DNA of 64,000 bases, from assembly GCA_020073185.1 (NCBI GenBank), contig JAIQFT010000025.1, positions 1 to 64,000 of the forward strand, given 5' to 3'. The stretch comes from Terriglobia bacterium (GTDB taxonomy: Bacteria > Acidobacteriota > Terriglobia > Terriglobales > Acidobacteriaceae). Shown here in pieces: positions 1 through 64,000 of the stretch. The position numbers and the translations under genes are program-made. Numbering within the stretch: the first letter of the stretch is position 1; every line of letters starts with the position of its first letter. The notes beneath the pieces are model-generated. The model saw nothing but the letters and a program-made list of their open reading frames with translations, searched no databases and had not been told where the DNA came from.

Positions 1-652
1 CCCGCGCCGGGAAGATCGGAATCGGCCGTGCAGAAGTGGAATCTCGATGTCCCGCGCGAAAAACTTGGCGAACTCACGCAACCGAGTACGCCGCTGCCCG
101 TGCCGAAATTCAGCTACTTACACCACGGGCTGCTAGGGATTGAAAAGACTCGTGTTATTACCCAGCCTAACGTTATTAAAGCTTTCGCCGCGATGTTCCT
201 ACAGGAGGCGCACAGAACAACGCGAAACTACTCAGCTTTGCAAGGATAAGGTTGGCAAGGAGATCTTTGGCAAGGGTCACCGGATGGAGCCGTACTATAC
301 CGCCGCATTTGCTTACTACAAGCTGGAATATCTGTTTCGCAGTGGTAAATTGGAGCGGAAGTGCAAACCTGCTCGATTCCACATCCTTCTCGCGGTGCGC
401 CTTCTCGGGAACCCAGCACAGTTTCCCAAGTTTATGAACTCCCGCGAAATGGAGGACTACTGCAAGCCGCTCCTGACAGCATTATGGGATTCCGCCAAGT
501 GCGATGAACTGATTGGGCGTGCAGCGGGAGTAGTAGAGGCGGCTGCTGGCAGCAATTTCAATCGTGACAATATTCGCACGGAGCCAACCACCAAAAAGGT
601 TATTGCTCAATGCCAGACAGTAATCGCAGCAGAAAAGACGGCAATCGAGTGA
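1..652 (+). pseudogene. AIPR-family (abortive infection phage resistance) C-terminal fragment, frameshifted
   Basis: The gene enters from the left edge, so its N-terminus is missing. Frame 1 is open from base 1 to a stop at 247-249; frame 2 then carries the rest to a stop at 650-652. Skipping one C near position 241 joins them into a continuous protein: ...IEKTRVIT...HRTTRNYSAL, then KDKVGKEIF, EPYYTAAFAYYKLEYLF, KPARFHILLAVRLL, MNSREMEDY, NFNRDNIRTEP. This order resembles the C-terminal part of AIPR proteins, linked to abortive phage infection. The first ~40 codons match less clearly and may hold a second lesion. The single-base insertion means either a pseudogene or a sequencing error. It is the only defence-related sequence seen in the window. 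Confidence 0.6.
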
Positions 653-721
653 CAAATCGCTCCGAGAATGAATTTCATGAATTCGAGGCCGAGGGGGCAG
701 TGCCGATTTGTCATTCGAACC

Positions 722-2440
722 CTATTTAGCGCCTTCGTACACCGTCCTTCCGCCCACCACCGTGCGCAGCACTTTTGTCTGCAGAATCTCCGCTGGTGCG
801 ACCTTTGTAATGTCGCGGTCCAGCACCACCAAGTCGGCGAGAAATCCTGGTGCAAGCCTTCCCTTCTCTCGCTCGGCGAATTCGGCGTAAGCAGCACCGC
901 TGGTGTAAGCGGCAATAGCCTGATCAATCGAAATCTTCTGTTCCGGCACGTATTCCTGAGTGCCTGCCTCATTCTTGCGCGTGACCGCCGCGTACAGCCC
1001 GCGAAACGGCGTAATTGGTTCCACCGGATAATCGGTGCCGAAGGCCAGCACTACGCTATTTCGCAGGAATTCATTCCACGCGTAGGAATGTTTGGCGCGC
1101 TCCGCTCCGATGCGCGTGACCGCCCAATTCATGTCCGTCAGCAAATGGTTGGGCTGCATGGAAGCGATGACCTGCAGCTGGCGGAAGCGCGCAAAGTCGT
1201 CAGGCGCCACCACCTGCGCGTGCTCAATGCGTAAGCGCAAGCCGCCCAGACGGCGCAGTTGCGGCGCGTTGCGATTCTTTTCTTCGACGTATCGCTCAGC
1301 CGTGGCGAAGGCCTGCAGCGCCATGGCGACCCCGCGATCGCCGATGGCGTGGAAGCCCATCTGGAAGCCGGCGGCGGCGCGCTCGGAGGCCATCCGGTCC
1401 AGCGCCGCCTGCTCGAACTGCGGCAGGCCGGAGTTTGCGGGCTCATCCGTGTACGGCGCCAGCATGGCCGCCGTATGCGAGCCAATCGAGCCGTCCATGA
1501 AGCCCTTCAACATGCCGGTGTGCAGCATGGGGTCCTGCGGCGAGTGGAAGACACGGCGCTGCTCCAGCAGGTCCAGCGGTTGCGGGAACGGCAGCCACTC
1601 GGAAATGCGCAGTGTCAGCTTGCCGGCCTTCTCCAGTTCGACGTAGGCGAGGAAGTCTTCCCACTGCGAATTGTCTTGCGCCGAGGTGAGCCCGTAGCGC
1701 GCCGCTTCCTGCAGCGCGAGTTCCGCGCCGCGACGCCGTTGCGCCGGCGTCGGCGGCGGCACTTTGCTGCGCACCAGGTTTTGCGCGGTTTCCCGCATGC
1801 CTCCCGCAGGTTCGCCGTGAGCGTCGCGATCAATGCGGCCGCCGGGCGGATCCGGCGTGTGCTGGGTGATCCCCGCAATTCTCAGGGCGGCGGAATTGGC
1901 GACCAGCATGTGGCCGTCGGTGCGGATGAAGAGTCCAGGATGATCGCCCGTGACCGCATCGAGGTCGTGGCGCGTAGGAATTTTCTGCACCGACCACTTA
2001 GTGTCGTCCCAGCCGCGGCCCACGACCCATTCGCCCGGCTCGGCAGTCTTCACGCGTTCCGCGATGCGTGCCTTCATCTCGTCAAGCGACTTGATGCCGG
2101 ATAACTCGACGTTCAGCTTCTCGAAGCCGCCGTTGGCGAGGTGCAGGTGCGCGTCGTTGAAGCCGGGCATGACGAAACGCCCGCCGAGATCAATCACCTG
2201 CGTGTGCGGGCCTTTCAGTTTGCGGATTTCCTCGCTGGCGCCTACGGCCATGATGCGGCCGTTGCGCACCGCAATTGCCTGCGCGCGCGGAAAAACCTTT
2301 GCGGGTGCGCCACCGAGGCCTTCCTCCGCGCCGGTGTAGATGTTGCCGTCGAGGAATATCTGGTCGGGGGGGTCGCCCTTGCTGTGTTGTGCGTGCAGGT
2401 TCATTGCGGTGAGCAGCAGAATCACGACCACGATTTTCAT
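722..2440 (-). CDS. Exported amidohydrolase family 3 (YtcJ-like) metal-dependent hydrolase
   Basis: Predicted 572-residue protein. The start at 2440 gives a signal peptide (MKIVVVILLLTAMNLHA) and overlaps the stop of the upstream peptidase gene by ATGA; an upstream in-frame start would add 26 unlikely residues. Typical amidohydrolase-3 features follow: DGNIYTG near the N-terminus, the metal-binding HxH in PGFNDAHLHL, a central (beta/alpha)8 domain with GFHAIGDRG, then IEHAQVV and FGTDYPVEP, and a C-terminal segment (GFLADLVVLDRD) that returns to the composite beta-domain. Members hydrolyse amide or related bonds; the substrate cannot be told. Translational coupling to the M20 peptidase suggests joint action on peptide or N-acyl amino acid substrates, the hydrolase being exported. 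Confidence 0.88.
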   Translation of the reverse strand: MKIVVVILLLTAMNLHAQHSKGDPPDQIFLDGNIYTGAEEGLGGAPAKVFPRAQAIAVRNGRIMAVGASEEIRKLKGPHTQVIDLGGRFVMPGFNDAHLHLANGGFEKLNVELSGIKSLDEMKARIAERVKTAEPGEWVVGRGWDDTKWSVQKIPTRHDLDAVTGDHPGLFIRTDGHMLVANSAALRIAGITQHTPDPPGGRIDRDAHGEPAGGMRETAQNLVRSKVPPPTPAQRRRGAELALQEAARYGLTSAQDNSQWEDFLAYVELEKAGKLTLRISEWLPFPQPLDLLEQRRVFHSPQDPMLHTGMLKGFMDGSIGSHTAAMLAPYTDEPANSGLPQFEQAALDRMASERAAAGFQMGFHAIGDRGVAMALQAFATAERYVEEKNRNAPQLRRLGGLRLRIEHAQVVAPDDFARFRQLQVIASMQPNHLLTDMNWAVTRIGAERAKHSYAWNEFLRNSVVLAFGTDYPVEPITPFRGLYAAVTRKNEAGTQEYVPEQKISIDQAIAAYTSGAAYAEFAEREKGRLAPGFLADLVVLDRDITKVAPAEILQTKVLRTVVGGRTVYEGAK

Positions 2441-3705
2441 TCCCCAACTCCGGCCACCGCAAGCGCGATGAGCAGAATGCGCCGCAAGCCGAGATCTCGT
2501 CCCGTCGGGTCGTACCACTCGTGCAGCGTGTGCGCGCCGCCGCCCGCGCCGCCGGCGCCGATCGCCACCGCTTCGCGGCCCTGCGAGAGCGGAATATTGG
2601 CGTCCGTGGAGGCGCGTTGCAGGCGGGCGTTATTGTCGAGCAGCGCGTCCACCGCCTGCACCACCGCGAGCATCGGGCTGTCGGAGTTAAGGCGCGCCGC
2701 AGGACGGCTGCCGATCAGCTTGATGTCGGCGGAAAGTCCGCTCGGCGAGCGCCCGCCGAAGTTGGGGCGCGGCTCCTGCGTGACGGCGCGCTCGATGGAG
2801 TCACGCAGCGCGCGCTCCAGGCGTTCCACTTGCTCACCCGCGACGGAGCGAATGTCCACCTTGATGCTGGCCGACTCGGGAATCGAGTTCACCGAGGTCC
2901 CGCCGGTGATCACCCCGATGTTAAACGCGGTTTTCGGCGAGGCGGGAACGGGCGTGCGCGAAAACTGGTCAATCGCGCGGGCCAGAACAACGATCGGATT
3001 GGGCGTGCCGAAGTCGCTCCAGGAGTGACCGCCGGGACCGAAGACGGTTACCAGGAACCGCTTGCTGCCGAGCGCTTCGGTGACGATGGTGTCGGTGCCG
3101 GCGCCGTCGAGCACGAGCGTGGCCGCGATCGCGTCGCGCCAGCGCGGCTCGGCGAATAGGTAGCGCATGCCGCGCACATCGCCTTCTCCCTCCTCGCCGA
3201 CATTGCCGAGGAACGCCAGCGGCCATTCGGTGCGAATGTCGGCATGGCCCAGCGCGCCCGCCAGCGCCAGCAGAGCGGTGATGCCGGCGCTGTTGTCCGA
3301 TACGCCGGGGCCGTACAGGCGATTGCCTTCGCGGCGCATATTCAAGCCGGTGCCGGCGGGAAAAACGGTATCAATGTGCGCGGTGATCGCCATGTACTTG
3401 GGCTCGTTCTGGGTCGCGAGCCCGGGTCGGATGCCGATCACGTTGCCGATGTCGTCGATGTGCACGTCTTCGAGGCCGAGCTCGCGGAAACGTGCCGCCA
3501 GCCACTCGGCGCGCGCGGACTCGCCGAACGGCGGGGCGGGGATGCGCGTCACCTCCATCTGTCGCGCGATGAGCTGCTCTTCGTGGGCGAGAAACCAGGC
3601 GGCGGCGGCTTCCACCGGCGCCAGCGCCGCAATCCGCTCCACTTGTTGCGTGGCGGAGATTTGCGCCGAGGTTCGGGACTCCGCGGCAGAAGGGACGTTG
3701 GCCAT
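2437..3705 (-). CDS. M20 family metallopeptidase (peptidase T-like)
   Basis: Predicted 422-residue zinc peptidase without an obvious signal peptide. Family landmarks in order: TAHIDTVFPAG (first metal ligand His and neighbouring Asp), GVSDNSAG (bridging Asp), VGEEGEGD (catalytic Glu and metal-binding Glu), then GPGGHSWSDFGTPNP at the start of the lid/dimerisation domain, and a late AGGAGGGAHTLHEWYDP with the last metal-ligand His. The length fits M20 aminotripeptidase or carboxypeptidase-like enzymes. It shares a 4 bp ATGA overlap with the downstream amidohydrolase, so the two form an operon. The substrate is unknown. A heptad repeat lies 37 bp upstream of the start. Confidence 0.9.
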   Translation of the reverse strand: MANVPSAAESRTSAQISATQQVERIAALAPVEAAAAWFLAHEEQLIARQMEVTRIPAPPFGESARAEWLAARFRELGLEDVHIDDIGNVIGIRPGLATQNEPKYMAITAHIDTVFPAGTGLNMRREGNRLYGPGVSDNSAGITALLALAGALGHADIRTEWPLAFLGNVGEEGEGDVRGMRYLFAEPRWRDAIAATLVLDGAGTDTIVTEALGSKRFLVTVFGPGGHSWSDFGTPNPIVVLARAIDQFSRTPVPASPKTAFNIGVITGGTSVNSIPESASIKVDIRSVAGEQVERLERALRDSIERAVTQEPRPNFGGRSPSGLSADIKLIGSRPAARLNSDSPMLAVVQAVDALLDNNARLQRASTDANIPLSQGREAVAIGAGGAGGGAHTLHEWYDPTGRDLGLRRILLIALAVAGVGE

Positions 3706-3741
3706 GGCGAAAGCTGGATATTACCCTAAACGCGCGAGCGT

Positions 3742-3765
3742 GATTTCAGATTTCAGACTGCAGAC
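3742..3765. repeat. Short heptad tandem repeat (GATTTCA-type)
   Basis: Seven-base period: GATTTCA, GATTTCA, GACTGCA, GAC. It lies in the gap upstream of the M20 peptidase. One of about ten similar heptad arrays in the window. Confidence 0.6.
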
Positions 3766-3824
3766 GGAAGATTGGTCGAGTCCTCTCTCTGCGCGGAGCT
3801 GTGCCAATCTTTAGTTCTAACTCT

Positions 3825-5075
3825 CTAGTGCGTGGTGGACACCGGCGACTGGCAACACTCCAGGATTTCGTTTTCCGTCAACATGCGGTCGGATCGCTTC
3901 GCGCGCTGCAAGATGCGCTCCACGATTTCGTCGGTCGCTTGCAGGCCGTGGCGCCCCAGCCAGAAGGTGATGTTGGACTTGCCGCTCATCGGCCCGATCT
4001 CGATGATCTGCTCCAGCCCGAAATAATGCGCAGGCACGCCGGAGTACACGTTGTTGGCGAGCTCGACGTCATTCTTCTTGTACGCCTTGATCACCGCGGC
4101 CGCGTGCACGCCGGTGCCGGTGCGGTAGGCGTCGTCGCCGACCACGGGATAATTGCGTGGGATGGGCAGGCCGGTGGCGTGCGCGATCGCCTGGCAATAC
4201 TCCTTCAGCCGGGACAGGTCCTGGCCGTTCCAGGGCGGGATTCCCATCAGCCTCAAATTGACCAGCATCTGGTCCATCTGCGTGTTGCCGACGCGCTCGC
4301 CGATGCCCAGCCCGCAGGCGTGCACGCAGTGCACCCCGCCCATCAGCGCCGCCATGGAGTTGGCCAGCGCCATGCCGCGATCGCAATGCCCGTGCCAGTC
4401 CACGCGGATCATCATGCCCGACGGGACCACGACCTCCTTGACGATGAAGCGCACCAGGTGAAGCGCGCCCATGGGCGTGGCGTGGCCGCAAGTGTCGCAG
4501 ATGACAATGGCCCGCGCCCCGCAATCGATGGCCGTCGAGTAAAGGCGCTGGACGGTCTCCGGGTCACAGCGGGTTGTGTCCTCGGTCACGTACATAACGG
4601 GCAGGCCGAGCGACACCGCGTACTTCACCGCTCGTTCCGTGGTCTTGAGCAGGAAGTCGTCGCTCCAGCCTTCGGTGTAGCGGCGGATGGGACTGGAGCC
4701 GATAAAGGTGGCGGCCTCGATTTCCAAGCCGGTCTTCTGGCTGATCTCGGCGATGGGGCGGATATCGTTCTCGTGCGTGCGCGCCGCGCAGTTCGCCTTG
4801 ATCCTCATCTTGTGGTTGACGATCTCGCGTGCCAGCGCCGTGGCATGCTCCACCGCGCGCGGGCCGGCGCCGGGCAGGCCGATGTCGACCGAGTTGATGC
4901 CCAGCGCCTCCATCAGGTGGAGGATCTCGATTTTTTCCGCGATGGAAGGATCGCGCACCGAGGGCGATTGCAGGCCGTCGCGCAGCGATTCGTCGTTGAG
5001 CAGCACCGGCCCGCTGGGCTTGAACTCCGGCCCCGGCACGTTGTTCCAGTCGTAAATCAGGTCAGAACAATTCAC
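3825..5075 (-). CDS. 2-isopropylmalate synthase-like acyltransferase (HMGL-like), short form
   Basis: Predicted 416-residue member of the pyruvate carboxyltransferase/LeuA superfamily. LNDESLRDGLQSP near residue 27 carries the catalytic LRDGxQ signature. DWHGHCDRGMALANSMAAL carries the metal-binding HxH and the second LeuA signature, followed by GLGIGERVGNTQMD. The family condenses acetyl-CoA with a 2-oxo acid. The protein ends after a short helical tail and lacks the ~120-residue C-terminal leucine-binding regulatory domain of classical LeuA. It may therefore be feedback-insensitive or act on another 2-oxo acid (citramalate, homocitrate, Re-citrate). No leuBCD neighbours are present, so the pathway is not fixed by context. 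Confidence 0.75.
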   Translation of the reverse strand: MNCSDLIYDWNNVPGPEFKPSGPVLLNDESLRDGLQSPSVRDPSIAEKIEILHLMEALGINSVDIGLPGAGPRAVEHATALAREIVNHKMRIKANCAARTHENDIRPIAEISQKTGLEIEAATFIGSSPIRRYTEGWSDDFLLKTTERAVKYAVSLGLPVMYVTEDTTRCDPETVQRLYSTAIDCGARAIVICDTCGHATPMGALHLVRFIVKEVVVPSGMMIRVDWHGHCDRGMALANSMAALMGGVHCVHACGLGIGERVGNTQMDQMLVNLRLMGIPPWNGQDLSRLKEYCQAIAHATGLPIPRNYPVVGDDAYRTGTGVHAAAVIKAYKKNDVELANNVYSGVPAHYFGLEQIIEIGPMSGKSNITFWLGRHGLQATDEIVERILQRAKRSDRMLTENEILECCQSPVSTTH

Positions 5076-5165
5076 GATAGTGTACTTGGATGCATGCTTC
5101 TTCCCCGCGAAGCGCGGCCCCGTATGCCGGTTTTATACCTTGAATCCGGCCCTCAACAACAGCGT

Positions 5166-5540
5166 TTACTTTGAGTCCTTGGGCGGGAGGGTCAGCCCAA
5201 ATGTCGAAATCATGCCGCGCCCGGCGACGTTGAGGCCGCTGGGGTCCTGCGCATTGGGCAGGTACAGCGTGCGGCAATGCTCGCAGCGGTAGATCTCGGC
5301 GTCGGGACCGAACGCCTGCTCCACATCCCCGCAGGCCTTTTCCAGCACGTCGCTCATGTAGAACCAGTGCTTCAGGTGGCCGCCGCAGAGTTTGCCCTTC
5401 GCGTCCTTCTCATTGCAGGAGCGCTGCCCGGGCTTTTTCACCTTGATCTTGTGTTTCGCAAGCTGCGGAAAATTGCCGGGTTGTGCCGCGTCCGGGGTCT
5501 TTTCGGTGGTCGCCAAGGCCGATACCTCGTGAACTGCCAC
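5166..5540 (-). CDS. Conserved hypothetical protein with paired Cys (zinc-ribbon-like) motifs
   Basis: Predicted 124-residue soluble protein, GTG start. After a variable N-terminus it is Lys-rich (KHKIKVKKPGQ), then has Cys in RSCNEK and KLCGGHLKHWF, and a CxxC in YRCEHCRTLYLPN, consistent with one zinc site. The C-terminal GRGMISTFGLTLPP is uncharged and conserved-looking. I do not recognise a named family. It lies between the isopropylmalate synthase-like gene, same strand, 90 bp downstream, and a divergent amino acid permease; neither suggests a role. Confidence 0.65.
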   Translation of the reverse strand: MAVHEVSALATTEKTPDAAQPGNFPQLAKHKIKVKKPGQRSCNEKDAKGKLCGGHLKHWFYMSDVLEKACGDVEQAFGPDAEIYRCEHCRTLYLPNAQDPSGLNVAGRGMISTFGLTLPPKDSK

Positions 5541-5699
5541 ATTGTGAATGAAAACACGCTATTTTACTGGATAACTCGGATGAGAAGGAAGACTGTTGTA
5601 GTCACTGCCGTCACACAAGCGGTTAGTCGTAGTCTGGGGTCGGTTGTTCAGATGGAGTACCGGACTGCGGGCCACCGACTTCGGACCACTAAAACAGGC

Positions 5700-7013
5700 A
5701 TGCACGGACCCTCGAAGCACGACAAACTCCTGGTGCGCGCCATCGGGCGCTGGAGCCTGGCGGCGCTGATGTTCAACACCATCATCGGCGCTAGCGTGTT
5801 CGGCGTCCCCTCCCTGCTGGCAGCGCGACTGGGAGGGTTGAGCGTGCCGGGCTACCTGATCGCCGCCGCCGGCGTGGGGATTATCGCCGCGTGCCTGGCC
5901 GAGGTCGCGTCGCAATTCCGCGAGGCGGGTGGGCCCTACCTTTACGCTCGCACCTCGTTTGGGCCGTTCGTCGCCATCCAGATCGGCTGGATGATGTGGC
6001 TGTCGCGCATCTCGGCCACTTCGGCGGTTGCCGACCTGTTCGTCTCCTACCTCACGCAGTTCGTTCCCGCGGTGGAGGCCCCGCTGACGCGCGCGCTGGT
6101 GCTGGCGGCGCTGATCTCATTTCTCGCGGTGGTGAACTACCGCGGGGTAAGCGGCGGCACGCAGGTAAGCAACGTCTTCACCGTCGCGAAACTCGGACTG
6201 CTGCTTTTCCTGATCGCCGGCGGACTGGCGGCGCTCGCCTTGCACCCGGCAATCCGCGTGACGACGCCGCCGGTTTCGCCCAGAGCCAGCGACTGGTTCG
6301 ACAGTCTCATCCTGATGGTGTACGCCTACGCCGGATTCGAAGCCGCATTCCTGGTTTCCGGCGAGACGCGAGACCCGCGCAACGACGCACCCTTCGCACT
6401 CGCGGTCTCGATCGCAACTGCTACCTTGGTGTTCGTCGCGCTGCAATACGTCGTGATTCACATCGTGCCGGACGTGGCCGCCAGCGCCAAGCCGGCGGCC
6501 GACGCGGCGCAGCGCTTTCTCGGGCCGGTGGGAGCATCGCTGGTCGCCGCCGGGGCACTGGTCTCGATTTACGGCTATCTCAGCGCCAACCTGCTGCACG
6601 CGCCGCGCCTGACCTTCGCGATGGGCGAGCAGGGAGATTTTCCCGCCTGGTTTGCCGCCGTGCACCCGCGTTTCCGCACGCCTTACGTATCCATCGTGCT
6701 GTTCGCGGTGCTGGTGGCGGGTTTTTCCATCGCCGGAAGTTTTCGCTGGAACGCGATCGTCTCGGTGTTGGCGCGGGTTTTCGTTTACGGCGCTGTCGCC
6801 GCCGCCCTTCCGGCACTACGGAGAAAGCATCCACACGCCGATGCCTTTCGCCTGCCGGCGGGCAATCTTTTCGCGGCGCTCGCGCTCGCCTTCATGGGCG
6901 TGATCGCGACGCGCATCCAGCGCGGCGCGGGCGTGGTGCTCGCAGTTACGCTGCTGGTCGGGTTGGTAACGTGGGTGTGGGCGAGGAAACGAGCGGCGAG
7001 ATCCGAGTTGTAG
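5700..7013 (+). CDS. APC superfamily amino acid permease
   Basis: Predicted 437-residue polytopic inner-membrane transporter with about 12 hydrophobic segments. The chosen ATG precedes a short charged leader (MHGPSKHDK) and then RWSLAALMFNTIIGASVFGVPS, the first unwound-helix motif (GASVFG) typical of amino acid/polyamine/organocation transporters. Further support: EVASQFREAGGPYLYAR in TM3 and YAYAGFEAAFLVSGETRDP around TM6. Likely a proton-coupled amino acid carrier; the substrate is unknown. Upstream in-frame codons exist but would add unlikely residues. The last codons (RSEL) fall inside a heptad repeat, so the native C-terminus appears to have been replaced or extended by repeat DNA. Confidence 0.88.
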   Translation: MHGPSKHDKLLVRAIGRWSLAALMFNTIIGASVFGVPSLLAARLGGLSVPGYLIAAAGVGIIAACLAEVASQFREAGGPYLYARTSFGPFVAIQIGWMMWLSRISATSAVADLFVSYLTQFVPAVEAPLTRALVLAALISFLAVVNYRGVSGGTQVSNVFTVAKLGLLLFLIAGGLAALALHPAIRVTTPPVSPRASDWFDSLILMVYAYAGFEAAFLVSGETRDPRNDAPFALAVSIATATLVFVALQYVVIHIVPDVAASAKPAADAAQRFLGPVGASLVAAGALVSIYGYLSANLLHAPRLTFAMGEQGDFPAWFAAVHPRFRTPYVSIVLFAVLVAGFSIAGSFRWNAIVSVLARVFVYGAVAAALPALRRKHPHADAFRLPAGNLFAALALAFMGVIATRIQRGAGVVLAVTLLVGLVTWVWARKRAARSEL

Positions 7014-7032
7014 GTTGCGAGATCTGAGTTCG
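6998..7032. repeat. Short heptad tandem repeat (GAGATCC/GAGTTGT-type)
   Basis: Five seven-base units: GAGATCC, GAGTTGT, AGGTTGC, GAGATCT, GAGTTCG. It overlaps the last codons and stop of the amino acid permease. Confidence 0.6.
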
Positions 7033-7052
7033 ATTGCCGCGTTGCTGCCGGT

Positions 7053-8624
7053 TCACAAACGCCGCCGGAACAGCGATGCCGACGACCGCAGGGCTCCGCG
7101 CGCGCGGGCCAGCACGCGGGGCGCAAACAGCCAGTCGGTAAAGGCTTCCATCTGTCGTGCGAAGTCGGGGTTGTAGCCGTACCACCAGGTTTTTTTCATG
7201 CGCGGCAGGCGGTCGGAATCGAGGTACTGCACCCAGGTCATTTCTTCCAGGCCGACGCGCCCGTGGGTGCGCCCAATGCCGCTGCACTTGACGCCGCCAT
7301 GCGGCGCCTCGCTGATCCCGAAGCCGATCACCGCATCGTTCACCAGCACCGTTCCCGCAGCGATGCGGGCCGCCAGCCGTTCGCCGCGGCGGCGATCGCT
7401 TGTCCACACGCTGGCGGCAAGACCGAATTCGGAGTCGTTGGCCAGGCGGATGGCTTCGTCATCGGAATCGAAGGCCATGATGGTCAGCACCGGCCCGAAG
7501 GTCTCCTCGCGCATGATGCGCATGGAGTGCTCAACCCCCGCGATCACTGTCGGCGCATAGAAATTTGCGCCTATCTCGGTCAGGCGGCGGCCCCCCGCCA
7601 GCACGCGCGCGCCGCTGGCGACCGCGTCATCCACCTGCTCTTCGACGATACGCAGTTGCCGCTCGTGGATCATCGGCCCGATGTCGGTGGAGGGATCGGC
7701 GCCGTTGCCGACCTTCAGCTTGCCTGTTTTCTCGACGCACAGTTCGAGGAAACGGTCGTGCAGGTTGCGATGCACGTAGCAGCGTTCCACCGACAAGCAT
7801 GCCTGTCCGGCATTGAAGAACGCGCCCCATACCGCCGCGCTGGAGGCGACGTCCAGGTCGGCGTCATCGAGGACGAGCATCGGGTCCTTGCCGCCGAGTT
7901 CGAGCACGACCGGCAGCAGTCGCGCCGCGCAAGCCTGGGCGACGCGGCGTCCGGTGGAAACGCTGCCGGTGAAAATCAGTTTGTCGATGGGCGAGGCGAT
8001 CAGGGCCGCGCCGGTCGCGCCGTCGCCGATGACGACCTGGAAAACCTCGTCCGGCACGCCCGCTGCCGTCAGCAGCGACTTCAGTTCCAGCGCGCTCAGC
8101 GGCGTGAGCTCGGAAGGCTTGAGCACGACCGCATTGCCCATCACGAGCGCGGCCAGCACTTCGCCACCGGGAGTCGAGAAGGGAAAATTCCATGGCGAGA
8201 TAATACCGACCACGCCGTGCGGACGCCGCAGCAGCCGCCCGGCCTTGGCTTTCATGATCGGATTGCCGTGGGGCACCGGTTCTGCGCGCAGCAATTCCGG
8301 CGCCTGCTCGGTGGAAAAGCGCGCCGAGTCGAGCACTAAGACAACTTCGCTCAACATCGATTCCACATACGGCTTACCGGCTTCCGAGGTCACCAGGCGC
8401 GCGACGTCTTCCTTCCGCGCGTGCAGAAGCCGTTGGAAGCGGCGGATGACCTCGATGCGATGGTACACGCCGGCGGCGTCCCATGCGGGCTGCGCCGCTC
8501 GCGCGCGCTCCACCGCGGCAACAACCGCGGCGTCGGCGGCGCACTCGAACTCGCGCAAAGTCTCGCCGGTGGCCGGATTTACAGCAAGCAAACGGCGGGC
8601 GGCGATTTGTGCATCGGTGGCCAT
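7053..8624 (-). CDS. NAD(P)-dependent aldehyde dehydrogenase
   Basis: Predicted 523-residue ALDH-superfamily enzyme that oxidises an aldehyde to the acid. Landmarks in order: cofactor-binding GIISPWNFPFSTP with the oxyanion Asn, VLKPSELTPLSA, FTGSVSTGRRV (Rossmann glycine motif), LELGGKDPMLVLDDAD with the general-base Glu, FFNAGQACLSVERCYV with the catalytic Cys, and EETFGPVLTIMAF with the cofactor-ribose Glu. It resembles succinate-semialdehyde and related dehydrogenases; the substrate is not determinable. The C-terminus carries ~40 extra residues (WWYGYNPDFARQMEAF... to RRRL) beyond the usual end. No operon partner; truA lies 116 bp downstream of its start on the same strand. Confidence 0.93.
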   Translation of the reverse strand: MATDAQIAARRLLAVNPATGETLREFECAADAAVVAAVERARAAQPAWDAAGVYHRIEVIRRFQRLLHARKEDVARLVTSEAGKPYVESMLSEVVLVLDSARFSTEQAPELLRAEPVPHGNPIMKAKAGRLLRRPHGVVGIISPWNFPFSTPGGEVLAALVMGNAVVLKPSELTPLSALELKSLLTAAGVPDEVFQVVIGDGATGAALIASPIDKLIFTGSVSTGRRVAQACAARLLPVVLELGGKDPMLVLDDADLDVASSAAVWGAFFNAGQACLSVERCYVHRNLHDRFLELCVEKTGKLKVGNGADPSTDIGPMIHERQLRIVEEQVDDAVASGARVLAGGRRLTEIGANFYAPTVIAGVEHSMRIMREETFGPVLTIMAFDSDDEAIRLANDSEFGLAASVWTSDRRRGERLAARIAAGTVLVNDAVIGFGISEAPHGGVKCSGIGRTHGRVGLEEMTWVQYLDSDRLPRMKKTWWYGYNPDFARQMEAFTDWLFAPRVLARARGALRSSASLFRRRL

Positions 8625-8662
8625 TGTTCGCAGACTAGCTTAGATGGACTCAGCAGAAAAAG

Positions 8663-8742
8663 GAACCACGGATCCCCGCCGATAAGACGGATCGGAAATT
8701 AGTTCCGCTTTTATCCGTGTGAATCCGTGTAAGTCCGCGGTC
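8663..8742. repeat. Dispersed intergenic inverted repeat (CCACGGAT family), copy 1
   Basis: Left arm GAACCACGGATC (8663-8674) and right arm GAATCCGTGTAAGTCCGCGGTC minus its last bases (8721-8742) flank a short spacer; the right end runs into the truA stop codon (8741-8743). Copy 2 at 20657-20736 has the same arms, giving a repeated gap-filling element of about 80 bp. Confidence 0.55.
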
Positions 8743-9550
8743 AATATTCGACCGAGATAAGGCAGAGCCCGCTGGCCGGCGCGGTCGCCCCGGGGTTCGC
8801 CGACCGGTTGCGCGCCTGCAAAATGCGTGCGATGTCGGTCGCGCGCAAGCTTCCCTTCCCGATCAACAAGAACATGCCCACCAGGTTGCGCACCATGTGG
8901 TGCAGGAACCCGCGTCCGCGGATGGTGTAGACAAGCTCATCGCCCGCGCGCAGCCACTGCGAGCAGAAGACAGTGCGCACGTTGGAGGATTCCTGCTCAT
9001 GTGGCACGGGTCTTTGACCCGTGTAGCCCGGTCGGAGACCGGGCCCACATAGTTCCTCTCGTTTTTCCGGATCAACCGCCGCCAACGATGTGAAATCGTG
9101 CTCGCCGACAATCTCGGCCGCCGCCGCAATCATTGCCTGCTGATCCAGGGGGTACGGATGATGGTAAACGTAGCGCGCCAGAAACGGCGGGCAAATGTCG
9201 CCACGAAAAATCCGGTATTGGTAACTCTTGGCACGCGCCGACTTGCGGGCATGAAATTCCGCCGGCGCCTCCTCGATGCGCCGCACCCGAATCGCCGCCG
9301 GCAGCACATCGTTCAGCGCGACCACCAAATTCGCCGCCGGAATGGAGGAGGCAATCGCGCACGACGCCACCTGCCCGAGCGCGTGCACTCCGGCGTCGGT
9401 GCGGCCCGAGCCTTGCGGCATCACGCTCTCGGCGCTGATCCGCCGCAGCGCATCGGCCAGCGTGCCCTGGATGGTCGGGCGATCCGGCTGCACCTGCCAG
9501 CCGTAGAAATCGGTGCCGTCGTAGGCGAGGGTGATTTTGAGGTTGCGCAT
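8741..9550 (-). CDS. truA: tRNA pseudouridine(38-40) synthase TruA
   Basis: Predicted 269-residue enzyme that isomerises uridines 38-40 of the tRNA anticodon arm. MRNLKITLAYDGTDFYGWQ is the standard N-terminus, favouring the start at 9550. GSGRTDAGVHALGQV carries the catalytic Asp and RGFLHHMVRNLVG is the conserved C-terminal substrate loop. After HDFTSLAAVDPEK comes a stretch (REELCGPGLRPGYTGQRPV and HEQES) not normal for TruA, encoded by a 52 bp palindromic element inserted in frame. The family sequence resumes with SNVRTVF. The insert is in a surface loop of the fold as usually described, so function may be kept. Confidence 0.93.
   Translation of the reverse strand: MRNLKITLAYDGTDFYGWQVQPDRPTIQGTLADALRRISAESVMPQGSGRTDAGVHALGQVASCAIASSIPAANLVVALNDVLPAAIRVRRIEEAPAEFHARKSARAKSYQYRIFRGDICPPFLARYVYHHPYPLDQQAMIAAAAEIVGEHDFTSLAAVDPEKREELCGPGLRPGYTGQRPVPHEQESSNVRTVFCSQWLRAGDELVYTIRGRGFLHHMVRNLVGMFLLIGKGSLRATDIARILQARNRSANPGATAPASGLCLISVEY
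8999..9050. repeat. REP-like double-hairpin element inserted in truA
   Basis: A 52 bp element bounded by 6 bp terminal inverted repeats ATGTGG/CCACAT. It contains two perfect 8 bp hairpins: CACGGGTC-TTT-GACCCGTG (9005-9023) and GCCCGGTC-GGA-GACCGGGC (9026-9044). It lies wholly inside the truA reading frame. The TAGCCC head of the second hairpin recurs at 15465 and 31631. Confidence 0.8.
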
Positions 9551-9783
9551 TGTGCGGCCGCACAGCATCTAACATGCCGCGCCGGTGTTTACAAAATCTT
9601 ACTCAAGCCAACTGCGGTGGGCCGTACCGCGTCGGCTATACTAGTGCGTTTCTGCGAACTGCAGAGGCAGTCGCTGGCAGTTTTTTGAACCCGCCGCGGG
9701 GCATTTGCGTATCAACGGTTGACGATTGGGGCCCCCGGCAGTCTATCGCACAGCACTGACTTACGACTTACTGGAGAGAGCGC

Positions 9784-11847
9784 ATGCATTCGAGGTCTTT
9801 TTTTGTGTTTCGCGGCAAGCTGTTGATGCTGGCATTCCTGGCCGTCATCACTTGTCCAGGGTGGGCGCAACGGACCGATTATTCCAAGGGCCAACCGCCA
9901 TTGCCGAACCCCATCGCGCCGTATCAAGGGCGCAGCATCGCTCCCCCGCGTTTCGCCAACAGTCCGCGCATTGACCAGTTGATCAAGGACGGTAAGCTGA
10001 CGCTGTCGCTGGACGACGCCATCACGCTGGCGCTGGAAAATAACCTCGACCTGGCGATTGCGCGCTACAACCTCGACATCGCCGACACCGACATCCTGCG
10101 CACCAAGGCAGGCGCGGCGGCGCGCGGCGTGGCCACCGGCCTGGTACAAGGGACGCCCGGCGGCGGCGGCGGCGGCTTCGGCAGCGGCGCTTCGGGCGCC
10201 AGCGCCGGCGGCACTACGAGCGCGGCCGGCGGCGCGGGCACTGGCACCGGCGGTTTGGTCACCTCCACCACCGGCGTTGGACCAACGGTGCCGTCGTTCG
10301 ACCCGTTCCTTACCGGCACTTTGCAGATCGAGCGCGCGGTGTTCCCACAATCCAACACCGTCGTCGCTGGTGTTCCCGACCTCTCGCAGAACACCGGTAC
10401 CGCGGACTTCTCCTATAATCAGGGATTCGCCACCGGCACCAACATGAGCGTGGGGTTCAACAATTCCCGCGTTACCACCAACAGCATCCGCACCAGTCTG
10501 AACCCGGTGCTCAACAGCAGCTTCCGCCTGACTGTCAGCCAGCACCTGTTGCAAGGCTTCGGCATCGCACCCAACCTACGCTTCATCCGCATGGCCAAGA
10601 ACAGCCGCGAGATCGCCGACGTTGCCTTCCGCGGCCAGGTGATCTCGACCGTGACCCAGATCCAAAACATCTACTGGGACTTGGTCACGGCCTATGAAGA
10701 CGTGCGGGTGAAAGAGCGGTCGCTGGGGCTGGCGAACCAGTTGCTGTCCGACACGCAAAAGCAGGTGCAGATCGGCACCCTGGCGCCGATCGAGATCGTG
10801 CGCTCGCAGAGCGCGGTCGCCTCCGCCAAGCAGGACCTGATCGTCAGCCAAACGGCGCTGCAGTTGCAGCAGTTGCTGACCAAGAACGCGCTTTCGCGCA
10901 ACCTGCAGGACCCGGCGCTGGCCGCATCGGAAGTGATCCCAACCGACACAATGGTGATGCCAGCCTCCGAGCCGGTCACCCCCATCCAGGAGCTGGTCAA
11001 CGACGCCCTGGCGCACCGCTGGGAGTTGGCGCAGTCGCGCATTGACCTCACCAACCGCGACATCAACAAGAAAGCGGCGCGCAGCGCGCTGCTGCCCACG
11101 CTCGACCTCTTCGCGTTCTACGGCTCGTCGGCCCTGGGCGGCGTGCAAAATCCGTTCTGTCCCGCCGCCGTCTGTCCCCCAGGTAGCATTCCGACCGTGG
11201 GCTACGGTTCAACTTTCGGAAGTCTGTTTGACTCCACCGCGCCCGACAAGGGCATGGGGCTGACGCTGACGATCCCCCTCCGCAACCGCAGCGCGCAGGC
11301 CGACCAGGTGCGCTCCGAGTTGGAGTACAGCCAGGCGCAGATGCGGTTGCAGCAGCTCGAGAACCAGATTCGCATCGAGGTGCGAAACGCGCAGTATGCG
11401 CTGGAGCAGAACCGGGCGCGCGTCGAGGCCGCCGACGCCGGCGCCAAGCTGGCCGCCGAGAGCCTGGACGCGGAGCAGAAGAAATATCTGCTGGGCGCCT
11501 CCACCAATTACGCCGTGCTGCAGTCGCAGCGCGACCTGGCCCAGGCGGATTCGAACCTGCTGGCAGCGCGCGCCGCCTACGAGAAGTCCCGCGTTGAGGT
11601 AGACCGCGCCACCGGCCTGACGCTGACGCATCTCGGCATTGATGTCGCTGACGCCGAAACCGCACAGGTCAAGAAAACTCCGAATGTGCCGGGTGTGGTG
11701 CCGCGCAGCCAGAATCCGCAGGCGCCGCCGATTACCCCGCAACAGCCCTATACTCAGCCGTTGCCGCCGGGCCAGGCTAGTCCGCTCGGACAGCCCCCGG
11801 CGCAACCGCCTCCGCCACACAGTCCGGTCCCTCCGGAACTGAAGTAG
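9784..11847 (+). CDS. TolC-family outer membrane efflux protein
   Basis: Predicted 687-residue secreted protein. Start at 9784 follows GGAGAG (9 bp before), and the N-terminus is a signal peptide ending near CPGWAQ. LTLSLDDAITLALENNLDLAIARYNLDIA is the usual first TolC helix, and VTQIQNIYWDLVTAYEDVRVKERSLGLA plus the C-terminal repeat LEYSQAQMRLQQLENQIRIEVRNAQYALEQ form the coiled-coil channel. Unusual parts: a Gly/Ser/Ala-rich insert near residues 120-160 and a Pro/Gln-rich tail of ~60 residues. No RND or adaptor gene is adjacent. The 215 bp gap from truA has a TATACT box at about 9637 but no clear -35. A strong terminator follows. Confidence 0.9.
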   Translation: MHSRSFFVFRGKLLMLAFLAVITCPGWAQRTDYSKGQPPLPNPIAPYQGRSIAPPRFANSPRIDQLIKDGKLTLSLDDAITLALENNLDLAIARYNLDIADTDILRTKAGAAARGVATGLVQGTPGGGGGGFGSGASGASAGGTTSAAGGAGTGTGGLVTSTTGVGPTVPSFDPFLTGTLQIERAVFPQSNTVVAGVPDLSQNTGTADFSYNQGFATGTNMSVGFNNSRVTTNSIRTSLNPVLNSSFRLTVSQHLLQGFGIAPNLRFIRMAKNSREIADVAFRGQVISTVTQIQNIYWDLVTAYEDVRVKERSLGLANQLLSDTQKQVQIGTLAPIEIVRSQSAVASAKQDLIVSQTALQLQQLLTKNALSRNLQDPALAASEVIPTDTMVMPASEPVTPIQELVNDALAHRWELAQSRIDLTNRDINKKAARSALLPTLDLFAFYGSSALGGVQNPFCPAAVCPPGSIPTVGYGSTFGSLFDSTAPDKGMGLTLTIPLRNRSAQADQVRSELEYSQAQMRLQQLENQIRIEVRNAQYALEQNRARVEAADAGAKLAAESLDAEQKKYLLGASTNYAVLQSQRDLAQADSNLLAARAAYEKSRVEVDRATGLTLTHLGIDVADAETAQVKKTPNVPGVVPRSQNPQAPPITPQQPYTQPLPPGQASPLGQPPAQPPPPHSPVPPELK

Positions 11848-11850
11848 GCA

Positions 11851-11878
11851 GGAGCTAGCAGTTAGGAGTTAGGAGTTA
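11851..11878. repeat. Short heptad tandem repeat (GGAGTTA-type)
   Basis: Four seven-base units: GGAGCTA, GCAGTTA, GGAGTTA, GGAGTTA, just after the TolC-like gene stop and before its terminator. Confidence 0.65.
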
Positions 11879-11882
11879 GCGA

Positions 11883-11909
11883 GGCCGGGTAAGGAGCCCG
11901 GCCTTTTTT
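11883..11909 (+). terminator. Rho-independent terminator of the TolC-like gene
   Basis: Stem GGCCGGG (11883-11889) and CCCGGCC (11897-11903) with a 7-base loop, followed by six T. It is 35 bp after the TolC-like stop codon. Confidence 0.85.
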
Positions 11910-11976
11910 GTTGCCGGTTTTCCGAAGTGCAGAATTGCCTGGAAGCGAACGAGAACCGGTCGCATCGCGGCTTTTC

Positions 11977-12008
11977 AATTCGGCAATTTGAAAATTCGGC
12001 AATTCGGC
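11977..12008. repeat. Short octad tandem repeat (AATTCGGC)
   Basis: Units AATTCGGC, AATTTGAA, AATTCGGC, AATTCGGC directly upstream of the glycosyltransferase start. Confidence 0.6.
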
Positions 12009-12009
12009 A

Positions 12010-12810
12010 ATGGACTGGCCTCTGTGGTTAAATTCCCCCGTGACCCTCTCGGTCGTCATCATCACGCAGAACGAGGAGGAAAACCTTCCGCGCACGCTGC
12101 AAAGCGTGGCGGGACTGCTGCGTGACCTCGGGGGCGAGATCATTATCGTGGATTCCGGCTCCACCGACCGCACGCTGGAGATAGCGGCTGCTGCCGGAGC
12201 GAGAATTTATCGTGAACCGTGGAAGGGCTTTGCCGGACAGAAGAATTCGGCGCTCGACAAGGCGACCTCCGACTGGGTGCTCTCGCTCGATGCCGACGAG
12301 CCTTTGGAAGCAGCGGCGGCGGACGAGATTCGCACATTGCTGGAGCGCGATCCCCAGGTCAACGCCTACTGGATTTCGCGCAAGAATTTCTTTCTCGGTC
12401 GGTGGATTCAGCGCGGCGGCTTCTATCCCGACCGCAAGCTGCGCCTGATCCGCCGTGGCGCCGGACAGTGGGTGGAACACGGAGCTCATCCCACGATCCG
12501 GGTCACCGGCCCTACCGCCAACCTGCGCCACGCGATGCTGCACTACGCCTATCCCACGTTGCGCGGCTACATCGCGCACATGAACAACTACTCCTCGATG
12601 CAGGCCGAGCACATCAACGCGGAGCGCCCGCACGGCTTCGACGTAGTGAACATCATCGTCAATCCGCTGGCCACGTTCGTTTACAACTATGTTGTGCGGT
12701 GCGGGTTTCTCGACGGGCGCGAGGGCCTGTTGCTACACCTGTATCATTCAGCCTACGTAAGCTGGAAATACGCCAAGGCCTGGGAACTCTCACGTCGCAA
12801 AGGCGTTTAG
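12010..12810 (+). CDS. Family 2 glycosyltransferase (WaaE/KdtX-like)
   Basis: Predicted 266-residue GT-A enzyme (256 if translation begins at GTG 12040). VTLSVVIITQNEEENLPRTL opens the Rossmann fold, EIIIVDSGSTDRT binds the nucleotide sugar, and LSLDADEPLE is the DXD metal motif. EHGAHPTI and HMNNYSSMQAEH match the lipopolysaccharide-core beta-1,4-glucosyltransferase WaaE branch, so a role in LPS or cell-surface glycan synthesis is likely. A C-terminal hydrophobic stretch (NIIVNPLATFVYNYVVRCG) may associate with the membrane. Neither start has a good Shine-Dalgarno. The first ten codons include CCTCTGTGGTTAAAT, a dispersed gap sequence also seen at 20196, which favours GTG 12040 as the native start. 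Confidence 0.88.
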   Translation: MDWPLWLNSPVTLSVVIITQNEEENLPRTLQSVAGLLRDLGGEIIIVDSGSTDRTLEIAAAAGARIYREPWKGFAGQKNSALDKATSDWVLSLDADEPLEAAAADEIRTLLERDPQVNAYWISRKNFFLGRWIQRGGFYPDRKLRLIRRGAGQWVEHGAHPTIRVTGPTANLRHAMLHYAYPTLRGYIAHMNNYSSMQAEHINAERPHGFDVVNIIVNPLATFVYNYVVRCGFLDGREGLLLHLYHSAYVSWKYAKAWELSRRKGV

Positions 12811-12832
12811 CGGCATTTTCGGAGCTGGCGAT

Positions 12833-13216
12833 TCAAGTGCGCCAAAGGACTCGCGCGGGCTTCGGCGGTGGCGCCGGCGGCGTCGGATCGGTCTTGGGTG
12901 CGGGCGCGGCTTTGCTTTCAGGAGCATTCTTGCTGTCAGGAGCCTTCGGGGTGTCGGCAGGGGCATTAGGGGCCGGTGTGCCGTAGTGCGGATCGGTCGT
13001 GTGAATCTTTTCCCGCTTCTTGGCGAGTTCCTGGATCCGGATTCTGGTCAGTTGCTTACTGTCGTCCCACAGCAGTTGAATGAGATTGCGCTGCTTGTCA
13101 ATGGTGCCGCCTTGCTGTGCCACGACCAGCACCATGACCAGACAGGTCAGGAGCACCATCACACGCGCCCACGGGCTCTTCGCGTCCACCGGTTCACGTT
13201 CCAGGAACCCCGCCAT
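12833..13216 (-). CDS. Hypothetical single-pass membrane protein with Pro/Ala-rich tail
   Basis: Predicted 127 residues. ATG at 13216 has GAGG five bases upstream and is preferred over GTG 13222. After a short charged N-terminus comes one membrane segment (VMVLLTCLVMVLVVAQQ), a charged coiled segment (DKQRNLIQLLWDDSKQLTRIRIQELAKK), and a low-complexity Pro/Ala/Lys tail (about 55 residues), the pattern of a periplasmic extended linker as in TonB-like or SPOR-less anchors. No family recognised. Convergent with the glycosyltransferase (22 bp gap) and divergent from the mutase large subunit. Confidence 0.65.
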   Translation of the reverse strand: MAGFLEREPVDAKSPWARVMVLLTCLVMVLVVAQQGGTIDKQRNLIQLLWDDSKQLTRIRIQELAKKREKIHTTDPHYGTPAPNAPADTPKAPDSKNAPESKAAPAPKTDPTPPAPPPKPARVLWRT

Positions 13217-13396
13217 TGGCACCTCGCCGTTACCCTAACCCTATGACTTCGCAACCTGAGCGCCATATCACAGCTTCGCAAGTAGTTGAGAACAGGCTGC
13301 CTCCGGGCGCGTGCGGACCAGGACTTGCCACCAGCGTGGGCAATCTCTTGCCACCTTTAGGAAAAAGTTTGACCCTCTTTGAAACTCAGGACTGTG

Positions 13397-13448
13397 TTGC
13401 GACCCCGCGACGCATCTCTGTATCATGATTAGTTTGTTTGAATCAAAC
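13397..13448 (+). promoter_or_regulatory. Candidate promoter and palindrome upstream of the acyl-CoA mutase
   Basis: TTGCGA (13397-13402), 18 bp spacer and TATCAT (13421-13426) form a plausible sigma-70-type promoter. A palindrome GTTTGA-A-TCAAAC (13436-13448) sits between the expected transcription start and the ATG at 13451, where a bound protein or RNA hairpin could block initiation. Confidence 0.4.
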
Positions 13449-13450
13449 CT

Positions 13451-15298
13451 ATGGCTGACACCAAGCGCACGGACGAGCAGGTTGCCAAGGCGGGGTCACC
13501 AGCACGCGCCGATGCCGCGCATGTTGTGGTGCAAGAGTCTCCTGTAGCCGACGTTTTCACTGACCGGCATCCCTCGCAGTCCGAGAGGAAGTGGGCCGAG
13601 ACCGCGCTGGCGAAGACTTTCGAGAAAGCACCGGAGAAGCCCATCGGCGCACCCTCGGGCATCAATCTCGACGAGCACGGTCGCGCCCGCTACTCCACCA
13701 TCTCCGGTTACCCCGTGCGCCGTCTCTACACCCAGGCCGACCTGCCCGAGGACTGGAAATACGACGACTACCTTGGCTACCCCGGCCAGCCGCCCTACAC
13801 CCGCGGCATTCACGCTTCCGGCTATCGCGGCAAACTTTTCACCATGCGCCAGTTCTCCGGCTTCGCCTCGCCGGAAGAAACCAACGAGCGCTACAAGTAC
13901 CTGCTCACCCACGGCGGCACCGGCCTGTCGGTTGCCTTCGATCTGCCCACGCTGATGGGCTACGACAGCGACCACCCCTGCAGCGAGGGCGAGGTTGGCA
14001 AGTGCGGCGTCGCCATCGATTCGCTCGAGGACATGGAAATCCTCTTCCACGGCATTGACCTGGAGAACGTCACTACCTCCATGACCATTAACTCGCCCGC
14101 CTCGGTGCTGTGGGCGATGTACCTGGTCGTCGCCGAGAAGCAGAAAGCCGACTGGAGGAAAATCTCCGGCACCATCCAGAACGACATTCTCAAGGAATAC
14201 ATCGCGCAGAAGGAATACATTTATGCGCCGGCGCCCAGCATGCGCCTGGTGATTGACACCTTCGAGTTCGGCAGCAAGTTCACACCGCGCTTTAACACCA
14301 TTTCCATCAGCGGTTACCACATCCGCGAGGCCGGCTCCACCGCGCTGCAGGAGTTGGCATTCACCATTTACGACGGCGCTGAGTACGTCGAGTGGGCGCG
14401 CCGCCGCGGCCTCGACGTGGACGAGTTCGGGCCGCGCCTCAGCTTCTTCTTCAACGCGCACAGCGATTTTTTCGAAGAGCTTGCCAAGTACCGCGCCGCC
14501 CGGAAAATCTGGTACCGGCTGATGAGGGACCGCTTCGGCGCCCAGCACGAGCGCACCCGCCTGCTGCGCTTCCACACCCAGACGGCCGGCGTTTCGCTCA
14601 CCGCGCAGCAGCCGATGAACAACATCGCGCGCGTCGCTATCCAGGCGCTGGCGGCGGTGCTGGGCGGCACGCAGTCGCTGCACACCGACGCCCACGATGA
14701 AGCCCTCGCGCTGCCCACCGCCGACGCCGCCCGCATCGCGCTGCGCACCCAGCAGATCATCGCCTACGAAACCGGCGTCGCGCAAACCATTGACCCGCTG
14801 GGCGGCTCGTACTTCCTCGAACGTCTCACCCTCGACATGGAAAAGGGCGCGTTCGACTACTTTGACAAGCTCGACGCGATGGGCGGCATGGTGAAGGCGA
14901 TCGAGCGCGGCTATCCGCAGAAGGAAATCGCCGAGGCCAGCTACCAGTATCAGCGCGCCGTGGAAAAGCGCGAGAAGGTCATCGTTGGGGTTAACGATTT
15001 CACGATTGAGGAAGAATCGCCCTCGATTCTCTACATCGATGACTCGGTGGAGAAGCAGCAAACCGACAAGCTGAAGAAATTGCGCGCACGCCGCAGCAAC
15101 GACGAAGTCCGCCGCCGCCTCGACGCGCTGAAGAAAGCCGCCGCCGAGGAACCACAAGTTAAGGCCGACGGCGCGATCTCCGATGCCAACACCATGCCCT
15201 ACATCATCGAAGCCGTTCGCGCCTACGCCACCGTGGGCGAGATCTGCGAAGCGCTGAAACAGGTTTACGGGATCTACGAGGAAGCCAGCATCACGTAG
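13451..15298 (+). CDS. B12-dependent acyl-CoA mutase large subunit, isobutyryl-CoA mutase-like
   Basis: Predicted 615-residue catalytic TIM-barrel subunit of the methylmalonyl-CoA mutase family, without the cobalamin-binding domain (encoded separately at 20223). Landmarks: [85 protein letters not shown]. Aligned with Propionibacterium mutase, Q243 equals Gln197 and H290 equals His244, both at offset 46. At the same offset, F135 replaces Tyr89 and Q253 replaces Arg207. Phe/Gln is the pair reported for isobutyryl-CoA mutase, so interconversion of isobutyryl-CoA and n-butyryl-CoA is more likely than succinyl-CoA/methylmalonyl-CoA. Related acyl-CoAs (pivalyl) are not excluded. Confidence 0.9.
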
Positions 15299-15303
15299 AT
15301 CGG

Positions 15304-15415
15304 GTGATCTGGTGATCGGATGATCTGGTGATGAAATGATCTGGTGATGGGATGATCTGGTGATGGGATGATCTGGTGATCGGCTGATTTAGTAATGGGA
15401 TGATCTGGTGAAGGT
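15304..15415. repeat. 16 bp tandem repeat, seven copies
   Basis: Seven imperfect copies of ATGATCTGGTGATGGG (112 bp), starting 6 bp after the mutase stop codon. Copies 3 and 4 are identical; copy 6 is most diverged. It lacks CRISPR architecture, having no spacers. Confidence 0.9.
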
Positions 15416-15466
15416 CGACATTTCACAATCGTCTCGCCGAAGCCGCGGAGCGGGGGAATTCGTTAG

Positions 15467-15523
15467 CCCACCGCGGCAGCGGTGGGATGGCTGCGAATCA
15501 TGACCCACGAGCGCCGGAGGCGC
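15467..15523. repeat. REP-like hairpin pair, TAGCCC family
   Basis: Hairpin CCCACCGC-GGCA-GCGGTGGG (15467-15486) headed by TTAG, followed by GCGCC-GGA-GGCGC (15511-15523). The second hairpin supplies the last codons and stop of the radical SAM gene. Confidence 0.7.
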
Positions 15524-16988
15524 GGCACTCATTCTCAAATCTGAAATTTGCAATCTTCAATTCCTCCACCGCGACAGCCCTCTTCGCTTCATCCGCCTTT
15601 TCGGATCGTGAATCGCGCGCAGTCTCCTCTCCCGCGCGCTCGCTGAGGATCGTCTCCAGCAGCGGCAACATTCGGCCGACTTGTCTCGCCCTAATGATGA
15701 AATTCCACAACCCCTCAAACTTCTTCCATCCTGCCGAATAGGCGAAATGCCGCAGTCGTCCCTTCCATTCCCGTTTCGACCACGCGCCCCGCAGAATTGA
15801 CCCCCACCGGTAGAACTGCTCATACGCTCTCCAATACCCGGCCTCCAATTCCTCTGGCGAGAGCTTCGCCGGTTGAAACACGCAATGCCGCGTGTCGTAC
15901 AGGTCCCAGTTGCTGTGAAGCATTCGTTTTTCTGCCAACATGCGCTGGTGCAGCGCCGTACTGGGATACGGTGTCAGAATATGAAAAGTCGCCGTCTCAA
16001 TTCCCTGCTCCACCGCCCAGCCAATCGTGCGCTGGAAGACGTCGCCATCGTCCCCGTCCATGCCGAACACGAAGCTGCCGTTAATCATCACGCCATGATC
16101 ATGCAATCGGCGAATGGTCTTGCCGTAGTCGCGCGCGAAATTCTGCAGTTTGCGCTGCGCGCGCAGGTTGGTCAGATTGGTCGTTTCAAAGCCGATGAAC
16201 AGGCTGCGCAGCCCGCACGCTACTGCTTTCTCCAGCAAGCCGGGCGTCCATACCGAATTCACGGTCCCCGCCGCCTGCCACAACCTTCCCATGCCGCGCA
16301 TGCCGTCGAACAGCGCTGACGCGAAGCGCATATTGCCGAACAGGTGATCATCCAGAAAGTAGAGATGACGGCCGGGCAGGCGGCTGATCTCCGCCAGCGC
16401 GTCATCCACCGTCTGGGTATAAAACGATCTGCCGCCGCGGAAGAATGCCTCCTTGTAGCAGAAGTCGCACACGTGCGGGCAGCCGCGCGAGACCACGATT
16501 GAGTTCGGCACCAGGTACAGGTGACGCTTGATCAACTCACGCCGTATTCGCGGCACGCCGGCCAGCGTGCGCACCCCGGATTCATAGCGCTTGTGGTGAT
16601 GCCCGCCGGCAAAGTCGCGTAGGAACTGAGGCCACGTATCTTCTCCGGGCCCGAGAAAAATGGCGTCTGCGTGCTCAGCGGCCTCGCCAGGCAGCGAGGT
16701 GACGTGCAGGCCGCCCAGGACAACGAACGCGCCCCGCCTGCGGTAGAGGTCGGCCAGCATGTACGAGCGGTATGCCGAGGTGATGTAAGCCTGGATGACG
16801 ACAAGGTCCGGCGCATCGTCCAGCCGCAACTTCTGAACGTGCTCATCGACAAACTCGACGTCCCAGGAATCGGGGAGATAAGCAGCCAGAGTCGCCAATC
16901 CGAGCGGCGGGAACAGCGAGTACTTGATCGGCCGGAACAGGGGGCTGGTCGCCTCCGTCAGGGCGGGCAGGATGAGCTTCACCTTCAT
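15498..16988 (-). CDS. B12-binding-domain radical SAM protein
   Basis: Predicted 496 residues. The N-terminal ~140 residues form a cobalamin-binding-type Rossmann domain (KYSLFPPLGLATLAAYLP, VVLGGLHVTSLPGEA). It is followed by the radical SAM domain with the 4Fe-4S motif CX3CX2C in RGCPHVCDFCYKEAFF, and FIGFETTN, SFVFGMDGD and LTPYPSTALHQRM later. A C-terminal region (DTRHCVFQPAKLSPEELEAGYW) is typical of HpnP/HpnJ-like and other lipid or natural-product modifying members. The substrate is unknown; hopanoid or other lipid modification is one possibility. The last ~20 residues are encoded by a heptad repeat and a REP hairpin, so the native end probably lies near residue 470. Upstream (16989-17044) a TACTTT/AAAGTA dyad may be part of its promoter. 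Confidence 0.85.
   Translation of the reverse strand: MKVKLILPALTEATSPLFRPIKYSLFPPLGLATLAAYLPDSWDVEFVDEHVQKLRLDDAPDLVVIQAYITSAYRSYMLADLYRRRGAFVVLGGLHVTSLPGEAAEHADAIFLGPGEDTWPQFLRDFAGGHHHKRYESGVRTLAGVPRIRRELIKRHLYLVPNSIVVSRGCPHVCDFCYKEAFFRGGRSFYTQTVDDALAEISRLPGRHLYFLDDHLFGNMRFASALFDGMRGMGRLWQAAGTVNSVWTPGLLEKAVACGLRSLFIGFETTNLTNLRAQRKLQNFARDYGKTIRRLHDHGVMINGSFVFGMDGDDGDVFQRTIGWAVEQGIETATFHILTPYPSTALHQRMLAEKRMLHSNWDLYDTRHCVFQPAKLSPEELEAGYWRAYEQFYRWGSILRGAWSKREWKGRLRHFAYSAGWKKFEGLWNFIIRARQVGRMLPLLETILSERAGEETARDSRSEKADEAKRAVAVEELKIANFRFENECRASGARGS
15533..15560. repeat. Short heptad tandem repeat (TCTGAAA-type)
   Basis: Units TCTCAAA, TCTGAAA, TTTGCAA, TCTTCAA. The array is translated as part of the radical SAM protein C-terminus. 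Confidence 0.6.
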
Positions 16989-17044
16989 GGCCCGCCATAT
17001 TACGGCAGACTACTTTGTAATGTAAAGTACTTTCTGTCAGAACC

Positions 17045-17995
17045 TCAGTCCGCCGCCGCTTCCGCTTCCGCCTCTTGCTGCTGTGAACCGAGCGCAACCG
17101 CCTTCCCACTCTCTGCCTGATTCACCAACAGCACGCTCGCCAGCACAATGGCCGCTCCAATCAGCATTCGCGCCGTCACCACTTCCCCGCCCAGCGCCCA
17201 CCCCAACCATACGGCGATGATTGGATTGACATAAGCGTGCGTGCCGACCCGAGCGGCGGTGCTCACCCGCATCAGCCACGTGTACGCGCTGAATGCAATG
17301 ATGGAACCGAACACGATCAGGTAGCCAAGCGCCAGCACGGATCGCGGCGTGATCCTGCCAAGTTGCACCCGCTCGCCCAAGCCCGTGCCCACGGCGAGCA
17401 GCAGTACGCCCCCAGTGAGCATCTGCATCGCTGAGTACATGCCCGAGGAGACGCCTGAAACCGCTCCGCGCGCGTAAATTGCGCCCACCGACCAGAGCAC
17501 GCCGCCCAGCAGCAGCGCCGCAGTGGCGATCATCTCGCCTTTAGCATCAATGGGCATCAGCACGGCCACGCCGGCGATCCCAAAGGCAAGTCCGGCCAAA
17601 GTACCGCCGGAGATCCTGCCTTCCTGCTTCGCCCGGCGCGCCAGCAGCACCATGATCACCGGCTCCAGGGAAACCAGCAGGGCCGCCATCCCCGACGATA
17701 CCCGCTGCTCCGCCCACGCCAGCAATCCGTGTCCACCCAGAAAGCACAGCGCGCCTGCCAGCACCGCCGGTTTCCACGCAAATCGCGGCGGCGCTGCCTC
17801 GCCACGTAACCGCAGATAGGCGAACAGTAGTGTGCCGGCTGCCAGGTGCCGGATTCCCATCATGAGCAGAGGGGGAATGCTCTCGATGGCCACGCGGATG
17901 CCCAGGTAGGTGGAGCCCCAGACTACGTAGATGGCGACAAACGCGAGGATCAGCAACGCGGGTTTCGGCCGTCCGTGCATGCCACTCCGGTTCAT
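17045..17995 (-). CDS. EamA/DMT-family transporter (YedA-like)
   Basis: Predicted 316-residue inner-membrane protein with ten hydrophobic segments arranged as two EamA repeats. VVWGSTYLGIRVAIESIPPLLMMGIRHLAAG is the typical first repeat start and ALLVSLEPVIMVLLARR ends its fourth helix; the second repeat runs from LLLGGVLWSVGAIYARG to IGAAIVLASVLLVNQ. The family exports metabolites or drugs (YedA, RhaT relatives); the substrate is unknown. The C-terminal tail is a Gln/Glu/Ala-rich cytoplasmic extension. Same strand as the radical SAM gene with a 56 bp gap, so co-transcription is possible. Starts at 17995 or 17980 are both plausible. Confidence 0.87.
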   Translation of the reverse strand: MNRSGMHGRPKPALLILAFVAIYVVWGSTYLGIRVAIESIPPLLMMGIRHLAAGTLLFAYLRLRGEAAPPRFAWKPAVLAGALCFLGGHGLLAWAEQRVSSGMAALLVSLEPVIMVLLARRAKQEGRISGGTLAGLAFGIAGVAVLMPIDAKGEMIATAALLLGGVLWSVGAIYARGAVSGVSSGMYSAMQMLTGGVLLLAVGTGLGERVQLGRITPRSVLALGYLIVFGSIIAFSAYTWLMRVSTAARVGTHAYVNPIIAVWLGWALGGEVVTARMLIGAAIVLASVLLVNQAESGKAVALGSQQQEAEAEAAAD

Positions 17996-18171
17996 ACCAG
18001 CCCTTGATAGCCCCGAAAACGCTCAGGACAGGCAACCGCAAACTGCCAACGTTTCCTGATGTCAGGTGGAGTGAGCCTGATGCAGGCTTTTTCAGCTGGG
18101 GGGAGCTGCAGCCATGCCGCTCGAATTGTCTATCCGCCGTTTTGAGGCAAGCCGTGATGACGATATTAGTT

Positions 18172-18202
18172 TAATCAAGTTTAATATTGACAAACTTAAT
18201 TA
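18172..18202 (+). promoter_or_regulatory. AT-rich operator overlapping a consensus -35 box upstream of the DUF2089 gene
   Basis: Inverted repeat TAATCAAGTTT (18172-18182) and AAACTTAATTA (18192-18202), one mismatch in 11, 9 bp spacer. A perfect -35 hexamer TTGACA (18187-18192) lies inside it; the -10 is weak. The surrounding ~80 bp are strikingly AT-rich for this genome. Probable operator and promoter for the 18238-19300 cassette. Confidence 0.5.
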
Positions 18203-18237
18203 GTATATGTACGTTACTTATGTTTTTAAAATATTAA

Positions 18238-18591
18238 GTGACGAATATATCTAATGCCACCTGCCCCGAGTGCAAGCAAGCCATGACGGTCAACCGCGTG
18301 GCTTGCCCGAACTGCCGGATGTCACTGGAAGGTGAGTTCGAGGTTCCGCCGCTGGGCAGGCTTTCGCCCGACGACCAGGCCTTTGTTATCGCCTTCGTAC
18401 GCCACCACGGCTCGATCAAGAAGATGGAAGAGTTGTTCGATATCAGCTATCCCACGGTCAAGAACCGTCTTAATGCCATTGGCGCCGCCCTCGACAAGAC
18501 CTTCGAGGCGCCGTCCCCCAACCTTTACGTCCTGGAGCAACTGGCGCGCGGCGAGATCACCGTCGAGGAAGCCCTGGAACGCATGAATTAA
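18238..18591 (+). CDS. DUF2089 family zinc-ribbon/HTH protein
   Basis: Predicted 117 residues, GTG start. The N-terminus has a zinc ribbon (TCPECKQ... VACPNCRM). The centre is a helix-turn-helix-like region (LSPDDQAFVIAFVRHHGSIKKMEELFDISYPTVKNRLNAIG), and the C-terminus a short helix (LEQLARGEITVEEALERM) of the type found in SHOCT/YvlB proteins. DUF2089 proteins are small likely DNA-binding regulators. It is first of three same-strand genes (gaps 14 and 35 bp) and probably regulates the cassette through the operator upstream. Confidence 0.88.
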   Translation: MTNISNATCPECKQAMTVNRVACPNCRMSLEGEFEVPPLGRLSPDDQAFVIAFVRHHGSIKKMEELFDISYPTVKNRLNAIGAALDKTFEAPSPNLYVLEQLARGEITVEEALERMN

Positions 18592-18605
18592 AGAAAGGAA
18601 TCGCT

Positions 18606-19037
18606 ATGTCGCTGGAAACCCGCAAAGTGCTCGACATGCTCGCTGAAGGCAAGATCACCGCCGCTGATGCGGATAAGCTTCTGGAAAAACTCCGGGCTTC
18701 CTCCGCGACTGCCGAAGGAAGCCAGCCCGACGTCTCGGCTGCACAGGACAGAGGACGCTTCGTGCACCGCATGCGTTTCCTGCGCGTCGTGGTGGACGAA
18801 CCGGGGCGGAAGCAGGTGAACATCCGTTTGCCGCTGGCCTTTGCGCGCGCCGGGATGTCGCTGGCGGGCGTACTTCCCGCCAGCGTGACGGAGAAACTCA
18901 AGGAGCGCGGCATTGACCTCGACCGGGTGCGTCTCCACACCGGCAAGTGGGATGACGTGACCGACAAGGTCTTCGAGGAACTCAACCTGGATGTGGACAA
19001 GGGCGACGGCAAGAAGGTCAGGATTTTTTGCGAGTAG
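18606..19037 (+). CDS. SHOCT-like/YvlB N-terminal domain protein
   Basis: Predicted 143 residues. The N-terminus (VLDMLAEGKITAADADKLLEKL) is the short helical hairpin seen in YvlB/LiaX-type envelope-stress proteins and mirrors the C-terminus of the upstream DUF2089 protein. The remainder (FLRVVVDEPGRKQVNIRLP, then VRLHTGKWDDVTDKVFEELN) is a small alpha/beta domain of unknown function. AAAGGAA lies close upstream of the start. No membrane segment is present, so it may pair with the small membrane protein encoded next. The role in envelope-stress sensing is inferred from family association only. Confidence 0.75.
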   Translation: MSLETRKVLDMLAEGKITAADADKLLEKLRASSATAEGSQPDVSAAQDRGRFVHRMRFLRVVVDEPGRKQVNIRLPLAFARAGMSLAGVLPASVTEKLKERGIDLDRVRLHTGKWDDVTDKVFEELNLDVDKGDGKKVRIFCE

Positions 19038-19072
19038 CGGACAAGCAGCGCGCGTGAGAAGCCGGGCATCTG

Positions 19073-19300
19073 ATGGCTGACATGCGCACTTTGCTCGTGA
19101 TCGGCATTCTGATGATCGTGCTGGGTGTCGTTTCCCTGCTCGTCGGCGTGCCCCAACGCCAAAGCAGCGGCATAAAGATCGGCGGCGCTCGGATTGGCGT
19201 GCAGACCCAAACCTCGGAACGCATTCCCCTTCCTGCCTCGATCGCGCTCATCATGGGCGGCGTGGTGCTGGCGGCGGTCGGCGGACGATCGGCCCGCTAG
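19073..19300 (+). CDS. Small two-helix membrane protein (DUF3185-like)
   Basis: Predicted 75 residues: a first membrane helix (LLVIGILMIVLGVVSLLVGV), a short charged loop (QRQSSGIKIGGARIGVQTQ), and a second helix (PASIALIMGGVVLAAVGG). The layout and the GGVVLAAVGG ending resemble DUF3185 proteins. Last gene of the DUF2089 cassette, 35 bp after the SHOCT-like gene. Function unknown. Confidence 0.7.
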   Translation: MADMRTLLVIGILMIVLGVVSLLVGVPQRQSSGIKIGGARIGVQTQTSERIPLPASIALIMGGVVLAAVGGRSAR

Positions 19301-19364
19301 GTTTTACAAGTTTTTACCACCCCGCCGAATCTGAAGCTCGGATCGGGAAATCTATAATTCCGTC

Positions 19365-20066
19365 ATGCGTCACGCCATCAACCACCTGAAGAAGTCCGAC
19401 CCCGTCATGGCCTCAATCATCGCCCGGGTTGGCCCCTTCCGCCTTGATCGTCGCCCCGCCACCTTCGAAGCCATGGTCCGCGCCATCGTTTTTCAGCAAC
19501 TCGCCGGCGCCGCCGCCCGCACCATCTATCAGCGCCTGCAAAATGCTTGCGAGCAGGCCGTCGGCGGCCAGGACACCGAGCGCTCTCTCTACGGCGGCTT
19601 CCGAATCACGCCCGAATCGGTGCTCGCGCTCAGCGAAGAACAGATGCGCGCCTGCGGCCTCTCGCGCCAGAAGCTCAGCTACATTCGCGACCTGGCGCAA
19701 AAAACCATCGCCCGCGACGTGGACTTCGCCAGCCTCCCCAACATGTCCGACGAGCACGTCATCGAGCACCTGACGCGCGTCAAGGGAGTTGGCGTCTGGT
19801 CGGCGCAGATGTTCCTCATCTTCGCCCTGGGCCGCCTCGACGTGATGCCCACCGCCGATCTTGGCATCAACATGGCGATCTGCAAGGCTTACGGCAAGCG
19901 CAAAATCCCCAAGCCGAAGCAGATTTTAAAGTTCTCGGAAAAATGGAAGCCCTACCGCTCGCTGGCCTGTTGGTACCTGTGGCGCTCGGTGGACAAGCCT
20001 GCGGAAAAAACTCAGCCACAGAGGGCACGGAGGAATGCGAAAGCCAAGAAGGCGAGCGCTTCTTAG
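19365..20066 (+). CDS. DNA-3-methyladenine glycosylase II (AlkA/HhH-GPD family)
   Basis: Predicted 233-residue base-excision repair enzyme that removes alkylated purines. FEAMVRAIVFQQLAGAAARTIYQRL opens the HhH-GPD fold. LTRVKGVGVWSAQMFLIFALG is the helix-hairpin-helix. MPTADLGINMAI contains the catalytic Asp (residue 165). It lacks the N-terminal domain of E. coli AlkA, like many short bacterial AlkA2/Mag-type enzymes. After KPYRSLACWYLWRSVDK the family ends; the last ~20 residues (TQPQRARRNAKAKKASAS) are partly encoded by the left arm of a dispersed inverted repeat. Confidence 0.9.
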   Translation: MRHAINHLKKSDPVMASIIARVGPFRLDRRPATFEAMVRAIVFQQLAGAAARTIYQRLQNACEQAVGGQDTERSLYGGFRITPESVLALSEEQMRACGLSRQKLSYIRDLAQKTIARDVDFASLPNMSDEHVIEHLTRVKGVGVWSAQMFLIFALGRLDVMPTADLGINMAICKAYGKRKIPKPKQILKFSEKWKPYRSLACWYLWRSVDKPAEKTQPQRARRNAKAKKASAS

Positions 20067-20205
20067 TTGCGGTTAGGCCTCGGACCGGCACTGCGGCACA
20101 TGACGCTGTGCTTCCTAGGCGCGCCCTTGCGGCTTGCGCCCATTCTGGTCCTCGTTGACCGCGTACATCCACCCGTTTAGCTATTGTTCTCCGTGTCCTC
20201 TGTGG
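20016..20205. repeat. Long-arm inverted repeat (CCACAGAG family) spanning the AlkA-like gene end
   Basis: Left arm CCACAGAGGGCACGGAG (20016-20032) and right arm CTCCGTGTCCTCTGTGG (20189-20205) pair over 17 bp with one G-T wobble. They bracket about 156 bp. The left arm lies within the AlkA-like coding sequence and the right arm ends 17 bp before the B12-subunit start. TCTGTGGTTAAAT following the right arm recurs at 12021. Confidence 0.6.
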
Positions 20206-20222
20206 TTAAATAGTGACCTGCC

Positions 20223-20645
20223 ATGCCCGGCGAACGCAAAATCCGTGTGCTCGTTGCCAAACCCGGCCTGGACGGGCACGATCGCGGCGCCAAGGTCATC
20301 GCGCGCGCCCTGCGCGATGCCGGCATGGAGGTCATCTACACCGGCCTGCGCCAGACCCCCGAGATGATCGTCAACGCGTCCCTCCAGGAAGACGTGGACG
20401 TGATCGGCCTCTCCATTCTCTCCGGAGCGCACAACGCCATCGTCCCGCGCGTTATGGACTTGCTGAAGCAAAACAATATGGATGACGTGCTGGTGCTGGT
20501 CGGCGGCATCATCCCCGATCAGGACGTGCCGCTGCTGAAGGAAAAAGGGGTCGCCGGAATTTTCCAGCCCGGCACCGCTATGGACGAGATCATCCAGTTC
20601 ATCCGCCAGCACGTGAAGCCGCGCGGCATTCCAGCCGGCACGTAA
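20223..20645 (+). CDS. B12-binding small subunit of the acyl-CoA mutase
   Basis: Predicted 140-residue stand-alone cobalamin-binding domain. [12 protein letters not shown] contains the DxHxxG lower-ligand motif (D17, H19, G22), followed by GLSILSG (the SxL strand) and [12 protein letters not shown] (the GG motif). This base-off/His-on cofactor domain completes the catalytic barrel subunit encoded at 13451, together forming an adenosylcobalamin mutase of IcmA/IcmB architecture. The two genes are on the same strand but 4.9 kb apart with a minus-strand pair between them, so they are not one transcript. Confidence 0.92.
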
Positions 20646-20656
20646 AGCAAATGCTT

Positions 20657-20736
20657 AACCACGGATCGCTACAAGATTTGCACGGATCAAACTTTTTTCT
20701 TGTCTGATCCGTGTTCATCCGTGTAAATCCGTGGTT
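20657..20736. repeat. Dispersed intergenic inverted repeat (CCACGGAT family), copy 2
   Basis: Outer arms AACCACGGAT (20657-20666) and ATCCGTGGTT (20727-20736) are perfectly complementary. Inner CACGGATC and GATCCGTG pair as well. It fills the gap between the B12 subunit and the enoyl-CoA hydratase. Confidence 0.65.
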
Positions 20737-20743
20737 CGGTCTT

Positions 20744-21373
20744 ATGCCGGACACTCACTACACGCTTGAGGCGCGCGATGCCGCACTGATTCTTCGCCTC
20801 GTCTCGCCCGACGGCACCAATCGCCTAACGCGCGCCTGCGTCCTCACACTAACCGAAAAACTTCGCGAACTCGCCCGCGAGCCGCTCCCGCTCATCATTA
20901 CCGGCAATCACAAATTCTTTTCTGCGGGTGCGGAGTTGGAGGAAATCGTCGCTCTCACCGGCCCTGCGGCGTACCAGTTCTCCCTCATGGGCCAGGCGCT
21001 GATGAACGAGGTGGACCGCTTCCCTGCCCGCGTCATGGCCGCGGTGTCCGGCTACTGCATGGGCGGCGGGTTCGACTTGGCGCTCGCCTGCCATCGCCGC
21101 ATCGCCTCGCCACACGCCGTCTTTGGACATCGCGGCGCCGCCCTGGGCCTGATAACCGGCTGGGGAGGAACGCAGCGCCTGCCGCGACTGGTCGGCAAGG
21201 CCCGCGCCTTGCAGATGATGATCGAAGCGGAAAAAGTCCACGCCCGCGAGGCCCTCCGCATCGGCCTGGTGGACGCCATCGCCGACGACCCGATCAGCGC
21301 GGCGATCACGATGCTCACCAAAGTTGGCAGTTGGCAGCCGGTAGTCCGTAGCCCAGCGCGGATCTCGCCCTGA
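20744..21373 (+). CDS. Enoyl-CoA hydratase/isomerase family protein
   Basis: Predicted 209-residue crotonase-fold protein, shorter than the usual ~260. LPLIITGNHKFFSAGAELEEI holds the first oxyanion-hole segment. AAVSGYCMGGGFDLALACHRRIAS holds the second, and FGHRGAALGLITGWGGTQRLPRLVG follows. The Glu normally found near the latter segment (hydratase general acid/base) is not clear, so it could be an isomerase or hydrolase. The C-terminus is truncated after ADDPISAAITML and ends in residues read from a heptad repeat (VGSWQPVVRS). Location after the acyl-CoA mutase subunit suggests branched-chain or short-chain acyl-CoA breakdown. Confidence 0.85.
   Translation: MPDTHYTLEARDAALILRLVSPDGTNRLTRACVLTLTEKLRELAREPLPLIITGNHKFFSAGAELEEIVALTGPAAYQFSLMGQALMNEVDRFPARVMAAVSGYCMGGGFDLALACHRRIASPHAVFGHRGAALGLITGWGGTQRLPRLVGKARALQMMIEAEKVHAREALRIGLVDAIADDPISAAITMLTKVGSWQPVVRSPARISP
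21322..21349. repeat. Short heptad tandem repeat (AGTTGGC-type)
   Basis: Units AGTTGGC, AGTTGGC, AGCCGGT, AGTCCGT inside the 3' end of the enoyl-CoA hydratase-like gene. Confidence 0.6.
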
Positions 21374-21512
21374 AGCTACACCACTGACGGCTGATGGGAG
21401 AGCCCACTAGCTCGCAGATTGAGCCTGAGTCGATTTACTCTACACCTTCTACCGGTCCCCGTTGAGGGCGCGCCGTTTGCCCGCGCCACCTTGCGGGATT
21501 TATGCTGTCTCC

Positions 21513-22622
21513 ATGGCACCGCGTTCTCGCGCATCCTGGTCGGACGACGAAGCGCGCGAGTACGCCACCATCCTCGAGCTCGCCAGCGACGCCGTCTTGG
21601 TGCTTGATCTGGAAGGCAAGATTCGGTTCTGGAACCGCGGCGCCGAGCGCCTCTATGGCTGGACCAGCGGCGAGGTCCTGGGCAAGTCTGCTCACGAACT
21701 GCTGCGCTCCGAACTCCCGGTTCCGCGCGCGGAGATTCTTGCCGCCGTTCGCGTGCAGGGGGAATGGCGCGGCGAGATTATCCACATCAACAAGGAAGGG
21801 CTCGGCGTAGTTGTTGCCACCCGCTGGACTCCCCGCGTCGATGCCAACGGTAAGTTGATTGGGACCTTCGAGATCAACCGCGACCTCACCGAAGAGAAGC
21901 GACGGCAAGAAAACATCCGCAACGCCGAGCGCCTGGCCACTCTCGGACGCCTGGCCGCCACCGTCGCGCACGAAATCAACAATCCGCTCGATGTCCTCAA
22001 CAATATTTTCTATCTCTTAAAGCAGCAGCCGCTCTCGGGCGCCGCCAGCGCCCTGGTTCAGCAAGCCGAACTCGAGGTGAAGTGCATTGCCGACATCACC
22101 AACGCCACTCTCCGCTACTCGCGATCCAGCGGGCAGCCGGCTCAGACCAGCCTGAGCGATATCCTGGACAACGTGCTGGCGATGCACTCGGGACAAATCC
22201 GCACCCGGAATGTCCAGGTTGAAAGGCGCTATCGTACGGAAGGAAATGTGATCGCGCGCGCAGGGGAACTGCGGCAGGTATTCGCCAACCTGGTCGGTAA
22301 CGCGCTTGACGCCCTTCCTGCCGGCGGCCGCCTTCGAGTGAGCTTGACCGGAGGCGGCTCCAACGGCTTCTTCGTTGCCATCGCCGACCACGGCACCGGC
22401 ATATCTCCCGCGGTCCGCGAAAAGATCTTCGAACCCTTCTTCACCACCAAGGGCGCCAGCGGTACCGGCCTCGGACTCTGGATCGCGCGCGGCATCGTCC
22501 GCAACCACGGCGGAACCATCCGCGTGCGCAGCTACACCCAGCCCGGCCGCTCCGGGACCGTTTTCATGCTCTGGATTCGGAAAAGCCTGCATGGGCAGGA
22601 ATGCAGCGAGTCTGTCGCCTGA
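21513..22622 (+). CDS. Soluble PAS-domain sensor histidine kinase
   Basis: Predicted 369 residues with no membrane segment. A PAS domain covers about residues 15-130 ([26 protein letters not shown]... ending [14 protein letters not shown]). The HisKA dimerisation helix contains the phospho-acceptor His in [19 protein letters not shown]. The ATPase domain has the N box ([10 protein letters not shown]), G1 (DHGTGI), F box (FEPFFTTK) and G2 (GTGLGLWIA). Autophosphorylation from ATP and transfer to a response regulator are expected. No response regulator is adjacent; the nearest receiver-like gene (31163) is degenerate. It is convergent with the DUF4870-like gene 9 bp downstream. Confidence 0.92.
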
Positions 22623-22631
22623 CCGCGCCGC

Positions 22632-23087
22632 CTACATGGCGTTCGCTTGTTTTTCCGCGATGTCGCCGATGACCGGCAGTTTCCACATCTGGCCGTTGTA
22701 GGCCTTCATCAGCATCAGCACCCAAAGGATCAGCCCCCCGAGCCCGCACAGCGGCCACACCAGGATCATTGCCCAACCCAGAATCGGCATCGCGCCCACA
22801 AACGTAAGCGCCACCCACAGGATTGTCCACGCGACGTAGAAGAAGATGGACTGGAATGCATGGAAACGGATGAAGCGGTTTCGGTTGTACGGCTCGATGA
22901 CCAGAAAGATGATGGCAGGAACGATCGTCACGTAGGCCAGCAGGCCGGCCACGTTGTCGGTAAGCCCACCGGCTGCCGGCGCCGCCGCCCCTCGCCCGGC
23001 CGAGGGCCCCGCCGGCTTGCCGCAACCCGGGCAGTTGTTCGCGTTGTCCGGTAATTGCGCACCACAGTTGGAGCAGAACCGCGCCAT
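22632..23087 (-). CDS. Zinc-ribbon plus DUF4870-type membrane protein
   Basis: Predicted 151 residues. The start at 23087 has GGGAGG 8 bp upstream. The N-terminus is a zinc ribbon (ARFCSNCGAQLPDNANNCPGCGKP), then an Ala/Gly linker, then three membrane helices (NVAGLLAYVTIVPAIIFLVI, FQSIFFYVAWTILWVALTFVG, GLGGLILWVLMLMKAY) with RNRFIRFHAFQSIF, the DUF4870 signature. Function unknown; the arrangement (cytosolic zinc ribbon tethered to a small membrane domain) is common in many bacteria. Confidence 0.9.
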   Translation of the reverse strand: MARFCSNCGAQLPDNANNCPGCGKPAGPSAGRGAAAPAAGGLTDNVAGLLAYVTIVPAIIFLVIEPYNRNRFIRFHAFQSIFFYVAWTILWVALTFVGAMPILGWAMILVWPLCGLGGLILWVLMLMKAYNGQMWKLPVIGDIAEKQANAM

Positions 23088-23246
23088 ATATATCGCCTCC
23101 CGATATTGTCCGAGGTTTTTCTTAAGCGCGTGCGTTTGCCGTCCGCGCCCATCCCGGTCGGCGCGCACATTATCAGAACGATGCCCGCAACGCAATGTGA
23201 AGGGCAGCTCAAATGCGCGGACCCGCGCCTGCATTGCGGTTTTGGG

Positions 23247-23756
23247 CTAGACGAAGCGTCCCGACTTTCGCCGGCACGCTTCGCATACGCCGTAGATCTG
23301 GAACGTATGCCGCGTCGTCAGGTAGTGGTGTTTCCGCCCAATCTCCTGCTCCAGCCTCCCCACCTCCGGCGAGAAGAACTCCACCGAGCCTCCACATTCC
23401 GTGCACACCATGTGGTGGTGATTGCGACGGTTGTACTGGTGCTCATATCGCGTGATGCCGTCGTGAAACGCCACCTCGCTCGCCAATCCGCATTCCGCCA
23501 GCAGTTTCAGCGTGCGGTACACGGTCGTGAACCCGATCTTCGGGTCCTTCCTCTTCACCAGCCGGTGCAGCGCGTCGACGGAGAGATGTTCGCGTGTTTC
23601 CAGGAAAGTCCGCAGGATGGTATCCCTTTGCTCCGTGTGCTTCAGGCCGACCTTTTTCAGATGATCGTGAAAGATGCCCTCGGCTTCGCGCACGTTCTCC
23701 CGCGAAATCGACGGCTGATCGTCCACGCGTTTCTGGAGTGTGGTCACAACGCTCAA
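23247..23756 (-). CDS. Fur/PerR-family metalloregulator
   Basis: Predicted 169 residues. The winged-helix DNA-binding half contains HTEQRDTILRTFL and DPKIGFTTVYRTLKLLAECGLA. The dimerisation half has the regulatory metal ligands YNRRNHHHMVCTECG and structural zinc Cys pairs CTEC and CEAC. Typical of Fur or PerR; which metal it senses is not decided by sequence here. The start codon is TTG at 23756 or GTG at 23747. It is divergent from the penicillin acylase gene (119 bp gap); no clear Fur box was identified there. Confidence 0.92.
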   Translation of the reverse strand: MSVVTTLQKRVDDQPSISRENVREAEGIFHDHLKKVGLKHTEQRDTILRTFLETREHLSVDALHRLVKRKDPKIGFTTVYRTLKLLAECGLASEVAFHDGITRYEHQYNRRNHHHMVCTECGGSVEFFSPEVGRLEQEIGRKHHYLTTRHTFQIYGVCEACRRKSGRFV

Positions 23757-23875
23757 TTCCCCGCATCAGGATATCACCGCGGTTTCATCGCCTGGTTTCA
23801 AAAACGGCGCTTGCGGGGCGTGTCTTCAGCTGCGCCACCTGAAGCCTCCCTCTGCCGCTGCTAGAATCAAACGCC

Positions 23876-26347
23876 ATGGCCACCGCCACCCTTACTGCTC
23901 CGCGACGCTCCGCGCGTTTGCTCCTCCATGTCGTTGTGCTTGTTGTCGTCGTGCTCTTGCTCGCGACGGCGGGCGCTTGCTGGTGGTTCTATGCCGCCGC
24001 CCGCGCTTCCCTTCCTCAACTTGACGGCGCCCTGCGCCTGCAAGGGCTTTCTGCGCCGGTCGGCGTCATCCGGGACGCCCATGGCGTACCGCACATCAGC
24101 GCTGCCAACATGGACGACCTGGTCTTCGCGCAAGCCTATGTCACCGCCCAGGATCGCCTCTGGCAGATGGATATGACCCGGCGCTACATCGCCGGCGAAC
24201 TCGCCGAAGTCCTCGGCCCCGACTACGTGAAAAACGACCGCCTCCAGCGCACCCTCGGCATGCGTCAGGTGGCGCAGCGCGCGGCCGCATCCATGTCCGA
24301 TACCGATCGCCGCCTCCTCGACTCCTACGCTCGCGGCGTCAACGCCTACATCGACTCGCATCACTCCTCGCTGCCCATCGAATTCCGCGTGCTCGGCTAC
24401 GCGCCGCGTCCCTGGTCGCCGGAAGACACCTTCCTCATCGCCTGCATGTTCAACGAAATGCTGAACCTGTATTCCATGGACGACATGCTCGCCCGCGAGC
24501 GCGTCCTGGCGCGTCTCCCCGCCGACCTCGGCCCCGACCTGTTCCCCAACACTTCCTGGCGCGATCACCCACCCTCCGCCACCAACGAGCCGAAAGACGG
24601 GCGACCCACGCCATCCACTGCCATCACATCTGCGGTATCGCGACGTCGCGATTGGTACTCGGAATCTGGCTCTTGGCCGGGTTTGCCAACTACCAACTCC
24701 CAACTACCAGCTACCGAGTTTTTCCCCGGCTCCAACAACTGGGTCGTCTCCGGCGCCCACACCGTCTCCGGCAAGCCGCTGCTCTCCAACGACATGCACC
24801 TCCAACACCACATTCCCAACGTCTGGTACGAGGTGCACCTCACCAGTGGTGACTTCGACGCCGCCGGCGTCACCGCCCCCGGCTTGCCACTGGTGCTGGT
24901 CGGACATAACCGCCGCATCGCCTGGGGCTTCACCAATCTCGGCCCCGCCGTCACCGATCTCTACATCGAAACCTTTAATAGCAGCGGCCAATACCAGGCG
25001 CCTGATGGATGGCGTGCGCCGCAACACCGCCACGAACTCATTCACGTTAAGGGCAAGCCCGACGTCGCCGTGGACGTCACCATCACTCGCCACGGTCCCA
25101 TCGTCACCGGCATCATTCCCGGCGAGACGCGCCCGCTCGCGCTCCGGTGGACGCTTTGGGACACGCAGTTGTTGACTTCCACTTTTGAAGCCATTCGCCA
25201 AGTCGACCAAGCCAGCAACTGGGATGAGTTCCGCCGCGCCGCCGCACGCTTCGGCGGCCCCGGCCAAAACGTTGTTTACGCGGATGTGGACGGACACATC
25301 GGCTACCAGGCGACTGGGTGGGTTCCGCTGCGCAAGTCCGGTGACGCCACCAGGCCCGTGCCCGGCAACGTAGACGCTTTCGACTGGAATGGCTATCTGC
25401 CGTTCGAGCAGATGCCCGGCGTCTTCGACCCCGAGTCCGGCATCATCGGTACCGCCAACGGCCGCGTCGTTCCGGACGGCTACCCGCATCTGATCAGCGC
25501 TGAGTGGATGCCTCCCTACCGCACCGAGCGCATCTACCAATTCCTGCAATCGGGCAAGAAATTTTCCGCCGCCGACATGATCGCGCTTCAGACCGACATC
25601 TACTCCGATCTCGACCGCTTCTTCGCCCAGCGCTTCGCCGCCGCCGTAGACCACACGCCCAGCGCGTCTCCGCGCGCGCGCCAGGCTGCCGGCCTGATGC
25701 GCAACTGGGACGGTCGCCTCACCATCGATTCCGTCGCGCCCAGCATCGCCGTCGCCGCCCGGCGTCAGTTGCAGCGCTTGCTCCTCGAACCGCTGCTCGG
25801 GCCCGCCGATGAGAACAGCAGAGTCGCCACCGGCTGGCGCCAGTACACTCGGCACAACTCGTCTGTCTGGATGGAGAACCTGCTCACCAACCAGCCGCAA
25901 CGCTGGCTGCCCAAGTCATATAAGTCGTGGGACGATCTTTTGACCGCCGCCGTGGAACAAACCATCAACCAAAAAGACGTCCCGAGCGACCTCTCCTCCT
26001 GGCATTGGGGACGGGCTCATCCCGTCTACCTGCAACATCCCATATTCGGCCGCGTGCCCCTGCTCCGCCGCTGGACCGGACCGGACATTCAGCCACAGTC
26101 CGGCGATGGCAACACCGTCAAGCAGGTAGGATTGGGCTTCGGTCCCTCGGAACGCCTCACGGTGGATTTCGCTAACCTCGACGCCTCAACCCTGAACATC
26201 GTCACCGGCCAGTCCGGCAACTTCCTCAGCCCTTACTACATGGACCAGTGGCAGGCCTGGTACCAGGGCACAACCTTCTCGCTTCCCTTCTCTCCAGGTG
26301 CGGTGCAGAAGTCCAGCGCGCACGAATTGAAGTTGGAACCGAAGTAG
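23876..26347 (+). CDS. Penicillin acylase family Ntn-hydrolase (S45)
   Basis: Predicted 823-residue precursor. An N-terminal signal anchor (LLLHVVVLVVVVLLLATAGACWWFY) exports it. The alpha-chain part contains GVPHISAANMDDLVFAQAYVTAQDRLWQMD and the beta chain starts at the nucleophile Ser286 in FFPGSNNWVVSG, where autocatalytic cleavage is expected. NDMHL, TRHGPIV and QNVVYADVDGHIGY follow as in S45 amidases. Such enzymes hydrolyse acyl amides (beta-lactam side chains, acyl-homoserine lactones). The spacer peptide just before Ser286 contains a heptad-repeat insertion (residues ~271-280), in the segment normally removed on maturation. Confidence 0.93.
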   Translation: MATATLTAPRRSARLLLHVVVLVVVVLLLATAGACWWFYAAARASLPQLDGALRLQGLSAPVGVIRDAHGVPHISAANMDDLVFAQAYVTAQDRLWQMDMTRRYIAGELAEVLGPDYVKNDRLQRTLGMRQVAQRAAASMSDTDRRLLDSYARGVNAYIDSHHSSLPIEFRVLGYAPRPWSPEDTFLIACMFNEMLNLYSMDDMLARERVLARLPADLGPDLFPNTSWRDHPPSATNEPKDGRPTPSTAITSAVSRRRDWYSESGSWPGLPTTNSQLPATEFFPGSNNWVVSGAHTVSGKPLLSNDMHLQHHIPNVWYEVHLTSGDFDAAGVTAPGLPLVLVGHNRRIAWGFTNLGPAVTDLYIETFNSSGQYQAPDGWRAPQHRHELIHVKGKPDVAVDVTITRHGPIVTGIIPGETRPLALRWTLWDTQLLTSTFEAIRQVDQASNWDEFRRAAARFGGPGQNVVYADVDGHIGYQATGWVPLRKSGDATRPVPGNVDAFDWNGYLPFEQMPGVFDPESGIIGTANGRVVPDGYPHLISAEWMPPYRTERIYQFLQSGKKFSAADMIALQTDIYSDLDRFFAQRFAAAVDHTPSASPRARQAAGLMRNWDGRLTIDSVAPSIAVAARRQLQRLLLEPLLGPADENSRVATGWRQYTRHNSSVWMENLLTNQPQRWLPKSYKSWDDLLTAAVEQTINQKDVPSDLSSWHWGRAHPVYLQHPIFGRVPLLRRWTGPDIQPQSGDGNTVKQVGLGFGPSERLTVDFANLDASTLNIVTGQSGNFLSPYYMDQWQAWYQGTTFSLPFSPGAVQKSSAHELKLEPK
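24686..24713. repeat. Heptad tandem repeat inserted in the penicillin acylase spacer
   Basis: Four units: CCAACTA, CCAACTC, CCAACTA, CCAGCTA. Translated in frame as part of the spacer six residues ahead of the nucleophile Ser286. Confidence 0.65.
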
Positions 26348-26395
26348 CTCTTAGCTATTGGCTCTTAGCTTTGAGCTTGAGCTTTCGGCTTTCAG
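26347..26395. repeat. Heptad tandem repeat (GCTCTTA-type), about seven units
   Basis: Units GCTCTTA, GCTATTG, GCTCTTA, GCTTTGA, GCTTGAG and two more diverged, beginning at the penicillin acylase stop codon. Confidence 0.65.
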
Positions 26396-26440
26396 CTCTC
26401 CATTTCAACCTCGAGCAGCGGGATTTCGCATCAGTGAAGT

Positions 26441-27208
26441 TCATAGGAACATACCGGTGCAGAAACAGAACATCATGACTAGGGCCGCAATGATACCCCT
26501 GGTCTCGGTTTGCGGTTTCAAGACTTCTGGCTTGAATGCCACGAAAAGCATCATCACAAAGAAGAATACGAGAGCGGGGAGAAGAGTCCGTAACAGCACG
26601 AAATCTGTTACCGGTGCACCCGGCGTGACAACCATTCGGTACGGCAGAACGATACACGCAAAGAACACGGCAGCGTAGACTGCTTCCAGCTTCAACGCAA
26701 TAACGTCTGACTTATACCTTGGCGTCGGCGCATAGCGTTGCCGAAAACCATTGGGCGGAGAGGACCTTGTGCCATACATAAAAACATGAGCGCATGCGCC
26801 CAAGACAACGACCAACACCATAGCTCTCCAGTGCATCGGCAGCACGACTTTGATTCCCGAGTAGTTCTGGTAGAGAACCGGAGCAAACGCAAGCGATAGC
26901 GTCATGCTCAACGAGAGCACGATCGCTGCCCAACCATGGGGAGTCGTTTTGCCGCTCCCCGCCCCGTATTTCCAGCCGAATAGCCGCTCGGCAGCAGACC
27001 ACAACAACCCATAGAGAAGAGCCGCGAGCAATGCAACCACGATGATGGTGGTCAGCGCGTCGACTCCCGAGACTGAACGGCCCGGAACAGTTGGACTACG
27101 TTCAATCAGAGAAACAACCAGTCCCACGACGCTGGCAAATGTGCCAATGGCGCTACCGCCCTTCCCTCCGAGAACCTGCAATGATCCTGAAGACGCGTGG
27201 CCAACCAT
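26441..27208 (-). CDS. Polytopic membrane protein of unknown function
   Basis: Predicted 255 residues with about six hydrophobic helices (for example IIVVALLAALLYGLLW, MVLVVVLGACAHVFMYG, AVYAAVFFACIVLPYRM, ALVFFFVMMLFVAF, GIIAALVMMFCFCTGMF). GGGAGC lies 3 bp before the ATG. I recognise no family. The base composition is visibly less GC-rich than its neighbours and the following 340 bp are gene-free, which suggests acquisition by transfer. Confidence 0.7.
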   Translation of the reverse strand: MVGHASSGSLQVLGGKGGSAIGTFASVVGLVVSLIERSPTVPGRSVSGVDALTTIIVVALLAALLYGLLWSAAERLFGWKYGAGSGKTTPHGWAAIVLSLSMTLSLAFAPVLYQNYSGIKVVLPMHWRAMVLVVVLGACAHVFMYGTRSSPPNGFRQRYAPTPRYKSDVIALKLEAVYAAVFFACIVLPYRMVVTPGAPVTDFVLLRTLLPALVFFFVMMLFVAFKPEVLKPQTETRGIIAALVMMFCFCTGMFL

Positions 27209-27243
27209 CTCGCTCCCTAGCTAATGTCTACCCGGGATGCCGA

Positions 27244-27293
27244 GTTCCCTATCCATGGGAACTTCAGTTAAACCAGTGAGTTGAGATAGGGAA
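27244..27293 (-). promoter_or_regulatory. Gene-free region (27209-27548) with overlapping alternative hairpins
   Basis: The 340 bp gap has no gene I can support. Within it GTTCCC (27244-27249) can pair with GGGAAC (27257-27262), or the overlapping TTCCCTATC (27245-27253) with GATAGGGAA (27285-27293). The two pairings exclude each other. They lie 36-85 bp upstream of the minus-strand membrane protein start, so a switchable 5' leader is possible. Confidence 0.35.
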
Positions 27294-27524
27294 GTATGAG
27301 CCCACGCACTGGAAAGTCAACGACGAACATCAGAAAATGAAGCCGTCGCGGCGAGGCGCGAGGGCTGTTGTGTTGATCTTGCCACTTGCGGACGGCGGGC
27401 GAAGCTAGTCTGTAACCCACTTTGCACCACCGCTTATGAAATTCCAATGCAGTGTATAGCAGGTCCGCTGGTATGCAACTTGCGAGGAAAAGGATCTCGG
27501 CGGGCCAACCCGCGCTCTGGCCAA

Positions 27525-27552
27525 GAGCTAATGGCTAATAGCCAAAAGCTAG
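27525..27552. repeat. Heptad tandem repeat (TGGCTAA-type)
   Basis: Units GAGCTAA, TGGCTAA, TAGCCAA, AAGCTAG. The last unit contains the stop codon of the beta-propeller lipoprotein gene. Confidence 0.6.
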
Positions 27553-28757
27553 TCCACCAACTTCACATCCACCGCTTTCCCGACAATATCAATCTGCGTT
27601 GCCTGCTGCTGGCTGGTGGTGGTGCTGTAGATGCGCAACTCGCCGCCTTCGATCACGTACACGACGCTGCGGCCCGAGATCGGCTCAATTCCGGTCACAT
27701 CGCCACCGCCCGCTGGCGACAGCACCGCCGTGCCCGCCCCGGTGTCGACGATAGACAGGCAGCCCTGCGCCGAGTTGTTGCACGTCCGCGAGCCGATGAA
27801 CAGCTTGCCGTTAGAACCCAACGCGATCCGCTGATGGTAGCCGTCGCTGATCGCCACGCCCGACTTAGTTACCGTCAGGCTGCTCGTATTGATCACGTCG
27901 AGCTTGCCGCCGCCGGCTCCGGTCCCGGCTACGTACAAGTTGCTGCCGTCCAGTAAACCGATGGTTGCCGCCGACACCGGAATGCTCGCTCCGGTCGTAT
28001 TCGTCGCCATGTCCAGGACCGTGACCTTGGCCGCTGTTCCGCCGCACTCCGGGCCGCAATTGAGGATGAAGGCCTTGCTGTTGTCGGTGCTGAACACGCC
28101 GAATACCGGACGGTCGAACCCGGTCACCGTCGTCGCCGTCTTCGTGCTGGTGTCAATCACCCACATCTGATCAGTACCGTCGGCGAATACGAGCAGCTTT
28201 TTGCCGTCCGGGCTCAGCACCACCCGGCGCGCCCGCGGCACTGGAATCGAGTCCGTGAGCGTGCCGTTAACGACGTTCAGCACCTCCACTGCGCCCGAGG
28301 TTTGCCCGGTGATCACCGCGTTGGGAACGGCGACATACGCCGTGGTGTTGTCCGGGGCGGCCAGGAAGCTTTCGGTGAAATCAGCCAGCGGAATCTGTCC
28401 GCTAAGCGACTCCGTCGCGTTGCTAATCACGCTGATCGTGTTTGCCGACTGCCCGAATACCAGCGTCAGCGTCTTGTCCGGGGTGAGCGCCATCTGCGCC
28501 GGCGTTGTCCCCGTGGAGACGGTATTCGCAAGCGTTTGCGTCGATGCGCCGCTCAGGTCCGTTGTCACCGTCGTGTTGACGGTATCGTTCGCCGCATTCA
28601 CGATGTCAATCTGGCTCTGAAAATTGTTGGTGACGAAGGCCCGCTTCTTGATGCCGCTGGTCGGGGTCGTTGAAGAAGACGGATTATTGTAGTTGCCGCA
28701 CGAGATCAGCAGCCCCATTGCCGCCGTGCACAGAATCAGGATGATGGCTCGCTTCAA
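27549..28757 (-). CDS. Beta-propeller lipoprotein (YncE-like)
   Basis: Predicted 402 residues. The N-terminus is a lipoprotein signal (MKRAIILILCTAAMGLLISC) with the lipid-bearing Cys at residue 20, then a Ser/Thr/Pro linker. The rest is a repeated beta pattern with YVAVPN, RRVVLSPDGKKLLVFADG, MWVIDTSTKT, KLDVINTSSL, resembling 7-bladed YncE/surface-antigen propellers. Probable envelope-anchored protein-interaction or scaffold function; no catalytic residues seen. Cys pairs (NCGPEC, RTCNNSAQGC) could form disulfides. Divergent from the methyltransferase-reductase gene. Confidence 0.85.
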   Translation of the reverse strand: MKRAIILILCTAAMGLLISCGNYNNPSSSTTPTSGIKKRAFVTNNFQSQIDIVNAANDTVNTTVTTDLSGASTQTLANTVSTGTTPAQMALTPDKTLTLVFGQSANTISVISNATESLSGQIPLADFTESFLAAPDNTTAYVAVPNAVITGQTSGAVEVLNVVNGTLTDSIPVPRARRVVLSPDGKKLLVFADGTDQMWVIDTSTKTATTVTGFDRPVFGVFSTDNSKAFILNCGPECGGTAAKVTVLDMATNTTGASIPVSAATIGLLDGSNLYVAGTGAGGGKLDVINTSSLTVTKSGVAISDGYHQRIALGSNGKLFIGSRTCNNSAQGCLSIVDTGAGTAVLSPAGGGDVTGIEPISGRSVVYVIEGGELRIYSTTTSQQQATQIDIVGKAVDVKLVD

Positions 28758-28902
28758 ACTTTCGGACTCCCCCTGATTGCGATTTACTAGGAATGCTCGG
28801 ATTAGTCATTATAACCAAACACCGGTTCCGCTCCGGGGTTGCGGCCTTTCTGCGATGCCCTGTTCGTAGTACATTGCTCACATACCTGGGACCCAACCCG
28901 AC

Positions 28903-30774
28903 ATGGCTTTCGACCTCATCGCGCGCCTCAAACAACGCCCCATGCTCTGTGACGGAGCCATGGGCACGCTGCTCTATTCCAAGGGCATCTTCATCAACCG
29001 CTGTTATGACGAGCTCAACCTCGCCATGCCCGACCTGATCCGCGAGATTCATCACGACTATTTCCAGGCGGGCGCGGAAATCGTCGAGACCAACACCTTC
29101 GGCGCCAACTCCTTCCGTCTGGCGCGCCATGGTTGCGCGGAGAAGACCAAGGCCATCAATCTCGCCGGCGTACAGTTGGCACGCGAGGCCGCCAAGGCCT
29201 TCAGCGGCCTGGTAGCCGGCTCGGTCGGCCCGCTCGGGGTTCGCATTGAGCCCCTCGGAAAAATTTCACTCGACGAAGCCCACGCCGCATTTCTCGAGCA
29301 GATTTCCGCCCTCGTCGAGGGCGGTGTGGACCTGCTCATCCTGGAGACATTCGGCTACCTCGACGAAATCCGTCAGGCCATCCGCGCCGCCCGCGACGTG
29401 AATCCCGACGTTCCCGTCATCGCGCAGGTCACCATCGATGAAGACAGCAACTGCCTCGACGGCTCCAGTCCCGAGACCTTCGGCGCCAAGCTCGCCGACT
29501 GGGGCGCCGACGTCATCGGCTGCAATTGCAGCGTCGGGCCCGGCGCTATGCTGGCCGCCATCGAGCGTGTGCATCAGGTCACCGACGCCATTCCGCTCTC
29601 CGCCCAGCCCAACGCCGGCATGCCGCGCGCCGTCGAAGGACGCAACATCTATCTCTGCTCGCCCGAGTACATGGCGAATTACGTCCCGCAATACGTCGCT
29701 GCCGGCGTGCGCCTCATCGGTGGATGCTGCGGCACCACCCCCGAGCACATCAAGTTCATGAAGTCGTTCGTGCGCGCCGACGCCGCCAAGGGCGCCGCTT
29801 CGCCCACACTAGTCAAGACAAGGCCCGAGGTGCCTACTGTCCCTACGCTCCCCCTCGAACAGCGCACCAAGCTCGGCGCCAAGATTGCCCGCGGCGAATT
29901 CGTCACCTTGATCGAAATCGTCCCTCCGCGCGGCACGCAGCCCGGCAAGGAAATCGACGCGGCGCGCTTTCTGAAGTCCGTCGGCGTCGACGGCATCAAC
30001 ATTCCCGACAGCCCGCGCGCCTCCGCCCGCATGAGCAATCAGGCGCTGGCCACGCTCATGCAGCAGCAGGTCGGCATCGAACCGGTTCTGCACTACACCT
30101 GCCGCGACCGCAACGTGCTCGGCATCCAGTCTGACCTGCTCGGCGCCGAGGCGCTCGGCATTCGCAACCTCATTTGCATCACCGGCGATCCGCCGAAGAT
30201 GGGCAACTACCCCGATGCCACCGCCGTCTTCGACGTGGACGCCATCGGTCTGGTCAACATCGTGGCCAACCTGAACAAAGGCCTCGACCTGGGCGGCAAT
30301 CCGATCGGCGCCGCCACTGCTTTCGTGATCGGCGTCGGCGCCAATCCCGGCTTGCCCAACATTGACGAGGAGGTCCGCCGCTTCCACTACAAGGTCGAGG
30401 CCGGCGGCGAATATGCGGTCACGCAGCCGGTCTTCGATCTCAGCCTGCTAGAGCAGTTCCTGCGCAAGATCGAGGATTGCCGCATTCCGGTGGTCGCCGG
30501 CATCTGGCCGCTGGTCAGCGTGCGCAACGCCGAGTTCATGCAGAGCGAACTGGGCGTCGCCGTGCCCGACGACATCATGAAGCGCATGGCCCGCGCCTCC
30601 ACCGCCGAGGCCGCCCGCGCCGAAGGTGTCGCCATCGCGCGCGAAATGTTGATCGCCGTCCGCTCCATGGTCCAGGGCGCGCAGATCAGCGCTCCCTTGG
30701 GCCGCTACGCCGCTGCCGTGGACGTGCTCGAAGCCCTTGGCACTTCCCGATCCAGCGACAGCACCAGCGCGTGA
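28903..30774 (+). CDS. Bifunctional homocysteine S-methyltransferase / methylenetetrahydrofolate reductase
   Basis: Predicted 623 residues. Residues ~1-285 are the zinc homocysteine methyltransferase domain: LCDGAMGTLLYSKG, then zinc ligands in IGCNCSVGPG and GGCCGTTPEH. Residues ~320-610 are the FAD-dependent MTHFR domain: FVTLIEIVPPRG, NIPDSPRASARMS, HYTCRDRNVLGIQSDLLG, ICITGDPPKMG, TQPVFDL. The fusion joins 5-methyl-THF production to methionine synthesis. Such fused proteins are known in several phyla. The 145 bp divergent gap shows no SAM riboswitch signature. The C-terminal ~15 residues are low complexity. Confidence 0.95.
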   Translation: MAFDLIARLKQRPMLCDGAMGTLLYSKGIFINRCYDELNLAMPDLIREIHHDYFQAGAEIVETNTFGANSFRLARHGCAEKTKAINLAGVQLAREAAKAFSGLVAGSVGPLGVRIEPLGKISLDEAHAAFLEQISALVEGGVDLLILETFGYLDEIRQAIRAARDVNPDVPVIAQVTIDEDSNCLDGSSPETFGAKLADWGADVIGCNCSVGPGAMLAAIERVHQVTDAIPLSAQPNAGMPRAVEGRNIYLCSPEYMANYVPQYVAAGVRLIGGCCGTTPEHIKFMKSFVRADAAKGAASPTLVKTRPEVPTVPTLPLEQRTKLGAKIARGEFVTLIEIVPPRGTQPGKEIDAARFLKSVGVDGINIPDSPRASARMSNQALATLMQQQVGIEPVLHYTCRDRNVLGIQSDLLGAEALGIRNLICITGDPPKMGNYPDATAVFDVDAIGLVNIVANLNKGLDLGGNPIGAATAFVIGVGANPGLPNIDEEVRRFHYKVEAGGEYAVTQPVFDLSLLEQFLRKIEDCRIPVVAGIWPLVSVRNAEFMQSELGVAVPDDIMKRMARASTAEAARAEGVAIAREMLIAVRSMVQGAQISAPLGRYAAAVDVLEALGTSRSSDSTSA

Positions 30775-30876
30775 TTGCCGACTACCGATCACCGCAAACC
30801 CGGCAAGCTTCCCTAGGGCAAAATTTATCCCGCATTCCAGAACCGCAGTGCATTAGAATCTGGCGGAGAGGATACT

Positions 30877-31116
30877 TTGCCCAAGTTCGAGGAGTGCCTG
30901 CAACGGTTGGAGAAAATCGTGGACGAGCTGGAAAAGGGAAACGTTCCCTTGGAACGCGCGATCAAGCTCTTCGAAGAGGGCGTACAACTTTCCAACTCCT
31001 GCCGGCAGGAATTGGAAGCGGCCGAGGGCAAGGTGGAGATCCTGCTCAAGCAAAACGGCAAACTTCAAGCTGAACCTTTCGAGCCCGCGACCGAACGGGC
31101 CGAGGCCAAACTCTAG
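30877..31116 (+). CDS. xseB: Exodeoxyribonuclease VII small subunit
   Basis: Predicted 79 residues, TTG start with GGAGAGG 5 bp upstream. FEECLQRLEKIVDELEKGNVPLERAIKLFEEGVQLSNSCRQEL is the XseB coiled-coil signature. It partners with XseA in ExoVII for single-strand DNA degradation. No xseA gene is adjacent, unlike most genomes; the large subunit must be elsewhere. Confidence 0.92.
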   Translation: MPKFEECLQRLEKIVDELEKGNVPLERAIKLFEEGVQLSNSCRQELEAAEGKVEILLKQNGKLQAEPFEPATERAEAKL

Positions 31117-31162
31117 TCCAACCTTTCCATAGACCGTACTTTCCAGCGTGAAAGGGGGCCAC

Positions 31163-31531
31163 ATGCAGCCGTTAAACGTCGTTGTAGCCAGCCGCGATTC
31201 CCAGGCCGCGTCCCAGCTTGCCGCTTCGTTGCACCAGCACTTTCGTTCCATCACCGTGGCGCGCTCTTTGGAGGAAGTCCGTAACGCCATTCCCAAGCAC
31301 CGTGCCCAGCTTGCCATCGTCGATCTGGATCTGGCCTCCCTCGAAGATGTCGAGCGTCTCACCCATGATTTCGATCGCACCAGTATCGTGTGCACGCACC
31401 GCATTCCCGACGAGGAGATGTGGGCCTTGGTGCTGGCGGCCGGCGCCATTGACTGCTGTCAGAACGCCGATGTCAGTGGCATCGTTCAAGCCGCCACCCA
31501 AGTCAAGTTGGCGCGCTCCACCGCTGCCTAG
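31163..31531 (+). CDS. Degenerate stand-alone receiver-like protein
   Basis: Predicted 122 residues. It follows a response-regulator receiver layout: strand 1 NVVVASRDS, then helix, strand 3 LAIVDLDLASLEDVERL with a candidate phospho-Asp, strand 4 TSIVCTHR, and strand 5 region AAGAIDCC. The acidic pair of strand 1 is replaced (ASRD) and the usual Lys after strand 5 is not seen (AIDCCQN), so conventional phosphorylation is doubtful. ATG 31163 after GGGGG is preferred over GTG 31148. No output domain and no kinase next to it. A terminator follows. Confidence 0.7.
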   Translation: MQPLNVVVASRDSQAASQLAASLHQHFRSITVARSLEEVRNAIPKHRAQLAIVDLDLASLEDVERLTHDFDRTSIVCTHRIPDEEMWALVLAAGAIDCCQNADVSGIVQAATQVKLARSTAA

Positions 31532-31573
31532 CGTCGCCGGACGAGCACGCGCAAATCGAACCCTCTGCCTTCG

Positions 31574-31599
31574 AACCCGCTCCCCTTGAGCGGGTTTTT
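31574..31599 (+). terminator. Rho-independent terminator after the receiver-like gene
   Basis: Stem AACCCGCTC (31574-31582) and GAGCGGGTT (31588-31596), 5-base loop, T run to 31599, 43 bp after the stop codon. Confidence 0.85.
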
Positions 31600-31632
31600 C
31601 CTTTCCTGCGCCGGAGGCACGAACGCTGGTAG

Positions 31633-31651
31633 CCCAGCACGCAGTGCTGGG
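31633..31651. repeat. REP-like hairpin, TAGCCC family
   Basis: CCCAGCAC-GCA-GTGCTGGG, a perfect 8 bp stem headed by GTAG. It shares the TAGCCC head and GNA-type loop with the 15467 and truA elements, with compensating changes in the stem. Confidence 0.65.
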
Positions 31652-31718
31652 AATAAGCCCTGAAAACTCTCCGCGAATCCCGAAGGGACGGCGCGAACCG
31701 ATACAATCAACCTGTCGG

Positions 31719-32978
31719 ATGAAACGTCTCCTCCTCCTCTCCACTACGACCGGGTACCAGGCGCAGCAATTCCGCGCCGCCGCCGCGCGGATGGAGATTC
31801 CCCTGGTGCTGGCCTCTGATACCTGCCACGCCATGGACGATCCTTGGGGTGACGGTGCGATCTCTGTCCGCTTCCAGAAGCCGCGCGAGTCTGCCGGAAA
31901 GATCCGCGAATTCGCCCAGCATCAGCCCATCCACGGCCTGGTGGCCATTGGTGATGCGCCCACCGTCACCGCCGCGCTCCTCGCCCGCGACCTCGCGCTG
32001 CGCTTCCATCCGCCTCACGCAGTCGAGCTCTGCCGCAACAAGTTCCTCGCCCGCCAGCGCTACCAGCAGGCCGGCATGCGCGTGCCCTGGTACGCGCGGT
32101 TCAAGCTCGCCTCCGATCTGGCGCAAGCCTCGCGCGCTGTACCCTATCCGTGCGTGCTGAAGCCGCTCGGACTCTCCGCCAGCCGCGGCGCCATTCGCGC
32201 CAACCACGAGCGGGAATTTGTCGCCGCATTTCGGCGCATCACTGCCCTGCTGCAGCAGAAGGACGTGAAGATCATGCGCGATGAGAGCGCCGCCTGGATC
32301 CAGGTGGAGAGCTTCATTCCAGGCCGCGAGTTCGCCGTCGAGGGCCTGGTGACGCGCGGCCGCCTGCGCGTGCTCGCCATCTTCGACAAGCCCGATCCGC
32401 TCGACGGCCCCTTCTTCGAAGAGACCATCTACGTCACGCCCTCGCGCCTCAGCGGCTCGGCCCAGCAGGCGATCACCGACTGCAGTCAACAGGCAATCAC
32501 CGCGCTCGGCCTCACTGACGGTCCCGTCCACGCCGAGCTGCGCCTCCACGATGACGGCCCGTGGATGCTGGAGGTCGCGGCACGGCCCATCGGCGGCCTG
32601 TGCGCGGGCGCGTTGCGCTTCGACCGCGACGGCCATCCTCTTTCTTTGGAAGAGCTCATCCTCCGCCACGCGCTCGGCGAACCCGTGGACGGCATCCCGC
32701 GCGAGAGCTGCGCCTCAGGCGTGATGATGATCCCCATCCCGCACGAAGGCTTCTACGAGGGCTTGGAGAACCTGGAGGCGGCGCAGCAGGTTCCTGGCAT
32801 CGAGCGTGTCGAGATCACCGCCAAGTTCCGTCAGAAGCTGGTCCCGCTGCCGGAAGGCGCCAGTTATCTGGGCTTCATCTTCGCGCGCGGACCCAGCCCG
32901 CAATCGGTGGAGGATGCGCTGCGGGAATCCCACCGGCAACTTGCATTCCTGATTTCACAGGCAATTCCTGTTATCTAA
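31719..32978 (+). CDS. ATP-grasp domain protein (carboxylate-amine/thiol ligase family)
   Basis: Predicted 419 residues. ATP-grasp landmarks: ELCRNKFLARQRYQQAGMRVPWYARF, YPCVLKPLGLSASRGAIRA (ATP-lid Lys and Ser), IQVESFIPGREFAVEGLV, HAELRLHDDGPWMLEVAARPIGG with metal-binding acids. The C-terminal subdomain (PIPHEGFYEGLENLEAAQQV... YLGFIFARGPSP) resembles L-amino-acid ligases and related dipeptide or biotin-carboxylase-like ligases. It likely forms an amide bond between an acyl phosphate and an amine; substrates are unknown. Start MKRLLLLS at 31719 is preferred over one 75 bp upstream that would read repeat sequence. No biosynthetic cluster surrounds it. Confidence 0.85.
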   Translation: MKRLLLLSTTTGYQAQQFRAAAARMEIPLVLASDTCHAMDDPWGDGAISVRFQKPRESAGKIREFAQHQPIHGLVAIGDAPTVTAALLARDLALRFHPPHAVELCRNKFLARQRYQQAGMRVPWYARFKLASDLAQASRAVPYPCVLKPLGLSASRGAIRANHEREFVAAFRRITALLQQKDVKIMRDESAAWIQVESFIPGREFAVEGLVTRGRLRVLAIFDKPDPLDGPFFEETIYVTPSRLSGSAQQAITDCSQQAITALGLTDGPVHAELRLHDDGPWMLEVAARPIGGLCAGALRFDRDGHPLSLEELILRHALGEPVDGIPRESCASGVMMIPIPHEGFYEGLENLEAAQQVPGIERVEITAKFRQKLVPLPEGASYLGFIFARGPSPQSVEDALRESHRQLAFLISQAIPVI

Positions 32979-33090
32979 CAGAAGATGCTGCCCACGCGGA
33001 ACAATCGTGGACGGGCACGATGTGAGCCTTGCGGTGCGGTGAGCGGGAGTGACCGGGGCTGAAAGCGGAATCGACACTGCCAGTTCGAAA

Positions 33091-33116
33091 GGCCCGGAGG
33101 ATCGCTCCCCCGGGCC
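33091..33116. repeat. GC-rich hairpin between convergent genes (REP-like or bidirectional terminator)
   Basis: GGCCCGGAGGA (33091-33101) and TCCCCCGGGCC (33106-33116), 11 bp stem with one G-T pair, 4-base loop, between the ATP-grasp gene and the subtilase stop. No T run; GGGCCCACA next to it matches the edge of the truA element. Confidence 0.55.
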
Positions 33117-33129
33117 CACAAGCGAATCT

Positions 33130-35475
33130 CTACTTCAGGAATACATCGACCCTATATTGCTCCGTGTTTTGCTCCTTGTCCTTCTTCCAGCGATCGAAGC
33201 CAATCCGGTCGTAAATGGTGTAACCGTTCACCAGAATCTGCCACATGCCTGCTTGGGGATTCTGAATGGCGGCGCGTTCAAGGCCATTGATAGTAGCTCC
33301 GTCAAAATTGAAGGTGCCGTCCGGGGCGACCAGGATCATATCGATATCGTTGGTCGGGTAAGAGGCCCAGTCGTGGTTCCAGGTCAATTCGAAGTCCGCC
33401 TCGCCGGTTCCGGCGGGCACATTGAATGGAATTGCGACCGTGTCGCCCTCACCGACCTTGCCCTTGGTGTGGAAATTCGGCTTGCCCTTCAACGTGGCCG
33501 TGGCGGAATAGTCAGCCGACACCCGTCCGGCATTTGTCCAATCTCCCGTAAACGTCACCCGGAGAATGCCCGCCTCCGGATTTGGGATCGTAAATGTCAT
33601 CGGCCCGGTAATGAGCCCCGGCCCCACCTTGTAATCGCCCTCGCCGATGGCGGAGGTCTTGGCCGAGTGCACGGCAAAGATTAAGTCGTCACCATATATT
33701 TGGTTCTGCTGCGCCGGATCGTTCTCGGGCGTGACGCCGTTTACGCTGATGGTGATGCCTCCAACGTCCTTCCCAACTTCGAGGTAGAACTCGCGGCGCT
33801 GCCCCGGCAGCAGCTTGACTGCCTTCCCGGAAACCGTTCTTCCGGGCGCTAAATCGTCAACGCGCAGCCACAAACGTTGCAGATTGTCTTCCACCTCTCC
33901 ACTGGGCCAGAGGGAGGGAAGGATCCACCCCGGCAGCCACCACCATGTCTGCAGCAACTTGATCGAGTGTGCCACGTCGAGATAGCCGGCGCCCTGATCG
34001 AACACGCCGGAGTTGTCGCCCAGCAGATTATGGTTCGTGGCCAGAATGATGGCATTGCGAACCTGCGCCGCTGACGCAGACGGCACGGCCTTGCGGATCA
34101 AGGCTGCCGCCCCGGCAACGGTTGGCGCCGCGAACGAGGTCCCACTCACAAAATACAGTCCGCCGCTGGATCCCTGCGCAAAGTTGTAGTCGCCGGCCGT
34201 GGTGACATCGACCCCGATGCGGCCGTCGGCGGTCGGTCCACGGGAACTGAAGTAGGCCGTCTGAATCGCATTCGACGGCCGGTAAACTGTGCCGAAGCCC
34301 GGGGTACAGGTGGTGTAATCCAAGTAGATCCGTTCGTGAGTCGGGGTGGTCGCTGCCGCCGATGAGATCGAGGCGAAACTGGTGGAAGGCGTACCGGTGG
34401 TTAAGCCCGACGGGCCGGCATTTCCCGACGAAACCGCTACCGTCATCCCGACCGACAGCATTTGCTGCACCAGTTGATCCTCCACGTCACGCCCGGCGAT
34501 CATCGTCGGGCCACCCAGGCTCATATTGAGGACTTTTATGTTGAGCGAGTCATACACAAACGGATCGTCCTCCGTCCCCGATCCCGATACCGGGACCGCG
34601 GGATGCCCGGCCAGGTAGTTCTTCTTCATCGTGATGGCACGGTCCATGGCGGCAATAATCCGCGATGAAGGAGTCGAACTCGAAGTGGCTGCAAAAACCT
34701 TCATCGCATAGATCTTGGCGCCCGGTGCGACACCGGTTATGGGAAGAACGTAGGAAGTCGGGAAGCCGTACGGAGTTCCGTCCAGCACCGAACTAGGAGC
34801 GTTGAAAGCCATCGACTGACCCAGGCAACCCGTTTTCGACACCAGGAAGCCGGCATGGCCGGCGATCATGGAGCCAGTCCAGGTACCGTGGGGGCCATTG
34901 TTCCGGCTCGTGGCCGAAACCGTATCGCCACTGAAGTTCTCGCCTCCGATCACGGTTCCCGTCAGGGTAGCGACCCCCGAGTAGTTGGCGGTGCCACTGT
35001 CGATGAGTGCCACCACCACATCCTGCCCCAGGTTGCCGCCAGCCTGCACGGTGCTGGCGTTGATTAGATCGTTGTTGAAGGTGTAATCGTTCGGCGAAGA
35101 TGCCAGCGACTTCAAGGCAGCTTCATCCAGCGCAATTGTGCCGTCGGTATCGACGGGAATCTCGCGCACGCCCGCACCCCGCAGGTCGCGCGTCGGGGTC
35201 AGATACATCACCATGTCTTTCGATACCTTAAACTCCGGCACCGAACTCAGGGCGGCCTGGGCACTTGCCGGGACGATGGCCGCCACCGCATTCACATTTG
35301 CGTACTCGTCGGTGATGGCGCCGCCGAGCCTTTGGATCGTGTTTCTCAGAACCTCCCTGGGGCCGGTCGAACTAACGATGACACGGGTGTCCTTATCGGC
35401 CGCCCAAGCGCCCGCCGCCGACAAGAGCAACATTGCAAGACATAGCCAATGTGACAACTTTCTGCCTCCAAGCAT
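33130..35475 (-). CDS. Secreted subtilisin-like serine protease (S8)
   Basis: Predicted 781 residues. AGGAGG lies 8 bp before the ATG; signal peptide ends near AAGAWA. Residues ~31-93 resemble an inhibitor-I9 propeptide. Catalytic triad: Asp159 (VVVALIDSGT), His196 (NNGPHGTWTG), Ser447 (SGTSFAAPTVAG), with oxyanion Asn352 (SSGNAGPSG). The C-terminal ~300 residues form one or more beta-rich domains (SYSPxx-free, with PAGTGEADFELTWNHDWA and PQAGMWQILVNGY, like pre-peptidase C-terminal or P-type domains). An S8 protease probably working outside the cell. A separate gene upstream encodes a second propeptide-like domain. Confidence 0.93.
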   Translation of the reverse strand: MLGGRKLSHWLCLAMLLLSAAGAWAADKDTRVIVSSTGPREVLRNTIQRLGGAITDEYANVNAVAAIVPASAQAALSSVPEFKVSKDMVMYLTPTRDLRGAGVREIPVDTDGTIALDEAALKSLASSPNDYTFNNDLINASTVQAGGNLGQDVVVALIDSGTANYSGVATLTGTVIGGENFSGDTVSATSRNNGPHGTWTGSMIAGHAGFLVSKTGCLGQSMAFNAPSSVLDGTPYGFPTSYVLPITGVAPGAKIYAMKVFAATSSSTPSSRIIAAMDRAITMKKNYLAGHPAVPVSGSGTEDDPFVYDSLNIKVLNMSLGGPTMIAGRDVEDQLVQQMLSVGMTVAVSSGNAGPSGLTTGTPSTSFASISSAAATTPTHERIYLDYTTCTPGFGTVYRPSNAIQTAYFSSRGPTADGRIGVDVTTAGDYNFAQGSSGGLYFVSGTSFAAPTVAGAAALIRKAVPSASAAQVRNAIILATNHNLLGDNSGVFDQGAGYLDVAHSIKLLQTWWWLPGWILPSLWPSGEVEDNLQRLWLRVDDLAPGRTVSGKAVKLLPGQRREFYLEVGKDVGGITISVNGVTPENDPAQQNQIYGDDLIFAVHSAKTSAIGEGDYKVGPGLITGPMTFTIPNPEAGILRVTFTGDWTNAGRVSADYSATATLKGKPNFHTKGKVGEGDTVAIPFNVPAGTGEADFELTWNHDWASYPTNDIDMILVAPDGTFNFDGATINGLERAAIQNPQAGMWQILVNGYTIYDRIGFDRWKKDKEQNTEQYRVDVFLK

Positions 35476-35695
35476 AATGAGCTCCTCCTGGGAGAATCGT
35501 CTTTGATTCCTGGGACAATATTTCGTGGGGCCAGTAGCCTAGCCCTCGTGCAGCCTGATGTCTAGAAATGCTTCACTGCATGACCTTCGAATTGCGCGTT
35601 TTCTTTTCCCAAGAAGGGAAGCACCGTGGCGGGTACCCACTGCTGGCGGGAGCGGACGAAGCGTTACCGCCTAAACGGAGGCTGCCAACCACGTA

Positions 35696-36217
35696 TCATT
35701 TGGGGCGGTTGCTGCTCCCGGGGCTGGTTGCGGATACCTTGTAGTCCTTGCGAATCCTCTTGATTCCCGGCAAATGCCTCAAATCATCGGCGGCTAGGTC
35801 GGGAATCGCCACCGTGGCCGCATGGATGTTCTGAAACTTGTTCAATACCACCCCACCGAGCCGTTCGATCGCCGGTTGTGGAAGCACGGCATTGTCCTCT
35901 AGCGTGACAATAACCGTGGTTGCCGGGTCAGCAGCCTCTACGCCTCTGATCTGCCGGGCCGACGTGCAGGGGCTTGCACTACTTCGCAAAAACCAGTTCA
36001 ACCCGGACGAGGAACGGGCTGCAACCTTCCATCCCGCCTGCTCAGCCTTGGCGCCGAAATCCGCGTCCGCCGAGCGAAGCTGCACAAGACATTCCTGCTC
36101 CATCGCCACACCGTCGCGGTTCGGCCTGGTCTGCGAATTGACTGCGATGACTCCGGCGATCAGGCAGATCGTCAGCCCGCTTGTACATGCCAAGATCGTC
36201 CAAGCATCTGGCCGCAT
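35696..36217 (-). CDS. Stand-alone inhibitor I9/propeptide-like protein
   Basis: Predicted 173 residues; AGGAG 5 bp before the ATG. A membrane anchor or signal (WTILACTSGLTICLIAGVIAV) is followed by a Cys-containing region, and the C-terminal ~70 residues (TTVIVTLEDNAVLP, IERLGGVVLNKFQNIHAATV, LAADDLRHLPGIKRIRKDYK) align with residues 31-93 of the adjacent subtilase (RVIVSSTG, IQRLGGAITDEYANVNAVAAI, ALSSVPEFKVSKDM). Free-standing I9 proteins act as subtilase inhibitors or chaperones. Same strand, 220 bp upstream of the protease gene. The 220 bp gap holds no feature I can support. Confidence 0.7.
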   Translation of the reverse strand: MRPDAWTILACTSGLTICLIAGVIAVNSQTRPNRDGVAMEQECLVQLRSADADFGAKAEQAGWKVAARSSSGLNWFLRSSASPCTSARQIRGVEAADPATTVIVTLEDNAVLPQPAIERLGGVVLNKFQNIHAATVAIPDLAADDLRHLPGIKRIRKDYKVSATSPGSSNRPK

Positions 36218-36305
36218 AATCACTCCTAGACGGAGATCCTCCGTCCGAACCAGCAGGATTGGTTTAGAGAGTCCCGTGGAACGGCGCACAATCGCTTCCA
36301 GCCAG

Positions 36306-36638
36306 CTAGCTTTTGCTCCGCGGTGGCACGTAGCCGGGTGGAAACGCCGAGCCCTCGCCGAAGAAATATTCTTCCATGTGTTTGAGGATCAGCTCCTGGT
36401 CCTGGCGATTGGCGGGATTCAAGCGGTACTCGTTGAGCACCATCTTGCAATATTCGCCCCAGAGCTTCCAGGCCTCGGCGGAGACCTGCTCGTAAATGCG
36501 CTGGCCCAGCGGGCTGTCGAACGGAGGCTCGTCGAGCCCCGGCATCTCTTTCTGAAACTTCACGCAGAACACTTTGCGCGCGTTGGGATCGGCGTGCGGT
36601 TGCGGCGGCTCGCCGGCGAAGGGATTACCACAGCTCAT
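36306..36638 (-). CDS. yggX: Fe(2+)-trafficking / oxidative damage protection protein YggX family
   Basis: Predicted 110 residues. VFCVKFQKEMPGLDEPPFDSPLGQRIYEQVSAEAW is the family N-terminus, here preceded by ~20 extra residues. KLWGEYCKMVLNEYRLNPANRQDQELILKHMEEYFFGE is the C-terminal half. YggX limits oxidative damage to Fe-S clusters. A short Pro/Arg tail (PPGYVPPRSKS) follows. Confidence 0.93.
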   Translation of the reverse strand: MSCGNPFAGEPPQPHADPNARKVFCVKFQKEMPGLDEPPFDSPLGQRIYEQVSAEAWKLWGEYCKMVLNEYRLNPANRQDQELILKHMEEYFFGEGSAFPPGYVPPRSKS

Positions 36639-36753
36639 GTACGCTCCTCATATCTCGATTACGATTTTAGCGCATCGCAGTGCTGCGGGTCACAAGCCCA
36701 TTTCGCTGCCCACAAAATGAAAAAGTCAGAACGAAGAATTTGGGCTCTCGCCA

Positions 36754-36802
36754 TTCTCCATTCTGACTGCTTCTGACCTCTGACCTCTTACTTCCTGCTT
36801 CT
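36754..36802. repeat. Heptad tandem repeat (GACCTCT/TGCTTCT-type), about seven units
   Basis: Units TTCTCCA, TTCTGAC, TGCTTCT, GACCTCT, GACCTCT, TACTTCC, TGCTTCT in the gap after the isocitrate lyase stop. Confidence 0.65.
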
Positions 36803-36817
36803 CCCTGGCGAAGCGAG

Positions 36818-38203
36818 CTAGTCTCCGGCCATGCGTTCGGGCCTGGGTTCGACGGCAGGGCAGTCGCCCAGGATCGGCTGGCAGGCCGGATCGTGGCCGA
36901 TCTGGATTACCTGCGGTGTGGGCTTCAACTGGAACTGCTCTTCCTCGGTCGAGCCTTCCAGCGCCTTGGTGGAGGTCATGCCTTGAGAGATGACCTCGGT
37001 GACGGCGTCGAAGTAGCCGGTGCCGACGAACTTCTGGTGCTTCACCGCCTGGTATCCATACTCGTACTCGCGGCTGAATTCCTTTTCCTGCAGGCGCGCG
37101 TAGGCGGTCATGCCCTTGTCGCGATAGCCGCGCGCCAGTTCGAACATGCTCAGGTTGAGCGAGTGGAAACCGGCGAGGGTGACGAACTGGAACTTGTAGC
37201 CCATCTCGGCCAACTCCGGCTGGAAGCGCGCGATGTCGGCATCGCTCAGCTTCTTCTTCCAGTTGAACGACGGCGAGCAGTTGTAGGCCAGCATTTTGCC
37301 CGGGAACCTGGCGTGCACGCCCTCGGCGAAGCGGCGCGCCTCCTCGATATTGGGCTCGGAGGTCTCGCACCAGATCAGATCCACGTACGGCGCGTAGGCG
37401 ATGCTGCGCGCGATGGCGTAGTCAAGGCCGCCCTGCACGCGGAAGAAACCTTCGGTGGTGCGCTGGGGTTGGACGAACGCGCGGTCCAGCGGATCAATGT
37501 CGCTGGTGAGCAGCTTGGCGGAGTTGGCGTCGGTGCGCGCCATCAGCAGTGTGGGCACGCCCATCACGTCGGCGGCCAGGCGCGCGGCGACCAGCTTCTG
37601 GATCGCCTCCTGCGCAGGGACGAGGACTTTGCCCCCGAGGTGGCCGCACTTCTTCGCCGAGGAGAGCTGGTCTTCGAAGTGGACGCAGGCAGCCCCGCCC
37701 TCGATCATCGCCTTCATAAGCTCGTAAGCGTTCAGCGGGCCGCCAAAGCCGGCTTCCGCATCGGCCACCAGCGGCGCAAACCAGTAGGTGCCGTTCTTCC
37801 CTTCCGCGTGGTCGATCTGGTCGGCACGCAGCAGCGCGTTGTTGATCTTGCGGCAAAGATTGGGAACGCTGTCGGCCGGGTAAAGGCTCTGGTCGGGATA
37901 GGTCTGGCCGGCGTCGTTGGCGTCGGCCGCGACCTGCCAGCCGCTGACGTAGATGGCCTGGAGGCCGGCCTTCACCATCTGCACGGCCTGGTTACCGGTG
38001 ACCGCGCCGAGCGCGGGAACGTACTCGCCGCTGTGCAGGAGCTCCCATAACTTCTCCGCACCTATGCGGGCCAGCGAGTGTTCGAGGCGCACGCTGCCGC
38101 GCAGCCGCTCAACGTCAGCCATGGTGTAAGGACGGGAAACGCCCTTCCACCGCGGATTATCATTCCAGATGTTCTTCTCTTTGGATTCTCCATTCGCAGG
38201 CAT
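36818..38203 (-). CDS. aceA: Isocitrate lyase
   Basis: Predicted 461 residues, full length. It splits isocitrate to glyoxylate and succinate in the glyoxylate shunt. Landmarks: ISGW-type [36 protein letters not shown], the catalytic [13 protein letters not shown] with active-site Cys, and [29 protein letters not shown]. The first gene downstream of a divergent regulator region; the 18 bp palindrome nearest to it ends 45 bp before the start. Malate synthase, the second shunt enzyme, is encoded beyond the IclR gene. Confidence 0.96.
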
Positions 38204-38247
38204 CCGTCAATCTCCTTCGTCTAATGGGTTCGAGGCCGGGGAACCGG

Positions 38248-38265
38248 TGTTCAGCATTTCGAACA
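38248..38265. promoter_or_regulatory. Operator box 1 (proximal to isocitrate lyase)
   Basis: TGTTCAGCATTTCGAACA, with complementary outer half-sites TGTTC-N8-GAACA. Its near edge is 45 bp from the isocitrate lyase start. Likely site for the IclR-family regulator. Confidence 0.75.
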
Positions 38266-38321
38266 CCGTTCAAGGTGGTGTACACAGAGTAGAGGCCGCC
38301 ACCGCCGCCGGTCAATTTGTA

Positions 38322-38339
38322 TGTTCAACATATTGAACA
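38322..38339. promoter_or_regulatory. Operator box 2 (central)
   Basis: TGTTCAACATATTGAACA, the best palindrome of the three, centred 74 bp from box 1 and 70 bp from box 3, close to whole numbers of helical turns. Confidence 0.75.
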
Positions 38340-38391
38340 CAAATTCATGATCACGTACACCCAAGTTTTCGATTGGCGTAACCAAGGTACT

Positions 38392-38409
38392 CGTTCAGCA
38401 TATTGAACA
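38392..38409. promoter_or_regulatory. Operator box 3 (proximal to the IclR-family gene)
   Basis: CGTTCAGCATATTGAACA, differing from the other boxes at its first base. Its near edge is 45 bp from ATG 38454, mirroring box 1. Confidence 0.75.
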
Positions 38410-38453
38410 ATAGTTCGACCCGCGGTAGCATAGGGCCGGCGACGCCCAAAACT

Positions 38454-39254
38454 ATGACCCTTGCCGCCGAATCGCCGTCCACCGCGGTTGACCGCACCAT
38501 CGCCATCCTGGAGGCGGTGGCGGCGCGCGCCTCGGGCATGAGCAACGCCGAGATCAGCCGCAAGCTGGACATCCCCAAAAGTTCGGCGAGCTACATCCTG
38601 CGCGCGCTGGAGAGACACGGCTACCTGCGGCGCGACGGCGAAAACGGCAAGTACCGACTCGGCCTGAAGGTGCTCAACCTGGGCCGGGGCGCGCTCAACG
38701 GCGTGGACGTGCGCGAGGTCGCGCTGCCCATCATGCGCACGCTGGTGGAGCACGTGCACATCACCTCGCATCTGGCCATCCTCGACGGCACCCAGGCGGT
38801 GTACGTCGAGCGGGTGGAATCGCCCGGCTTCGTGAAGATGGACACCTGGGTCGGGCGCCGCATGGAGATTTATTCCACCAGCGTCGGCAAGGCGCTGGTA
38901 TCGCAGCTTCCCGAAGCCCAGGTCCAGGCCATCCTGCGCGATCGCGGAATGAAAAAGCGGACGCCAACCACAATCACCAACCCGGCGCGCTTCCTGCGCG
39001 AGCTGGAACTAGTGCGCGAGCGCGGCCACGCCTTCGACGACGAGGAGAACAGCGCCGGCGTGCGCTGCGTGGCAGCGCCGGTATTCAACGCCGCGGGCGC
39101 GGTCGAGGCGGCGCTGAATGTCACCGGCACGACCCAGCAGGTGAACCGGGAAACGCTGCCGCGGATCATCGACGCGGTAAAGGACTCAGCGCGGCGGATT
39201 TCCACCCAGTTGGGTTATCGTCCGGCAAGGGTCGGCATAGGCAATCGCAAGTAA
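38454..39254 (+). CDS. IclR-family transcriptional regulator
   Basis: Predicted 266 residues. The winged HTH is residues ~10-75 (AVDRTIAILEAVAARASGMSNAEISRKLDIPKSSASYILRAL). The IclR ligand domain follows (TSHLAILDGTQAVYVERVES, IYSTSVGKALVSQLPE, FDDEENSAGVRCVAAPVFNAAG). The ATG at 38454 is preferred; an in-frame TTG at 38403 lies inside operator box 3. Family members repress or activate glyoxylate, acetate or aromatic catabolism genes in response to small acids. Divergent from isocitrate lyase and convergent with malate synthase (23 bp), so regulation of the shunt is likely. Confidence 0.93.
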   Translation: MTLAAESPSTAVDRTIAILEAVAARASGMSNAEISRKLDIPKSSASYILRALERHGYLRRDGENGKYRLGLKVLNLGRGALNGVDVREVALPIMRTLVEHVHITSHLAILDGTQAVYVERVESPGFVKMDTWVGRRMEIYSTSVGKALVSQLPEAQVQAILRDRGMKKRTPTTITNPARFLRELELVRERGHAFDDEENSAGVRCVAAPVFNAAGAVEAALNVTGTTQQVNRETLPRIIDAVKDSARRISTQLGYRPARVGIGNRK

Positions 39255-39277
39255 TTTCAAGCGCCAGCCGGGGCTGC

Positions 39278-41629
39278 TCAGATCGCTGCCGGCCGCAAGC
39301 CCATTTCCTCTGGTGCGTCCGCCGCCTCCGATGCCGGAAAAATGTCAAAAACATAATCGTGGGCGTGGAGGGCGAGTGGGTCCATTTTGCCGGACTGCAC
39401 GCGTTGGACGATCTCCTCGCGCGAGAGATCAAAGATGGCGTCCAAAATCTGCGCGCACTCCTGCTCCTTGGCCGGCGCGACCACGAACAGCACGCGAGCG
39501 CTGTGCTGGATGTAGCGTGACGAGAGCAGTTGCCGCTGCAGCAGGTCCATGATGAGCGGCGCTTTGGCGCGGTCGAAGCGGCCGGGATCGCCGCGGCGGT
39601 CCAGTTCCGCGAAAAATTCCGCTGTCCACTCGTTGTGGTAGTTCCAGACCTTGTCGAACATCTCGCGGGTGAAACGAGTGCCCGCCTTGACCGGCTCGGC
39701 GTTGGCCGCCAGTTCGACGCCGTCGGCGGTGAGCGCCTGCCGCTTGAAATAACCGTCCTTGGTGATGGTGGCCTGGTGATGCGCCACCGTCCATAGCCAG
39801 GAGACGTCAATGCGGTAGGTAGCGAGGTCGTTCATGAAGCGCAGTTTCAGCTCGTAATCGTCAATGGCAGCGGCAAAGTTGCCGTTGAGTATCTGGAAGC
39901 CGTAATTGGCCGCCATGTAGAAGGCGTGTTGGATGTGCTCGATGGTGACATCGCCCTTGGGCACGCCATAAATGTCGTCCCAAAGCTTGTGACTGAAAAG
40001 ATTCTCCGGCGTATCGACCGATTCGCGGGCGATGACCGCAGGCGTGATTTTCCCCTGCGCGTTCAACAGGCCGCGCGATTGCAGCACGGAGCGCTCGGCG
40101 TCGCTGAGGCCACTGGGGACGGTAGGAACGGGCTTGCCATTCACCTCGGTTGCTTGCTGCGGCGCGTCGATTCTGGCTTGCAGTTGCGCAACCGGAAGGC
40201 GCAGCGGCTCGTTGCCGGCGGCGACATAAGCGGTCTCCGGACTGGCAACCCAGCTTTGGCGATAGGCGTCGTAGAGCTGGCCCTTGACGCGGCCGTCAAG
40301 GATATCGTCCAGCGTCGGATTCCCTGCGGCCAGGGGTTGCTCGGGCACAAACATCAGGCCGATCAAGCGCTCGCGCGTCTTGTCAATGACCATGGCACGC
40401 AGCGCGAGAGGGTTGTAGCGCGAACGCCCGTAGACATCGCCCTGCTGGTAGATCATCACCGCCGCCATGCCGCCGATGGGGGCGGCCTGGGTGAGTTCGG
40501 CGTTTTTCATGCCGGCCATGAGCATCAGCAGCGCGTTGTAACGTTGGTAGGTAATCATGTTGGGCGAAGCCATGCCGACGGTCTGCGGGTCAGGGAAAAC
40601 TCCCTTGGCATCGTCTTTCCACATTTCGATGATGCTGCCCAGGTAGTCCCAGCGGCCGACGTTGGTGCCGAGCAAGCGGCGGCGCAAGACCCAGGTGATC
40701 GCCGGCAGGATGCGGCCAGCATTTCCCTCTTCGTAGAGCACCTTGATTTTGAAGGTGCCGGCGGGAACGCCGATCAGACCTTCAATGCGCGACAGCAGCC
40801 TCTCCAGGATGAGCGCTTCCTGCGGCGTCTGAAGCTTGGGAATGTAAAAGTAGACGCCGGTGCCGGCGCGCTTCAGCGAGTCGTAGTTGTTGAACGTCCA
40901 CAGGACCGTGATGGCGACCAGGCCGGGCGCGGGTTCGCCATCCACGACGATGTGGTCGAACACGACATGGTTCCCCGGCGGGCGGCAAAAGCGCGTCGGC
41001 CATCCCGAAGGCGGCTTGTTGATCTTGTACGCGCGCTTTTTCCCTTTCTTCACCACCTCGTACGGGCGATCGCTCCAGCGACCCTCCAGAATTTCCTTGG
41101 CGTTGTGCAGGGCCGCGAAAATTCCGATGGGCTGGTCCTTCGAGGCGCCATCGGGCCGGAAGTGCGGCGGGGAGGCGTCTTCCCAATCGGGCATGTTGAC
41201 CGGCGCTTCACTGTTGAGGGCGTTGAATGCCATGTCGAGCGGAGACCAGGGACCGGTGAGCTCCAGGCCGGGGTTGGTCAGCGGGTGCGCGTCGGCGGGT
41301 ATGGGCACTTCCTCATTGAGGCGCCAGCGCCACTGGGTTTCACGGCCGAGATAGTTGTCAATCATGCCCTGCACGATGTGGCGATAGGTCCAGGGCTTGC
41401 CGGTGACGGGATCGTCAAAGCGGTCGTCCCACACCGGCCAGGCATATTTCTCGCGCACGGGCGTGGGCGACTGCAGCAGCTTGCGGCGCGCGGTCAGGGC
41501 GGCGGCAATGGCGGGACGCAGCTCGCGGGTGAGCGTGGCGATGGTGTCTTCGACCTGGAGCTCGCGTCCGTTGACCTTCTTATTGCCGAAGAGGCCGGGA
41601 AATGCCTGCAGAATGTCCTCGCGAATCAT
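39278..41629 (-). CDS. Malate synthase, large non-canonical form
   Basis: Predicted 783 residues. Condenses glyoxylate and acetyl-CoA to malate. Support: NSEAPVNMPDWEDASPPHF (compare the MADFEDS region of malate synthase), TGVYFYIPKLQTPQEAL, LYEEGNAGRILPAITWVL, TNVGRWDYLGSIIEMWK (compare GRWDY in malate synthase A), and GMASPNMITYQRYNALLM. Longer than malate synthase A (~530) or G (~725): ~230 extra C-terminal residues (from about TIEHIQHAFYMAANYG) form a helical region ending near PEEMGLRPAAI. It does not have the G-form layout. Probably monocistronic, 223 bp from the transporter operon and separated from it by a terminator. Confidence 0.85.
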   Translation of the reverse strand: MIREDILQAFPGLFGNKKVNGRELQVEDTIATLTRELRPAIAAALTARRKLLQSPTPVREKYAWPVWDDRFDDPVTGKPWTYRHIVQGMIDNYLGRETQWRWRLNEEVPIPADAHPLTNPGLELTGPWSPLDMAFNALNSEAPVNMPDWEDASPPHFRPDGASKDQPIGIFAALHNAKEILEGRWSDRPYEVVKKGKKRAYKINKPPSGWPTRFCRPPGNHVVFDHIVVDGEPAPGLVAITVLWTFNNYDSLKRAGTGVYFYIPKLQTPQEALILERLLSRIEGLIGVPAGTFKIKVLYEEGNAGRILPAITWVLRRRLLGTNVGRWDYLGSIIEMWKDDAKGVFPDPQTVGMASPNMITYQRYNALLMLMAGMKNAELTQAAPIGGMAAVMIYQQGDVYGRSRYNPLALRAMVIDKTRERLIGLMFVPEQPLAAGNPTLDDILDGRVKGQLYDAYRQSWVASPETAYVAAGNEPLRLPVAQLQARIDAPQQATEVNGKPVPTVPSGLSDAERSVLQSRGLLNAQGKITPAVIARESVDTPENLFSHKLWDDIYGVPKGDVTIEHIQHAFYMAANYGFQILNGNFAAAIDDYELKLRFMNDLATYRIDVSWLWTVAHHQATITKDGYFKRQALTADGVELAANAEPVKAGTRFTREMFDKVWNYHNEWTAEFFAELDRRGDPGRFDRAKAPLIMDLLQRQLLSSRYIQHSARVLFVVAPAKEQECAQILDAIFDLSREEIVQRVQSGKMDPLALHAHDYVFDIFPASEAADAPEEMGLRPAAI

Positions 41630-41775
41630 GGACTGTTTCTCTCCTCAATTTTTATTCAGGGGCGCGCCGGGCACGCAAGGGAAGAAAGATGCAGTAGTAG
41701 AGATGCGCGACGGCCGGGCGCCGACGGAAAAAATATCGCAAGGCATCAGAGGAAACCCGTCGTTTCTGGCGCAGC

Positions 41776-41812
41776 AAAAAGGGGGCCGCCGGCGCGATCG
41801 CCAACGAGCCCC
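41776..41812 (-). terminator. Rho-independent terminator of the oxalate operon
   Basis: On the minus strand GGGGC...GCCCC close a long stem including GGCG-ATCG-CGCC, with G-U pairs and one bulge, followed by C and five T (complement of AAAAA at 41776-41780). It lies about 40 bp after the OFA transporter stop. Confidence 0.8.
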
Positions 41813-41852
41813 TGAGTGCCTATAAGCAGATTGCTGCTCACACCATCGTTAC

Positions 41853-43205
41853 TTACACGAAGGCCTTTTGCGGTTTTCCCGCGAGGCGTGCCGCTTCGGC
41901 CTCCTCCTGCTTTTGTAATTCCTGTCCCTTGAGGTAGGTCCGTTTGGCGACCGGTTTCAGCCAGAACAGCGCCAGGAAAGCCGCCAGCAAGTCACAGAAG
42001 ACCATGGCGTAGAAGACCTGAACCCACGAGCCAGTCTTGACACTGGCCAGCGCGGCCACCGGTCCGGCAAAGATGGAGGCCAGACCCTTGGACGTGTAGA
42101 CAATGCCATAGTTGGTCGTGGCCCATTTCTTGCCAAACAGGTCACCGGTGATGGAGGGGAAGAGCGAGAAGATCTCGCCCCAGGCGAAGAAGCACAACCC
42201 CGACAGCAGGATGAACCAGATCGGGTGGCTGATGGTGTGCAGCAGTGCGAACACTGCCGCAGCTTCGCAGAAGAACGCGATGAACATGGTGTTCTCACGT
42301 CCAATGTGGTCCGACACCCAGCCCCAGAACGGCCGGGTTATGCCGTTCAGGATGCGATCCACTTCAATCGCGATCACCAGCGCCGACATGCCCCAGGCAA
42401 TGATGACCTTATCGACCTGATAGAAGCGGGCAATCGGCGCGATCTGGGCAGTTACTACCAAGCCGCCGAAGGCCACCAGCGTCATCATGAGGTAAATCAC
42501 GTAGAACGCCGGCGTTTTCAACATCTGCCAGTGGGTCATGTCGTAGGTGGAGGTACGCACCTTCACCTTGGAGAGCGCCTCCGCGGCTGACCAGCCCTTC
42601 GGTACCCAGCCCTTGGGCGGGGCAACGATCAGCATGGCAGCGCAGAAGACGACGATGCCCTGGATGATGCCCCAGGTGATGAAGGTATGCTGGTATCCGG
42701 AGGCTTTCATCATCTTGGCGATGGGCGCCACGGTGATGGCGGTACCAATGCCGTACGCGCCGGAGGTGAAGCCGGCGGTAAGGCCGCGGTGATCAGGGAA
42801 CCACTTCAGCGCATTGCCTATGCATCCGCCATACACGGCGCCTGCACCGACACCGCCGAGGGCGTACCAGAAGTAGAGCTGATGCAGACTGGTCGCCATG
42901 CCCGAGCCGATCCAGCCAAGTCCGACCAGGATACCGCCGATGCCGATGACCAAACGGGGGCCAAGGCGATCGATGAGGTAGCCCTCGAAAGGCACCAGCC
43001 ATGTTTCCGCAATAATGAACGCGGCAAATGCCACCTGCACGGCGGCCAAGGTTGCGTGCAGGCTTTGGGTTAGGGGTTTAGTGAACAAGGTCCAAGCGTA
43101 CTGAAGATTGGCAATCGCCATCATGGCGATCACGCCTGCGATCATTTGAACCCAGCGATTGACGACGCGGGGTTCAGTGGGATTGGTTGCCACTGCAGTG
43201 GCCAT
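41853..43205 (-). CDS. OFA-family MFS transporter (oxalate/formate antiporter type)
   Basis: Predicted 450-residue inner-membrane carrier with 12 hydrophobic helices. RWVQMIAGVIAMMAIANLQYAWTLF is the OFA-type first helix. EGYLIDRLGPRLVIGIGGIL is the MFS loop 2-3 motif, and GAVYGGCIGNALKWFPDHRGLTAGF and NGITRPFWGWVSDHIGREN are further OFA signatures. The family includes OxlT, exchanging oxalate for formate, and lactate-type relatives. It is the last gene of the operon GntR - OOR gamma/delta - alpha - beta - transporter, which supports oxalate as substrate. A terminator follows. The C-terminal tail is charged and cytosolic. Confidence 0.88.
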   Translation of the reverse strand: MATAVATNPTEPRVVNRWVQMIAGVIAMMAIANLQYAWTLFTKPLTQSLHATLAAVQVAFAAFIIAETWLVPFEGYLIDRLGPRLVIGIGGILVGLGWIGSGMATSLHQLYFWYALGGVGAGAVYGGCIGNALKWFPDHRGLTAGFTSGAYGIGTAITVAPIAKMMKASGYQHTFITWGIIQGIVVFCAAMLIVAPPKGWVPKGWSAAEALSKVKVRTSTYDMTHWQMLKTPAFYVIYLMMTLVAFGGLVVTAQIAPIARFYQVDKVIIAWGMSALVIAIEVDRILNGITRPFWGWVSDHIGRENTMFIAFFCEAAAVFALLHTISHPIWFILLSGLCFFAWGEIFSLFPSITGDLFGKKWATTNYGIVYTSKGLASIFAGPVAALASVKTGSWVQVFYAMVFCDLLAAFLALFWLKPVAKRTYLKGQELQKQEEAEAARLAGKPQKAFV

Positions 43206-43259
43206 CCGTACACCTCCGAAGGCGATAAACTCCGGTCCCCGACGGTCCCGTTAAAACGA

Positions 43260-43282
43260 GGCCACCGCCGAAGCAGGTGGCC
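43260..43282. repeat. REP-like hairpin upstream of the OFA transporter gene
   Basis: GGCCACC (43260-43266) and GGTGGCC (43276-43282), 9-base loop, in the 85 bp gap between the beta subunit stop and the transporter start. Confidence 0.55.
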
Positions 43283-43290
43283 CCTACACA

Positions 43291-44307
43291 TTAGACTTCC
43301 TTCGCGATCTCGTGCCGGAGGGGAATAATACCGGGTACGAGCCAATTGGTCCACATGTCGTCTATCTTGCTCTGGAAGAACTCCGTGTCCTCGTCGATAA
43401 AGTGGTTGAACCTGCCCTGCTTCTCCAGGTAAACCTTGACCGGGAGGCGCTTGAATTTACCGTCGGCAATCTGTTTGGATTTGCCGTACAGCTTCACGAC
43501 GCCGTTCTCGATCTCGTACAACGGCCAGATGCCGGTGTTGACGGCCAGTTCGCCCAGCTCGTGCGCCTGGACGGGATCGAAATCCCAGCCCTTGGGGCAC
43601 GGGTTCAGGCAGTGCACAAACGTCGGGCCACCGATGCTGAGGGCGCGGCGGACAACGTTCATGGCCTGCAGCGCGTAGGACGTGGAAATGGTCGCTACGT
43701 AGCGGCAGGTGGGATGCCCGATGGCCATCAGGGGAGCGACATTCTTTTTCCAGCGGTTGTTCATAATGCGCCGCTTCTTCCCCGGGAAGCTGAACGAGCT
43801 GTTCGCGCCGTAGGGTGAAGTGCCGGAAATCTGAATGTCGGTGTTGGCGTACGACTCGTTGTCGTACATGAGGATGAGGAGGTTGTAATCCGGATGGGTC
43901 AGAGTCGCCGAGATGGCGGCCAGGCCCATATCCGCGCCACCGCCGTCGCCGCAGAAGGCGATGACGTTGATGGGCTCATCCTTCATCTTGCCCTTGCGCA
44001 TCTGCGCCTTGAAGGCAGCAGCGGCGCCCAGCACGGCCGAGCCGGAGCTACCCAGTTGCGTATGCATCCAGGGCACGCCCCAAGGCGTGGTGTAATACGA
44101 GGTGTTGGCCACGTACATGCAGCCGGTGCTCCCCAGGACGATGGTCCTGGGGCCGGCGGCCTTGGCCAACAGCCGCATCATCTGGGCCGACTCGCAGCCT
44201 TGGCAGGTGCGGTGGCCGGAAGTGTAGTACTCGTTGTGGGGGACTTTCTTGACACCCTTGAAGTCCTCCAGGTTTTGGGTCGGTTTTTCGTCTACAAATA
44301 TAGGCAT
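43291..44307 (-). CDS. Oxalate oxidoreductase beta subunit (TPP-binding)
   Basis: Predicted 338 residues. The ThDP-binding half of a 2-oxoacid:ferredoxin oxidoreductase. HRTCQGCESAQMMRLLAKA contains two of the cluster-ligand Cys and GSTGCMYV a third, with CLNPCPKGWDF further on, so the proximal 4Fe-4S cluster is present. FCGDGGGADMGLAAISATL is the ThDP/Mg motif (GDG...), with NESYANTDIQISGTSPYGA as in PFOR beta. The C-terminus extends ~100 residues with charged helices. It works with the alpha (44352) and gamma-delta (45596) subunits. Its gap to alpha is 44 bp and contains a REP-like hairpin overlapping the alpha stop codon. Confidence 0.9.
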   Translation of the reverse strand: MPIFVDEKPTQNLEDFKGVKKVPHNEYYTSGHRTCQGCESAQMMRLLAKAAGPRTIVLGSTGCMYVANTSYYTTPWGVPWMHTQLGSSGSAVLGAAAAFKAQMRKGKMKDEPINVIAFCGDGGGADMGLAAISATLTHPDYNLLILMYDNESYANTDIQISGTSPYGANSSFSFPGKKRRIMNNRWKKNVAPLMAIGHPTCRYVATISTSYALQAMNVVRRALSIGGPTFVHCLNPCPKGWDFDPVQAHELGELAVNTGIWPLYEIENGVVKLYGKSKQIADGKFKRLPVKVYLEKQGRFNHFIDEDTEFFQSKIDDMWTNWLVPGIIPLRHEIAKEV

Positions 44308-44334
44308 GTTGTCGCAATCCTTTCCGGCGCCAGG

Positions 44335-44353
44335 AGCACGTCAGCGACGTGCT
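44335..44353. repeat. REP-like hairpin at the alpha subunit stop codon
   Basis: AGCACGTC-AGC-GACGTGCT, a perfect 8 bp stem overlapping the TAG stop of the alpha subunit (44352-44354). Confidence 0.55.
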
Positions 44354-45578
44354 AGTCCCGCAGCCCGATCCATTGTGTTAACGGTACGGACTTGCCTTCC
44401 GCCGCCTGGAGGGTCTTGTCGGTCATCGTCTTGACATCGTCCAACGTGACCTCGCGACCACCCAGACCGCAGATAAAGCCCAGCACCGGCGGCTTCGGCC
44501 CTTTGCCCGGATACAGCGCGGTCCTGACTTCGGTGGCGACCACGCCGCTGAGGTAGGGCGAACCGAAAGAGAAGTCGCGGTCGACGACTCCGACGGCCTT
44601 AAAGCGGCTCAGGCACTTGGCCAGTTCTTCCGCCGGGAACGGCCGGAACCAGCGCAGGCGAACAAAGCCGACCTTGATGCCTTTCTTGCGCAGATCGCGG
44701 ATCGCGACGTGCATCGGCATGGACATGGTTCCCATGCCCAGCAGAACGACGTCGGCATCCTCGGTCATGAACTCCTCGAAGAACGGGTTGCCGTACTTGC
44801 GCCCGAAGATCTTCTCGAAGTCGGCATAGGCTTCGCGAATGACCTGCTCGGCACGCTCGGTTACGGCATAGTTCTGCTTGCGGACTTCCATCACCCAGTC
44901 CTCGTTAACCTGGGGAGCGATGGAGATGACATTGTCCGGGTGCATCAGCAGATTGCCGCGGTCGTAGCGGGGCAGGAATTTCTTGACCTGCTCGGCCGAG
45001 GGAATCTTGATCAGCGACTGCGAGTGGGTGAGGAAGGCGCCGTCGCAACTGATGGCGCAGGGCACCAACATGCGGGGGTCTTCCGCCACGCGGTAGGCGA
45101 TGAGGGTGGTGTCCAGGCACTCCTGGCCGCTGTCCACCCAGGTCAAAAGCCAACCCAGGTCGCGGACGGCAAGAGCGTCGTTGTGTTCGGTACCGAAAGC
45201 GCCCGGATCGTCCAGCGCCCGGTTGCCCACCATGGCGATCATGGGAACGCGCAGGGCCGGAGTGACGGTGAGCGCTTCCATGGCGTACATCCAGCCCACG
45301 CCGCTGGAGCCGCAAAAGACGCGGGCGCCGCAGATGGAGGCATGTTTGACGATTTCGAACTGTGAGTGTTCGCCTTCCGCCACGATGAACTCGCAGTCCA
45401 TCTCCCCGTCTGCATTCAGTTGGGTGATGAACTGCATGACCGTGTCGTAAGGGCGAATCGGATAAGCCGTGACCACGTCCACGTCAGCCAGCTTGCAGGC
45501 GATCGCCATGGCTTCGGAACCCGTAATCAGGGCTTCCTGTTCGACTTGTTTTTGTTCTGCCACTGCCATTGTTGCCAT
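44352..45578 (-). CDS. Oxalate oxidoreductase alpha subunit
   Basis: Predicted 408 residues, pyruvate:ferredoxin oxidoreductase alpha type (LITGSEAMAIACKLADVDVVTAYP, AEGEHSQFEIVKHASICGARVFCGSSG, MGTMSMPMHVAIRDLRKKG). AAGGAGA lies just before the ATG. The usual YPITP is YPIRP: Y39 and R42 correspond to Tyr28 and Arg31 of Moorella oxalate oxidoreductase (offset 11). The following VGNRALDDPGAF supplies R120 and D123, matching Arg109 and Asp112 at the same offset. These residues bind and switch around the extra oxalate carboxylate. That makes oxidation of oxalate to two CO2 with ferredoxin reduction more likely than pyruvate oxidation. Confidence 0.88.
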   Translation of the reverse strand: MATMAVAEQKQVEQEALITGSEAMAIACKLADVDVVTAYPIRPYDTVMQFITQLNADGEMDCEFIVAEGEHSQFEIVKHASICGARVFCGSSGVGWMYAMEALTVTPALRVPMIAMVGNRALDDPGAFGTEHNDALAVRDLGWLLTWVDSGQECLDTTLIAYRVAEDPRMLVPCAISCDGAFLTHSQSLIKIPSAEQVKKFLPRYDRGNLLMHPDNVISIAPQVNEDWVMEVRKQNYAVTERAEQVIREAYADFEKIFGRKYGNPFFEEFMTEDADVVLLGMGTMSMPMHVAIRDLRKKGIKVGFVRLRWFRPFPAEELAKCLSRFKAVGVVDRDFSFGSPYLSGVVATEVRTALYPGKGPKPPVLGFICGLGGREVTLDDVKTMTDKTLQAAEGKSVPLTQWIGLRD

Positions 45579-45595
45579 ACGAATCTCCTTCTAAG

Positions 45596-46771
45596 CTAGC
45601 CTTTTTGGGCGATTTCCAGGGCTTTAACGGCCTGATCCTTGTACTGTCCCTTGAAGCGGTAGCCGTGCGAGCGCTCGGCTGGAGGCGGAACCACGACCTT
45701 GTCCAACATGGCCTTGTAAGCGGCCTTGTCCTTGCGGTACGCCGCGTACTGGCTGGCGCTGTCGGCAAATGCCGTCTCCGGAACCATGCGAATGCAATCG
45801 GGCACCGGGCAAACCGCTTCGCAGATGCCGCAACCGCAGCACGCGCCGAGGTTGGCGTCGTACGTGCCCTCGGAGGTGACGTCGAACGACCCATCCGGGC
45901 AGTTCAACCAGCACAGCGTGCACTTGGTGCAGGTGGCAAAGTTGACCACCGGACGCATGGTGCGCGTGGTCGCCTTCTTGAGCTGTTCATTGCGCGCCGG
46001 GCGGAAGCCACCCAGTTCCTTGGTGACCGGGTCGGGATACGGACCGCCTTGCGGCTGGCCGGGGATGGAAACGCCCAGGCGCATAGCGGAGGAACCGATC
46101 AGATCGAAGTGCGCCAGTTTTTCCGCATTGCCGGTTCCCGGCTTGACTTCGATGCTGGAGAACTTGTCGTAGCTGGTGTGGGCCGAGGTGACCTTCAGCG
46201 TGTTCTTGAGCTTCTCGCTGATGAACTTCTCCAGCGAGGTCAGCTTCATCAGCTCCGGCAGCGCCTTGGCAATCGCGCCCAGCACCCGGACATCGGTGTG
46301 GTCGTCTTTGAAGACCCACATGCCGGAGAAGCTGGTGACGCCGCGGACGACGCCAAGCTTGTACGGTTTATCGTTCGTGTGGAGCGCCTTGAGCAACGTC
46401 GTCGGCTGCTCCAGGGAGGCGACGATCAGGGTCGCACCTGGCTTCAGGTGCTCGGTCACGGTCTGCACGCCGTACCAGCCCCAGGACTCGATCCCTTTGC
46501 AGAGCGTGTCGTCCAGGACTACGGTGACGTCGGTGTGTTTGGGCTCGTACTGAGCCATTCCTTTTTCCAGGGTCTCATCGTCGGTGGCGACGATGGCAAA
46601 GCTCTTGGCGGGAATGCCGTTCCGCTCCGGGCTGTCCCCGTAACGGCCAAAGGAAAGGCCTGGTTTGCCCTCATTGTGGGCGGCCAGGACGATCCCGCGG
46701 CATATGTTCTTCGCCAGAGTCTTTTGAAAGACCCCACGGTAGATAATTTCGATGGCAAATAGCTGGCCCAT
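45596..46771 (-). CDS. Oxalate oxidoreductase gamma-delta fusion subunit
   Basis: Predicted 391 residues. The start at 46771 has GGAGGT six bases upstream and is preferred over one overlapping the GntR stop. The gamma domain (MGQLFAIEIIYRGVFQKTLAKNICRGIVLAAHNEGKPGL, VTVVLDDTLCKG, ATLIVASLEQPTTLL) is followed by a ferredoxin-type delta domain with two CX2CX2CX3C motifs (CTKCTLCWLNCP and CCGCGICEAVCP) for two 4Fe-4S clusters. Gamma and delta are also fused in the Moorella enzyme. The interdomain stretch has a GGPYPDPVTKELGGFRPARN loop. First structural gene of the operon, 14 bp after the regulator. Confidence 0.9.
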   Translation of the reverse strand: MGQLFAIEIIYRGVFQKTLAKNICRGIVLAAHNEGKPGLSFGRYGDSPERNGIPAKSFAIVATDDETLEKGMAQYEPKHTDVTVVLDDTLCKGIESWGWYGVQTVTEHLKPGATLIVASLEQPTTLLKALHTNDKPYKLGVVRGVTSFSGMWVFKDDHTDVRVLGAIAKALPELMKLTSLEKFISEKLKNTLKVTSAHTSYDKFSSIEVKPGTGNAEKLAHFDLIGSSAMRLGVSIPGQPQGGPYPDPVTKELGGFRPARNEQLKKATTRTMRPVVNFATCTKCTLCWLNCPDGSFDVTSEGTYDANLGACCGCGICEAVCPVPDCIRMVPETAFADSASQYAAYRKDKAAYKAMLDKVVVPPPAERSHGYRFKGQYKDQAVKALEIAQKG

Positions 46772-46785
46772 CTGGCGACCTCCAT

Positions 46786-47538
46786 TCATTTATGCTGCTT
46801 AAGTACTAGATCCGTAACTTCGTCCAGGTGCTGGCACATGGCGGCTTCCGCCGCTTTTGCGTCACCCTGGCATAACGCGGTAAAAATGCGCTTGTGACCT
46901 GCAAAAGACTTCTGCGGCCGTCCCTCCACCTGCATGTTGCGTTCGCGGCTTTCCCGAAGCAGGTCCATCAACACATCGATCACGTGCAACAGCACGGAGT
47001 TGTCGGCAGCGGTGGCGATGGCGTAATGGAACTCCGAGTCTTCCTCGATGGCCGGGTCGTCCTGGCTCAGCTTCTGGCTTTGGCGGCGCAGGATCTCCTC
47101 CAAATGAGCCAGTTGTTCGGGGGTAATGTGCTGAGCGGCACGGGCCGCGATGGGCGGCTCGATCATTCGGCGGACCTCGAGCAGTTCGGCCAGGTGCTTC
47201 CGCTGGCGCAACAGGATGGCGGTGAGTGGGTTGACCAGCGCATCCGGGGAAAGCTGTCGGACAATGGTCCCGGCGCCCTGACGGGGCTCCACCAGCCCCA
47301 TCAATTCCAGCCTGCGCATGGCATCCCGGATAGAACTGCGGCTGACTTTGCACGACAACGCCAGTTCGCGCTCCGAAGGGAGCTTGTCGCCGGGCTTCAG
47401 CTCCTGGAGGATGAACTGCTCGAGCTTGCGCGCGACTTGGTCGTAGACCTTGTCTTTGCGGATAACCTCGAAGGTGGGTTTGGGCGTGCTAGCCAAAGGG
47501 CGAATCCAAGTGGTCTGATAACCTGACCACCTCGCCAA
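46786..47538 (-). CDS. GntR/FadR-family (FCD) transcriptional regulator
   Basis: Predicted 250 residues (235 from TTG at 47493). The winged HTH is VYDQVARKLEQFILQELKPGDKLPSERELALSCKVSRSSIRDAMRRLELMGLVEPRQGAGT. The FCD ligand domain follows with the metal or acid ligands in EEDSEFHYAIATAA and SFAGHKRIFTALCQGDAKAAE. Both starts are TTG; the upstream one lies within a GTGGTC/GACCAC dyad that looks like this family's own operator, so the shorter start may be real. First gene of the oxalate operon and 15 bp from the next start, so it probably autoregulates and controls the operon in response to an organic acid. Confidence 0.9.
   Translation of the reverse strand: MARWSGYQTTWIRPLASTPKPTFEVIRKDKVYDQVARKLEQFILQELKPGDKLPSERELALSCKVSRSSIRDAMRRLELMGLVEPRQGAGTIVRQLSPDALVNPLTAILLRQRKHLAELLEVRRMIEPPIAARAAQHITPEQLAHLEEILRRQSQKLSQDDPAIEEDSEFHYAIATAADNSVLLHVIDVLMDLLRESRERNMQVEGRPQKSFAGHKRIFTALCQGDAKAAEAAMCQHLDEVTDLVLKQHK
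47510..47530. promoter_or_regulatory. Candidate GntR-regulator operator
   Basis: Dyad GTGGTC-N9-GACCAC (47510-47515, 47525-47530). The GGTC/GACC half-sites recall FadR-type sites though with a wider spacer. Further upstream GTGAC-N4-GTCAC repeats overlap around 47566-47579. Confidence 0.45.
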
Positions 47539-47625
47539 TTCTAGGCAGGCAGGAAACTTACGCAGTGACCAGCGTCACCATTAGTTGTGACGTGGGCTGG
47601 GATGGGAACGGAGTGTGGGGCTGCG

Positions 47626-49287
47626 TCAGTCGCGCGCCAGCTTCACCCGGCGCTCTCCTTTGCCGGCGTTAATGGTGCGCAGGACAGAAGCGATGTCATT
47701 GGCCACCATGTAACGGGAGGTCTTGACGCCGCGCTGGCCGAAGGCGAGGAAGCGCAACTCGTCGCGGGCGGTCACCGAGGGCGGCACCAGTTCGCGGGCG
47801 GCGGCGCGCAGGTGCCCTTCCGAAATCGGCTGGCGGGCCTTGCGGGCGCGGCGCGCCGCTTCATCCACCACCATCTTCAGGTCGCTGGCCGAGTAGCCGG
47901 GCAATGTATCGGCAAACGATACAATATCAATGCCCGCGCACTGCCGCCGCCCATAAAGATGGAAGCGCAACATGGCGGCGCGGGCGGTGGCGTCGGGCGC
48001 GGGGACGTAGATGAGCTTGTCGAGGCGGCCGGTGCGGATCACGGCCGGATCAATCTTCCACGGCTCGTTGGTGGCGGCCATAAGCACGATCCGGCGCGAC
48101 GCGCACGATTCCAGCTGCTTGAGAAACTCGCTGACCTCTTCCGAGGTGTGGTGCTGATGGGCGCCCAGCGCTCTCCGCGCCGGCACCATGGCTTCGAACT
48201 CATCCACAAACAGGAGGGCGGGCGCGTGCTCGGCAGCGGTGTCGAAGGTTTCGCGGATTTTCAGAGTCGTGTCGTGAATGAAGGTGCTGCCGATCTCGGA
48301 GGGAAAGACTTCCTTGAAAAAGTAGTTCAGTTCCTCGGCGAGCTGGCGGGCGATGTAAGTTTTGCCGCAACCCGGCGGGCCAAATAACAGAATGCCATTG
48401 GGGATGGTGAGACCGTACTCCTTCAGCTCTTCCGGGTCGCGCAGCGCGGAAACCACTTCGTCGTAGAGCAGCGCCTTGAGTTCATCCATGCCCGCCACCT
48501 TGGCGAGGCCGCGCTCGGTAGGATTTGGGACAACGTCGGCCTTGGCGGTCGGCTGCGGCGGCGGCTTGGGTCCGGGAGCGGGTGTGGCCGGGGCGCGACT
48601 CGCATCTGCCACAGGCAGGCAGATTTGGGGCGCCTCGGCGGCAGCTTCGGTGCGGACCGGCGCGGCGGGAGGGTCGTCTGGAGTTTCGTCGCGCGCCGAC
48701 GCCCAGCGCTGGACCCAGATGGGCATCGGGCCCATCACCTCTTCGGCGCACAGATTGCAGAACGTATGGTTGGGCGGTTCGCATTCCCACGCCTCATGAC
48801 GGAACGTCATGCCGCACTTGGAGCAGGTGTGCTCGTGAACGGAGGCGCCGTCATGGGAAAGTTCGCCAGTGCTGCCGCCGGTCATCAAGACGTCGGGATT
48901 GACTCTGGCGACGGGAAACTTCAGGCGCGCGTAGGCCTGCTCAATGCGGATGTGATCGCGCTCGGAGAGCATGCCGTTGAGGAGCGCGGCAAATTTCTCC
49001 GCCGCCGCCTGCGGAATCAGTCCCCAGGCTTCCTGGAGGAGGGGTCGGATGGCGTCGCCGAGAACGGATTGGAGCGAGGCCGACCACGGCTCGAACAATC
49101 GCTCTCCAGATTCATAGTGAAATCCGCCGACCTCGACCAGGTCGGACAGCCAAGCGTAGTCAGCGACGGCGTGGCGGCGTAAGCGTCGCCTGACCGCCTC
49201 CAGCGCGCGCTCGTAGCGGTCGCAAGTGAAGAAAATGGTAGCCGAGCCCACCGGCACAGCAGGTCCGGATTGCGTAGTCCGAGCCAT
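47626..49287 (-). CDS. AAA ATPase with internal zinc ribbon
   Basis: Predicted 553 residues. Residues 1-140 are helical with no recognised fold. Residues 155-180 hold four Cys (CSKCG... ECEPPNHTFCNLC), a likely zinc ribbon. A Pro/Ala-rich linker (~200-260) leads to an AAA domain: Walker A GPPGCGKT (303-310), Walker B ALLFVDEFE (357-365), sensor 1 region VLMAATNEPW, arginine-finger region RTGRLDKLIYVP, sensor 2 PGYSASDLKMVVDEAARRA. It resembles FtsH/VCP-type AAA modules without a protease or second ring. Probably a remodelling ATPase or unfoldase. Oligomer and substrate unknown. Downstream of tenA-thiD on the same strand with an 88 bp gap. Confidence 0.85.
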   Translation of the reverse strand: MARTTQSGPAVPVGSATIFFTCDRYERALEAVRRRLRRHAVADYAWLSDLVEVGGFHYESGERLFEPWSASLQSVLGDAIRPLLQEAWGLIPQAAAEKFAALLNGMLSERDHIRIEQAYARLKFPVARVNPDVLMTGGSTGELSHDGASVHEHTCSKCGMTFRHEAWECEPPNHTFCNLCAEEVMGPMPIWVQRWASARDETPDDPPAAPVRTEAAAEAPQICLPVADASRAPATPAPGPKPPPQPTAKADVVPNPTERGLAKVAGMDELKALLYDEVVSALRDPEELKEYGLTIPNGILLFGPPGCGKTYIARQLAEELNYFFKEVFPSEIGSTFIHDTTLKIRETFDTAAEHAPALLFVDEFEAMVPARRALGAHQHHTSEEVSEFLKQLESCASRRIVLMAATNEPWKIDPAVIRTGRLDKLIYVPAPDATARAAMLRFHLYGRRQCAGIDIVSFADTLPGYSASDLKMVVDEAARRARKARQPISEGHLRAAARELVPPSVTARDELRFLAFGQRGVKTSRYMVANDIASVLRTINAGKGERRVKLARD

Positions 49288-49375
49288 AGCCCTCTCTTAT
49301 GGCATACCGAGGAAATCTTGTCTGTGACGCGTAATCCTCTTCCCTGCGGCATCTCTCGTCGCTGCCCGGGGGCCT

Positions 49376-50209
49376 TCAGCGCGACGTTGTCGCAGGCTGC
49401 AGCAGCGCCGCCATGGGATTGGCCGGTCCACAGCCCTTGCCAATGGCGAGCCCGTTGCGAATCGCGGTAGTAATAAATTCCTTGGCGGCGGCAACGCTCT
49501 CCTTCACGCTGCGCCCGTGCGCCAAGTTGGCGGCAATCGCCGAGGCGAAGATGCACCCCGTGCCGTGGGTGTGCTTGCTGTGGAAGCGGTCGGCGCGGAA
49601 TTCGGTGAATTCGCGCCCGTCATAGAGCAGATCGGCGGCGATGCCCGCGAGATGCCCTCCCTTGATCACCACGTTTTCCGGTCCCAGGTCGCGGAGGGCG
49701 CGCGCCGCTTCCTTCATCCCCGCCAAGTCGTGAATCTCGCGACCGACCATCGCGCCGGCCTCATGAAGATTGGGTGTAACGACGGTTGCCAGGGGCAGCA
49801 TTTTCGATTTCAACTCGGCCACCGCCTCAGCTTTGAGCAAGTGCGCGCCACTTTTGGCGATCATGACCGGGTCCACGACCACGCGCCGCAGTTGGTGGCG
49901 CGCAATGGCGGCGGCCACGGCCTGGATGATGGGAACGTCGGCCAGCATGCCGGTCTTGACCGCGTCGCAGCCGACATCGTTGATGCAGGCGTCAATCTGC
50001 AGGGTGACGAATTCCGGCGCGACCTCGAGGATCCCGAGTACCTCGCTGGTGTTCTGCGCGGTGAGCGCGGTGATGGCGGTCATGCCGAAGGCGCCCAGCG
50101 CGGACACAGTCTTCAAGTCGGCCTGGATTCCCGCGCCGCCGCTGGAATCGGAGCCGGCGACGATCAGGACGCGCGGAATGCTTACACGCGCCATTGCTCT
50201 TGTTTCCAT
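49376..50209 (-). CDS. thiD: Hydroxymethylpyrimidine/phosphomethylpyrimidine kinase
   Basis: Predicted 277 residues. GGGAG precedes ATG 50209, which overlaps the 3' end of tenA by 28 bp, so the two are coupled. VLIVAGSDSSGGAGIQADLKT binds the pyrimidine. VVDPVMIAKSGAHLL, NVVIKGGHL and THGTGCIFASAIAANLAHG (anion hole, catalytic Cys) follow. It phosphorylates HMP and HMP-P for thiamine synthesis or salvage. The end of the protein (GPANPMAALLQPATTSR) is short and not conserved. No TPP riboswitch signature was seen upstream of the operon. Confidence 0.95.
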   Translation of the reverse strand: METRAMARVSIPRVLIVAGSDSSGGAGIQADLKTVSALGAFGMTAITALTAQNTSEVLGILEVAPEFVTLQIDACINDVGCDAVKTGMLADVPIIQAVAAAIARHQLRRVVVDPVMIAKSGAHLLKAEAVAELKSKMLPLATVVTPNLHEAGAMVGREIHDLAGMKEAARALRDLGPENVVIKGGHLAGIAADLLYDGREFTEFRADRFHSKHTHGTGCIFASAIAANLAHGRSVKESVAAAKEFITTAIRNGLAIGKGCGPANPMAALLQPATTSR

Positions 50210-50853
50210 GACATCTCCCAAAACTGGAACTCGTAGCGGCTGCTGGTCAGGAACACTGCTTCCAACTTCTCTAACTGGCGCTCGGGCAAGCCGGTCGCCA
50301 CCTCGTCCATCAGTTCGCGGCACCAGCGCGCCAAGTCGGCAAACTCGGAGGACGAATACATCGCGATCCACTTGCGGTAGCGATGGTCGGCAGGGGCGGA
50401 CAGCTTGGCAAGCCGCAACCCGATCTCGCTGAAGGCCCACATGCACGGCAGCAGGGCCGCGACCAGTTCGGCGTAATCGCCGGTGGCAGCCACGCGCAGC
50501 AGGAAATCGGAGTAGGCGCGCGTGGTGGGCGCAAGGGCCTCGCGCTCCAATTCGGCGGTGCTGATGCCGAACTCGGCGGCGTAGGCGCGGTGCAGGCCCA
50601 TCTCGGTATTCACCGTTTCGTTGAGCAGGGCGGCGAATTTCGCCATCATGTTCAGGGCGGGAGTGCGCGCCGTGGCCAGCGCCACTACGCGCGCATACTC
50701 GATCAGAAAGACGTAATCCTGCCGCACCCAGAACTTGAAGCGCTCCAGGTCGAGAGTGCCGTCGCCGATGCCGCGCACGAACGGGTGCAGGTGCTGCGCC
50801 TCCCAGATGGACGCGACTTTTCGTTGCAGGCGCTCTGTGAATCGCTCCGCCAT
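50182..50853 (-). CDS. tenA: TenA/THI-4 family protein (aminopyrimidine aminohydrolase)
   Basis: Predicted 223 residues (start 50853, MAERFTERLQRKV; an in-frame start 51 bp upstream is less likely). WEAQHLHPFVRGIGDGTLDLERFKFWVRQDYVFL is the TenA helical start, YVFLIEYARVVALA continues it, and LLPCMWAFSEIGLRL supplies the catalytic Cys. Salvages base-degraded thiamine by releasing HMP from aminopyrimidines, which ThiD then phosphorylates. First gene of a two-gene operon. The 298 bp upstream up to the next gene contains only an 18 bp palindrome. Confidence 0.93.
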   Translation of the reverse strand: MAERFTERLQRKVASIWEAQHLHPFVRGIGDGTLDLERFKFWVRQDYVFLIEYARVVALATARTPALNMMAKFAALLNETVNTEMGLHRAYAAEFGISTAELEREALAPTTRAYSDFLLRVAATGDYAELVAALLPCMWAFSEIGLRLAKLSAPADHRYRKWIAMYSSSEFADLARWCRELMDEVATGLPERQLEKLEAVFLTSSRYEFQFWEMSWKQEQWRV

Positions 50854-51062
50854 AGCCTGCCAGACTTGTACCACTCCGGCAGTGCGGTCGCAACGGCGGC
50901 GCACGATGCAAGCCGCGGCAGTATCAACGCGGGACCACGATGGCCATCCACTATGACAAGCGATCTCATCGGTGCTGACGGGTTGGGACAGGGGCTATAG
51001 CCCGGAACGTTTTCAACATGGCTGGAGAGGAGCGCTTTACAGCCGCTGTCCCGAGAACGCAA

Positions 51063-51080
51063 TGTTCTGAATTCGGAACA
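51063..51080. promoter_or_regulatory. TGTTC-N8-GAACA palindrome upstream of tenA
   Basis: TGTTCTGAATTCGGAACA, one mismatch from a perfect palindrome, in the otherwise featureless 298 bp between tenA and the membrane protein pair. It has the same half-sites and spacing as the three boxes at 38248-38409. Confidence 0.35.
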
Positions 51081-51151
51081 GCAAGAAGCGAGTGCTGTTT
51101 CCTGCGGTCGAAGCACTGCCCTTGGAGCGGTAATGTGCATTAGCGAAGTTC

Positions 51152-51691
51152 TTAAACTGCTTCACGCAAGCGTCCTGCCAAGTCAGGGCGTTGCCAAATC
51201 ACGACGGATTCGAGTGCAGCACGCACGCCGGTATAGGCTTCTGTCACCGATCGTACCGAAGGCTGCCAGAACGGCAACAACCACGCGATGTAAAGCTGCA
51301 CGATCGCGACACCGGCAAGCATCCTGGTTTGAAGCGCCAAGGTCAGCAATTGTCTGCCGGCTTCCCGGATGCGAACTTGGTCGCTGTTCTTTGCGGTCTG
51401 CGCGAGCCGGATCAATATGCCGGCGTTGTGAGCGGTCAGTTGCACGTATTCGCAGGCAGCCAAGCACCGCGCCCGCCGAACACGCCACACTGCGGTTCTC
51501 GGCAGGTGCGCCGTCAAATAGGCATCCTCGTCGGGATTGATCACGTTCCGGAACGCTGGCAGGTCCACGGGGCAGGTGCGGCCCAACAGTTGTTCCGGGT
51601 CCATGACTTGGGCCGCAAACCCGCGTACCACATGACCTAAGCCGATGGTGATGAACAGTGCGACAAAAACCAGGACCAATACGACTATCAT
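51152..51691 (-). CDS. Hypothetical membrane protein
   Basis: Predicted 179 residues. It starts with one strong membrane helix (MIVVLVLVFVALFITIGLGHVV), and a second hydrophobic stretch (MLAGVAIVQLYIAWLLPFW) lies near residue 130. Between them are Arg/Ala-rich helices (RVRRARCLAACEYVQLTAHN). Its start overlaps the stop of the upstream gene by 4 bp (ATGA), which fixes the start at 51691 and implies coupling. I do not recognise the family. Confidence 0.65.
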   Translation of the reverse strand: MIVVLVLVFVALFITIGLGHVVRGFAAQVMDPEQLLGRTCPVDLPAFRNVINPDEDAYLTAHLPRTAVWRVRRARCLAACEYVQLTAHNAGILIRLAQTAKNSDQVRIREAGRQLLTLALQTRMLAGVAIVQLYIAWLLPFWQPSVRSVTEAYTGVRAALESVVIWQRPDLAGRLREAV

Positions 51692-52440
51692 TTCGTTAGT
51701 AACTCCAACAAGGCTTGGTTCCACGCGGCCAAGCTGTTTTCAGGAACTGATTTCAGTGGAACCGGTTCTTTTTCTTTGCTGAAGAAGTATGCTACCCAGA
51801 CCAACATCCCACACGAGTACGCCGCGGGACTGATGAGCCGGTACGGTCCGGAAGCGATCATACCTAAATTCACTCGGGCCGCTCCGGCGGCAAGCTCCAC
51901 GGTATTGTATAAAGCAAATCCAACTAGGGCGCCGAAAGCGTAATGGTTCCAACGCAGCGCCAGTGCTGACGACATGACCATGGCAAAAATGATGAGACCG
52001 GCTTTCAGAATGGCCGCGCCGACATGGACGGCCAAAAGGCCTGCCAGGAGACGGCTCGAGTCCGCCCCGGGTACTGACGCCGCGACCGTCACCGCTATGA
52101 GAACGCAAACCGCCGTAGCCCACCGGAAGAGAACGTCTTGCAATACACGAAGTCCTTCGTAACCGAGGAAAAGAAGGCTGTACAGTTGATACAAGACAGC
52201 AACCACCAGCAAGACATCAATGACCTCGCCCGTCCAATAGGCTACAAAATACAGCTTATACGCCTTGGGGTCACTGACGGTGAAGAGGACTGCGGCTTTA
52301 ACAATTTGGAATGCCGTATAAACAAAAAACGCGGGGCAAACGTGCCACAGCCTGCGTCTGCGTGCTTGCAGTAGCAAGAGAATTTGCATGACCGGTCCAC
52401 TGAACCAAAGGGCCAACGCAATGAGACGATCCCAAGTCAT
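51688..52440 (-). CDS. Polytopic membrane protein of unknown function
   Basis: Predicted 250 residues with about seven membrane helices (ALALWFSGPVMQILLLLQ, CPAFFVYTAFQIVKAAVLF, VIDVLLVVAVLYQLYSLLF, TAVCVLIAVTVAASVPG, ILKAGLIIFAMVMSSALAL, FGALVGFALYNTVELAAG, AAYSCGMLVWVAYFF) and a soluble C-terminus (about 30 residues) ending LLELLTK. No family recognised, no catalytic motif. Coupled by a 4 bp overlap to the smaller membrane protein downstream, so the two probably act together. Confidence 0.7.
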   Translation of the reverse strand: MTWDRLIALALWFSGPVMQILLLLQARRRRLWHVCPAFFVYTAFQIVKAAVLFTVSDPKAYKLYFVAYWTGEVIDVLLVVAVLYQLYSLLFLGYEGLRVLQDVLFRWATAVCVLIAVTVAASVPGADSSRLLAGLLAVHVGAAILKAGLIIFAMVMSSALALRWNHYAFGALVGFALYNTVELAAGAARVNLGMIASGPYRLISPAAYSCGMLVWVAYFFSKEKEPVPLKSVPENSLAAWNQALLELLTK

Positions 52441-52499
52441 GAGCTGCCGAAGAATATTACGATTTTCGGCAGCTCACAATGGGGCATACTACTCGCTTT

Positions 52500-52661
52500 T
52501 CACCGCAACGGCGCGTGCGCCGGTGGCACCGGCGCCGGGCAGTGCGGATTGGAGAACGGGTCACAATCAGCCGGAGGACTTGTCCCGTCGGCCAGTGCGG
52601 TGGTTGACAGGCAAGCGGAAAGCAGCATCACGGCAAGCAGAACGCGCAGCAGATTTTTCAC
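52500..52661 (-). CDS. Small secreted peptide (53 aa)
   Basis: GTG at 52661 has AGGAG seven bases upstream. The predicted product is a signal peptide (MKNLLRVLLAVMLLSACLS, continuing TTALA, cleavage before DGTSPP) and a ~28-residue mature peptide rich in Pro with two Cys (PADCDPFSNPHCPAPVPPAH). The spacing and Cys pair suggest an exported small peptide with one disulfide. LSAC near the end of the hydrophobic core also permits a lipoprotein reading. It lies 59 bp upstream of the membrane protein pair on the same strand and could share its transcript. No family recognised. Confidence 0.55.
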   Translation of the reverse strand: MKNLLRVLLAVMLLSACLSTTALADGTSPPADCDPFSNPHCPAPVPPAHAPLR

Positions 52662-52767
52662 GGTCAATCTCCTTCGAAAATTGGCTTGACCGTGCTAATC
52701 TGCTCCCCGAGCAGGGAGTTAGACCGACTTGTAGGTAGTTGTTCGAGTTTCGGAAACTAGAACAGAT

Positions 52768-53178
52768 ATGGTTTTCTTGTCGGCTTTGCAGGATTTTGTG
52801 GTCAGAACTCTCGGAAGTTTTTCCGGGCCGCTATCGAAGCTTGCTTATATCGGCGAGTTGCGCCGTGGTGGCGATTACGAGCACTGGGGATTGTCTCGCG
52901 CGCACGGCGCTTCGGCAGCCCAAGCCGCGATCTCCGATGCCCACACACAAATTTGGCTGGAGGTGCTGCGCACGCCTTTGGCCTCGCTGTCGGAAGAGAC
53001 GCAGTCCCTGCCTAACGGAAATCCTGCCGCCGATGCGGTGGCCGGCTTGCAAGCACAACAGGGGAAGCTCATTCCGCCGGATACCGCGGGCGGCGGCAAA
53101 CGTCATTTCAATTCAATTCTTTTGGCGCTCTCCCTGCTCTCCCGGACGACGAAGGGATCCAGTCGACGAGCCTCATAG
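52768..53178 (+). CDS. Conserved hypothetical protein
   Basis: Predicted 136 residues, soluble. FSGPLSKLAYIGELRRGGDYEHWGLSRAHG followed by AAQAAISDAHTQIWLEVLRTPLASL has the regular charged/hydrophobic pattern of a folded protein with helices, and I have a faint recollection of similar acidobacterial proteins but no name. The C-terminus overlaps the converging XRE regulator gene by 71 bp. Start ATG is the only reasonable one. Confidence 0.55.
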   Translation: MVFLSALQDFVVRTLGSFSGPLSKLAYIGELRRGGDYEHWGLSRAHGASAAQAAISDAHTQIWLEVLRTPLASLSEETQSLPNGNPAADAVAGLQAQQGKLIPPDTAGGGKRHFNSILLALSLLSRTTKGSSRRAS

Positions 53179-53911
53179 CCACGCCTACAACCTGCCCGAT
53201 CACCTCCGCTTCCTGCTGGTCCTTCAGCACGCGCGGCTGGACGGGAGAGAGCGGATGAGGCTGTAAGACAAGCTGATTCTGACGCAGGGCGCACCAACAG
53301 CAGACGTGTCCTTCTCTCGTCTCCACAAAGTACATGGGGCGCTCGTATTCGGAACGCCACATGCCCTCGCAAACCTTGTTCCTGGCTTCATCGATTTGAA
53401 CAAAGGAGCCGGGAAGCAGCAGCGGATACATGGTGAAGTCCTCGGCGCCGATGTATCCGTAGGTGTAAGGGCTTTGCGCCAGTTGTTGCAGGAAAATGAG
53501 AGGAATACCGCCCCATTTTTCAATCATGCGGCCGAGATTGGAGGTCTTGCGGATATCAAAACCCGGGTCCAAACGGACCGGAACTTGCACTTCACCCGCG
53601 CCTACATTGGCGCGGAGGCGATGTGTTTTCGGCGGCTCAACCACGCTCAGGTCCTGGGCTTGCTGCTTAAGATCCACCCCGTACCACGACAACAGCGCCT
53701 CCGCACTGATGCGGTAGATGACGGAGAAGGCGTATAGCCTGTAGATGCTGGGAAGAATCCCTTTGGTCTCGATGTCCGACAACCGGCTCAGGGGAATGTT
53801 GTATTCGTCGATGCCATACTTCGCCGCCAACCGCGCGCTCGCGGTCTCCACGTCCCGGATCGTGAGTCCGAGCTTTTCCCTGGCCGCTCGCAGCTTCTGT
53901 CCCGCATTCAT
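53108..53911 (-). CDS. XRE-family regulator with C-terminal beta-rich domain
   Basis: Predicted 267 residues. The start at 53911 follows GGGAGAGGAC and yields MNAGQKLRAAREKLGLTIRDVETASARLAAKYG, an XRE helix-turn-helix, with IPLSRLSDIETKGILPSIYRLYAFSVIY as its second half. The C-terminal part (GYIGAEDFTMYPLLLPGSFVQIDEARNKV, YERPMYFVETREGHVCCWCAL) is like an S24/LexA-type fold, without an evident catalytic Ser/Lys pair. Likely a repressor responding to an unknown signal. Its 3' end overlaps the converging gene. Confidence 0.85.
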   Translation of the reverse strand: MNAGQKLRAAREKLGLTIRDVETASARLAAKYGIDEYNIPLSRLSDIETKGILPSIYRLYAFSVIYRISAEALLSWYGVDLKQQAQDLSVVEPPKTHRLRANVGAGEVQVPVRLDPGFDIRKTSNLGRMIEKWGGIPLIFLQQLAQSPYTYGYIGAEDFTMYPLLLPGSFVQIDEARNKVCEGMWRSEYERPMYFVETREGHVCCWCALRQNQLVLQPHPLSPVQPRVLKDQQEAEVIGQVVGVAMRLVDWIPSSSGRAGRAPKELN

Positions 53912-54025
53912 GTCCTCTCCCAAGTGGCGCATATTAGACTCCAGCCGTGCCCCCTTCGACAAGGGAAACTGGAGCCAGTCCCAGGTACTTTTTTCTTTCC
54001 AATTCCGGTGAGAAGCAGTAAGTAT

Positions 54026-54167
54026 CCTCCGGCAGAGCCGGAGGCTTTACGGGTCGCGGGCCCCTCAAAGGGGCCTGATCGCGACCCAAAGTCAAAACCG
54101 CTCGCTCCAGGCAGTACGGGTGAAAGCTGTGCGCTTGCAAAACCGCCACGCACACCGGCAGAGCCGG
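54026..54167. repeat. Structured palindrome block in the 53912-54226 gap
   Basis: Contains CCTCCGGC-AGA-GCCGGAGG (54026-54044), a nested hairpin GGGTCGCG (54051-54058) with CGCGACCC (54080-54087) enclosing GGCCCC-TCAAA-GGGGCC (54059-54075), and a second CCGGC-AGA-GCCGG (54155-54167). The rest of the 315 bp gap shows no gene. REP/BIME-like cluster or structured RNA. Confidence 0.7.
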
Positions 54168-54226
54168 GGGAACTCCTAGTTGCATTAGCCTAGCCGGTTT
54201 GCGTAGCTCGACGGGAAGGAGAGAAC

Positions 54227-54451
54227 TTGGACATCAGCCAGATCCTAGAAGAACTGCGGCGCGAACGCGACCGCGTCCATGATGCCATCGCTGCATTGGA
54301 GAGGATCACGACTGGGGCGGAAGTTGGGGGGCCGCGCCGACAGAACGGAAGACGCCGGCGGAGGAGACTGACGCCGGAAGGACGGAAACGCATTTCCGAG
54401 ATGATGAAGAAACGGTGGGCAGAGCGGAGGAGACGGGCGAAGGCTGCCTAG
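54227..54451 (+). CDS. Small coiled-coil protein with basic C-terminus
   Basis: Predicted 74 residues. TTG start with AGGAG five bases upstream. N-terminal amphipathic helix (ISQILEELRRERDRVHDAIAALERI) is followed by an Arg-rich segment (RRQNGRRRRRRLTPEGRKRI) and SEMMKKRWAERRRRAKA. The RxRI-x-MMKKRWAE type tail is seen in small acidobacterial/planctomycete proteins I take to be nucleic-acid-binding. Paired with a similar-start gene 107 bp downstream. Confidence 0.6.
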   Translation: MDISQILEELRRERDRVHDAIAALERITTGAEVGGPRRQNGRRRRRRLTPEGRKRISEMMKKRWAERRRRAKAA

Positions 54452-54557
54452 CCACGAAACCGGTTTGTTCTAGAATCAGAACATTTTTCGCTTCGGGGCT
54501 CAATCCGCTCCGTTCCGGGCATAATCCGCCGCAAATCCAGCAACGGATCATGCTCCT

Positions 54558-54821
54558 ATGAACAACGAGTTAACGCGACTTCGCAAGCGGCGGGCATCCC
54601 TGGATCGCGCCATTGAAGCTTTGGAACAACTGGAAAAACTCGTGACCAGCGGCACACCCTCCGAACGCATGGCCGGACGACCGCAGCCAGAAAAGAAGCG
54701 CGTCTTGGCGCCCGAACAGGGGAGTTCATCGTCCCCGGCAGGCGCAACCGTCTCTCGGCTCAAGCCACGTCGGCCGGGAACCAGTGGCGAGTCAACTGAA
54801 AACCAACCCGCGAAAAGCTGA
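54558..54821 (+). CDS. Small coiled-coil protein related to its neighbour
   Basis: Predicted 87 residues. N-terminus NNELTRLRKRRASLDRAIEALEQLEKL has the same heptad register as the upstream protein (R..R..LDxAIxALExLxxL). The rest is disordered, with Pro, Ser and Lys. No basic RW tail. Likely a duplicated N-terminal helix with a divergent tail. Not similar to a named family. Confidence 0.55.
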   Translation: MNNELTRLRKRRASLDRAIEALEQLEKLVTSGTPSERMAGRPQPEKKRVLAPEQGSSSSPAGATVSRLKPRRPGTSGESTENQPAKS

Positions 54822-54962
54822 GCGGAGACTTGTCATCGGCGCCCAGTCGCCTTGATGGGTTTGGGCATCGGCGCCTCACCATGAAATTTGCGAACGAGCG
54901 ATCTGTTGTAGTAGATTGCGGAAAAGTTTGAACCGACGGAACTCCCCTCGCGAGGCTATCGA

Positions 54963-56966
54963 TTGCCACAGCGGCACGAACCAAGGGGCGCCACTTCCGT
55001 CTTGCGTTGGTCCCATCTTGCCATGGCGACTGTGGTGTGCCTTGGTACAGCGGCCAGCCTTGTGCTGTGCGCCGCCCCGGCGCGGGCGCAAATTTCTCCC
55101 GGACTGCTCTCCCGACCGCACAGCTTCCTGAACGGCGACACCAATTGCACCAGCTGCCACCGCCTCGGCGGTCAAGCCACGTTCAAATGCCTGGAGTGCC
55201 ACACCGAAATCGGCAGCCGGATTGCCGCCGGGCGCGGCTTTCACGCGCGCATCGTGGCGAAAGAGGCCGGCAGCCAGAGCTGCGCCGGTTGTCACTCCGA
55301 ACACAACGGCGAAGAGTTCGCGATCATCAAATGGGCGCCGTCGCAACAGCAGTTCGATCACGGGAAAACCGGTTGGGCGCTGACGGGGAAACATGCTGCG
55401 CTGAGCTGCAACCGCTGCCATACGCCAGCCAACATCGTGACCGGCGAGAAGCCGCTGATTAAGGTCAAAGACCTGAGCCGAACCTATCTGGGCTTGTCCT
55501 CCGATTGCGCCGGCTGCCATAAAGATCCGCACCTCGGGCAACTGGGCCGCACCTGTGAGCAGTGCCACAGCACCAACGACTGGAAGGCGCTGGCAGGCTT
55601 CAATCATGCGCGCACCCGCTTCGCCCTCACCGGCGGCCACGCGCGCGTCGCCTGCCAGAAGTGCCACACGCCGACCGAGCCGGGCGGAGTACCGCGCTGG
55701 AAGGGTCTCGCCTTCGATCGCTGCACCGCGTGCCACGCGGACCGGCACCGCGGAACGTTTGTCAATTCCTGCCAATCGTGTCACAGCACCGTCACCTGGA
55801 AGTCGGTACCGGCGACGACTCTGGCGGGCAAATTTGACCACGCAACGACGAAGTACCCTCTACGGGGCAAGCACGCACTGTTGGGCTGCGAGCAATGCCA
55901 CGCGGCGGGAGATTTCAAAAAGCCGATCGCCTTCCAGCAATGCTCCGACTGCCATCGTCCCGATCCGCACAGCGGGCAATTCGCCCAGCGCGCGGACGCC
56001 GGCGAGTGCTCATCGTGCCACACCGTGGAGGGCTTTAAGCCGGCTAAATTCGGCCTCGCCGACCACAACAAGACCTACCCGCTGCAGGGCAAGCACGCTT
56101 CGGTTGGTTGCGAGAAGTGCCATCTCCCGGCGGGCAAGGCGACGCTGTACCGCCTCAAGTTTGCCCAGTGCACCGACTGTCATCGCGATGTCCACGAACG
56201 GCAGTTCGCCACCGCTCCCATCCTGAATCGCTGTGAGTCGTGTCACTCGTTGCAGGAATTCCGGCCGTCAACATTTACTCAGGCGCGCCACCAGAGCTCG
56301 CGTTTTCCGCTGAGCGGGGGTCACGTGGCGGTCGCCTGCAGCGACTGTCATCGACCCCTGGGAGGGCCCGGCCTGGAAAGGGTGGCGCGCTATCGTTTTG
56401 AGGACCGCTCGTGCACCACATGTCACCGCGATCCGCATCGCGGGCAATTTGCCGAGCGCATGCGGATGGTCGCCGGCAACGGCAAGCCCGCCGGCTGCCA
56501 AGCCTGCCACTCCTTGGCCTCCTGGAAAGAATTGGCGGGCTTCGATCACGCCTCGACGGAATTTGCCCTGCTGGGCGCGCATCGCGCCGTCGCCTGCGCC
56601 GATTGTCACCGTCCGCCCAACCTGGAGACCACGCTGGCCGACGTTAACTTCGGCGTGGCACCAAGAACATGCGAGGGTTGTCACCGGAGCCCCCACGGCG
56701 GGCAGTTCGTGGTGGCCGGGGTGGCGGAGCAATGCGCCTCGTGTCACAACAGCAACAAATGGAAACCCTCGCTATTTGATCACAATACCCGCACTCGCTT
56801 CCCGCTGGAAGGGGTACACAAGAACGTGCGCTGTGCGCGGTGCCATAGCAGTACCAGGCTGGTGGATGGCGACGAAGTGTTGTTCTACAAGCCCACGCCA
56901 AGGGAATGCGCGGCCTGCCACGGCCCTGCCGTGACGCCAACTTCCGCCACGGCGGCCCGCCGCTAA
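54963..56966 (+). CDS. Multiheme c-type cytochrome, 23 CxxCH motifs
   Basis: Predicted ~667 residues, signal peptide ending AAPARA before QISPG. Starts at TTG 54963, TTG 55002 or ATG 55023 are possible; the upstream ones give a positive leader. 23 CxxCH heme sites were counted, roughly one per 27 residues. The recurring unit F(D/N)H-x5-(F/Y)xLxGxHxxxxCxxCH (for example GGHARVACQKCH, GKHALLGCEQCH, GAHRAVACADCH) supplies extra His residues for bis-His ligation. A periplasmic or extracellular electron carrier. Same strand as the 40-heme gene 304 bp downstream and shares its repeat unit. Confidence 0.92.
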   Translation: MPQRHEPRGATSVLRWSHLAMATVVCLGTAASLVLCAAPARAQISPGLLSRPHSFLNGDTNCTSCHRLGGQATFKCLECHTEIGSRIAAGRGFHARIVAKEAGSQSCAGCHSEHNGEEFAIIKWAPSQQQFDHGKTGWALTGKHAALSCNRCHTPANIVTGEKPLIKVKDLSRTYLGLSSDCAGCHKDPHLGQLGRTCEQCHSTNDWKALAGFNHARTRFALTGGHARVACQKCHTPTEPGGVPRWKGLAFDRCTACHADRHRGTFVNSCQSCHSTVTWKSVPATTLAGKFDHATTKYPLRGKHALLGCEQCHAAGDFKKPIAFQQCSDCHRPDPHSGQFAQRADAGECSSCHTVEGFKPAKFGLADHNKTYPLQGKHASVGCEKCHLPAGKATLYRLKFAQCTDCHRDVHERQFATAPILNRCESCHSLQEFRPSTFTQARHQSSRFPLSGGHVAVACSDCHRPLGGPGLERVARYRFEDRSCTTCHRDPHRGQFAERMRMVAGNGKPAGCQACHSLASWKELAGFDHASTEFALLGAHRAVACADCHRPPNLETTLADVNFGVAPRTCEGCHRSPHGGQFVVAGVAEQCASCHNSNKWKPSLFDHNTRTRFPLEGVHKNVRCARCHSSTRLVDGDEVLFYKPTPRECAACHGPAVTPTSATAARR

Positions 56967-57270
56967 CCCTCAGATTCACAACGGGATTTTGTCCCGGACG
57001 GGTTTAAGGAGTTCTTAGTAGTGGAAACTGGCTTGGGTAACTTTTTCTCGATTGATGTGAAATTTTCGCGGCTGGGGCGGAAGCAATCGCGGTGCGCTTA
57101 CATCACACACCTTTGTGAGGTGGCCACCAATACTGCGTGTTCCGCGATCTTCCACAAGCGCTTCGAATTGTGCCAGTTCGCGGCCCGGGAATTGCAGTGC
57201 TGCTCTCCACTAAACCTTCCCTCGGGGTGCACTTAGGGAGCAGCTGCAACGCTGGGCTGAATCTAGAAAT
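56967..57270. other. Gap between the two multiheme cytochrome genes
   Basis: 304 bp without a gene I can support. A short open frame at 57021-57236 (71 codons, GTG) has no ribosome binding site of note and no recognisable product. One small dyad CGGGA-TTTTG-TCCCG (about 56982-56996) follows the first cytochrome gene but lacks a T run. No promoter of confidence was found. Confidence 0.4.
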
Positions 57271-60200
57271 TTGATTCCAACTGGAGAGTGGAAGTTGCTT
57301 TCGATGCTAGCACTGCAACTAGTGCTGCTGGTGGCGCCGGCGATAGGCAGCCCGGCACCGCCACCGCAAACCGCTCCAAACACACGCAGTCCCCACGGCG
57401 CGCTGAATATTCCCTGCCAGAATTGCCACACGTTCTCAGGCTGGAAGCCCATTCGCAGCATGCCCGAGTTCGATCACAGCAAAACCCGCTATCCACTGCG
57501 CGGCATGCACAAGAACGTGGCCTGCGTGGAATGCCACAGCAATGCCGTGTTCACCAACGTCGGGAACAAGTGTGCCGACTGCCACGCCGACATCCATCGC
57601 CGCCAGATGGGGGCGCAGTGCGAGCAGTGCCACAGCGTGAACGGTTGGACGGTATCGCTCAAGTCCATCAGCGAGCACCAGAACCGCTTTCCGCTCATCG
57701 GAGCGCACGCGGTCACAGATTGCGAGTCCTGTCATAAAGGCGCCGCGGTGGGACAGTTCAAGGGGCTGTCCACCGATTGCGTCAGTTGCCACATGACCAC
57801 GTTCACCAATACGAAGTCTCCCAGTCACGTGGCCTTGAACTTCTCTACAAACTGCCAGCAATGCCACCGGTCGATGGACTCGTGGGCAGGAGCGACCTTC
57901 AATCACCTGGCTTTCACCGGCTTTGCGCTCACCGGCGCGCACGCCACCCTGGACTGCAGTGTGTGCCACGTCGGCGGTCGCTACCAGGGCACTCCGTCGA
58001 ACTGCACTGGCTGCCACCTCAAGGACTACAACGGCGCCAAGGATCCTAATCACGCCCAGATCGGCTTCCCGCAGACCTGCTCGCAATGCCACAGCACCGC
58101 TACCTGGCTGGGAGCAACGTTCAATCACGCGATCACCGGGTTCGCCCTCACGGGAGCCCACGCGAGCTTGAGTTGCTCGTCGTGCCACACCGGCGGAACG
58201 CTGACGGCAGCCAACACCACCTGCGTGTCCTGCCACCTGACGGATTTCCAGAAAACCACGAATCCCAACCACGCGTTGATCGGCTTCCCAACCGACTGCT
58301 TGTCGTGCCACAGCACCACCAATTGGCAGGGGGCAAAGTTTGACCACTCGACGACGGGCTTTGCGCTCACCGGCGCGCACGCGAGCCTGAATTGTTCGTC
58401 ATGCCATACCGGCGGAACGTTGACTGCAGCCAGCACGAACTGCGTGTCTTGCCACCTGAAGGATTTCCAGGGCACTACGAATCCGAACCATGTGGCGGGC
58501 GGATTTGCGCAGCAGTGCAACCTCTGCCACACGACGACCGCCTGGCAGCCGGCCACGTTTGACCACAGCAAGTCGGGCTTCTCGCTCACCGGCGCGCATG
58601 CCACCGTCGCCTGCGCGCAGTGCCACGTGAACGGAAACTACAACCTCACGTCGGCGGCGTGCGCCACGTGCCACCTGACGGATTTCCAGAAAACCACGAA
58701 TCCGAATCACGCGTCGGTCGGCTTCCCGACGGACTGCTCGGTCTGCCACAACACCACGAACTGGCTGGGGGCGACGTTCAACCACTCGACGACCGGCTTC
58801 CCCCTCACCGGCGCGCACGCGAGCCTGACTTGCTCCTCGTGCCACACGGGTGGCTCATTATCGGCGGCCAATACGAACTGCGTGTCCTGTCACCTGAAGG
58901 ATTTCCAGGGCGCTACGAATCCAAACCACGTGGCGCTAGCGTTCCCACAGCAGTGCAATACCTGCCATACGACGACGGCATGGCAGCCCGCGACCTTCAA
59001 TCACGCGACGACGGGCTTCCCGCTGACCGGCGCGCACGCCACCGCCACCTGCACTCAGTGCCACACCAACGGAAACTACAACATCACCTCAGCAGCCTGC
59101 GCGACGTGCCACCTGAAGGATTACCAGAGTACGACGAATCCGAACCACACGGCCGTCGCCTTCCCCCAGACCTGTGAGCAATGCCATAGCACGACGAACT
59201 GGCTGGGCGCGACCTTCAACCACGCGACGACGGGCTTTGCGCTCACCGGCACGCACGCCACCCTGGCTTGCTCGTCGTGCCACGGAGGCACTCCATTAGC
59301 GGCCGCCAATGCGGCCTGCGCGTCCTGCCACCTGAAGGATTACCAGGCTACGACGAATCCGAGTCACGTGGCAGTCAGCTTCCCGACGGACTGCTCGCAA
59401 TGCCACAGCACCACCAACTGGTCGGGGGCGACGTTCAACCACGCGACGACGGGCTTTGCGCTCACCGGCACGCACGCCACGCAGGCTTGCTCGGTGTGCC
59501 ACGCAGGCACCCCATTAACGGCAGCCAACGCGGCGTGCGCGTCCTGCCACCTGAAGAATTACCAGGGTACGACGAATCCGAATCACGCCGCGGTCGGCTT
59601 CCCGACGGATTGTTCGTTGTGCCACAGCACCACCAACTGGTCGGGGGCGACGTTCAACCACGCGACGACGGGCTTTACTCTCACCGGCGCGCACGCCACC
59701 CTGAATTGCTCGGCGTGCCACGGCAGCACCCCATTAAGTGCCGCCAACACCACCTGCGTGTCCTGCCACCTCAAGGATTACAACGGGACGACGAGTCCGA
59801 ACCACGTGACGTTAGCGTTCCCACAGACGTGCGAGATCTGCCATACCACCACGGTGTGGCAGCCGGCTACGTTTGACCACAGCAAGACGGTGTTTCCGCT
59901 GACCGGCGCGCATACCAGCGTGGCCTGCGCCCTTTGCCACATCGGAGGAAATTACACCACCACGCCCACTGACTGCTATTCGTGTCACAAGGCCGACTAC
60001 ACGGGCGTCACCAACCCGAACCACATCGCGGCGGGATTCCCCACCACCTGCCAGACGTGCCACACCACCACCTCGTGGGCCGGCGCAACCTTCAATCACA
60101 CTTGGTTCCCGATCCCGCACCACAGCGCGAAGCTGTGCAGCGACTGTCATACCAACCCTTCCGATTACACGGTATTCGTGTGCACCAGTTGCCACACGCA

Positions 60201-60294
60201 GGGACCGACGACCTCGGAGCACTCCGGGGTCAAGGGATTTGTCTGGAACAGCGCGAATTGTTATGCCTGCCACAAGAACGGTGGCGGGGGGTAA
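57271..60294 (+). CDS. Giant multiheme c-type cytochrome, 40 CxxCH motifs in tandem tri-heme repeats
   Basis: Predicted 1007 residues, signal peptide (LLSMLALQLVLLVAPAIGS). Start TTG 57271, TTG 57295 (GGAGAG six bases upstream) or ATG 57304 are possible. I count 40 CxxCH. After six introductory hemes (residues ~50-170) come ten tandem units of about 73 residues, each with three CxxCH and three further conserved His (FNH or FDH, GAH or GTH, NPNH or NPSH), enough to supply all distal heme ligands. Then a shorter, more diverged end with four more CxxCH (LCSDCH, VCTSCH, NCYACH). It should bind 40 hemes in a long chain and conduct electrons outside the cytoplasm. Confidence 0.93.
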   Translation: MIPTGEWKLLSMLALQLVLLVAPAIGSPAPPPQTAPNTRSPHGALNIPCQNCHTFSGWKPIRSMPEFDHSKTRYPLRGMHKNVACVECHSNAVFTNVGNKCADCHADIHRRQMGAQCEQCHSVNGWTVSLKSISEHQNRFPLIGAHAVTDCESCHKGAAVGQFKGLSTDCVSCHMTTFTNTKSPSHVALNFSTNCQQCHRSMDSWAGATFNHLAFTGFALTGAHATLDCSVCHVGGRYQGTPSNCTGCHLKDYNGAKDPNHAQIGFPQTCSQCHSTATWLGATFNHAITGFALTGAHASLSCSSCHTGGTLTAANTTCVSCHLTDFQKTTNPNHALIGFPTDCLSCHSTTNWQGAKFDHSTTGFALTGAHASLNCSSCHTGGTLTAASTNCVSCHLKDFQGTTNPNHVAGGFAQQCNLCHTTTAWQPATFDHSKSGFSLTGAHATVACAQCHVNGNYNLTSAACATCHLTDFQKTTNPNHASVGFPTDCSVCHNTTNWLGATFNHSTTGFPLTGAHASLTCSSCHTGGSLSAANTNCVSCHLKDFQGATNPNHVALAFPQQCNTCHTTTAWQPATFNHATTGFPLTGAHATATCTQCHTNGNYNITSAACATCHLKDYQSTTNPNHTAVAFPQTCEQCHSTTNWLGATFNHATTGFALTGTHATLACSSCHGGTPLAAANAACASCHLKDYQATTNPSHVAVSFPTDCSQCHSTTNWSGATFNHATTGFALTGTHATQACSVCHAGTPLTAANAACASCHLKNYQGTTNPNHAAVGFPTDCSLCHSTTNWSGATFNHATTGFTLTGAHATLNCSACHGSTPLSAANTTCVSCHLKDYNGTTSPNHVTLAFPQTCEICHTTTVWQPATFDHSKTVFPLTGAHTSVACALCHIGGNYTTTPTDCYSCHKADYTGVTNPNHIAAGFPTTCQTCHTTTSWAGATFNHTWFPIPHHSAKLCSDCHTNPSDYTVFVCTSCHTQGPTTSEHSGVKGFVWNSANCYACHKNGGGG
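57853..60048. repeat. Coding tandem repeat, ten units of ~219 bp
   Basis: Spans heme 7 to heme 36 of the giant cytochrome: 2196 bp, which is ten units of 219 bp to within 6 bp. Units are similar in DNA as well as protein, with spacing 32, 16 and 25 residues between successive CxxCH. It is prone to unequal recombination and assembly collapse. Confidence 0.85.
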
Positions 60295-60320
60295 TCCAGC
60301 GGGAGTTGGGGAGCGTATCG

Positions 60321-62243
60321 ATGAAGTTTAGACCTGGCACTTACTACTGTTCGCGGAGCACGCGGGCAAGGCTGGCAACGCTGACCTGCATGCTCGCGAT
60401 GGCGACGGCGGCGTCCGGCCAGCAGGAGTCCTCTCCGGCCGAGCAGACGCAACAGGTGCAGCGCCTGCCGCCAGTATCAGCAGCCGTGCAAACGGTGGCA
60501 AAAGCGCCGGAGTCGCAGCCCGCGACACAAACCGTCTCGCAGCCGCAGACAGTGGAACAAGCCCTCCCGCAGCCACAACAAGACTCGCCCGTCGTGCTCC
60601 CTCCCTCGGGTCTCCATGTGCAGACGATGTTCAAGGTGAAGTACGTCGCCGAGCACAGCGTGTATCTCAATGGCGGGCGCGCTGCCGGCCTCTCCGAGGG
60701 CATGAAGCTGACAATCAGGCGTCGCGCCCAGCGCAGCGATGCGGCCAACGCGAGCGGCGCCGTGGACACTGCCGAGCTCGAGGTCGCCTCCGTGGCTTCG
60801 GCATCGGCGGTGTGCGAGGTGAAGAGCACGACGGCGGAGATTCACGCCGGCGATATCGCTTACCTCTCCGCGGCGGACGCCGAAACGCTGGCGCAAACGC
60901 GCGCCACCGGCGGAGCGCGCAAGTATCCCCAAGTGGTGACGTTCAGCGAAGGAGATCCGTTGGAGGAGGAAGTGCGTGACGAAGTGCCGCGCCCACCGTT
61001 GCCGGAAGTGAATCGCGCGCGCGGCCGGATCGGGTTGGATTTCAGCGGGATCAGCAGCCGCGGGTCGGTGGCGTCCAGCAGTTACCAGCTCGGAGGCGTG
61101 GTGCGCGCCGATGTGACCCGCATCGGCGGCAGCTACTGGAACCTGAGCGGATACTGGCGGGGCCGCCTCAACAACAGCTCTGCTCCCGGGCAACCCACGC
61201 TGTCCGATCTGATCAATCGCACTTATCACCTCAGCCTGAGCTACAACAACCCGCAATCGAAGTGGGTGGCGGGCGTGGGCCGGCTTTATCTGCCGTGGGC
61301 CAGCAGTCTGGACACGCTCGACGGCGGCTATATCGGACGCAAGCTCGGGCACGGCGCGACCGCCGGCATCTTCGCCGGATCCACTCCCGACCCGACCTCT
61401 TGGGATTACAACCCGGACCGCCGCATCGCCGGTTCGTTCATCAATTTTGAGGGTGGCAGTTTCGACTCCGTTCACTACACCAGCACCTCCGGCATGGCGA
61501 TGAGCAGCATCGGGTGGGTGCTGGAACGCCCGTTCATCTTCTTCGAAAACGGGATCTTCTATAAGCGCTACTTCTCGGTGTATCAATCGGCGCAGGCCGA
61601 CGATCCGCGCCCGGTCCCCAGAGTCGCCAGGGCCGGGGCCGGTCTCAGCCGCAGCTTCATTACGGTCCGCTTTCAACCGCACCCGCGCATCTCTTTCGAC
61701 CTGAACCACAACTACTTCCGCGACGTGCCCACATTTTCGCAACAACTGATCGGCACCGGGCTGGTGGACAAATTTCTGTTTCAGGGGCTAAGCGCCGGGG
61801 TGCGCGTGGAAACGGTGCGGCACATCACCTTGTACGCCGATCTGGGACGCAGCAGCCGCAGCGGCGATCAGCGGAATTCCTGGAACGAACTCTACGGCAT
61901 CACCTGGGACCGCATCTGGATAACGGGACTCCGGGCCGACCTGCGTTTTTCCAAGTTCGACAGTTCCTTCGGCTCAGGTAGCTATCGCTCGCTGGCGTTG
62001 TCGCGCAACGTTGGCGAGCGCCTGCACTGGCAGGTACAGGCCGGCCGGCAGACCTTGGTGTCCAGTTTCACCGGCCAGGGCGCATCGCGTTTCGTGAACG
62101 GGTCGGTCGACGCCACCTTCGGACACTACTTCCTCCAAGGCGATTACACCGCGCAGCGCGGCGCCCTGTTTGACTACGACCAGTGGATTATGACTTTCGG
62201 CTTCCGCTTCGATAATCGCTCCCGGATGGGAGGCGTGAAATGA
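60321..62243 (+). CDS. Outer-membrane beta-barrel protein of the cytochrome cluster
   Basis: Predicted 640 residues. The start at 60321 has GGAG 8 bp upstream; N-terminus is a signal peptide (ending MATAASG). Residues ~25-95 are Gln/Pro/Ala-rich, ~95-190 a small domain (VKYVAEHSVYLNGGRAAGLSEGMKLTIRRRA). From about 235 to the end are alternating amphipathic strands with aromatic girdles (YQLGGVVRADVTRIGGSYWNLSGYWRG, YHLSLSYNNPQSKWVAGVGRLYL, ITVRFQPHPRISFDLNHNYF), ending QWIMTFGFRFDNRSRMGG, typical of a barrel of ~16-20 strands. Following the multiheme cytochromes, it may be the porin component of a porin-cytochrome conduit. Ends in a 4 bp overlap with the next gene. Confidence 0.7.
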   Translation: MKFRPGTYYCSRSTRARLATLTCMLAMATAASGQQESSPAEQTQQVQRLPPVSAAVQTVAKAPESQPATQTVSQPQTVEQALPQPQQDSPVVLPPSGLHVQTMFKVKYVAEHSVYLNGGRAAGLSEGMKLTIRRRAQRSDAANASGAVDTAELEVASVASASAVCEVKSTTAEIHAGDIAYLSAADAETLAQTRATGGARKYPQVVTFSEGDPLEEEVRDEVPRPPLPEVNRARGRIGLDFSGISSRGSVASSSYQLGGVVRADVTRIGGSYWNLSGYWRGRLNNSSAPGQPTLSDLINRTYHLSLSYNNPQSKWVAGVGRLYLPWASSLDTLDGGYIGRKLGHGATAGIFAGSTPDPTSWDYNPDRRIAGSFINFEGGSFDSVHYTSTSGMAMSSIGWVLERPFIFFENGIFYKRYFSVYQSAQADDPRPVPRVARAGAGLSRSFITVRFQPHPRISFDLNHNYFRDVPTFSQQLIGTGLVDKFLFQGLSAGVRVETVRHITLYADLGRSSRSGDQRNSWNELYGITWDRIWITGLRADLRFSKFDSSFGSGSYRSLALSRNVGERLHWQVQAGRQTLVSSFTGQGASRFVNGSVDATFGHYFLQGDYTAQRGALFDYDQWIMTFGFRFDNRSRMGGVK

Positions 62244-63022
62244 CCTTCGCCCGCCTCCTTCTCTATCCGCTCATGCTCTCGCTTGTCCTGCCCGCTTCCG
62301 CTACCGACGCGCTGCCGCCGGACCTGCTTGCTCGCACCCGTGCCCAGGTCGAAAGTTTCCTCAAGCTGTTCTCGGAGGTGCGCTGCACGGAAGTAGTCAC
62401 GCAGACCAAGCTGGCGAAGAACGGCAAAGTCGAGCACCAGGAAAAATCGACCTATGATTACCTGGTTCTGGCGCAAGAATCGGGATCGTATCTGAACCTG
62501 CAGGAATCGCGCCTGGAACAGCAGGCGCCGCAAAGGAAAGCCAATGTCCCGCTGCTGGTGACCAACGGCTTCGCTACCCTGCTGCTGGTGTTTCATCCTT
62601 CCTACCAGGACAGTTTCGAGTTTTCTCCCCCGGAAACCGAGGTCGTCAACGGGCAGACGCTGGCCCGCATTGCATTCCGCCACATCCGCAACAAGCCGAC
62701 GACCATGGAACTGGTGCTGCGCGGCCGGGAATATCCCCTCGACATCACCGGGAGTGCCTGGATTGATCCCGCTTCCGGCAGCATCGTCCGCATCGAGGCG
62801 GAACTGGCGCAGGCGATGGATGACATCGGTTTGCGGGTGCTGCGCACCGATGTACAATACGATCCAGTCCACGTGCGGGGTGTGGATGATTCGTTGCGCC
62901 TGCCGTCGCTGGCGACGGTCGAGGTGCAAACTGCGCGCCAGCACTGGCGCAACATTCACCGCTTCAGCGGCTACCAGCATTTCTCCGTGGATGTAGAGGA
63001 GACCGTGAAGGCCCAAAAGTGA
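62240..63022 (+). CDS. Secreted protein of unknown function in the cytochrome cluster
   Basis: Predicted 260 residues. Signal peptide (LLLYPLMLSLVLPASAT) and a soluble beta-rich body (FLKLFSEVRCTEVVTQTKL, STYDYLVLAQESGSYLNLQESRLEQQ, LVLRGREYPLDITGSAWIDPASGSIVRIEAELAQ). A single Cys, no heme motif. It overlaps the barrel gene (ATGA) and the following membrane cytochrome gene (GTGA) so all three are translationally coupled. Probably a periplasmic or outer-membrane-associated accessory factor, by context only. Confidence 0.75.
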   Translation: MTFARLLLYPLMLSLVLPASATDALPPDLLARTRAQVESFLKLFSEVRCTEVVTQTKLAKNGKVEHQEKSTYDYLVLAQESGSYLNLQESRLEQQAPQRKANVPLLVTNGFATLLLVFHPSYQDSFEFSPPETEVVNGQTLARIAFRHIRNKPTTMELVLRGREYPLDITGSAWIDPASGSIVRIEAELAQAMDDIGLRVLRTDVQYDPVHVRGVDDSLRLPSLATVEVQTARQHWRNIHRFSGYQHFSVDVEETVKAQK

Positions 63023-63957
63023 GTTCGACAACGATTGCACAGCCCGCGGCGCAAACCTCAGCGTCGCTCAGCGGCCACCGGCTGCGCCTGCTCGCCGGCT
63101 ACGCCGCTGCCGTGACCCTGATCGTGACTCTGGCGATCTACGGCGCCGATTACTACACCCTGGACATCACGCAGCGCCCGTTCTCGCCCAAGTACGCGCT
63201 ACTGAAGCCCAGCGGCGTCATCGGCATTAAGCTAGGCTTGCTGGGCTTGAGCCTGTTCTTGATCATCTTCCTCTATCCGCTGCGCAAGCGGTGGAAATGG
63301 TTGTCGCAGCAGGGAATCACCAAGCACTGGATGGATTTTCACGTCCTGTGCGGTCTGTCAGCTCCGTTCGTGATCGCCTTCCATGCCTCGTTCAAGTTTC
63401 GTGGCTTCGCCGGCACGGCGTTTTGGATCATGAGCGCGGTCGCGCTCAGCGGAGTCATCGGCCGCTACTTGTACAGCCAGATACCGCGCCGCGTGACGGC
63501 GGCGGAGCTATCGTTTAAGGAAGCGCGCGATCTGCAGGAGAAGTACACGGCTCAGCTTTCCTCGCAGCGCCTGATCCGTCCATCTTATTTGCGGGCGCTG
63601 TTTAGCGTCCCCACCGAAGAGCAGGTGGCGCGGATGCCCATCGTGGTGATGTTGGCATACATGGTAGGCCTGGATTTGCTGCGGCCGTGGCGCATCGCTC
63701 GCCTGCGGCGCCGTACCTTGACCAGGTGGCAATCGGTCAGCAGCCTGGGCGGCCTGTTGCGCACCACGAACCTGGAACTCGAGCAAGCCGTGGACATTGC
63801 CCGTGCCCAAGCTGCCCTGTCCAAGCGCCTGACCTTTTTCTCGCGCGTGCAAAAGGCGTTCCATCTCTGGCACGTCGTGCACAGGCCGTTCAGCTACACA
63901 TTTGCCGTACTCGCCATCATTCACATCGCGGTCGTGTGGCTGTTGGGGTATATCTGA
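63019..63957 (+). CDS. Cytochrome b-type/ferric-reductase-like integral membrane protein
   Basis: Predicted 312 residues, GTG start overlapping the previous stop. About five or six membrane helices: LLAGYAAAVTLIVTLAIYGADYY, IGIKLGLLGLSLFLIIFLYPL, DFHVLCGLSAPFVIAFHASFKF, GTAFWIMSAVALSGVIGRYLY, and the last, HRPFSYTFAVLAIIHIAVVWLLG. His in HWMDFH, AFHAS, LWHVVHR and IIHI are suited to bind two hemes b. It probably links the quinone pool to the periplasmic and outer-membrane cytochromes. An amphipathic soluble region lies between helices 4 and 5. Confidence 0.75.
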   Translation: MSSTTIAQPAAQTSASLSGHRLRLLAGYAAAVTLIVTLAIYGADYYTLDITQRPFSPKYALLKPSGVIGIKLGLLGLSLFLIIFLYPLRKRWKWLSQQGITKHWMDFHVLCGLSAPFVIAFHASFKFRGFAGTAFWIMSAVALSGVIGRYLYSQIPRRVTAAELSFKEARDLQEKYTAQLSSQRLIRPSYLRALFSVPTEEQVARMPIVVMLAYMVGLDLLRPWRIARLRRRTLTRWQSVSSLGGLLRTTNLELEQAVDIARAQAALSKRLTFFSRVQKAFHLWHVVHRPFSYTFAVLAIIHIAVVWLLGYI

Positions 63958-63967
63958 GGGGCCGGGC

Positions 63968-64000
63968 TTGGATTCTCTGATTTCCTATGTGGTTGCGGCT
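63968..64000 (+). CDS. Possible start of a further gene, cut by the window edge
   Basis: From TTG 63968, 11 bases after the previous stop, a frame (MDSLISYVVAA) is open to the end of the window. Only 11 codons are visible; a hydrophobic start in a continuing operon is all that can be said. Confidence 0.25.
   Translation, partial: MDSLISYVVAA

Follow-up and report, generated by a model that had tools for sequence, protein, structure and literature searches.

A putative variable-length heme wire built from triheme modules in a probable PCC3-type gene cluster of Terriglobia

Porin-cytochrome clusters of the PCC3 type are described as combining a porin, a cytochrome with many and variable hemes and a further cytochrome with about 21-27 hemes (sections of PMC5566968 and PMC10734462). 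The inner-membrane proteins of PCC3 and PCC4 are reported to bear a signature of two WX3HX13H motifs and an SGXXG motif (He et al. 2017, PMC5566968), and the PCC3 extracellular cytochromes contain repeats and are rich in Ala, Thr, Ser and Gly (PMC5566968). Barrels combined with multiheme proteins are also described for MtrCAB/MtoAB, in which the wire is linear, MtrB has 26 strands and MtrA has ten hemes (PMC7198977), and for OmbB-OmaB-OmcB of Geobacter, in which a porin of 18-22 predicted strands is accompanied by periplasmic and outer cytochromes, Geobacter Pcc cytochromes having 5-14 and 1-15 hemes (PMC4245776). A different precedent is GSU1996, the Geobacter dodecaheme cytochrome (PMC10138318, PDB 3ov0), which is a single chain of four c7-related triheme domains with a continuous line of hemes, is reported as periplasmic and is not tied to a barrel.

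The window analysed here, a whole stretch of 64,000 nucleotides from a soil bacterium of the Terriglobia, contains an operon that encodes, in this order, a 23-heme cytochrome, a 40-heme protein, a barrel of 22 predicted strands, an exported protein and, last, a membrane protein. This gene cluster is the most telling evidence on the function of the 40-heme protein. Its features, all on the forward strand, are as follows.

54963..56966, +, 23-heme cytochrome c of 667 aa with 23 CxxCH, presumed to be the periplasmic cytochrome of the conduit
57271..60294, +, 40-heme putative wire cytochrome, 1007 codons counted from TTG 57271
57283..57297, +, possible ribosome-binding site GGAGAG (57283-57288) and alternative TTG start (57295-57297), suggested by the sequence and by the N-termini of homologues
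57415..57852, +, N-cap with six hemes, two degenerate triheme units, residues 49-194; its heme spacing is found family-wide
57853..60048, +, ten triheme modules, residues 195-926
58297..59172, +, modules 3-6, a four-module block without counterpart in the same-genus gene L027
60049..60294, +, C-cap with four hemes, and the stop codon, residues 927-1007; it ends alike across the family
60321..62243, +, outer-membrane beta-barrel protein of 640 aa, presumed porin, 22 predicted strands after a small N-terminal domain
62240..63022, +, exported protein of 260 aa, linked in Terriglobia, position conserved
63019..63957, +, inner-membrane protein of 312 aa, predicted di-heme b-type, with W104/H108/H122, SGVIG 144-148 and W284/H288/H302

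The correspondence with PCC3 extends over several of these genes. The cytochrome pair has 23 and 40 hemes, well beyond the Geobacter Pcc cytochromes, and the 312-aa protein matches the PCC3 inner-membrane protein, described as having about 300 residues, in both WX3HX13H motifs and the SGXXG motif. This signature is present in 41 of its 43 homologues (the window counted in), and its His are at least 95% conserved; the passages on Geobacter Pcc report no di-heme b protein bearing it (PMC4245776). The membrane protein matches Ferric_reduct and DUF4405 weakly, under the cut-offs, and simple hydropathy gives six hydrophobic stretches, against five helices in the PCC3 counterpart. The barrel, at 22 predicted strands, lies within the 18-22 given for Geobacter Pcc porins and has fewer than MtrB, whereas most PCC3 porins are larger, with up to 42 regions reported. 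An AlphaFold2 model of the barrel (mean pLDDT 74) recovered 224 Foldseek matches at E<=0.001 and a best VIA-align Z of 16.8 (rmsd 5.2, 357 aligned); MtrB, to which the barrel may nonetheless be related, was neither among the 50 Foldseek matches listed nor in the VIA-align result, and the barrel sequence profile had no match in the PDB up to E 1. The 260-aa exported protein matched no Pfam or NCBIfam profile.

The 23-heme cytochrome is related in sequence to the 40-heme protein (40% over residues 755-907), and its heme number is nearly constant, being 23 in 39 of 59 best-match partner rows. Eleven of the other 20 rows are wire proteins, the true partner being missing or off the contig, three are fused or large (L056, L066, L068) and two cut or split (L036, L052), leaving four in which the number truly differs (L058 with 20, L069 with 17, L070 with 26, L071 with 24). 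This five-gene arrangement is seen in the window itself, at 28 of 44 distinct wire loci and, in another set, at 4 of 16. Terriglobia differ from PCC3 in that the membrane protein comes last and an exported protein is added; the order reported for PCC3 of strain ES-1, namely membrane protein, periplasmic, extracellular, porin (PMC12016527), is that of the Bacteroidota and several other loci studied here. The string 'Acidobacter' is absent from the main text of PMC5566968 and PMC10734462. Across 297 genomes of the phylum, 36 have the wire and 21 the barrel, all 21 being among the 36 when the lists are compared by eye, which speaks for a wire-barrel conduit; that the barrel was not matched at cut-off in the other 15 wire genomes counts against it. 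A sample of the Bacteroidota class gave matches at E<=1e-60 in 3 of 295 genomes, so the system is uncommon there. A planctomycete genome and an elusimicrobial genome each have the wire together with the membrane protein as well. The window's own genome encodes cytochrome c assembly proteins (five PF01578 matches).

An initial sequence-only reading had described the open reading frame at 57271-60294 as an exported protein with 40 CxxCH sites, built of ten tandem 219-bp modules. The count is borne out, with 80 of 80 Cys inside CxxCH and 41 non-proximal His, while 1000 composition shuffles gave a mean of 0.5 CxxCH and a maximum of 3. The architecture is a six-heme N-cap, ten triheme modules and a four-heme C-cap, the successive heme spacings being 36 16 16 34 19 25 in the N-cap, 34 16 25 once and 32 16 25 nine times in the modules, and 29 15 26 in the C-cap. 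Thus the number of modules stands, but the first has 75 residues (225 bp) and only the other nine have 73 (219 bp). From heme 1 to heme 40 the non-proximal His ahead of successive hemes number 1, 2, 0, with a His doublet at 950/951 as the single exception, and by this end-to-end rhythm the whole protein can be counted as 13 units of three hemes and a single extra heme, which equals 10 + 3x10. Export is supported by a probable signal peptide. The start is uncertain, TTG 57271 and TTG 57295, the latter six bases past GGAGAG, being equally likely.

Likeness among the nine modules of equal length is 47-84% for protein and 56-87% for DNA, so that the 'identical cassette' of the first reading was too strong a term. 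For pairs of modules from two species dN/dS is 0.20, and purifying selection acts on the modules, which are rich in Ala, Thr, Ser and Gly, like the PCC3 extracellular cytochromes, and poor in charge. In the block of modules 3-6, module 3 is nearest module 5 and module 4 nearest module 6. The proposal of one distal His per heme can be extended to all 40 hemes and to the family, as three distal His are present in 378 of 378 modules picked by CxxCH spacing alone (as for the likeness values), heme-deficient modules being left out. Distal His at least equal hemes in 57 of 59 proteins; L103 and L105, both starting at a contig end, have fewer. This stoichiometry is consistent with a putative bis-His ligation of the hemes. 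The window protein has no Met beyond residue 202, in contrast to the one His-Met heme reported for each GSU1996 domain; across the family 122 of 378 modules contain Met, which makes His-Met ligation possible in part of it. The pairing of ligands is indicated less uniformly. A lone His ahead of both the first and the last heme of the protein suggests service to heme A. L033, L069 and L070 have lost heme B along with the GxH His, which fits service of that His to heme B, whereas alignment of the module with c7 and its ligands would assign the GxH His to heme C. L065, which has one CxxCY and retains the GxH His, favours neither pairing.

In cytochrome c7 the distal His and hemes follow the order H-H-I-H-III-IV. 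That of the window module is H-A-H-H-B-C, with an A-B spacing of 32 and a B-C spacing of 16, and the A-B spacing differs from c7 as well. The earlier view that the modules do not fit c7 accordingly holds for spacing and His order, but not at the level of profiles: Pfam Cytochrome_C7 (PF14522) scores 171 bits on the whole protein and, applied to modules singly, hits 44 of 44 at E<=0.01, the one from the window with 29.2 bits (cut-off 24.8). The NCBIfam c7 triheme domain TIGR04257 scores 69.2 bits on the whole protein against a cut-off of 40, and on single modules 19.5 bits in the window (cut-off 40), with 19 of 44 at E<=0.01. The 3ov0 structure of GSU1996 aligns with the module from heme A to heme C (E 0.029), its His order being unlike that of the window module (PMC10138318). 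The DmsE/MtrA decaheme family TIGR03508 reaches 40.9 bits, below its cut-off of 192.2. By sequence, the closest PDB hits of the wire profiles are to distant multiheme proteins, namely HmcA-type 1z1n (E 1.3e-6) and, with E no better than 1e-4, cytochrome subunits of reaction centres, and these alignments rest on CxxCH neighbourhoods. An AlphaFold2 model of the N-cap and three modules (34 rows) has a mean pLDDT of 57, the means over ten-residue blocks being 34-65 as far as residue 190 and 52-84 thereafter; with this low-confidence model Foldseek gave no match at E<=10, and VIA-align compared two chains and listed none.

A search for proteins with the same module recovered 44 relatives with both caps (the window counted in), drawn from 61 wire proteins after 17 were left out for contig-end cuts, partner fusions, masked letters or want of a recognisable cap. 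In 42 of these 44 the heme number is 10+3n, and every value of n from 0 to 17 is seen, giving 10-61 hemes. Atypical CX3-4CH sites were scored as hemes, which L039, L075 and L104 require; L073 is a wrong reading frame, and L025, L044, L046 and L057 are the same contigs as the window, L027, L039 and L032. The two off-ladder proteins have lost the middle heme and one His together, and three of three additional whole Bacteroidota proteins also obey 10+3n. The same-genus gene L027 differs from the window gene by exactly four whole modules. The smallest member, L114 (n=0), has ten hemes, as has MtrA, and adjoins a distant relative of the barrel. Extracellular subunits of Gallionellaceae PCC3 are reported with 10-18, 26, 28, 29, 33 and 35 motifs and form no 10+3n series (PMC10734462), and MtrCAB/MtoAB as described lacks triheme insertions (PMC7198977); the strict triheme ladder appears to be new.

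Taken with the gene content and the membrane-protein signature, these observations indicate that the 40-heme protein is probably a heme wire of variable length in a porin-cytochrome conduit of the PCC3 type, a system known in kind but functionally unproven. The operon, on which the first reading did not draw, and the 10+3n ladder both lend weight to its idea of an extended heme wire. Against a PCC3-type assignment counts the reported fall of PCC3 expression on Fe(II) in Sideroxydans ES-1. Such a conduit would link the quinone pool to the cell exterior, electrons travelling by way of the di-heme b protein of the inner membrane, the periplasmic 23-heme cytochrome and the 40-heme cytochrome, which would be held at or through the outer-membrane barrel. 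The constant frame of six N-terminal and four C-terminal hemes would dock to the partners, while whole triheme modules, added or removed in frame, might lengthen or shorten the span; the chain of hemes would remain unbroken, because every module carries its own three distal His. We infer the heme loading, the bis-His ligation, the linear packing, the place in the envelope, the direction of flow and the equation of module number with reach. More tentatively, it is possible that the family represents a one-chain wire evolving in fixed quanta, in which a constant ten-heme frame and 0-17 self-sufficient triheme links serve one kind of barrel, the number of links rather than their sequence sets the reach, and removal of one heme with one His turns a link into a two-heme version.

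If heme number were instead selected for electron storage, with reach incidental, one would understand why a 31-tip barrel tree requires at least 20 changes in n against a shuffled mean of 21.2, since such a wide spread with little phylogenetic order suggests no fixed target length; storage has been proposed for PCC3 cytochromes (PMC10734462) and GSU1996 (PMC10138318). Storage alone, however, requires neither that both ends keep constant caps nor that the 23-heme partner hardly change in heme number, and similar barrels go with somewhat more similar n (Spearman -0.25), making selection for storage a rather improbable account. A capacitor and a wire are compatible with each other. We likewise regard as unlikely a bridge in which periplasmic modules join both membranes, n tracking periplasm width. 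Such a bridge would accord with a wire that is exported and has no lipid anchor motif seen ahead of its first heme; in MtrA ten hemes are reported to span 80 A (PMC7198977), so that 20-40 hemes would fit a periplasm, and 21-27 hemes are said to be able to span it (PMC10734462). Yet n of 0-17 implies a sixfold range of hemes, probably wider than the variation in periplasm width, n is 10, 6, 8 and 6 inside one genus, and the 23-heme partner is already long enough for the crossing.

Constant ends and a variable middle might also be expected of a subunit that polymerizes end to end into OmcS-like extracellular filaments, and OmcS itself is matched weakly at profile level (E 0.0072); as this alignment covers CxxCH neighbourhoods only, with unrelated multiheme proteins scoring alike, and as a conduit is what the barrel and the membrane protein suggest, a filament is very unlikely. 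Lastly, tandem repeats could have been miscounted in assembly, and five relatives (L107, L104, L047, L043, L102) do contain exact repeats of 104-127 bp. Such an artefact, raised at the outset as a possible refutation, is hardly credible for the window gene, as its longest exact internal repeat is only 57 bp (25 in L027, 40 in L028); moreover, the one-contig genome G035 (= L038) has n=7, and the Bacteroidota culture Emticicia oligotrophica DSM 17448 encodes a 40-heme homologue (n=10) on a finished plasmid, pEMTOL02, which also bears a 23-heme gene and a barrel-like gene.

The variable-length wire reading of these proteins bears on how heme chains conduct, since the proteins compared in studies of how conduction depends on chain length usually differ in every respect. 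Within this single family heme numbers run 10, 13, 16 and so on up to 61 with the same ends and, in many loci, shared partners, and two-heme links occur too. PCC3-like clusters, described from Proteobacteria (in the parts of PMC5566968 and PMC10734462 concerned), are extended to Acidobacteriota and Bacteroidota, and Emticicia oligotrophica DSM 17448, being cultured and having a finished plasmid, is a strain for tests. If the reading in fixed quanta is true, the family would constitute a complete natural length series of one conductor on one kind of barrel.

The two multiheme cytochrome genes at this locus are:

54963-56966, 23-heme cytochrome, upstream of the wire and related to it
57271-60294 (+), 40-heme cytochrome (the wire)

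The latter frame encodes 1007 residues with 40 CxxCH motifs, whose spacing delineates ten modules, so that the counts in the sequence-only reading were correct. All 80 Cys lie inside CxxCH motifs, with 41 His outside them; residue shuffles gave a mean of 0.5 motifs and a maximum of 3 (1000 trials). An N-terminal block with heme spacings 36 16 16 34 19 25 is followed by the modules, spaced 34 16 25 once and then 32 16 25 nine times, and by a C-terminal end spaced 29 15 26. The nine modules of equal length are 47-84% alike in protein and 56-87% in DNA, with dN/dS of 0.12-0.44 in five module pairs, and the composition of the modules is 17% Thr and 13% Ala, against 0.3% Glu and Arg.

Analysis of the non-proximal His residues revealed a 1,2,0 rhythm ahead of consecutive hemes over the whole protein, from His 42 (first heme) to His 984 (last heme), with the doublet 950/951 as the sole departure; the chain is thereby parsed into 13 three-heme units and one final heme. 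The earlier proposal of one distal His per heme thus holds, by His counts, along the entire chain. As no Met occurs beyond residue 202, His-Met ligation is impossible from the second module onward; the Geobacter dodecaheme cytochrome GSU1996 is described as having one His-Met heme in each domain. Across the family, 378 modules picked solely by heme spacing from 56 proteins all possess at least two His in the stretch between hemes A and B and one in the C-A stretch, the exact pattern being 2,0,1 in 349. Met is present somewhere in 122 of the 378, which speaks against a strict rule.

Every one of 44 single modules was matched by the Pfam Cytochrome_C7 profile, whose three hemes coincide with hemes A, B and C, indicating that the module is c7-related. 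The claim that it does not fit c7 therefore survives only in part: the His order H-A-H-H-B-C and A-B spacing of 32 residues are unlike those of c7. Relatives with solved structures are distant.

Wire homologues were recovered in 16 of the 61 genomes nearest the window, the window's own and a single weak match among them, in 36 of the 297 genomes that made up a phylum sample, and, in a species collection, at 33 named loci, of which 28 have Acidobacteriota titles and the remainder come from Bacteroidales, Saprospiraceae, Elusimicrobia, Planctomycetota and one record titled Bordetella. This last locus (L046, CALQCC020000017.1, titled Bordetella parapertussis) is the same as that of G054, which belongs to the class of the window, and its organism name is probably wrong. 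Throughout the family the N-cap and C-cap are constant and the middle is variable. Among the 44 of 61 wire proteins with both caps, heme number equals 10+3n in 42, with every n from 0 to 17 represented. Both exceptions have lost heme B along with the GxH His: L033 once, and L070 in its central modules. Two-heme links also occur in L069, which is not among the 44. In the elusimicrobial L069 (9453-12098) and planctomycete L070 (10241-12124) wires the same N-cap precedes two-heme repeats, 46 and 48 residues long respectively, that lack both the middle heme and the GxH His. Three further whole Bacteroidota wires fit 10+3n (Emticicia, 40 hemes; L130, 22; L131, 13). The smallest wires, L114 (7207-8133; no module, 10 hemes) and L110 (6208-7302; one module, 13 hemes), each adjoin a distant barrel relative, and a length series could naturally begin from them.

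That the repeat number might be an assembly artefact is made unlikely by the short exact repeats, the longest being 57 bp in the window gene, 25 bp in its same-genus counterpart L027 and 40 bp in L028, and by the occurrence of n=7 in a one-contig genome (G035, locus L038) and of n=10 on a finished plasmid. Exact repeats reach 104-127 bp in five relatives, whose n is less certain. In L036 (7694-13393, genome G016) the wire, 23-heme and barrel genes are all in broken or shortened frames, reflecting either decay or sequencing error.

The L027 wire has n=6, and its modules 1-6 pair best, in order, with window modules 1, 2, 7, 8, 9 and 10 (dN/dS 0.20), leaving window modules 3-6 without counterpart. 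Either the window gained four whole modules or L027 lost them. Within the window wire module 3 is nearest to module 5 and module 4 to module 6, a pattern resembling that expected after doubling of a pair. Family-wide, 184 of 368 modules have their nearest relative within their own protein, mostly one or two places off. Mapped onto a 31-barrel tree, n requires a minimum of 20 changes, compared with a mean of 21.2 when the labels are shuffled; similar barrels have somewhat closer n (Spearman -0.25).

The protein encoded 3' of the wire is a predicted 22-strand barrel (pLDDT 74). TM-scores were low among the 224 Foldseek matches (E<=0.001), of which the best 50 are, by title, outer-membrane barrels or complexes containing one; the best VIA-align match had Z 16.8 and rmsd 5.2 over 357 residues. 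The barrel protein starts with a small beta-rich domain (60657-60860) of weak FlgT_C likeness (20.7 bits; cut-off 27). In the phylum sample the barrel occurs in 21 of 297 genomes, all within the 36 with a wire; the other 15 yielded no barrel at the cut-off used. The exported protein after the barrel had no family match in Pfam or NCBIfam. In 43 homologues of the inner-membrane protein H108, H122, H285, H288 and H302 are at least 95% conserved, and 41 carry two WX3HX13H and one SGXXG motif. This arrangement of five genes is shared by 28 of 44 distinct wire loci in one set and by 4 of 16 in another, and the upstream cytochrome is nearly constant, with 23 hemes in 39 of 59 rows. Cytochrome c assembly proteins are represented by five matches in the window's genome. 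Its contig 15 (L026, 6464-15735) encodes another 23-heme protein, which shares 65% identity with that of the window and adjoins one 12-heme and two 4-heme proteins, with no barrel relative among the matches listed; L041 of a same-genus genome has this layout. Contig 18 (L042, 7287-18001) has four multiheme frames in a row, with 10, 19, 11 and at least 6 hemes.

These associations are reminiscent of PCC3. The two-WX3HX13H/SGXXG signature is reported for PCC3 and PCC4 inner-membrane proteins, and PCC3 is described as comprising a porin, extracellular and periplasmic cytochromes (median 34 hemes, up to 85, and median 21, respectively) and an inner-membrane protein, with repeats carrying at least one heme each and abundant Thr, Ser, Ala and Gly (He et al. 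2017, PMC5566968). The order reported for Sideroxydans ES-1, membrane protein, periplasmic, extracellular, porin (PMC12016527), is also found in L108, L112, L113 and L071, and in Emticicia with one gene intervening. Most PCC3 porins reported so far, however, are larger than the window barrel. With proteobacterial PCC3 compared by published description, our reading is that the locus is probably a PCC3-type conduit in which the 40-heme protein is the variable cytochrome. Searches of the text of open-licence papers returned no mention of a triheme ladder or a 10+3n rule; He et al. show repeats in a supplementary figure (PMC5566968). According to a 2026 survey, Acidobacteriota is one of the phyla with porin-cytochrome clusters, and one group has cytochromes of >20 motifs, its phyla not being named in the text (PMC13264449).

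PCC3 has been described as functionally untested, and both PCC3 clusters of Sideroxydans ES-1 as decreased on Fe(II). Plasmid pEMTOL02 of Emticicia oligotrophica DSM 17448 carries the whole cluster (NC_018749.1, 78197-89995): CcsA, a membrane protein in which both motifs occur, an NAD(P)-binding protein, 23-heme and 40-heme cytochromes and, at the barrel position, a 538-residue protein. Situated beside a ccsA gene of its own for cytochrome c assembly, this putative plasmid-borne conduit in a cultured strain provides a test system. PCC3 cytochromes have been modelled as long and mostly linear, with reach or storage proposed (PMC10734462); ten hemes span 80 A in MtrA (PMC7198977), and twelve 12 nm in GSU1996, according to a cited title (PMC10138318). 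By analogy, 40 hemes would extend ~30-40 nm if straight, against a membrane of ~40 A, and we infer that wire length means reach.
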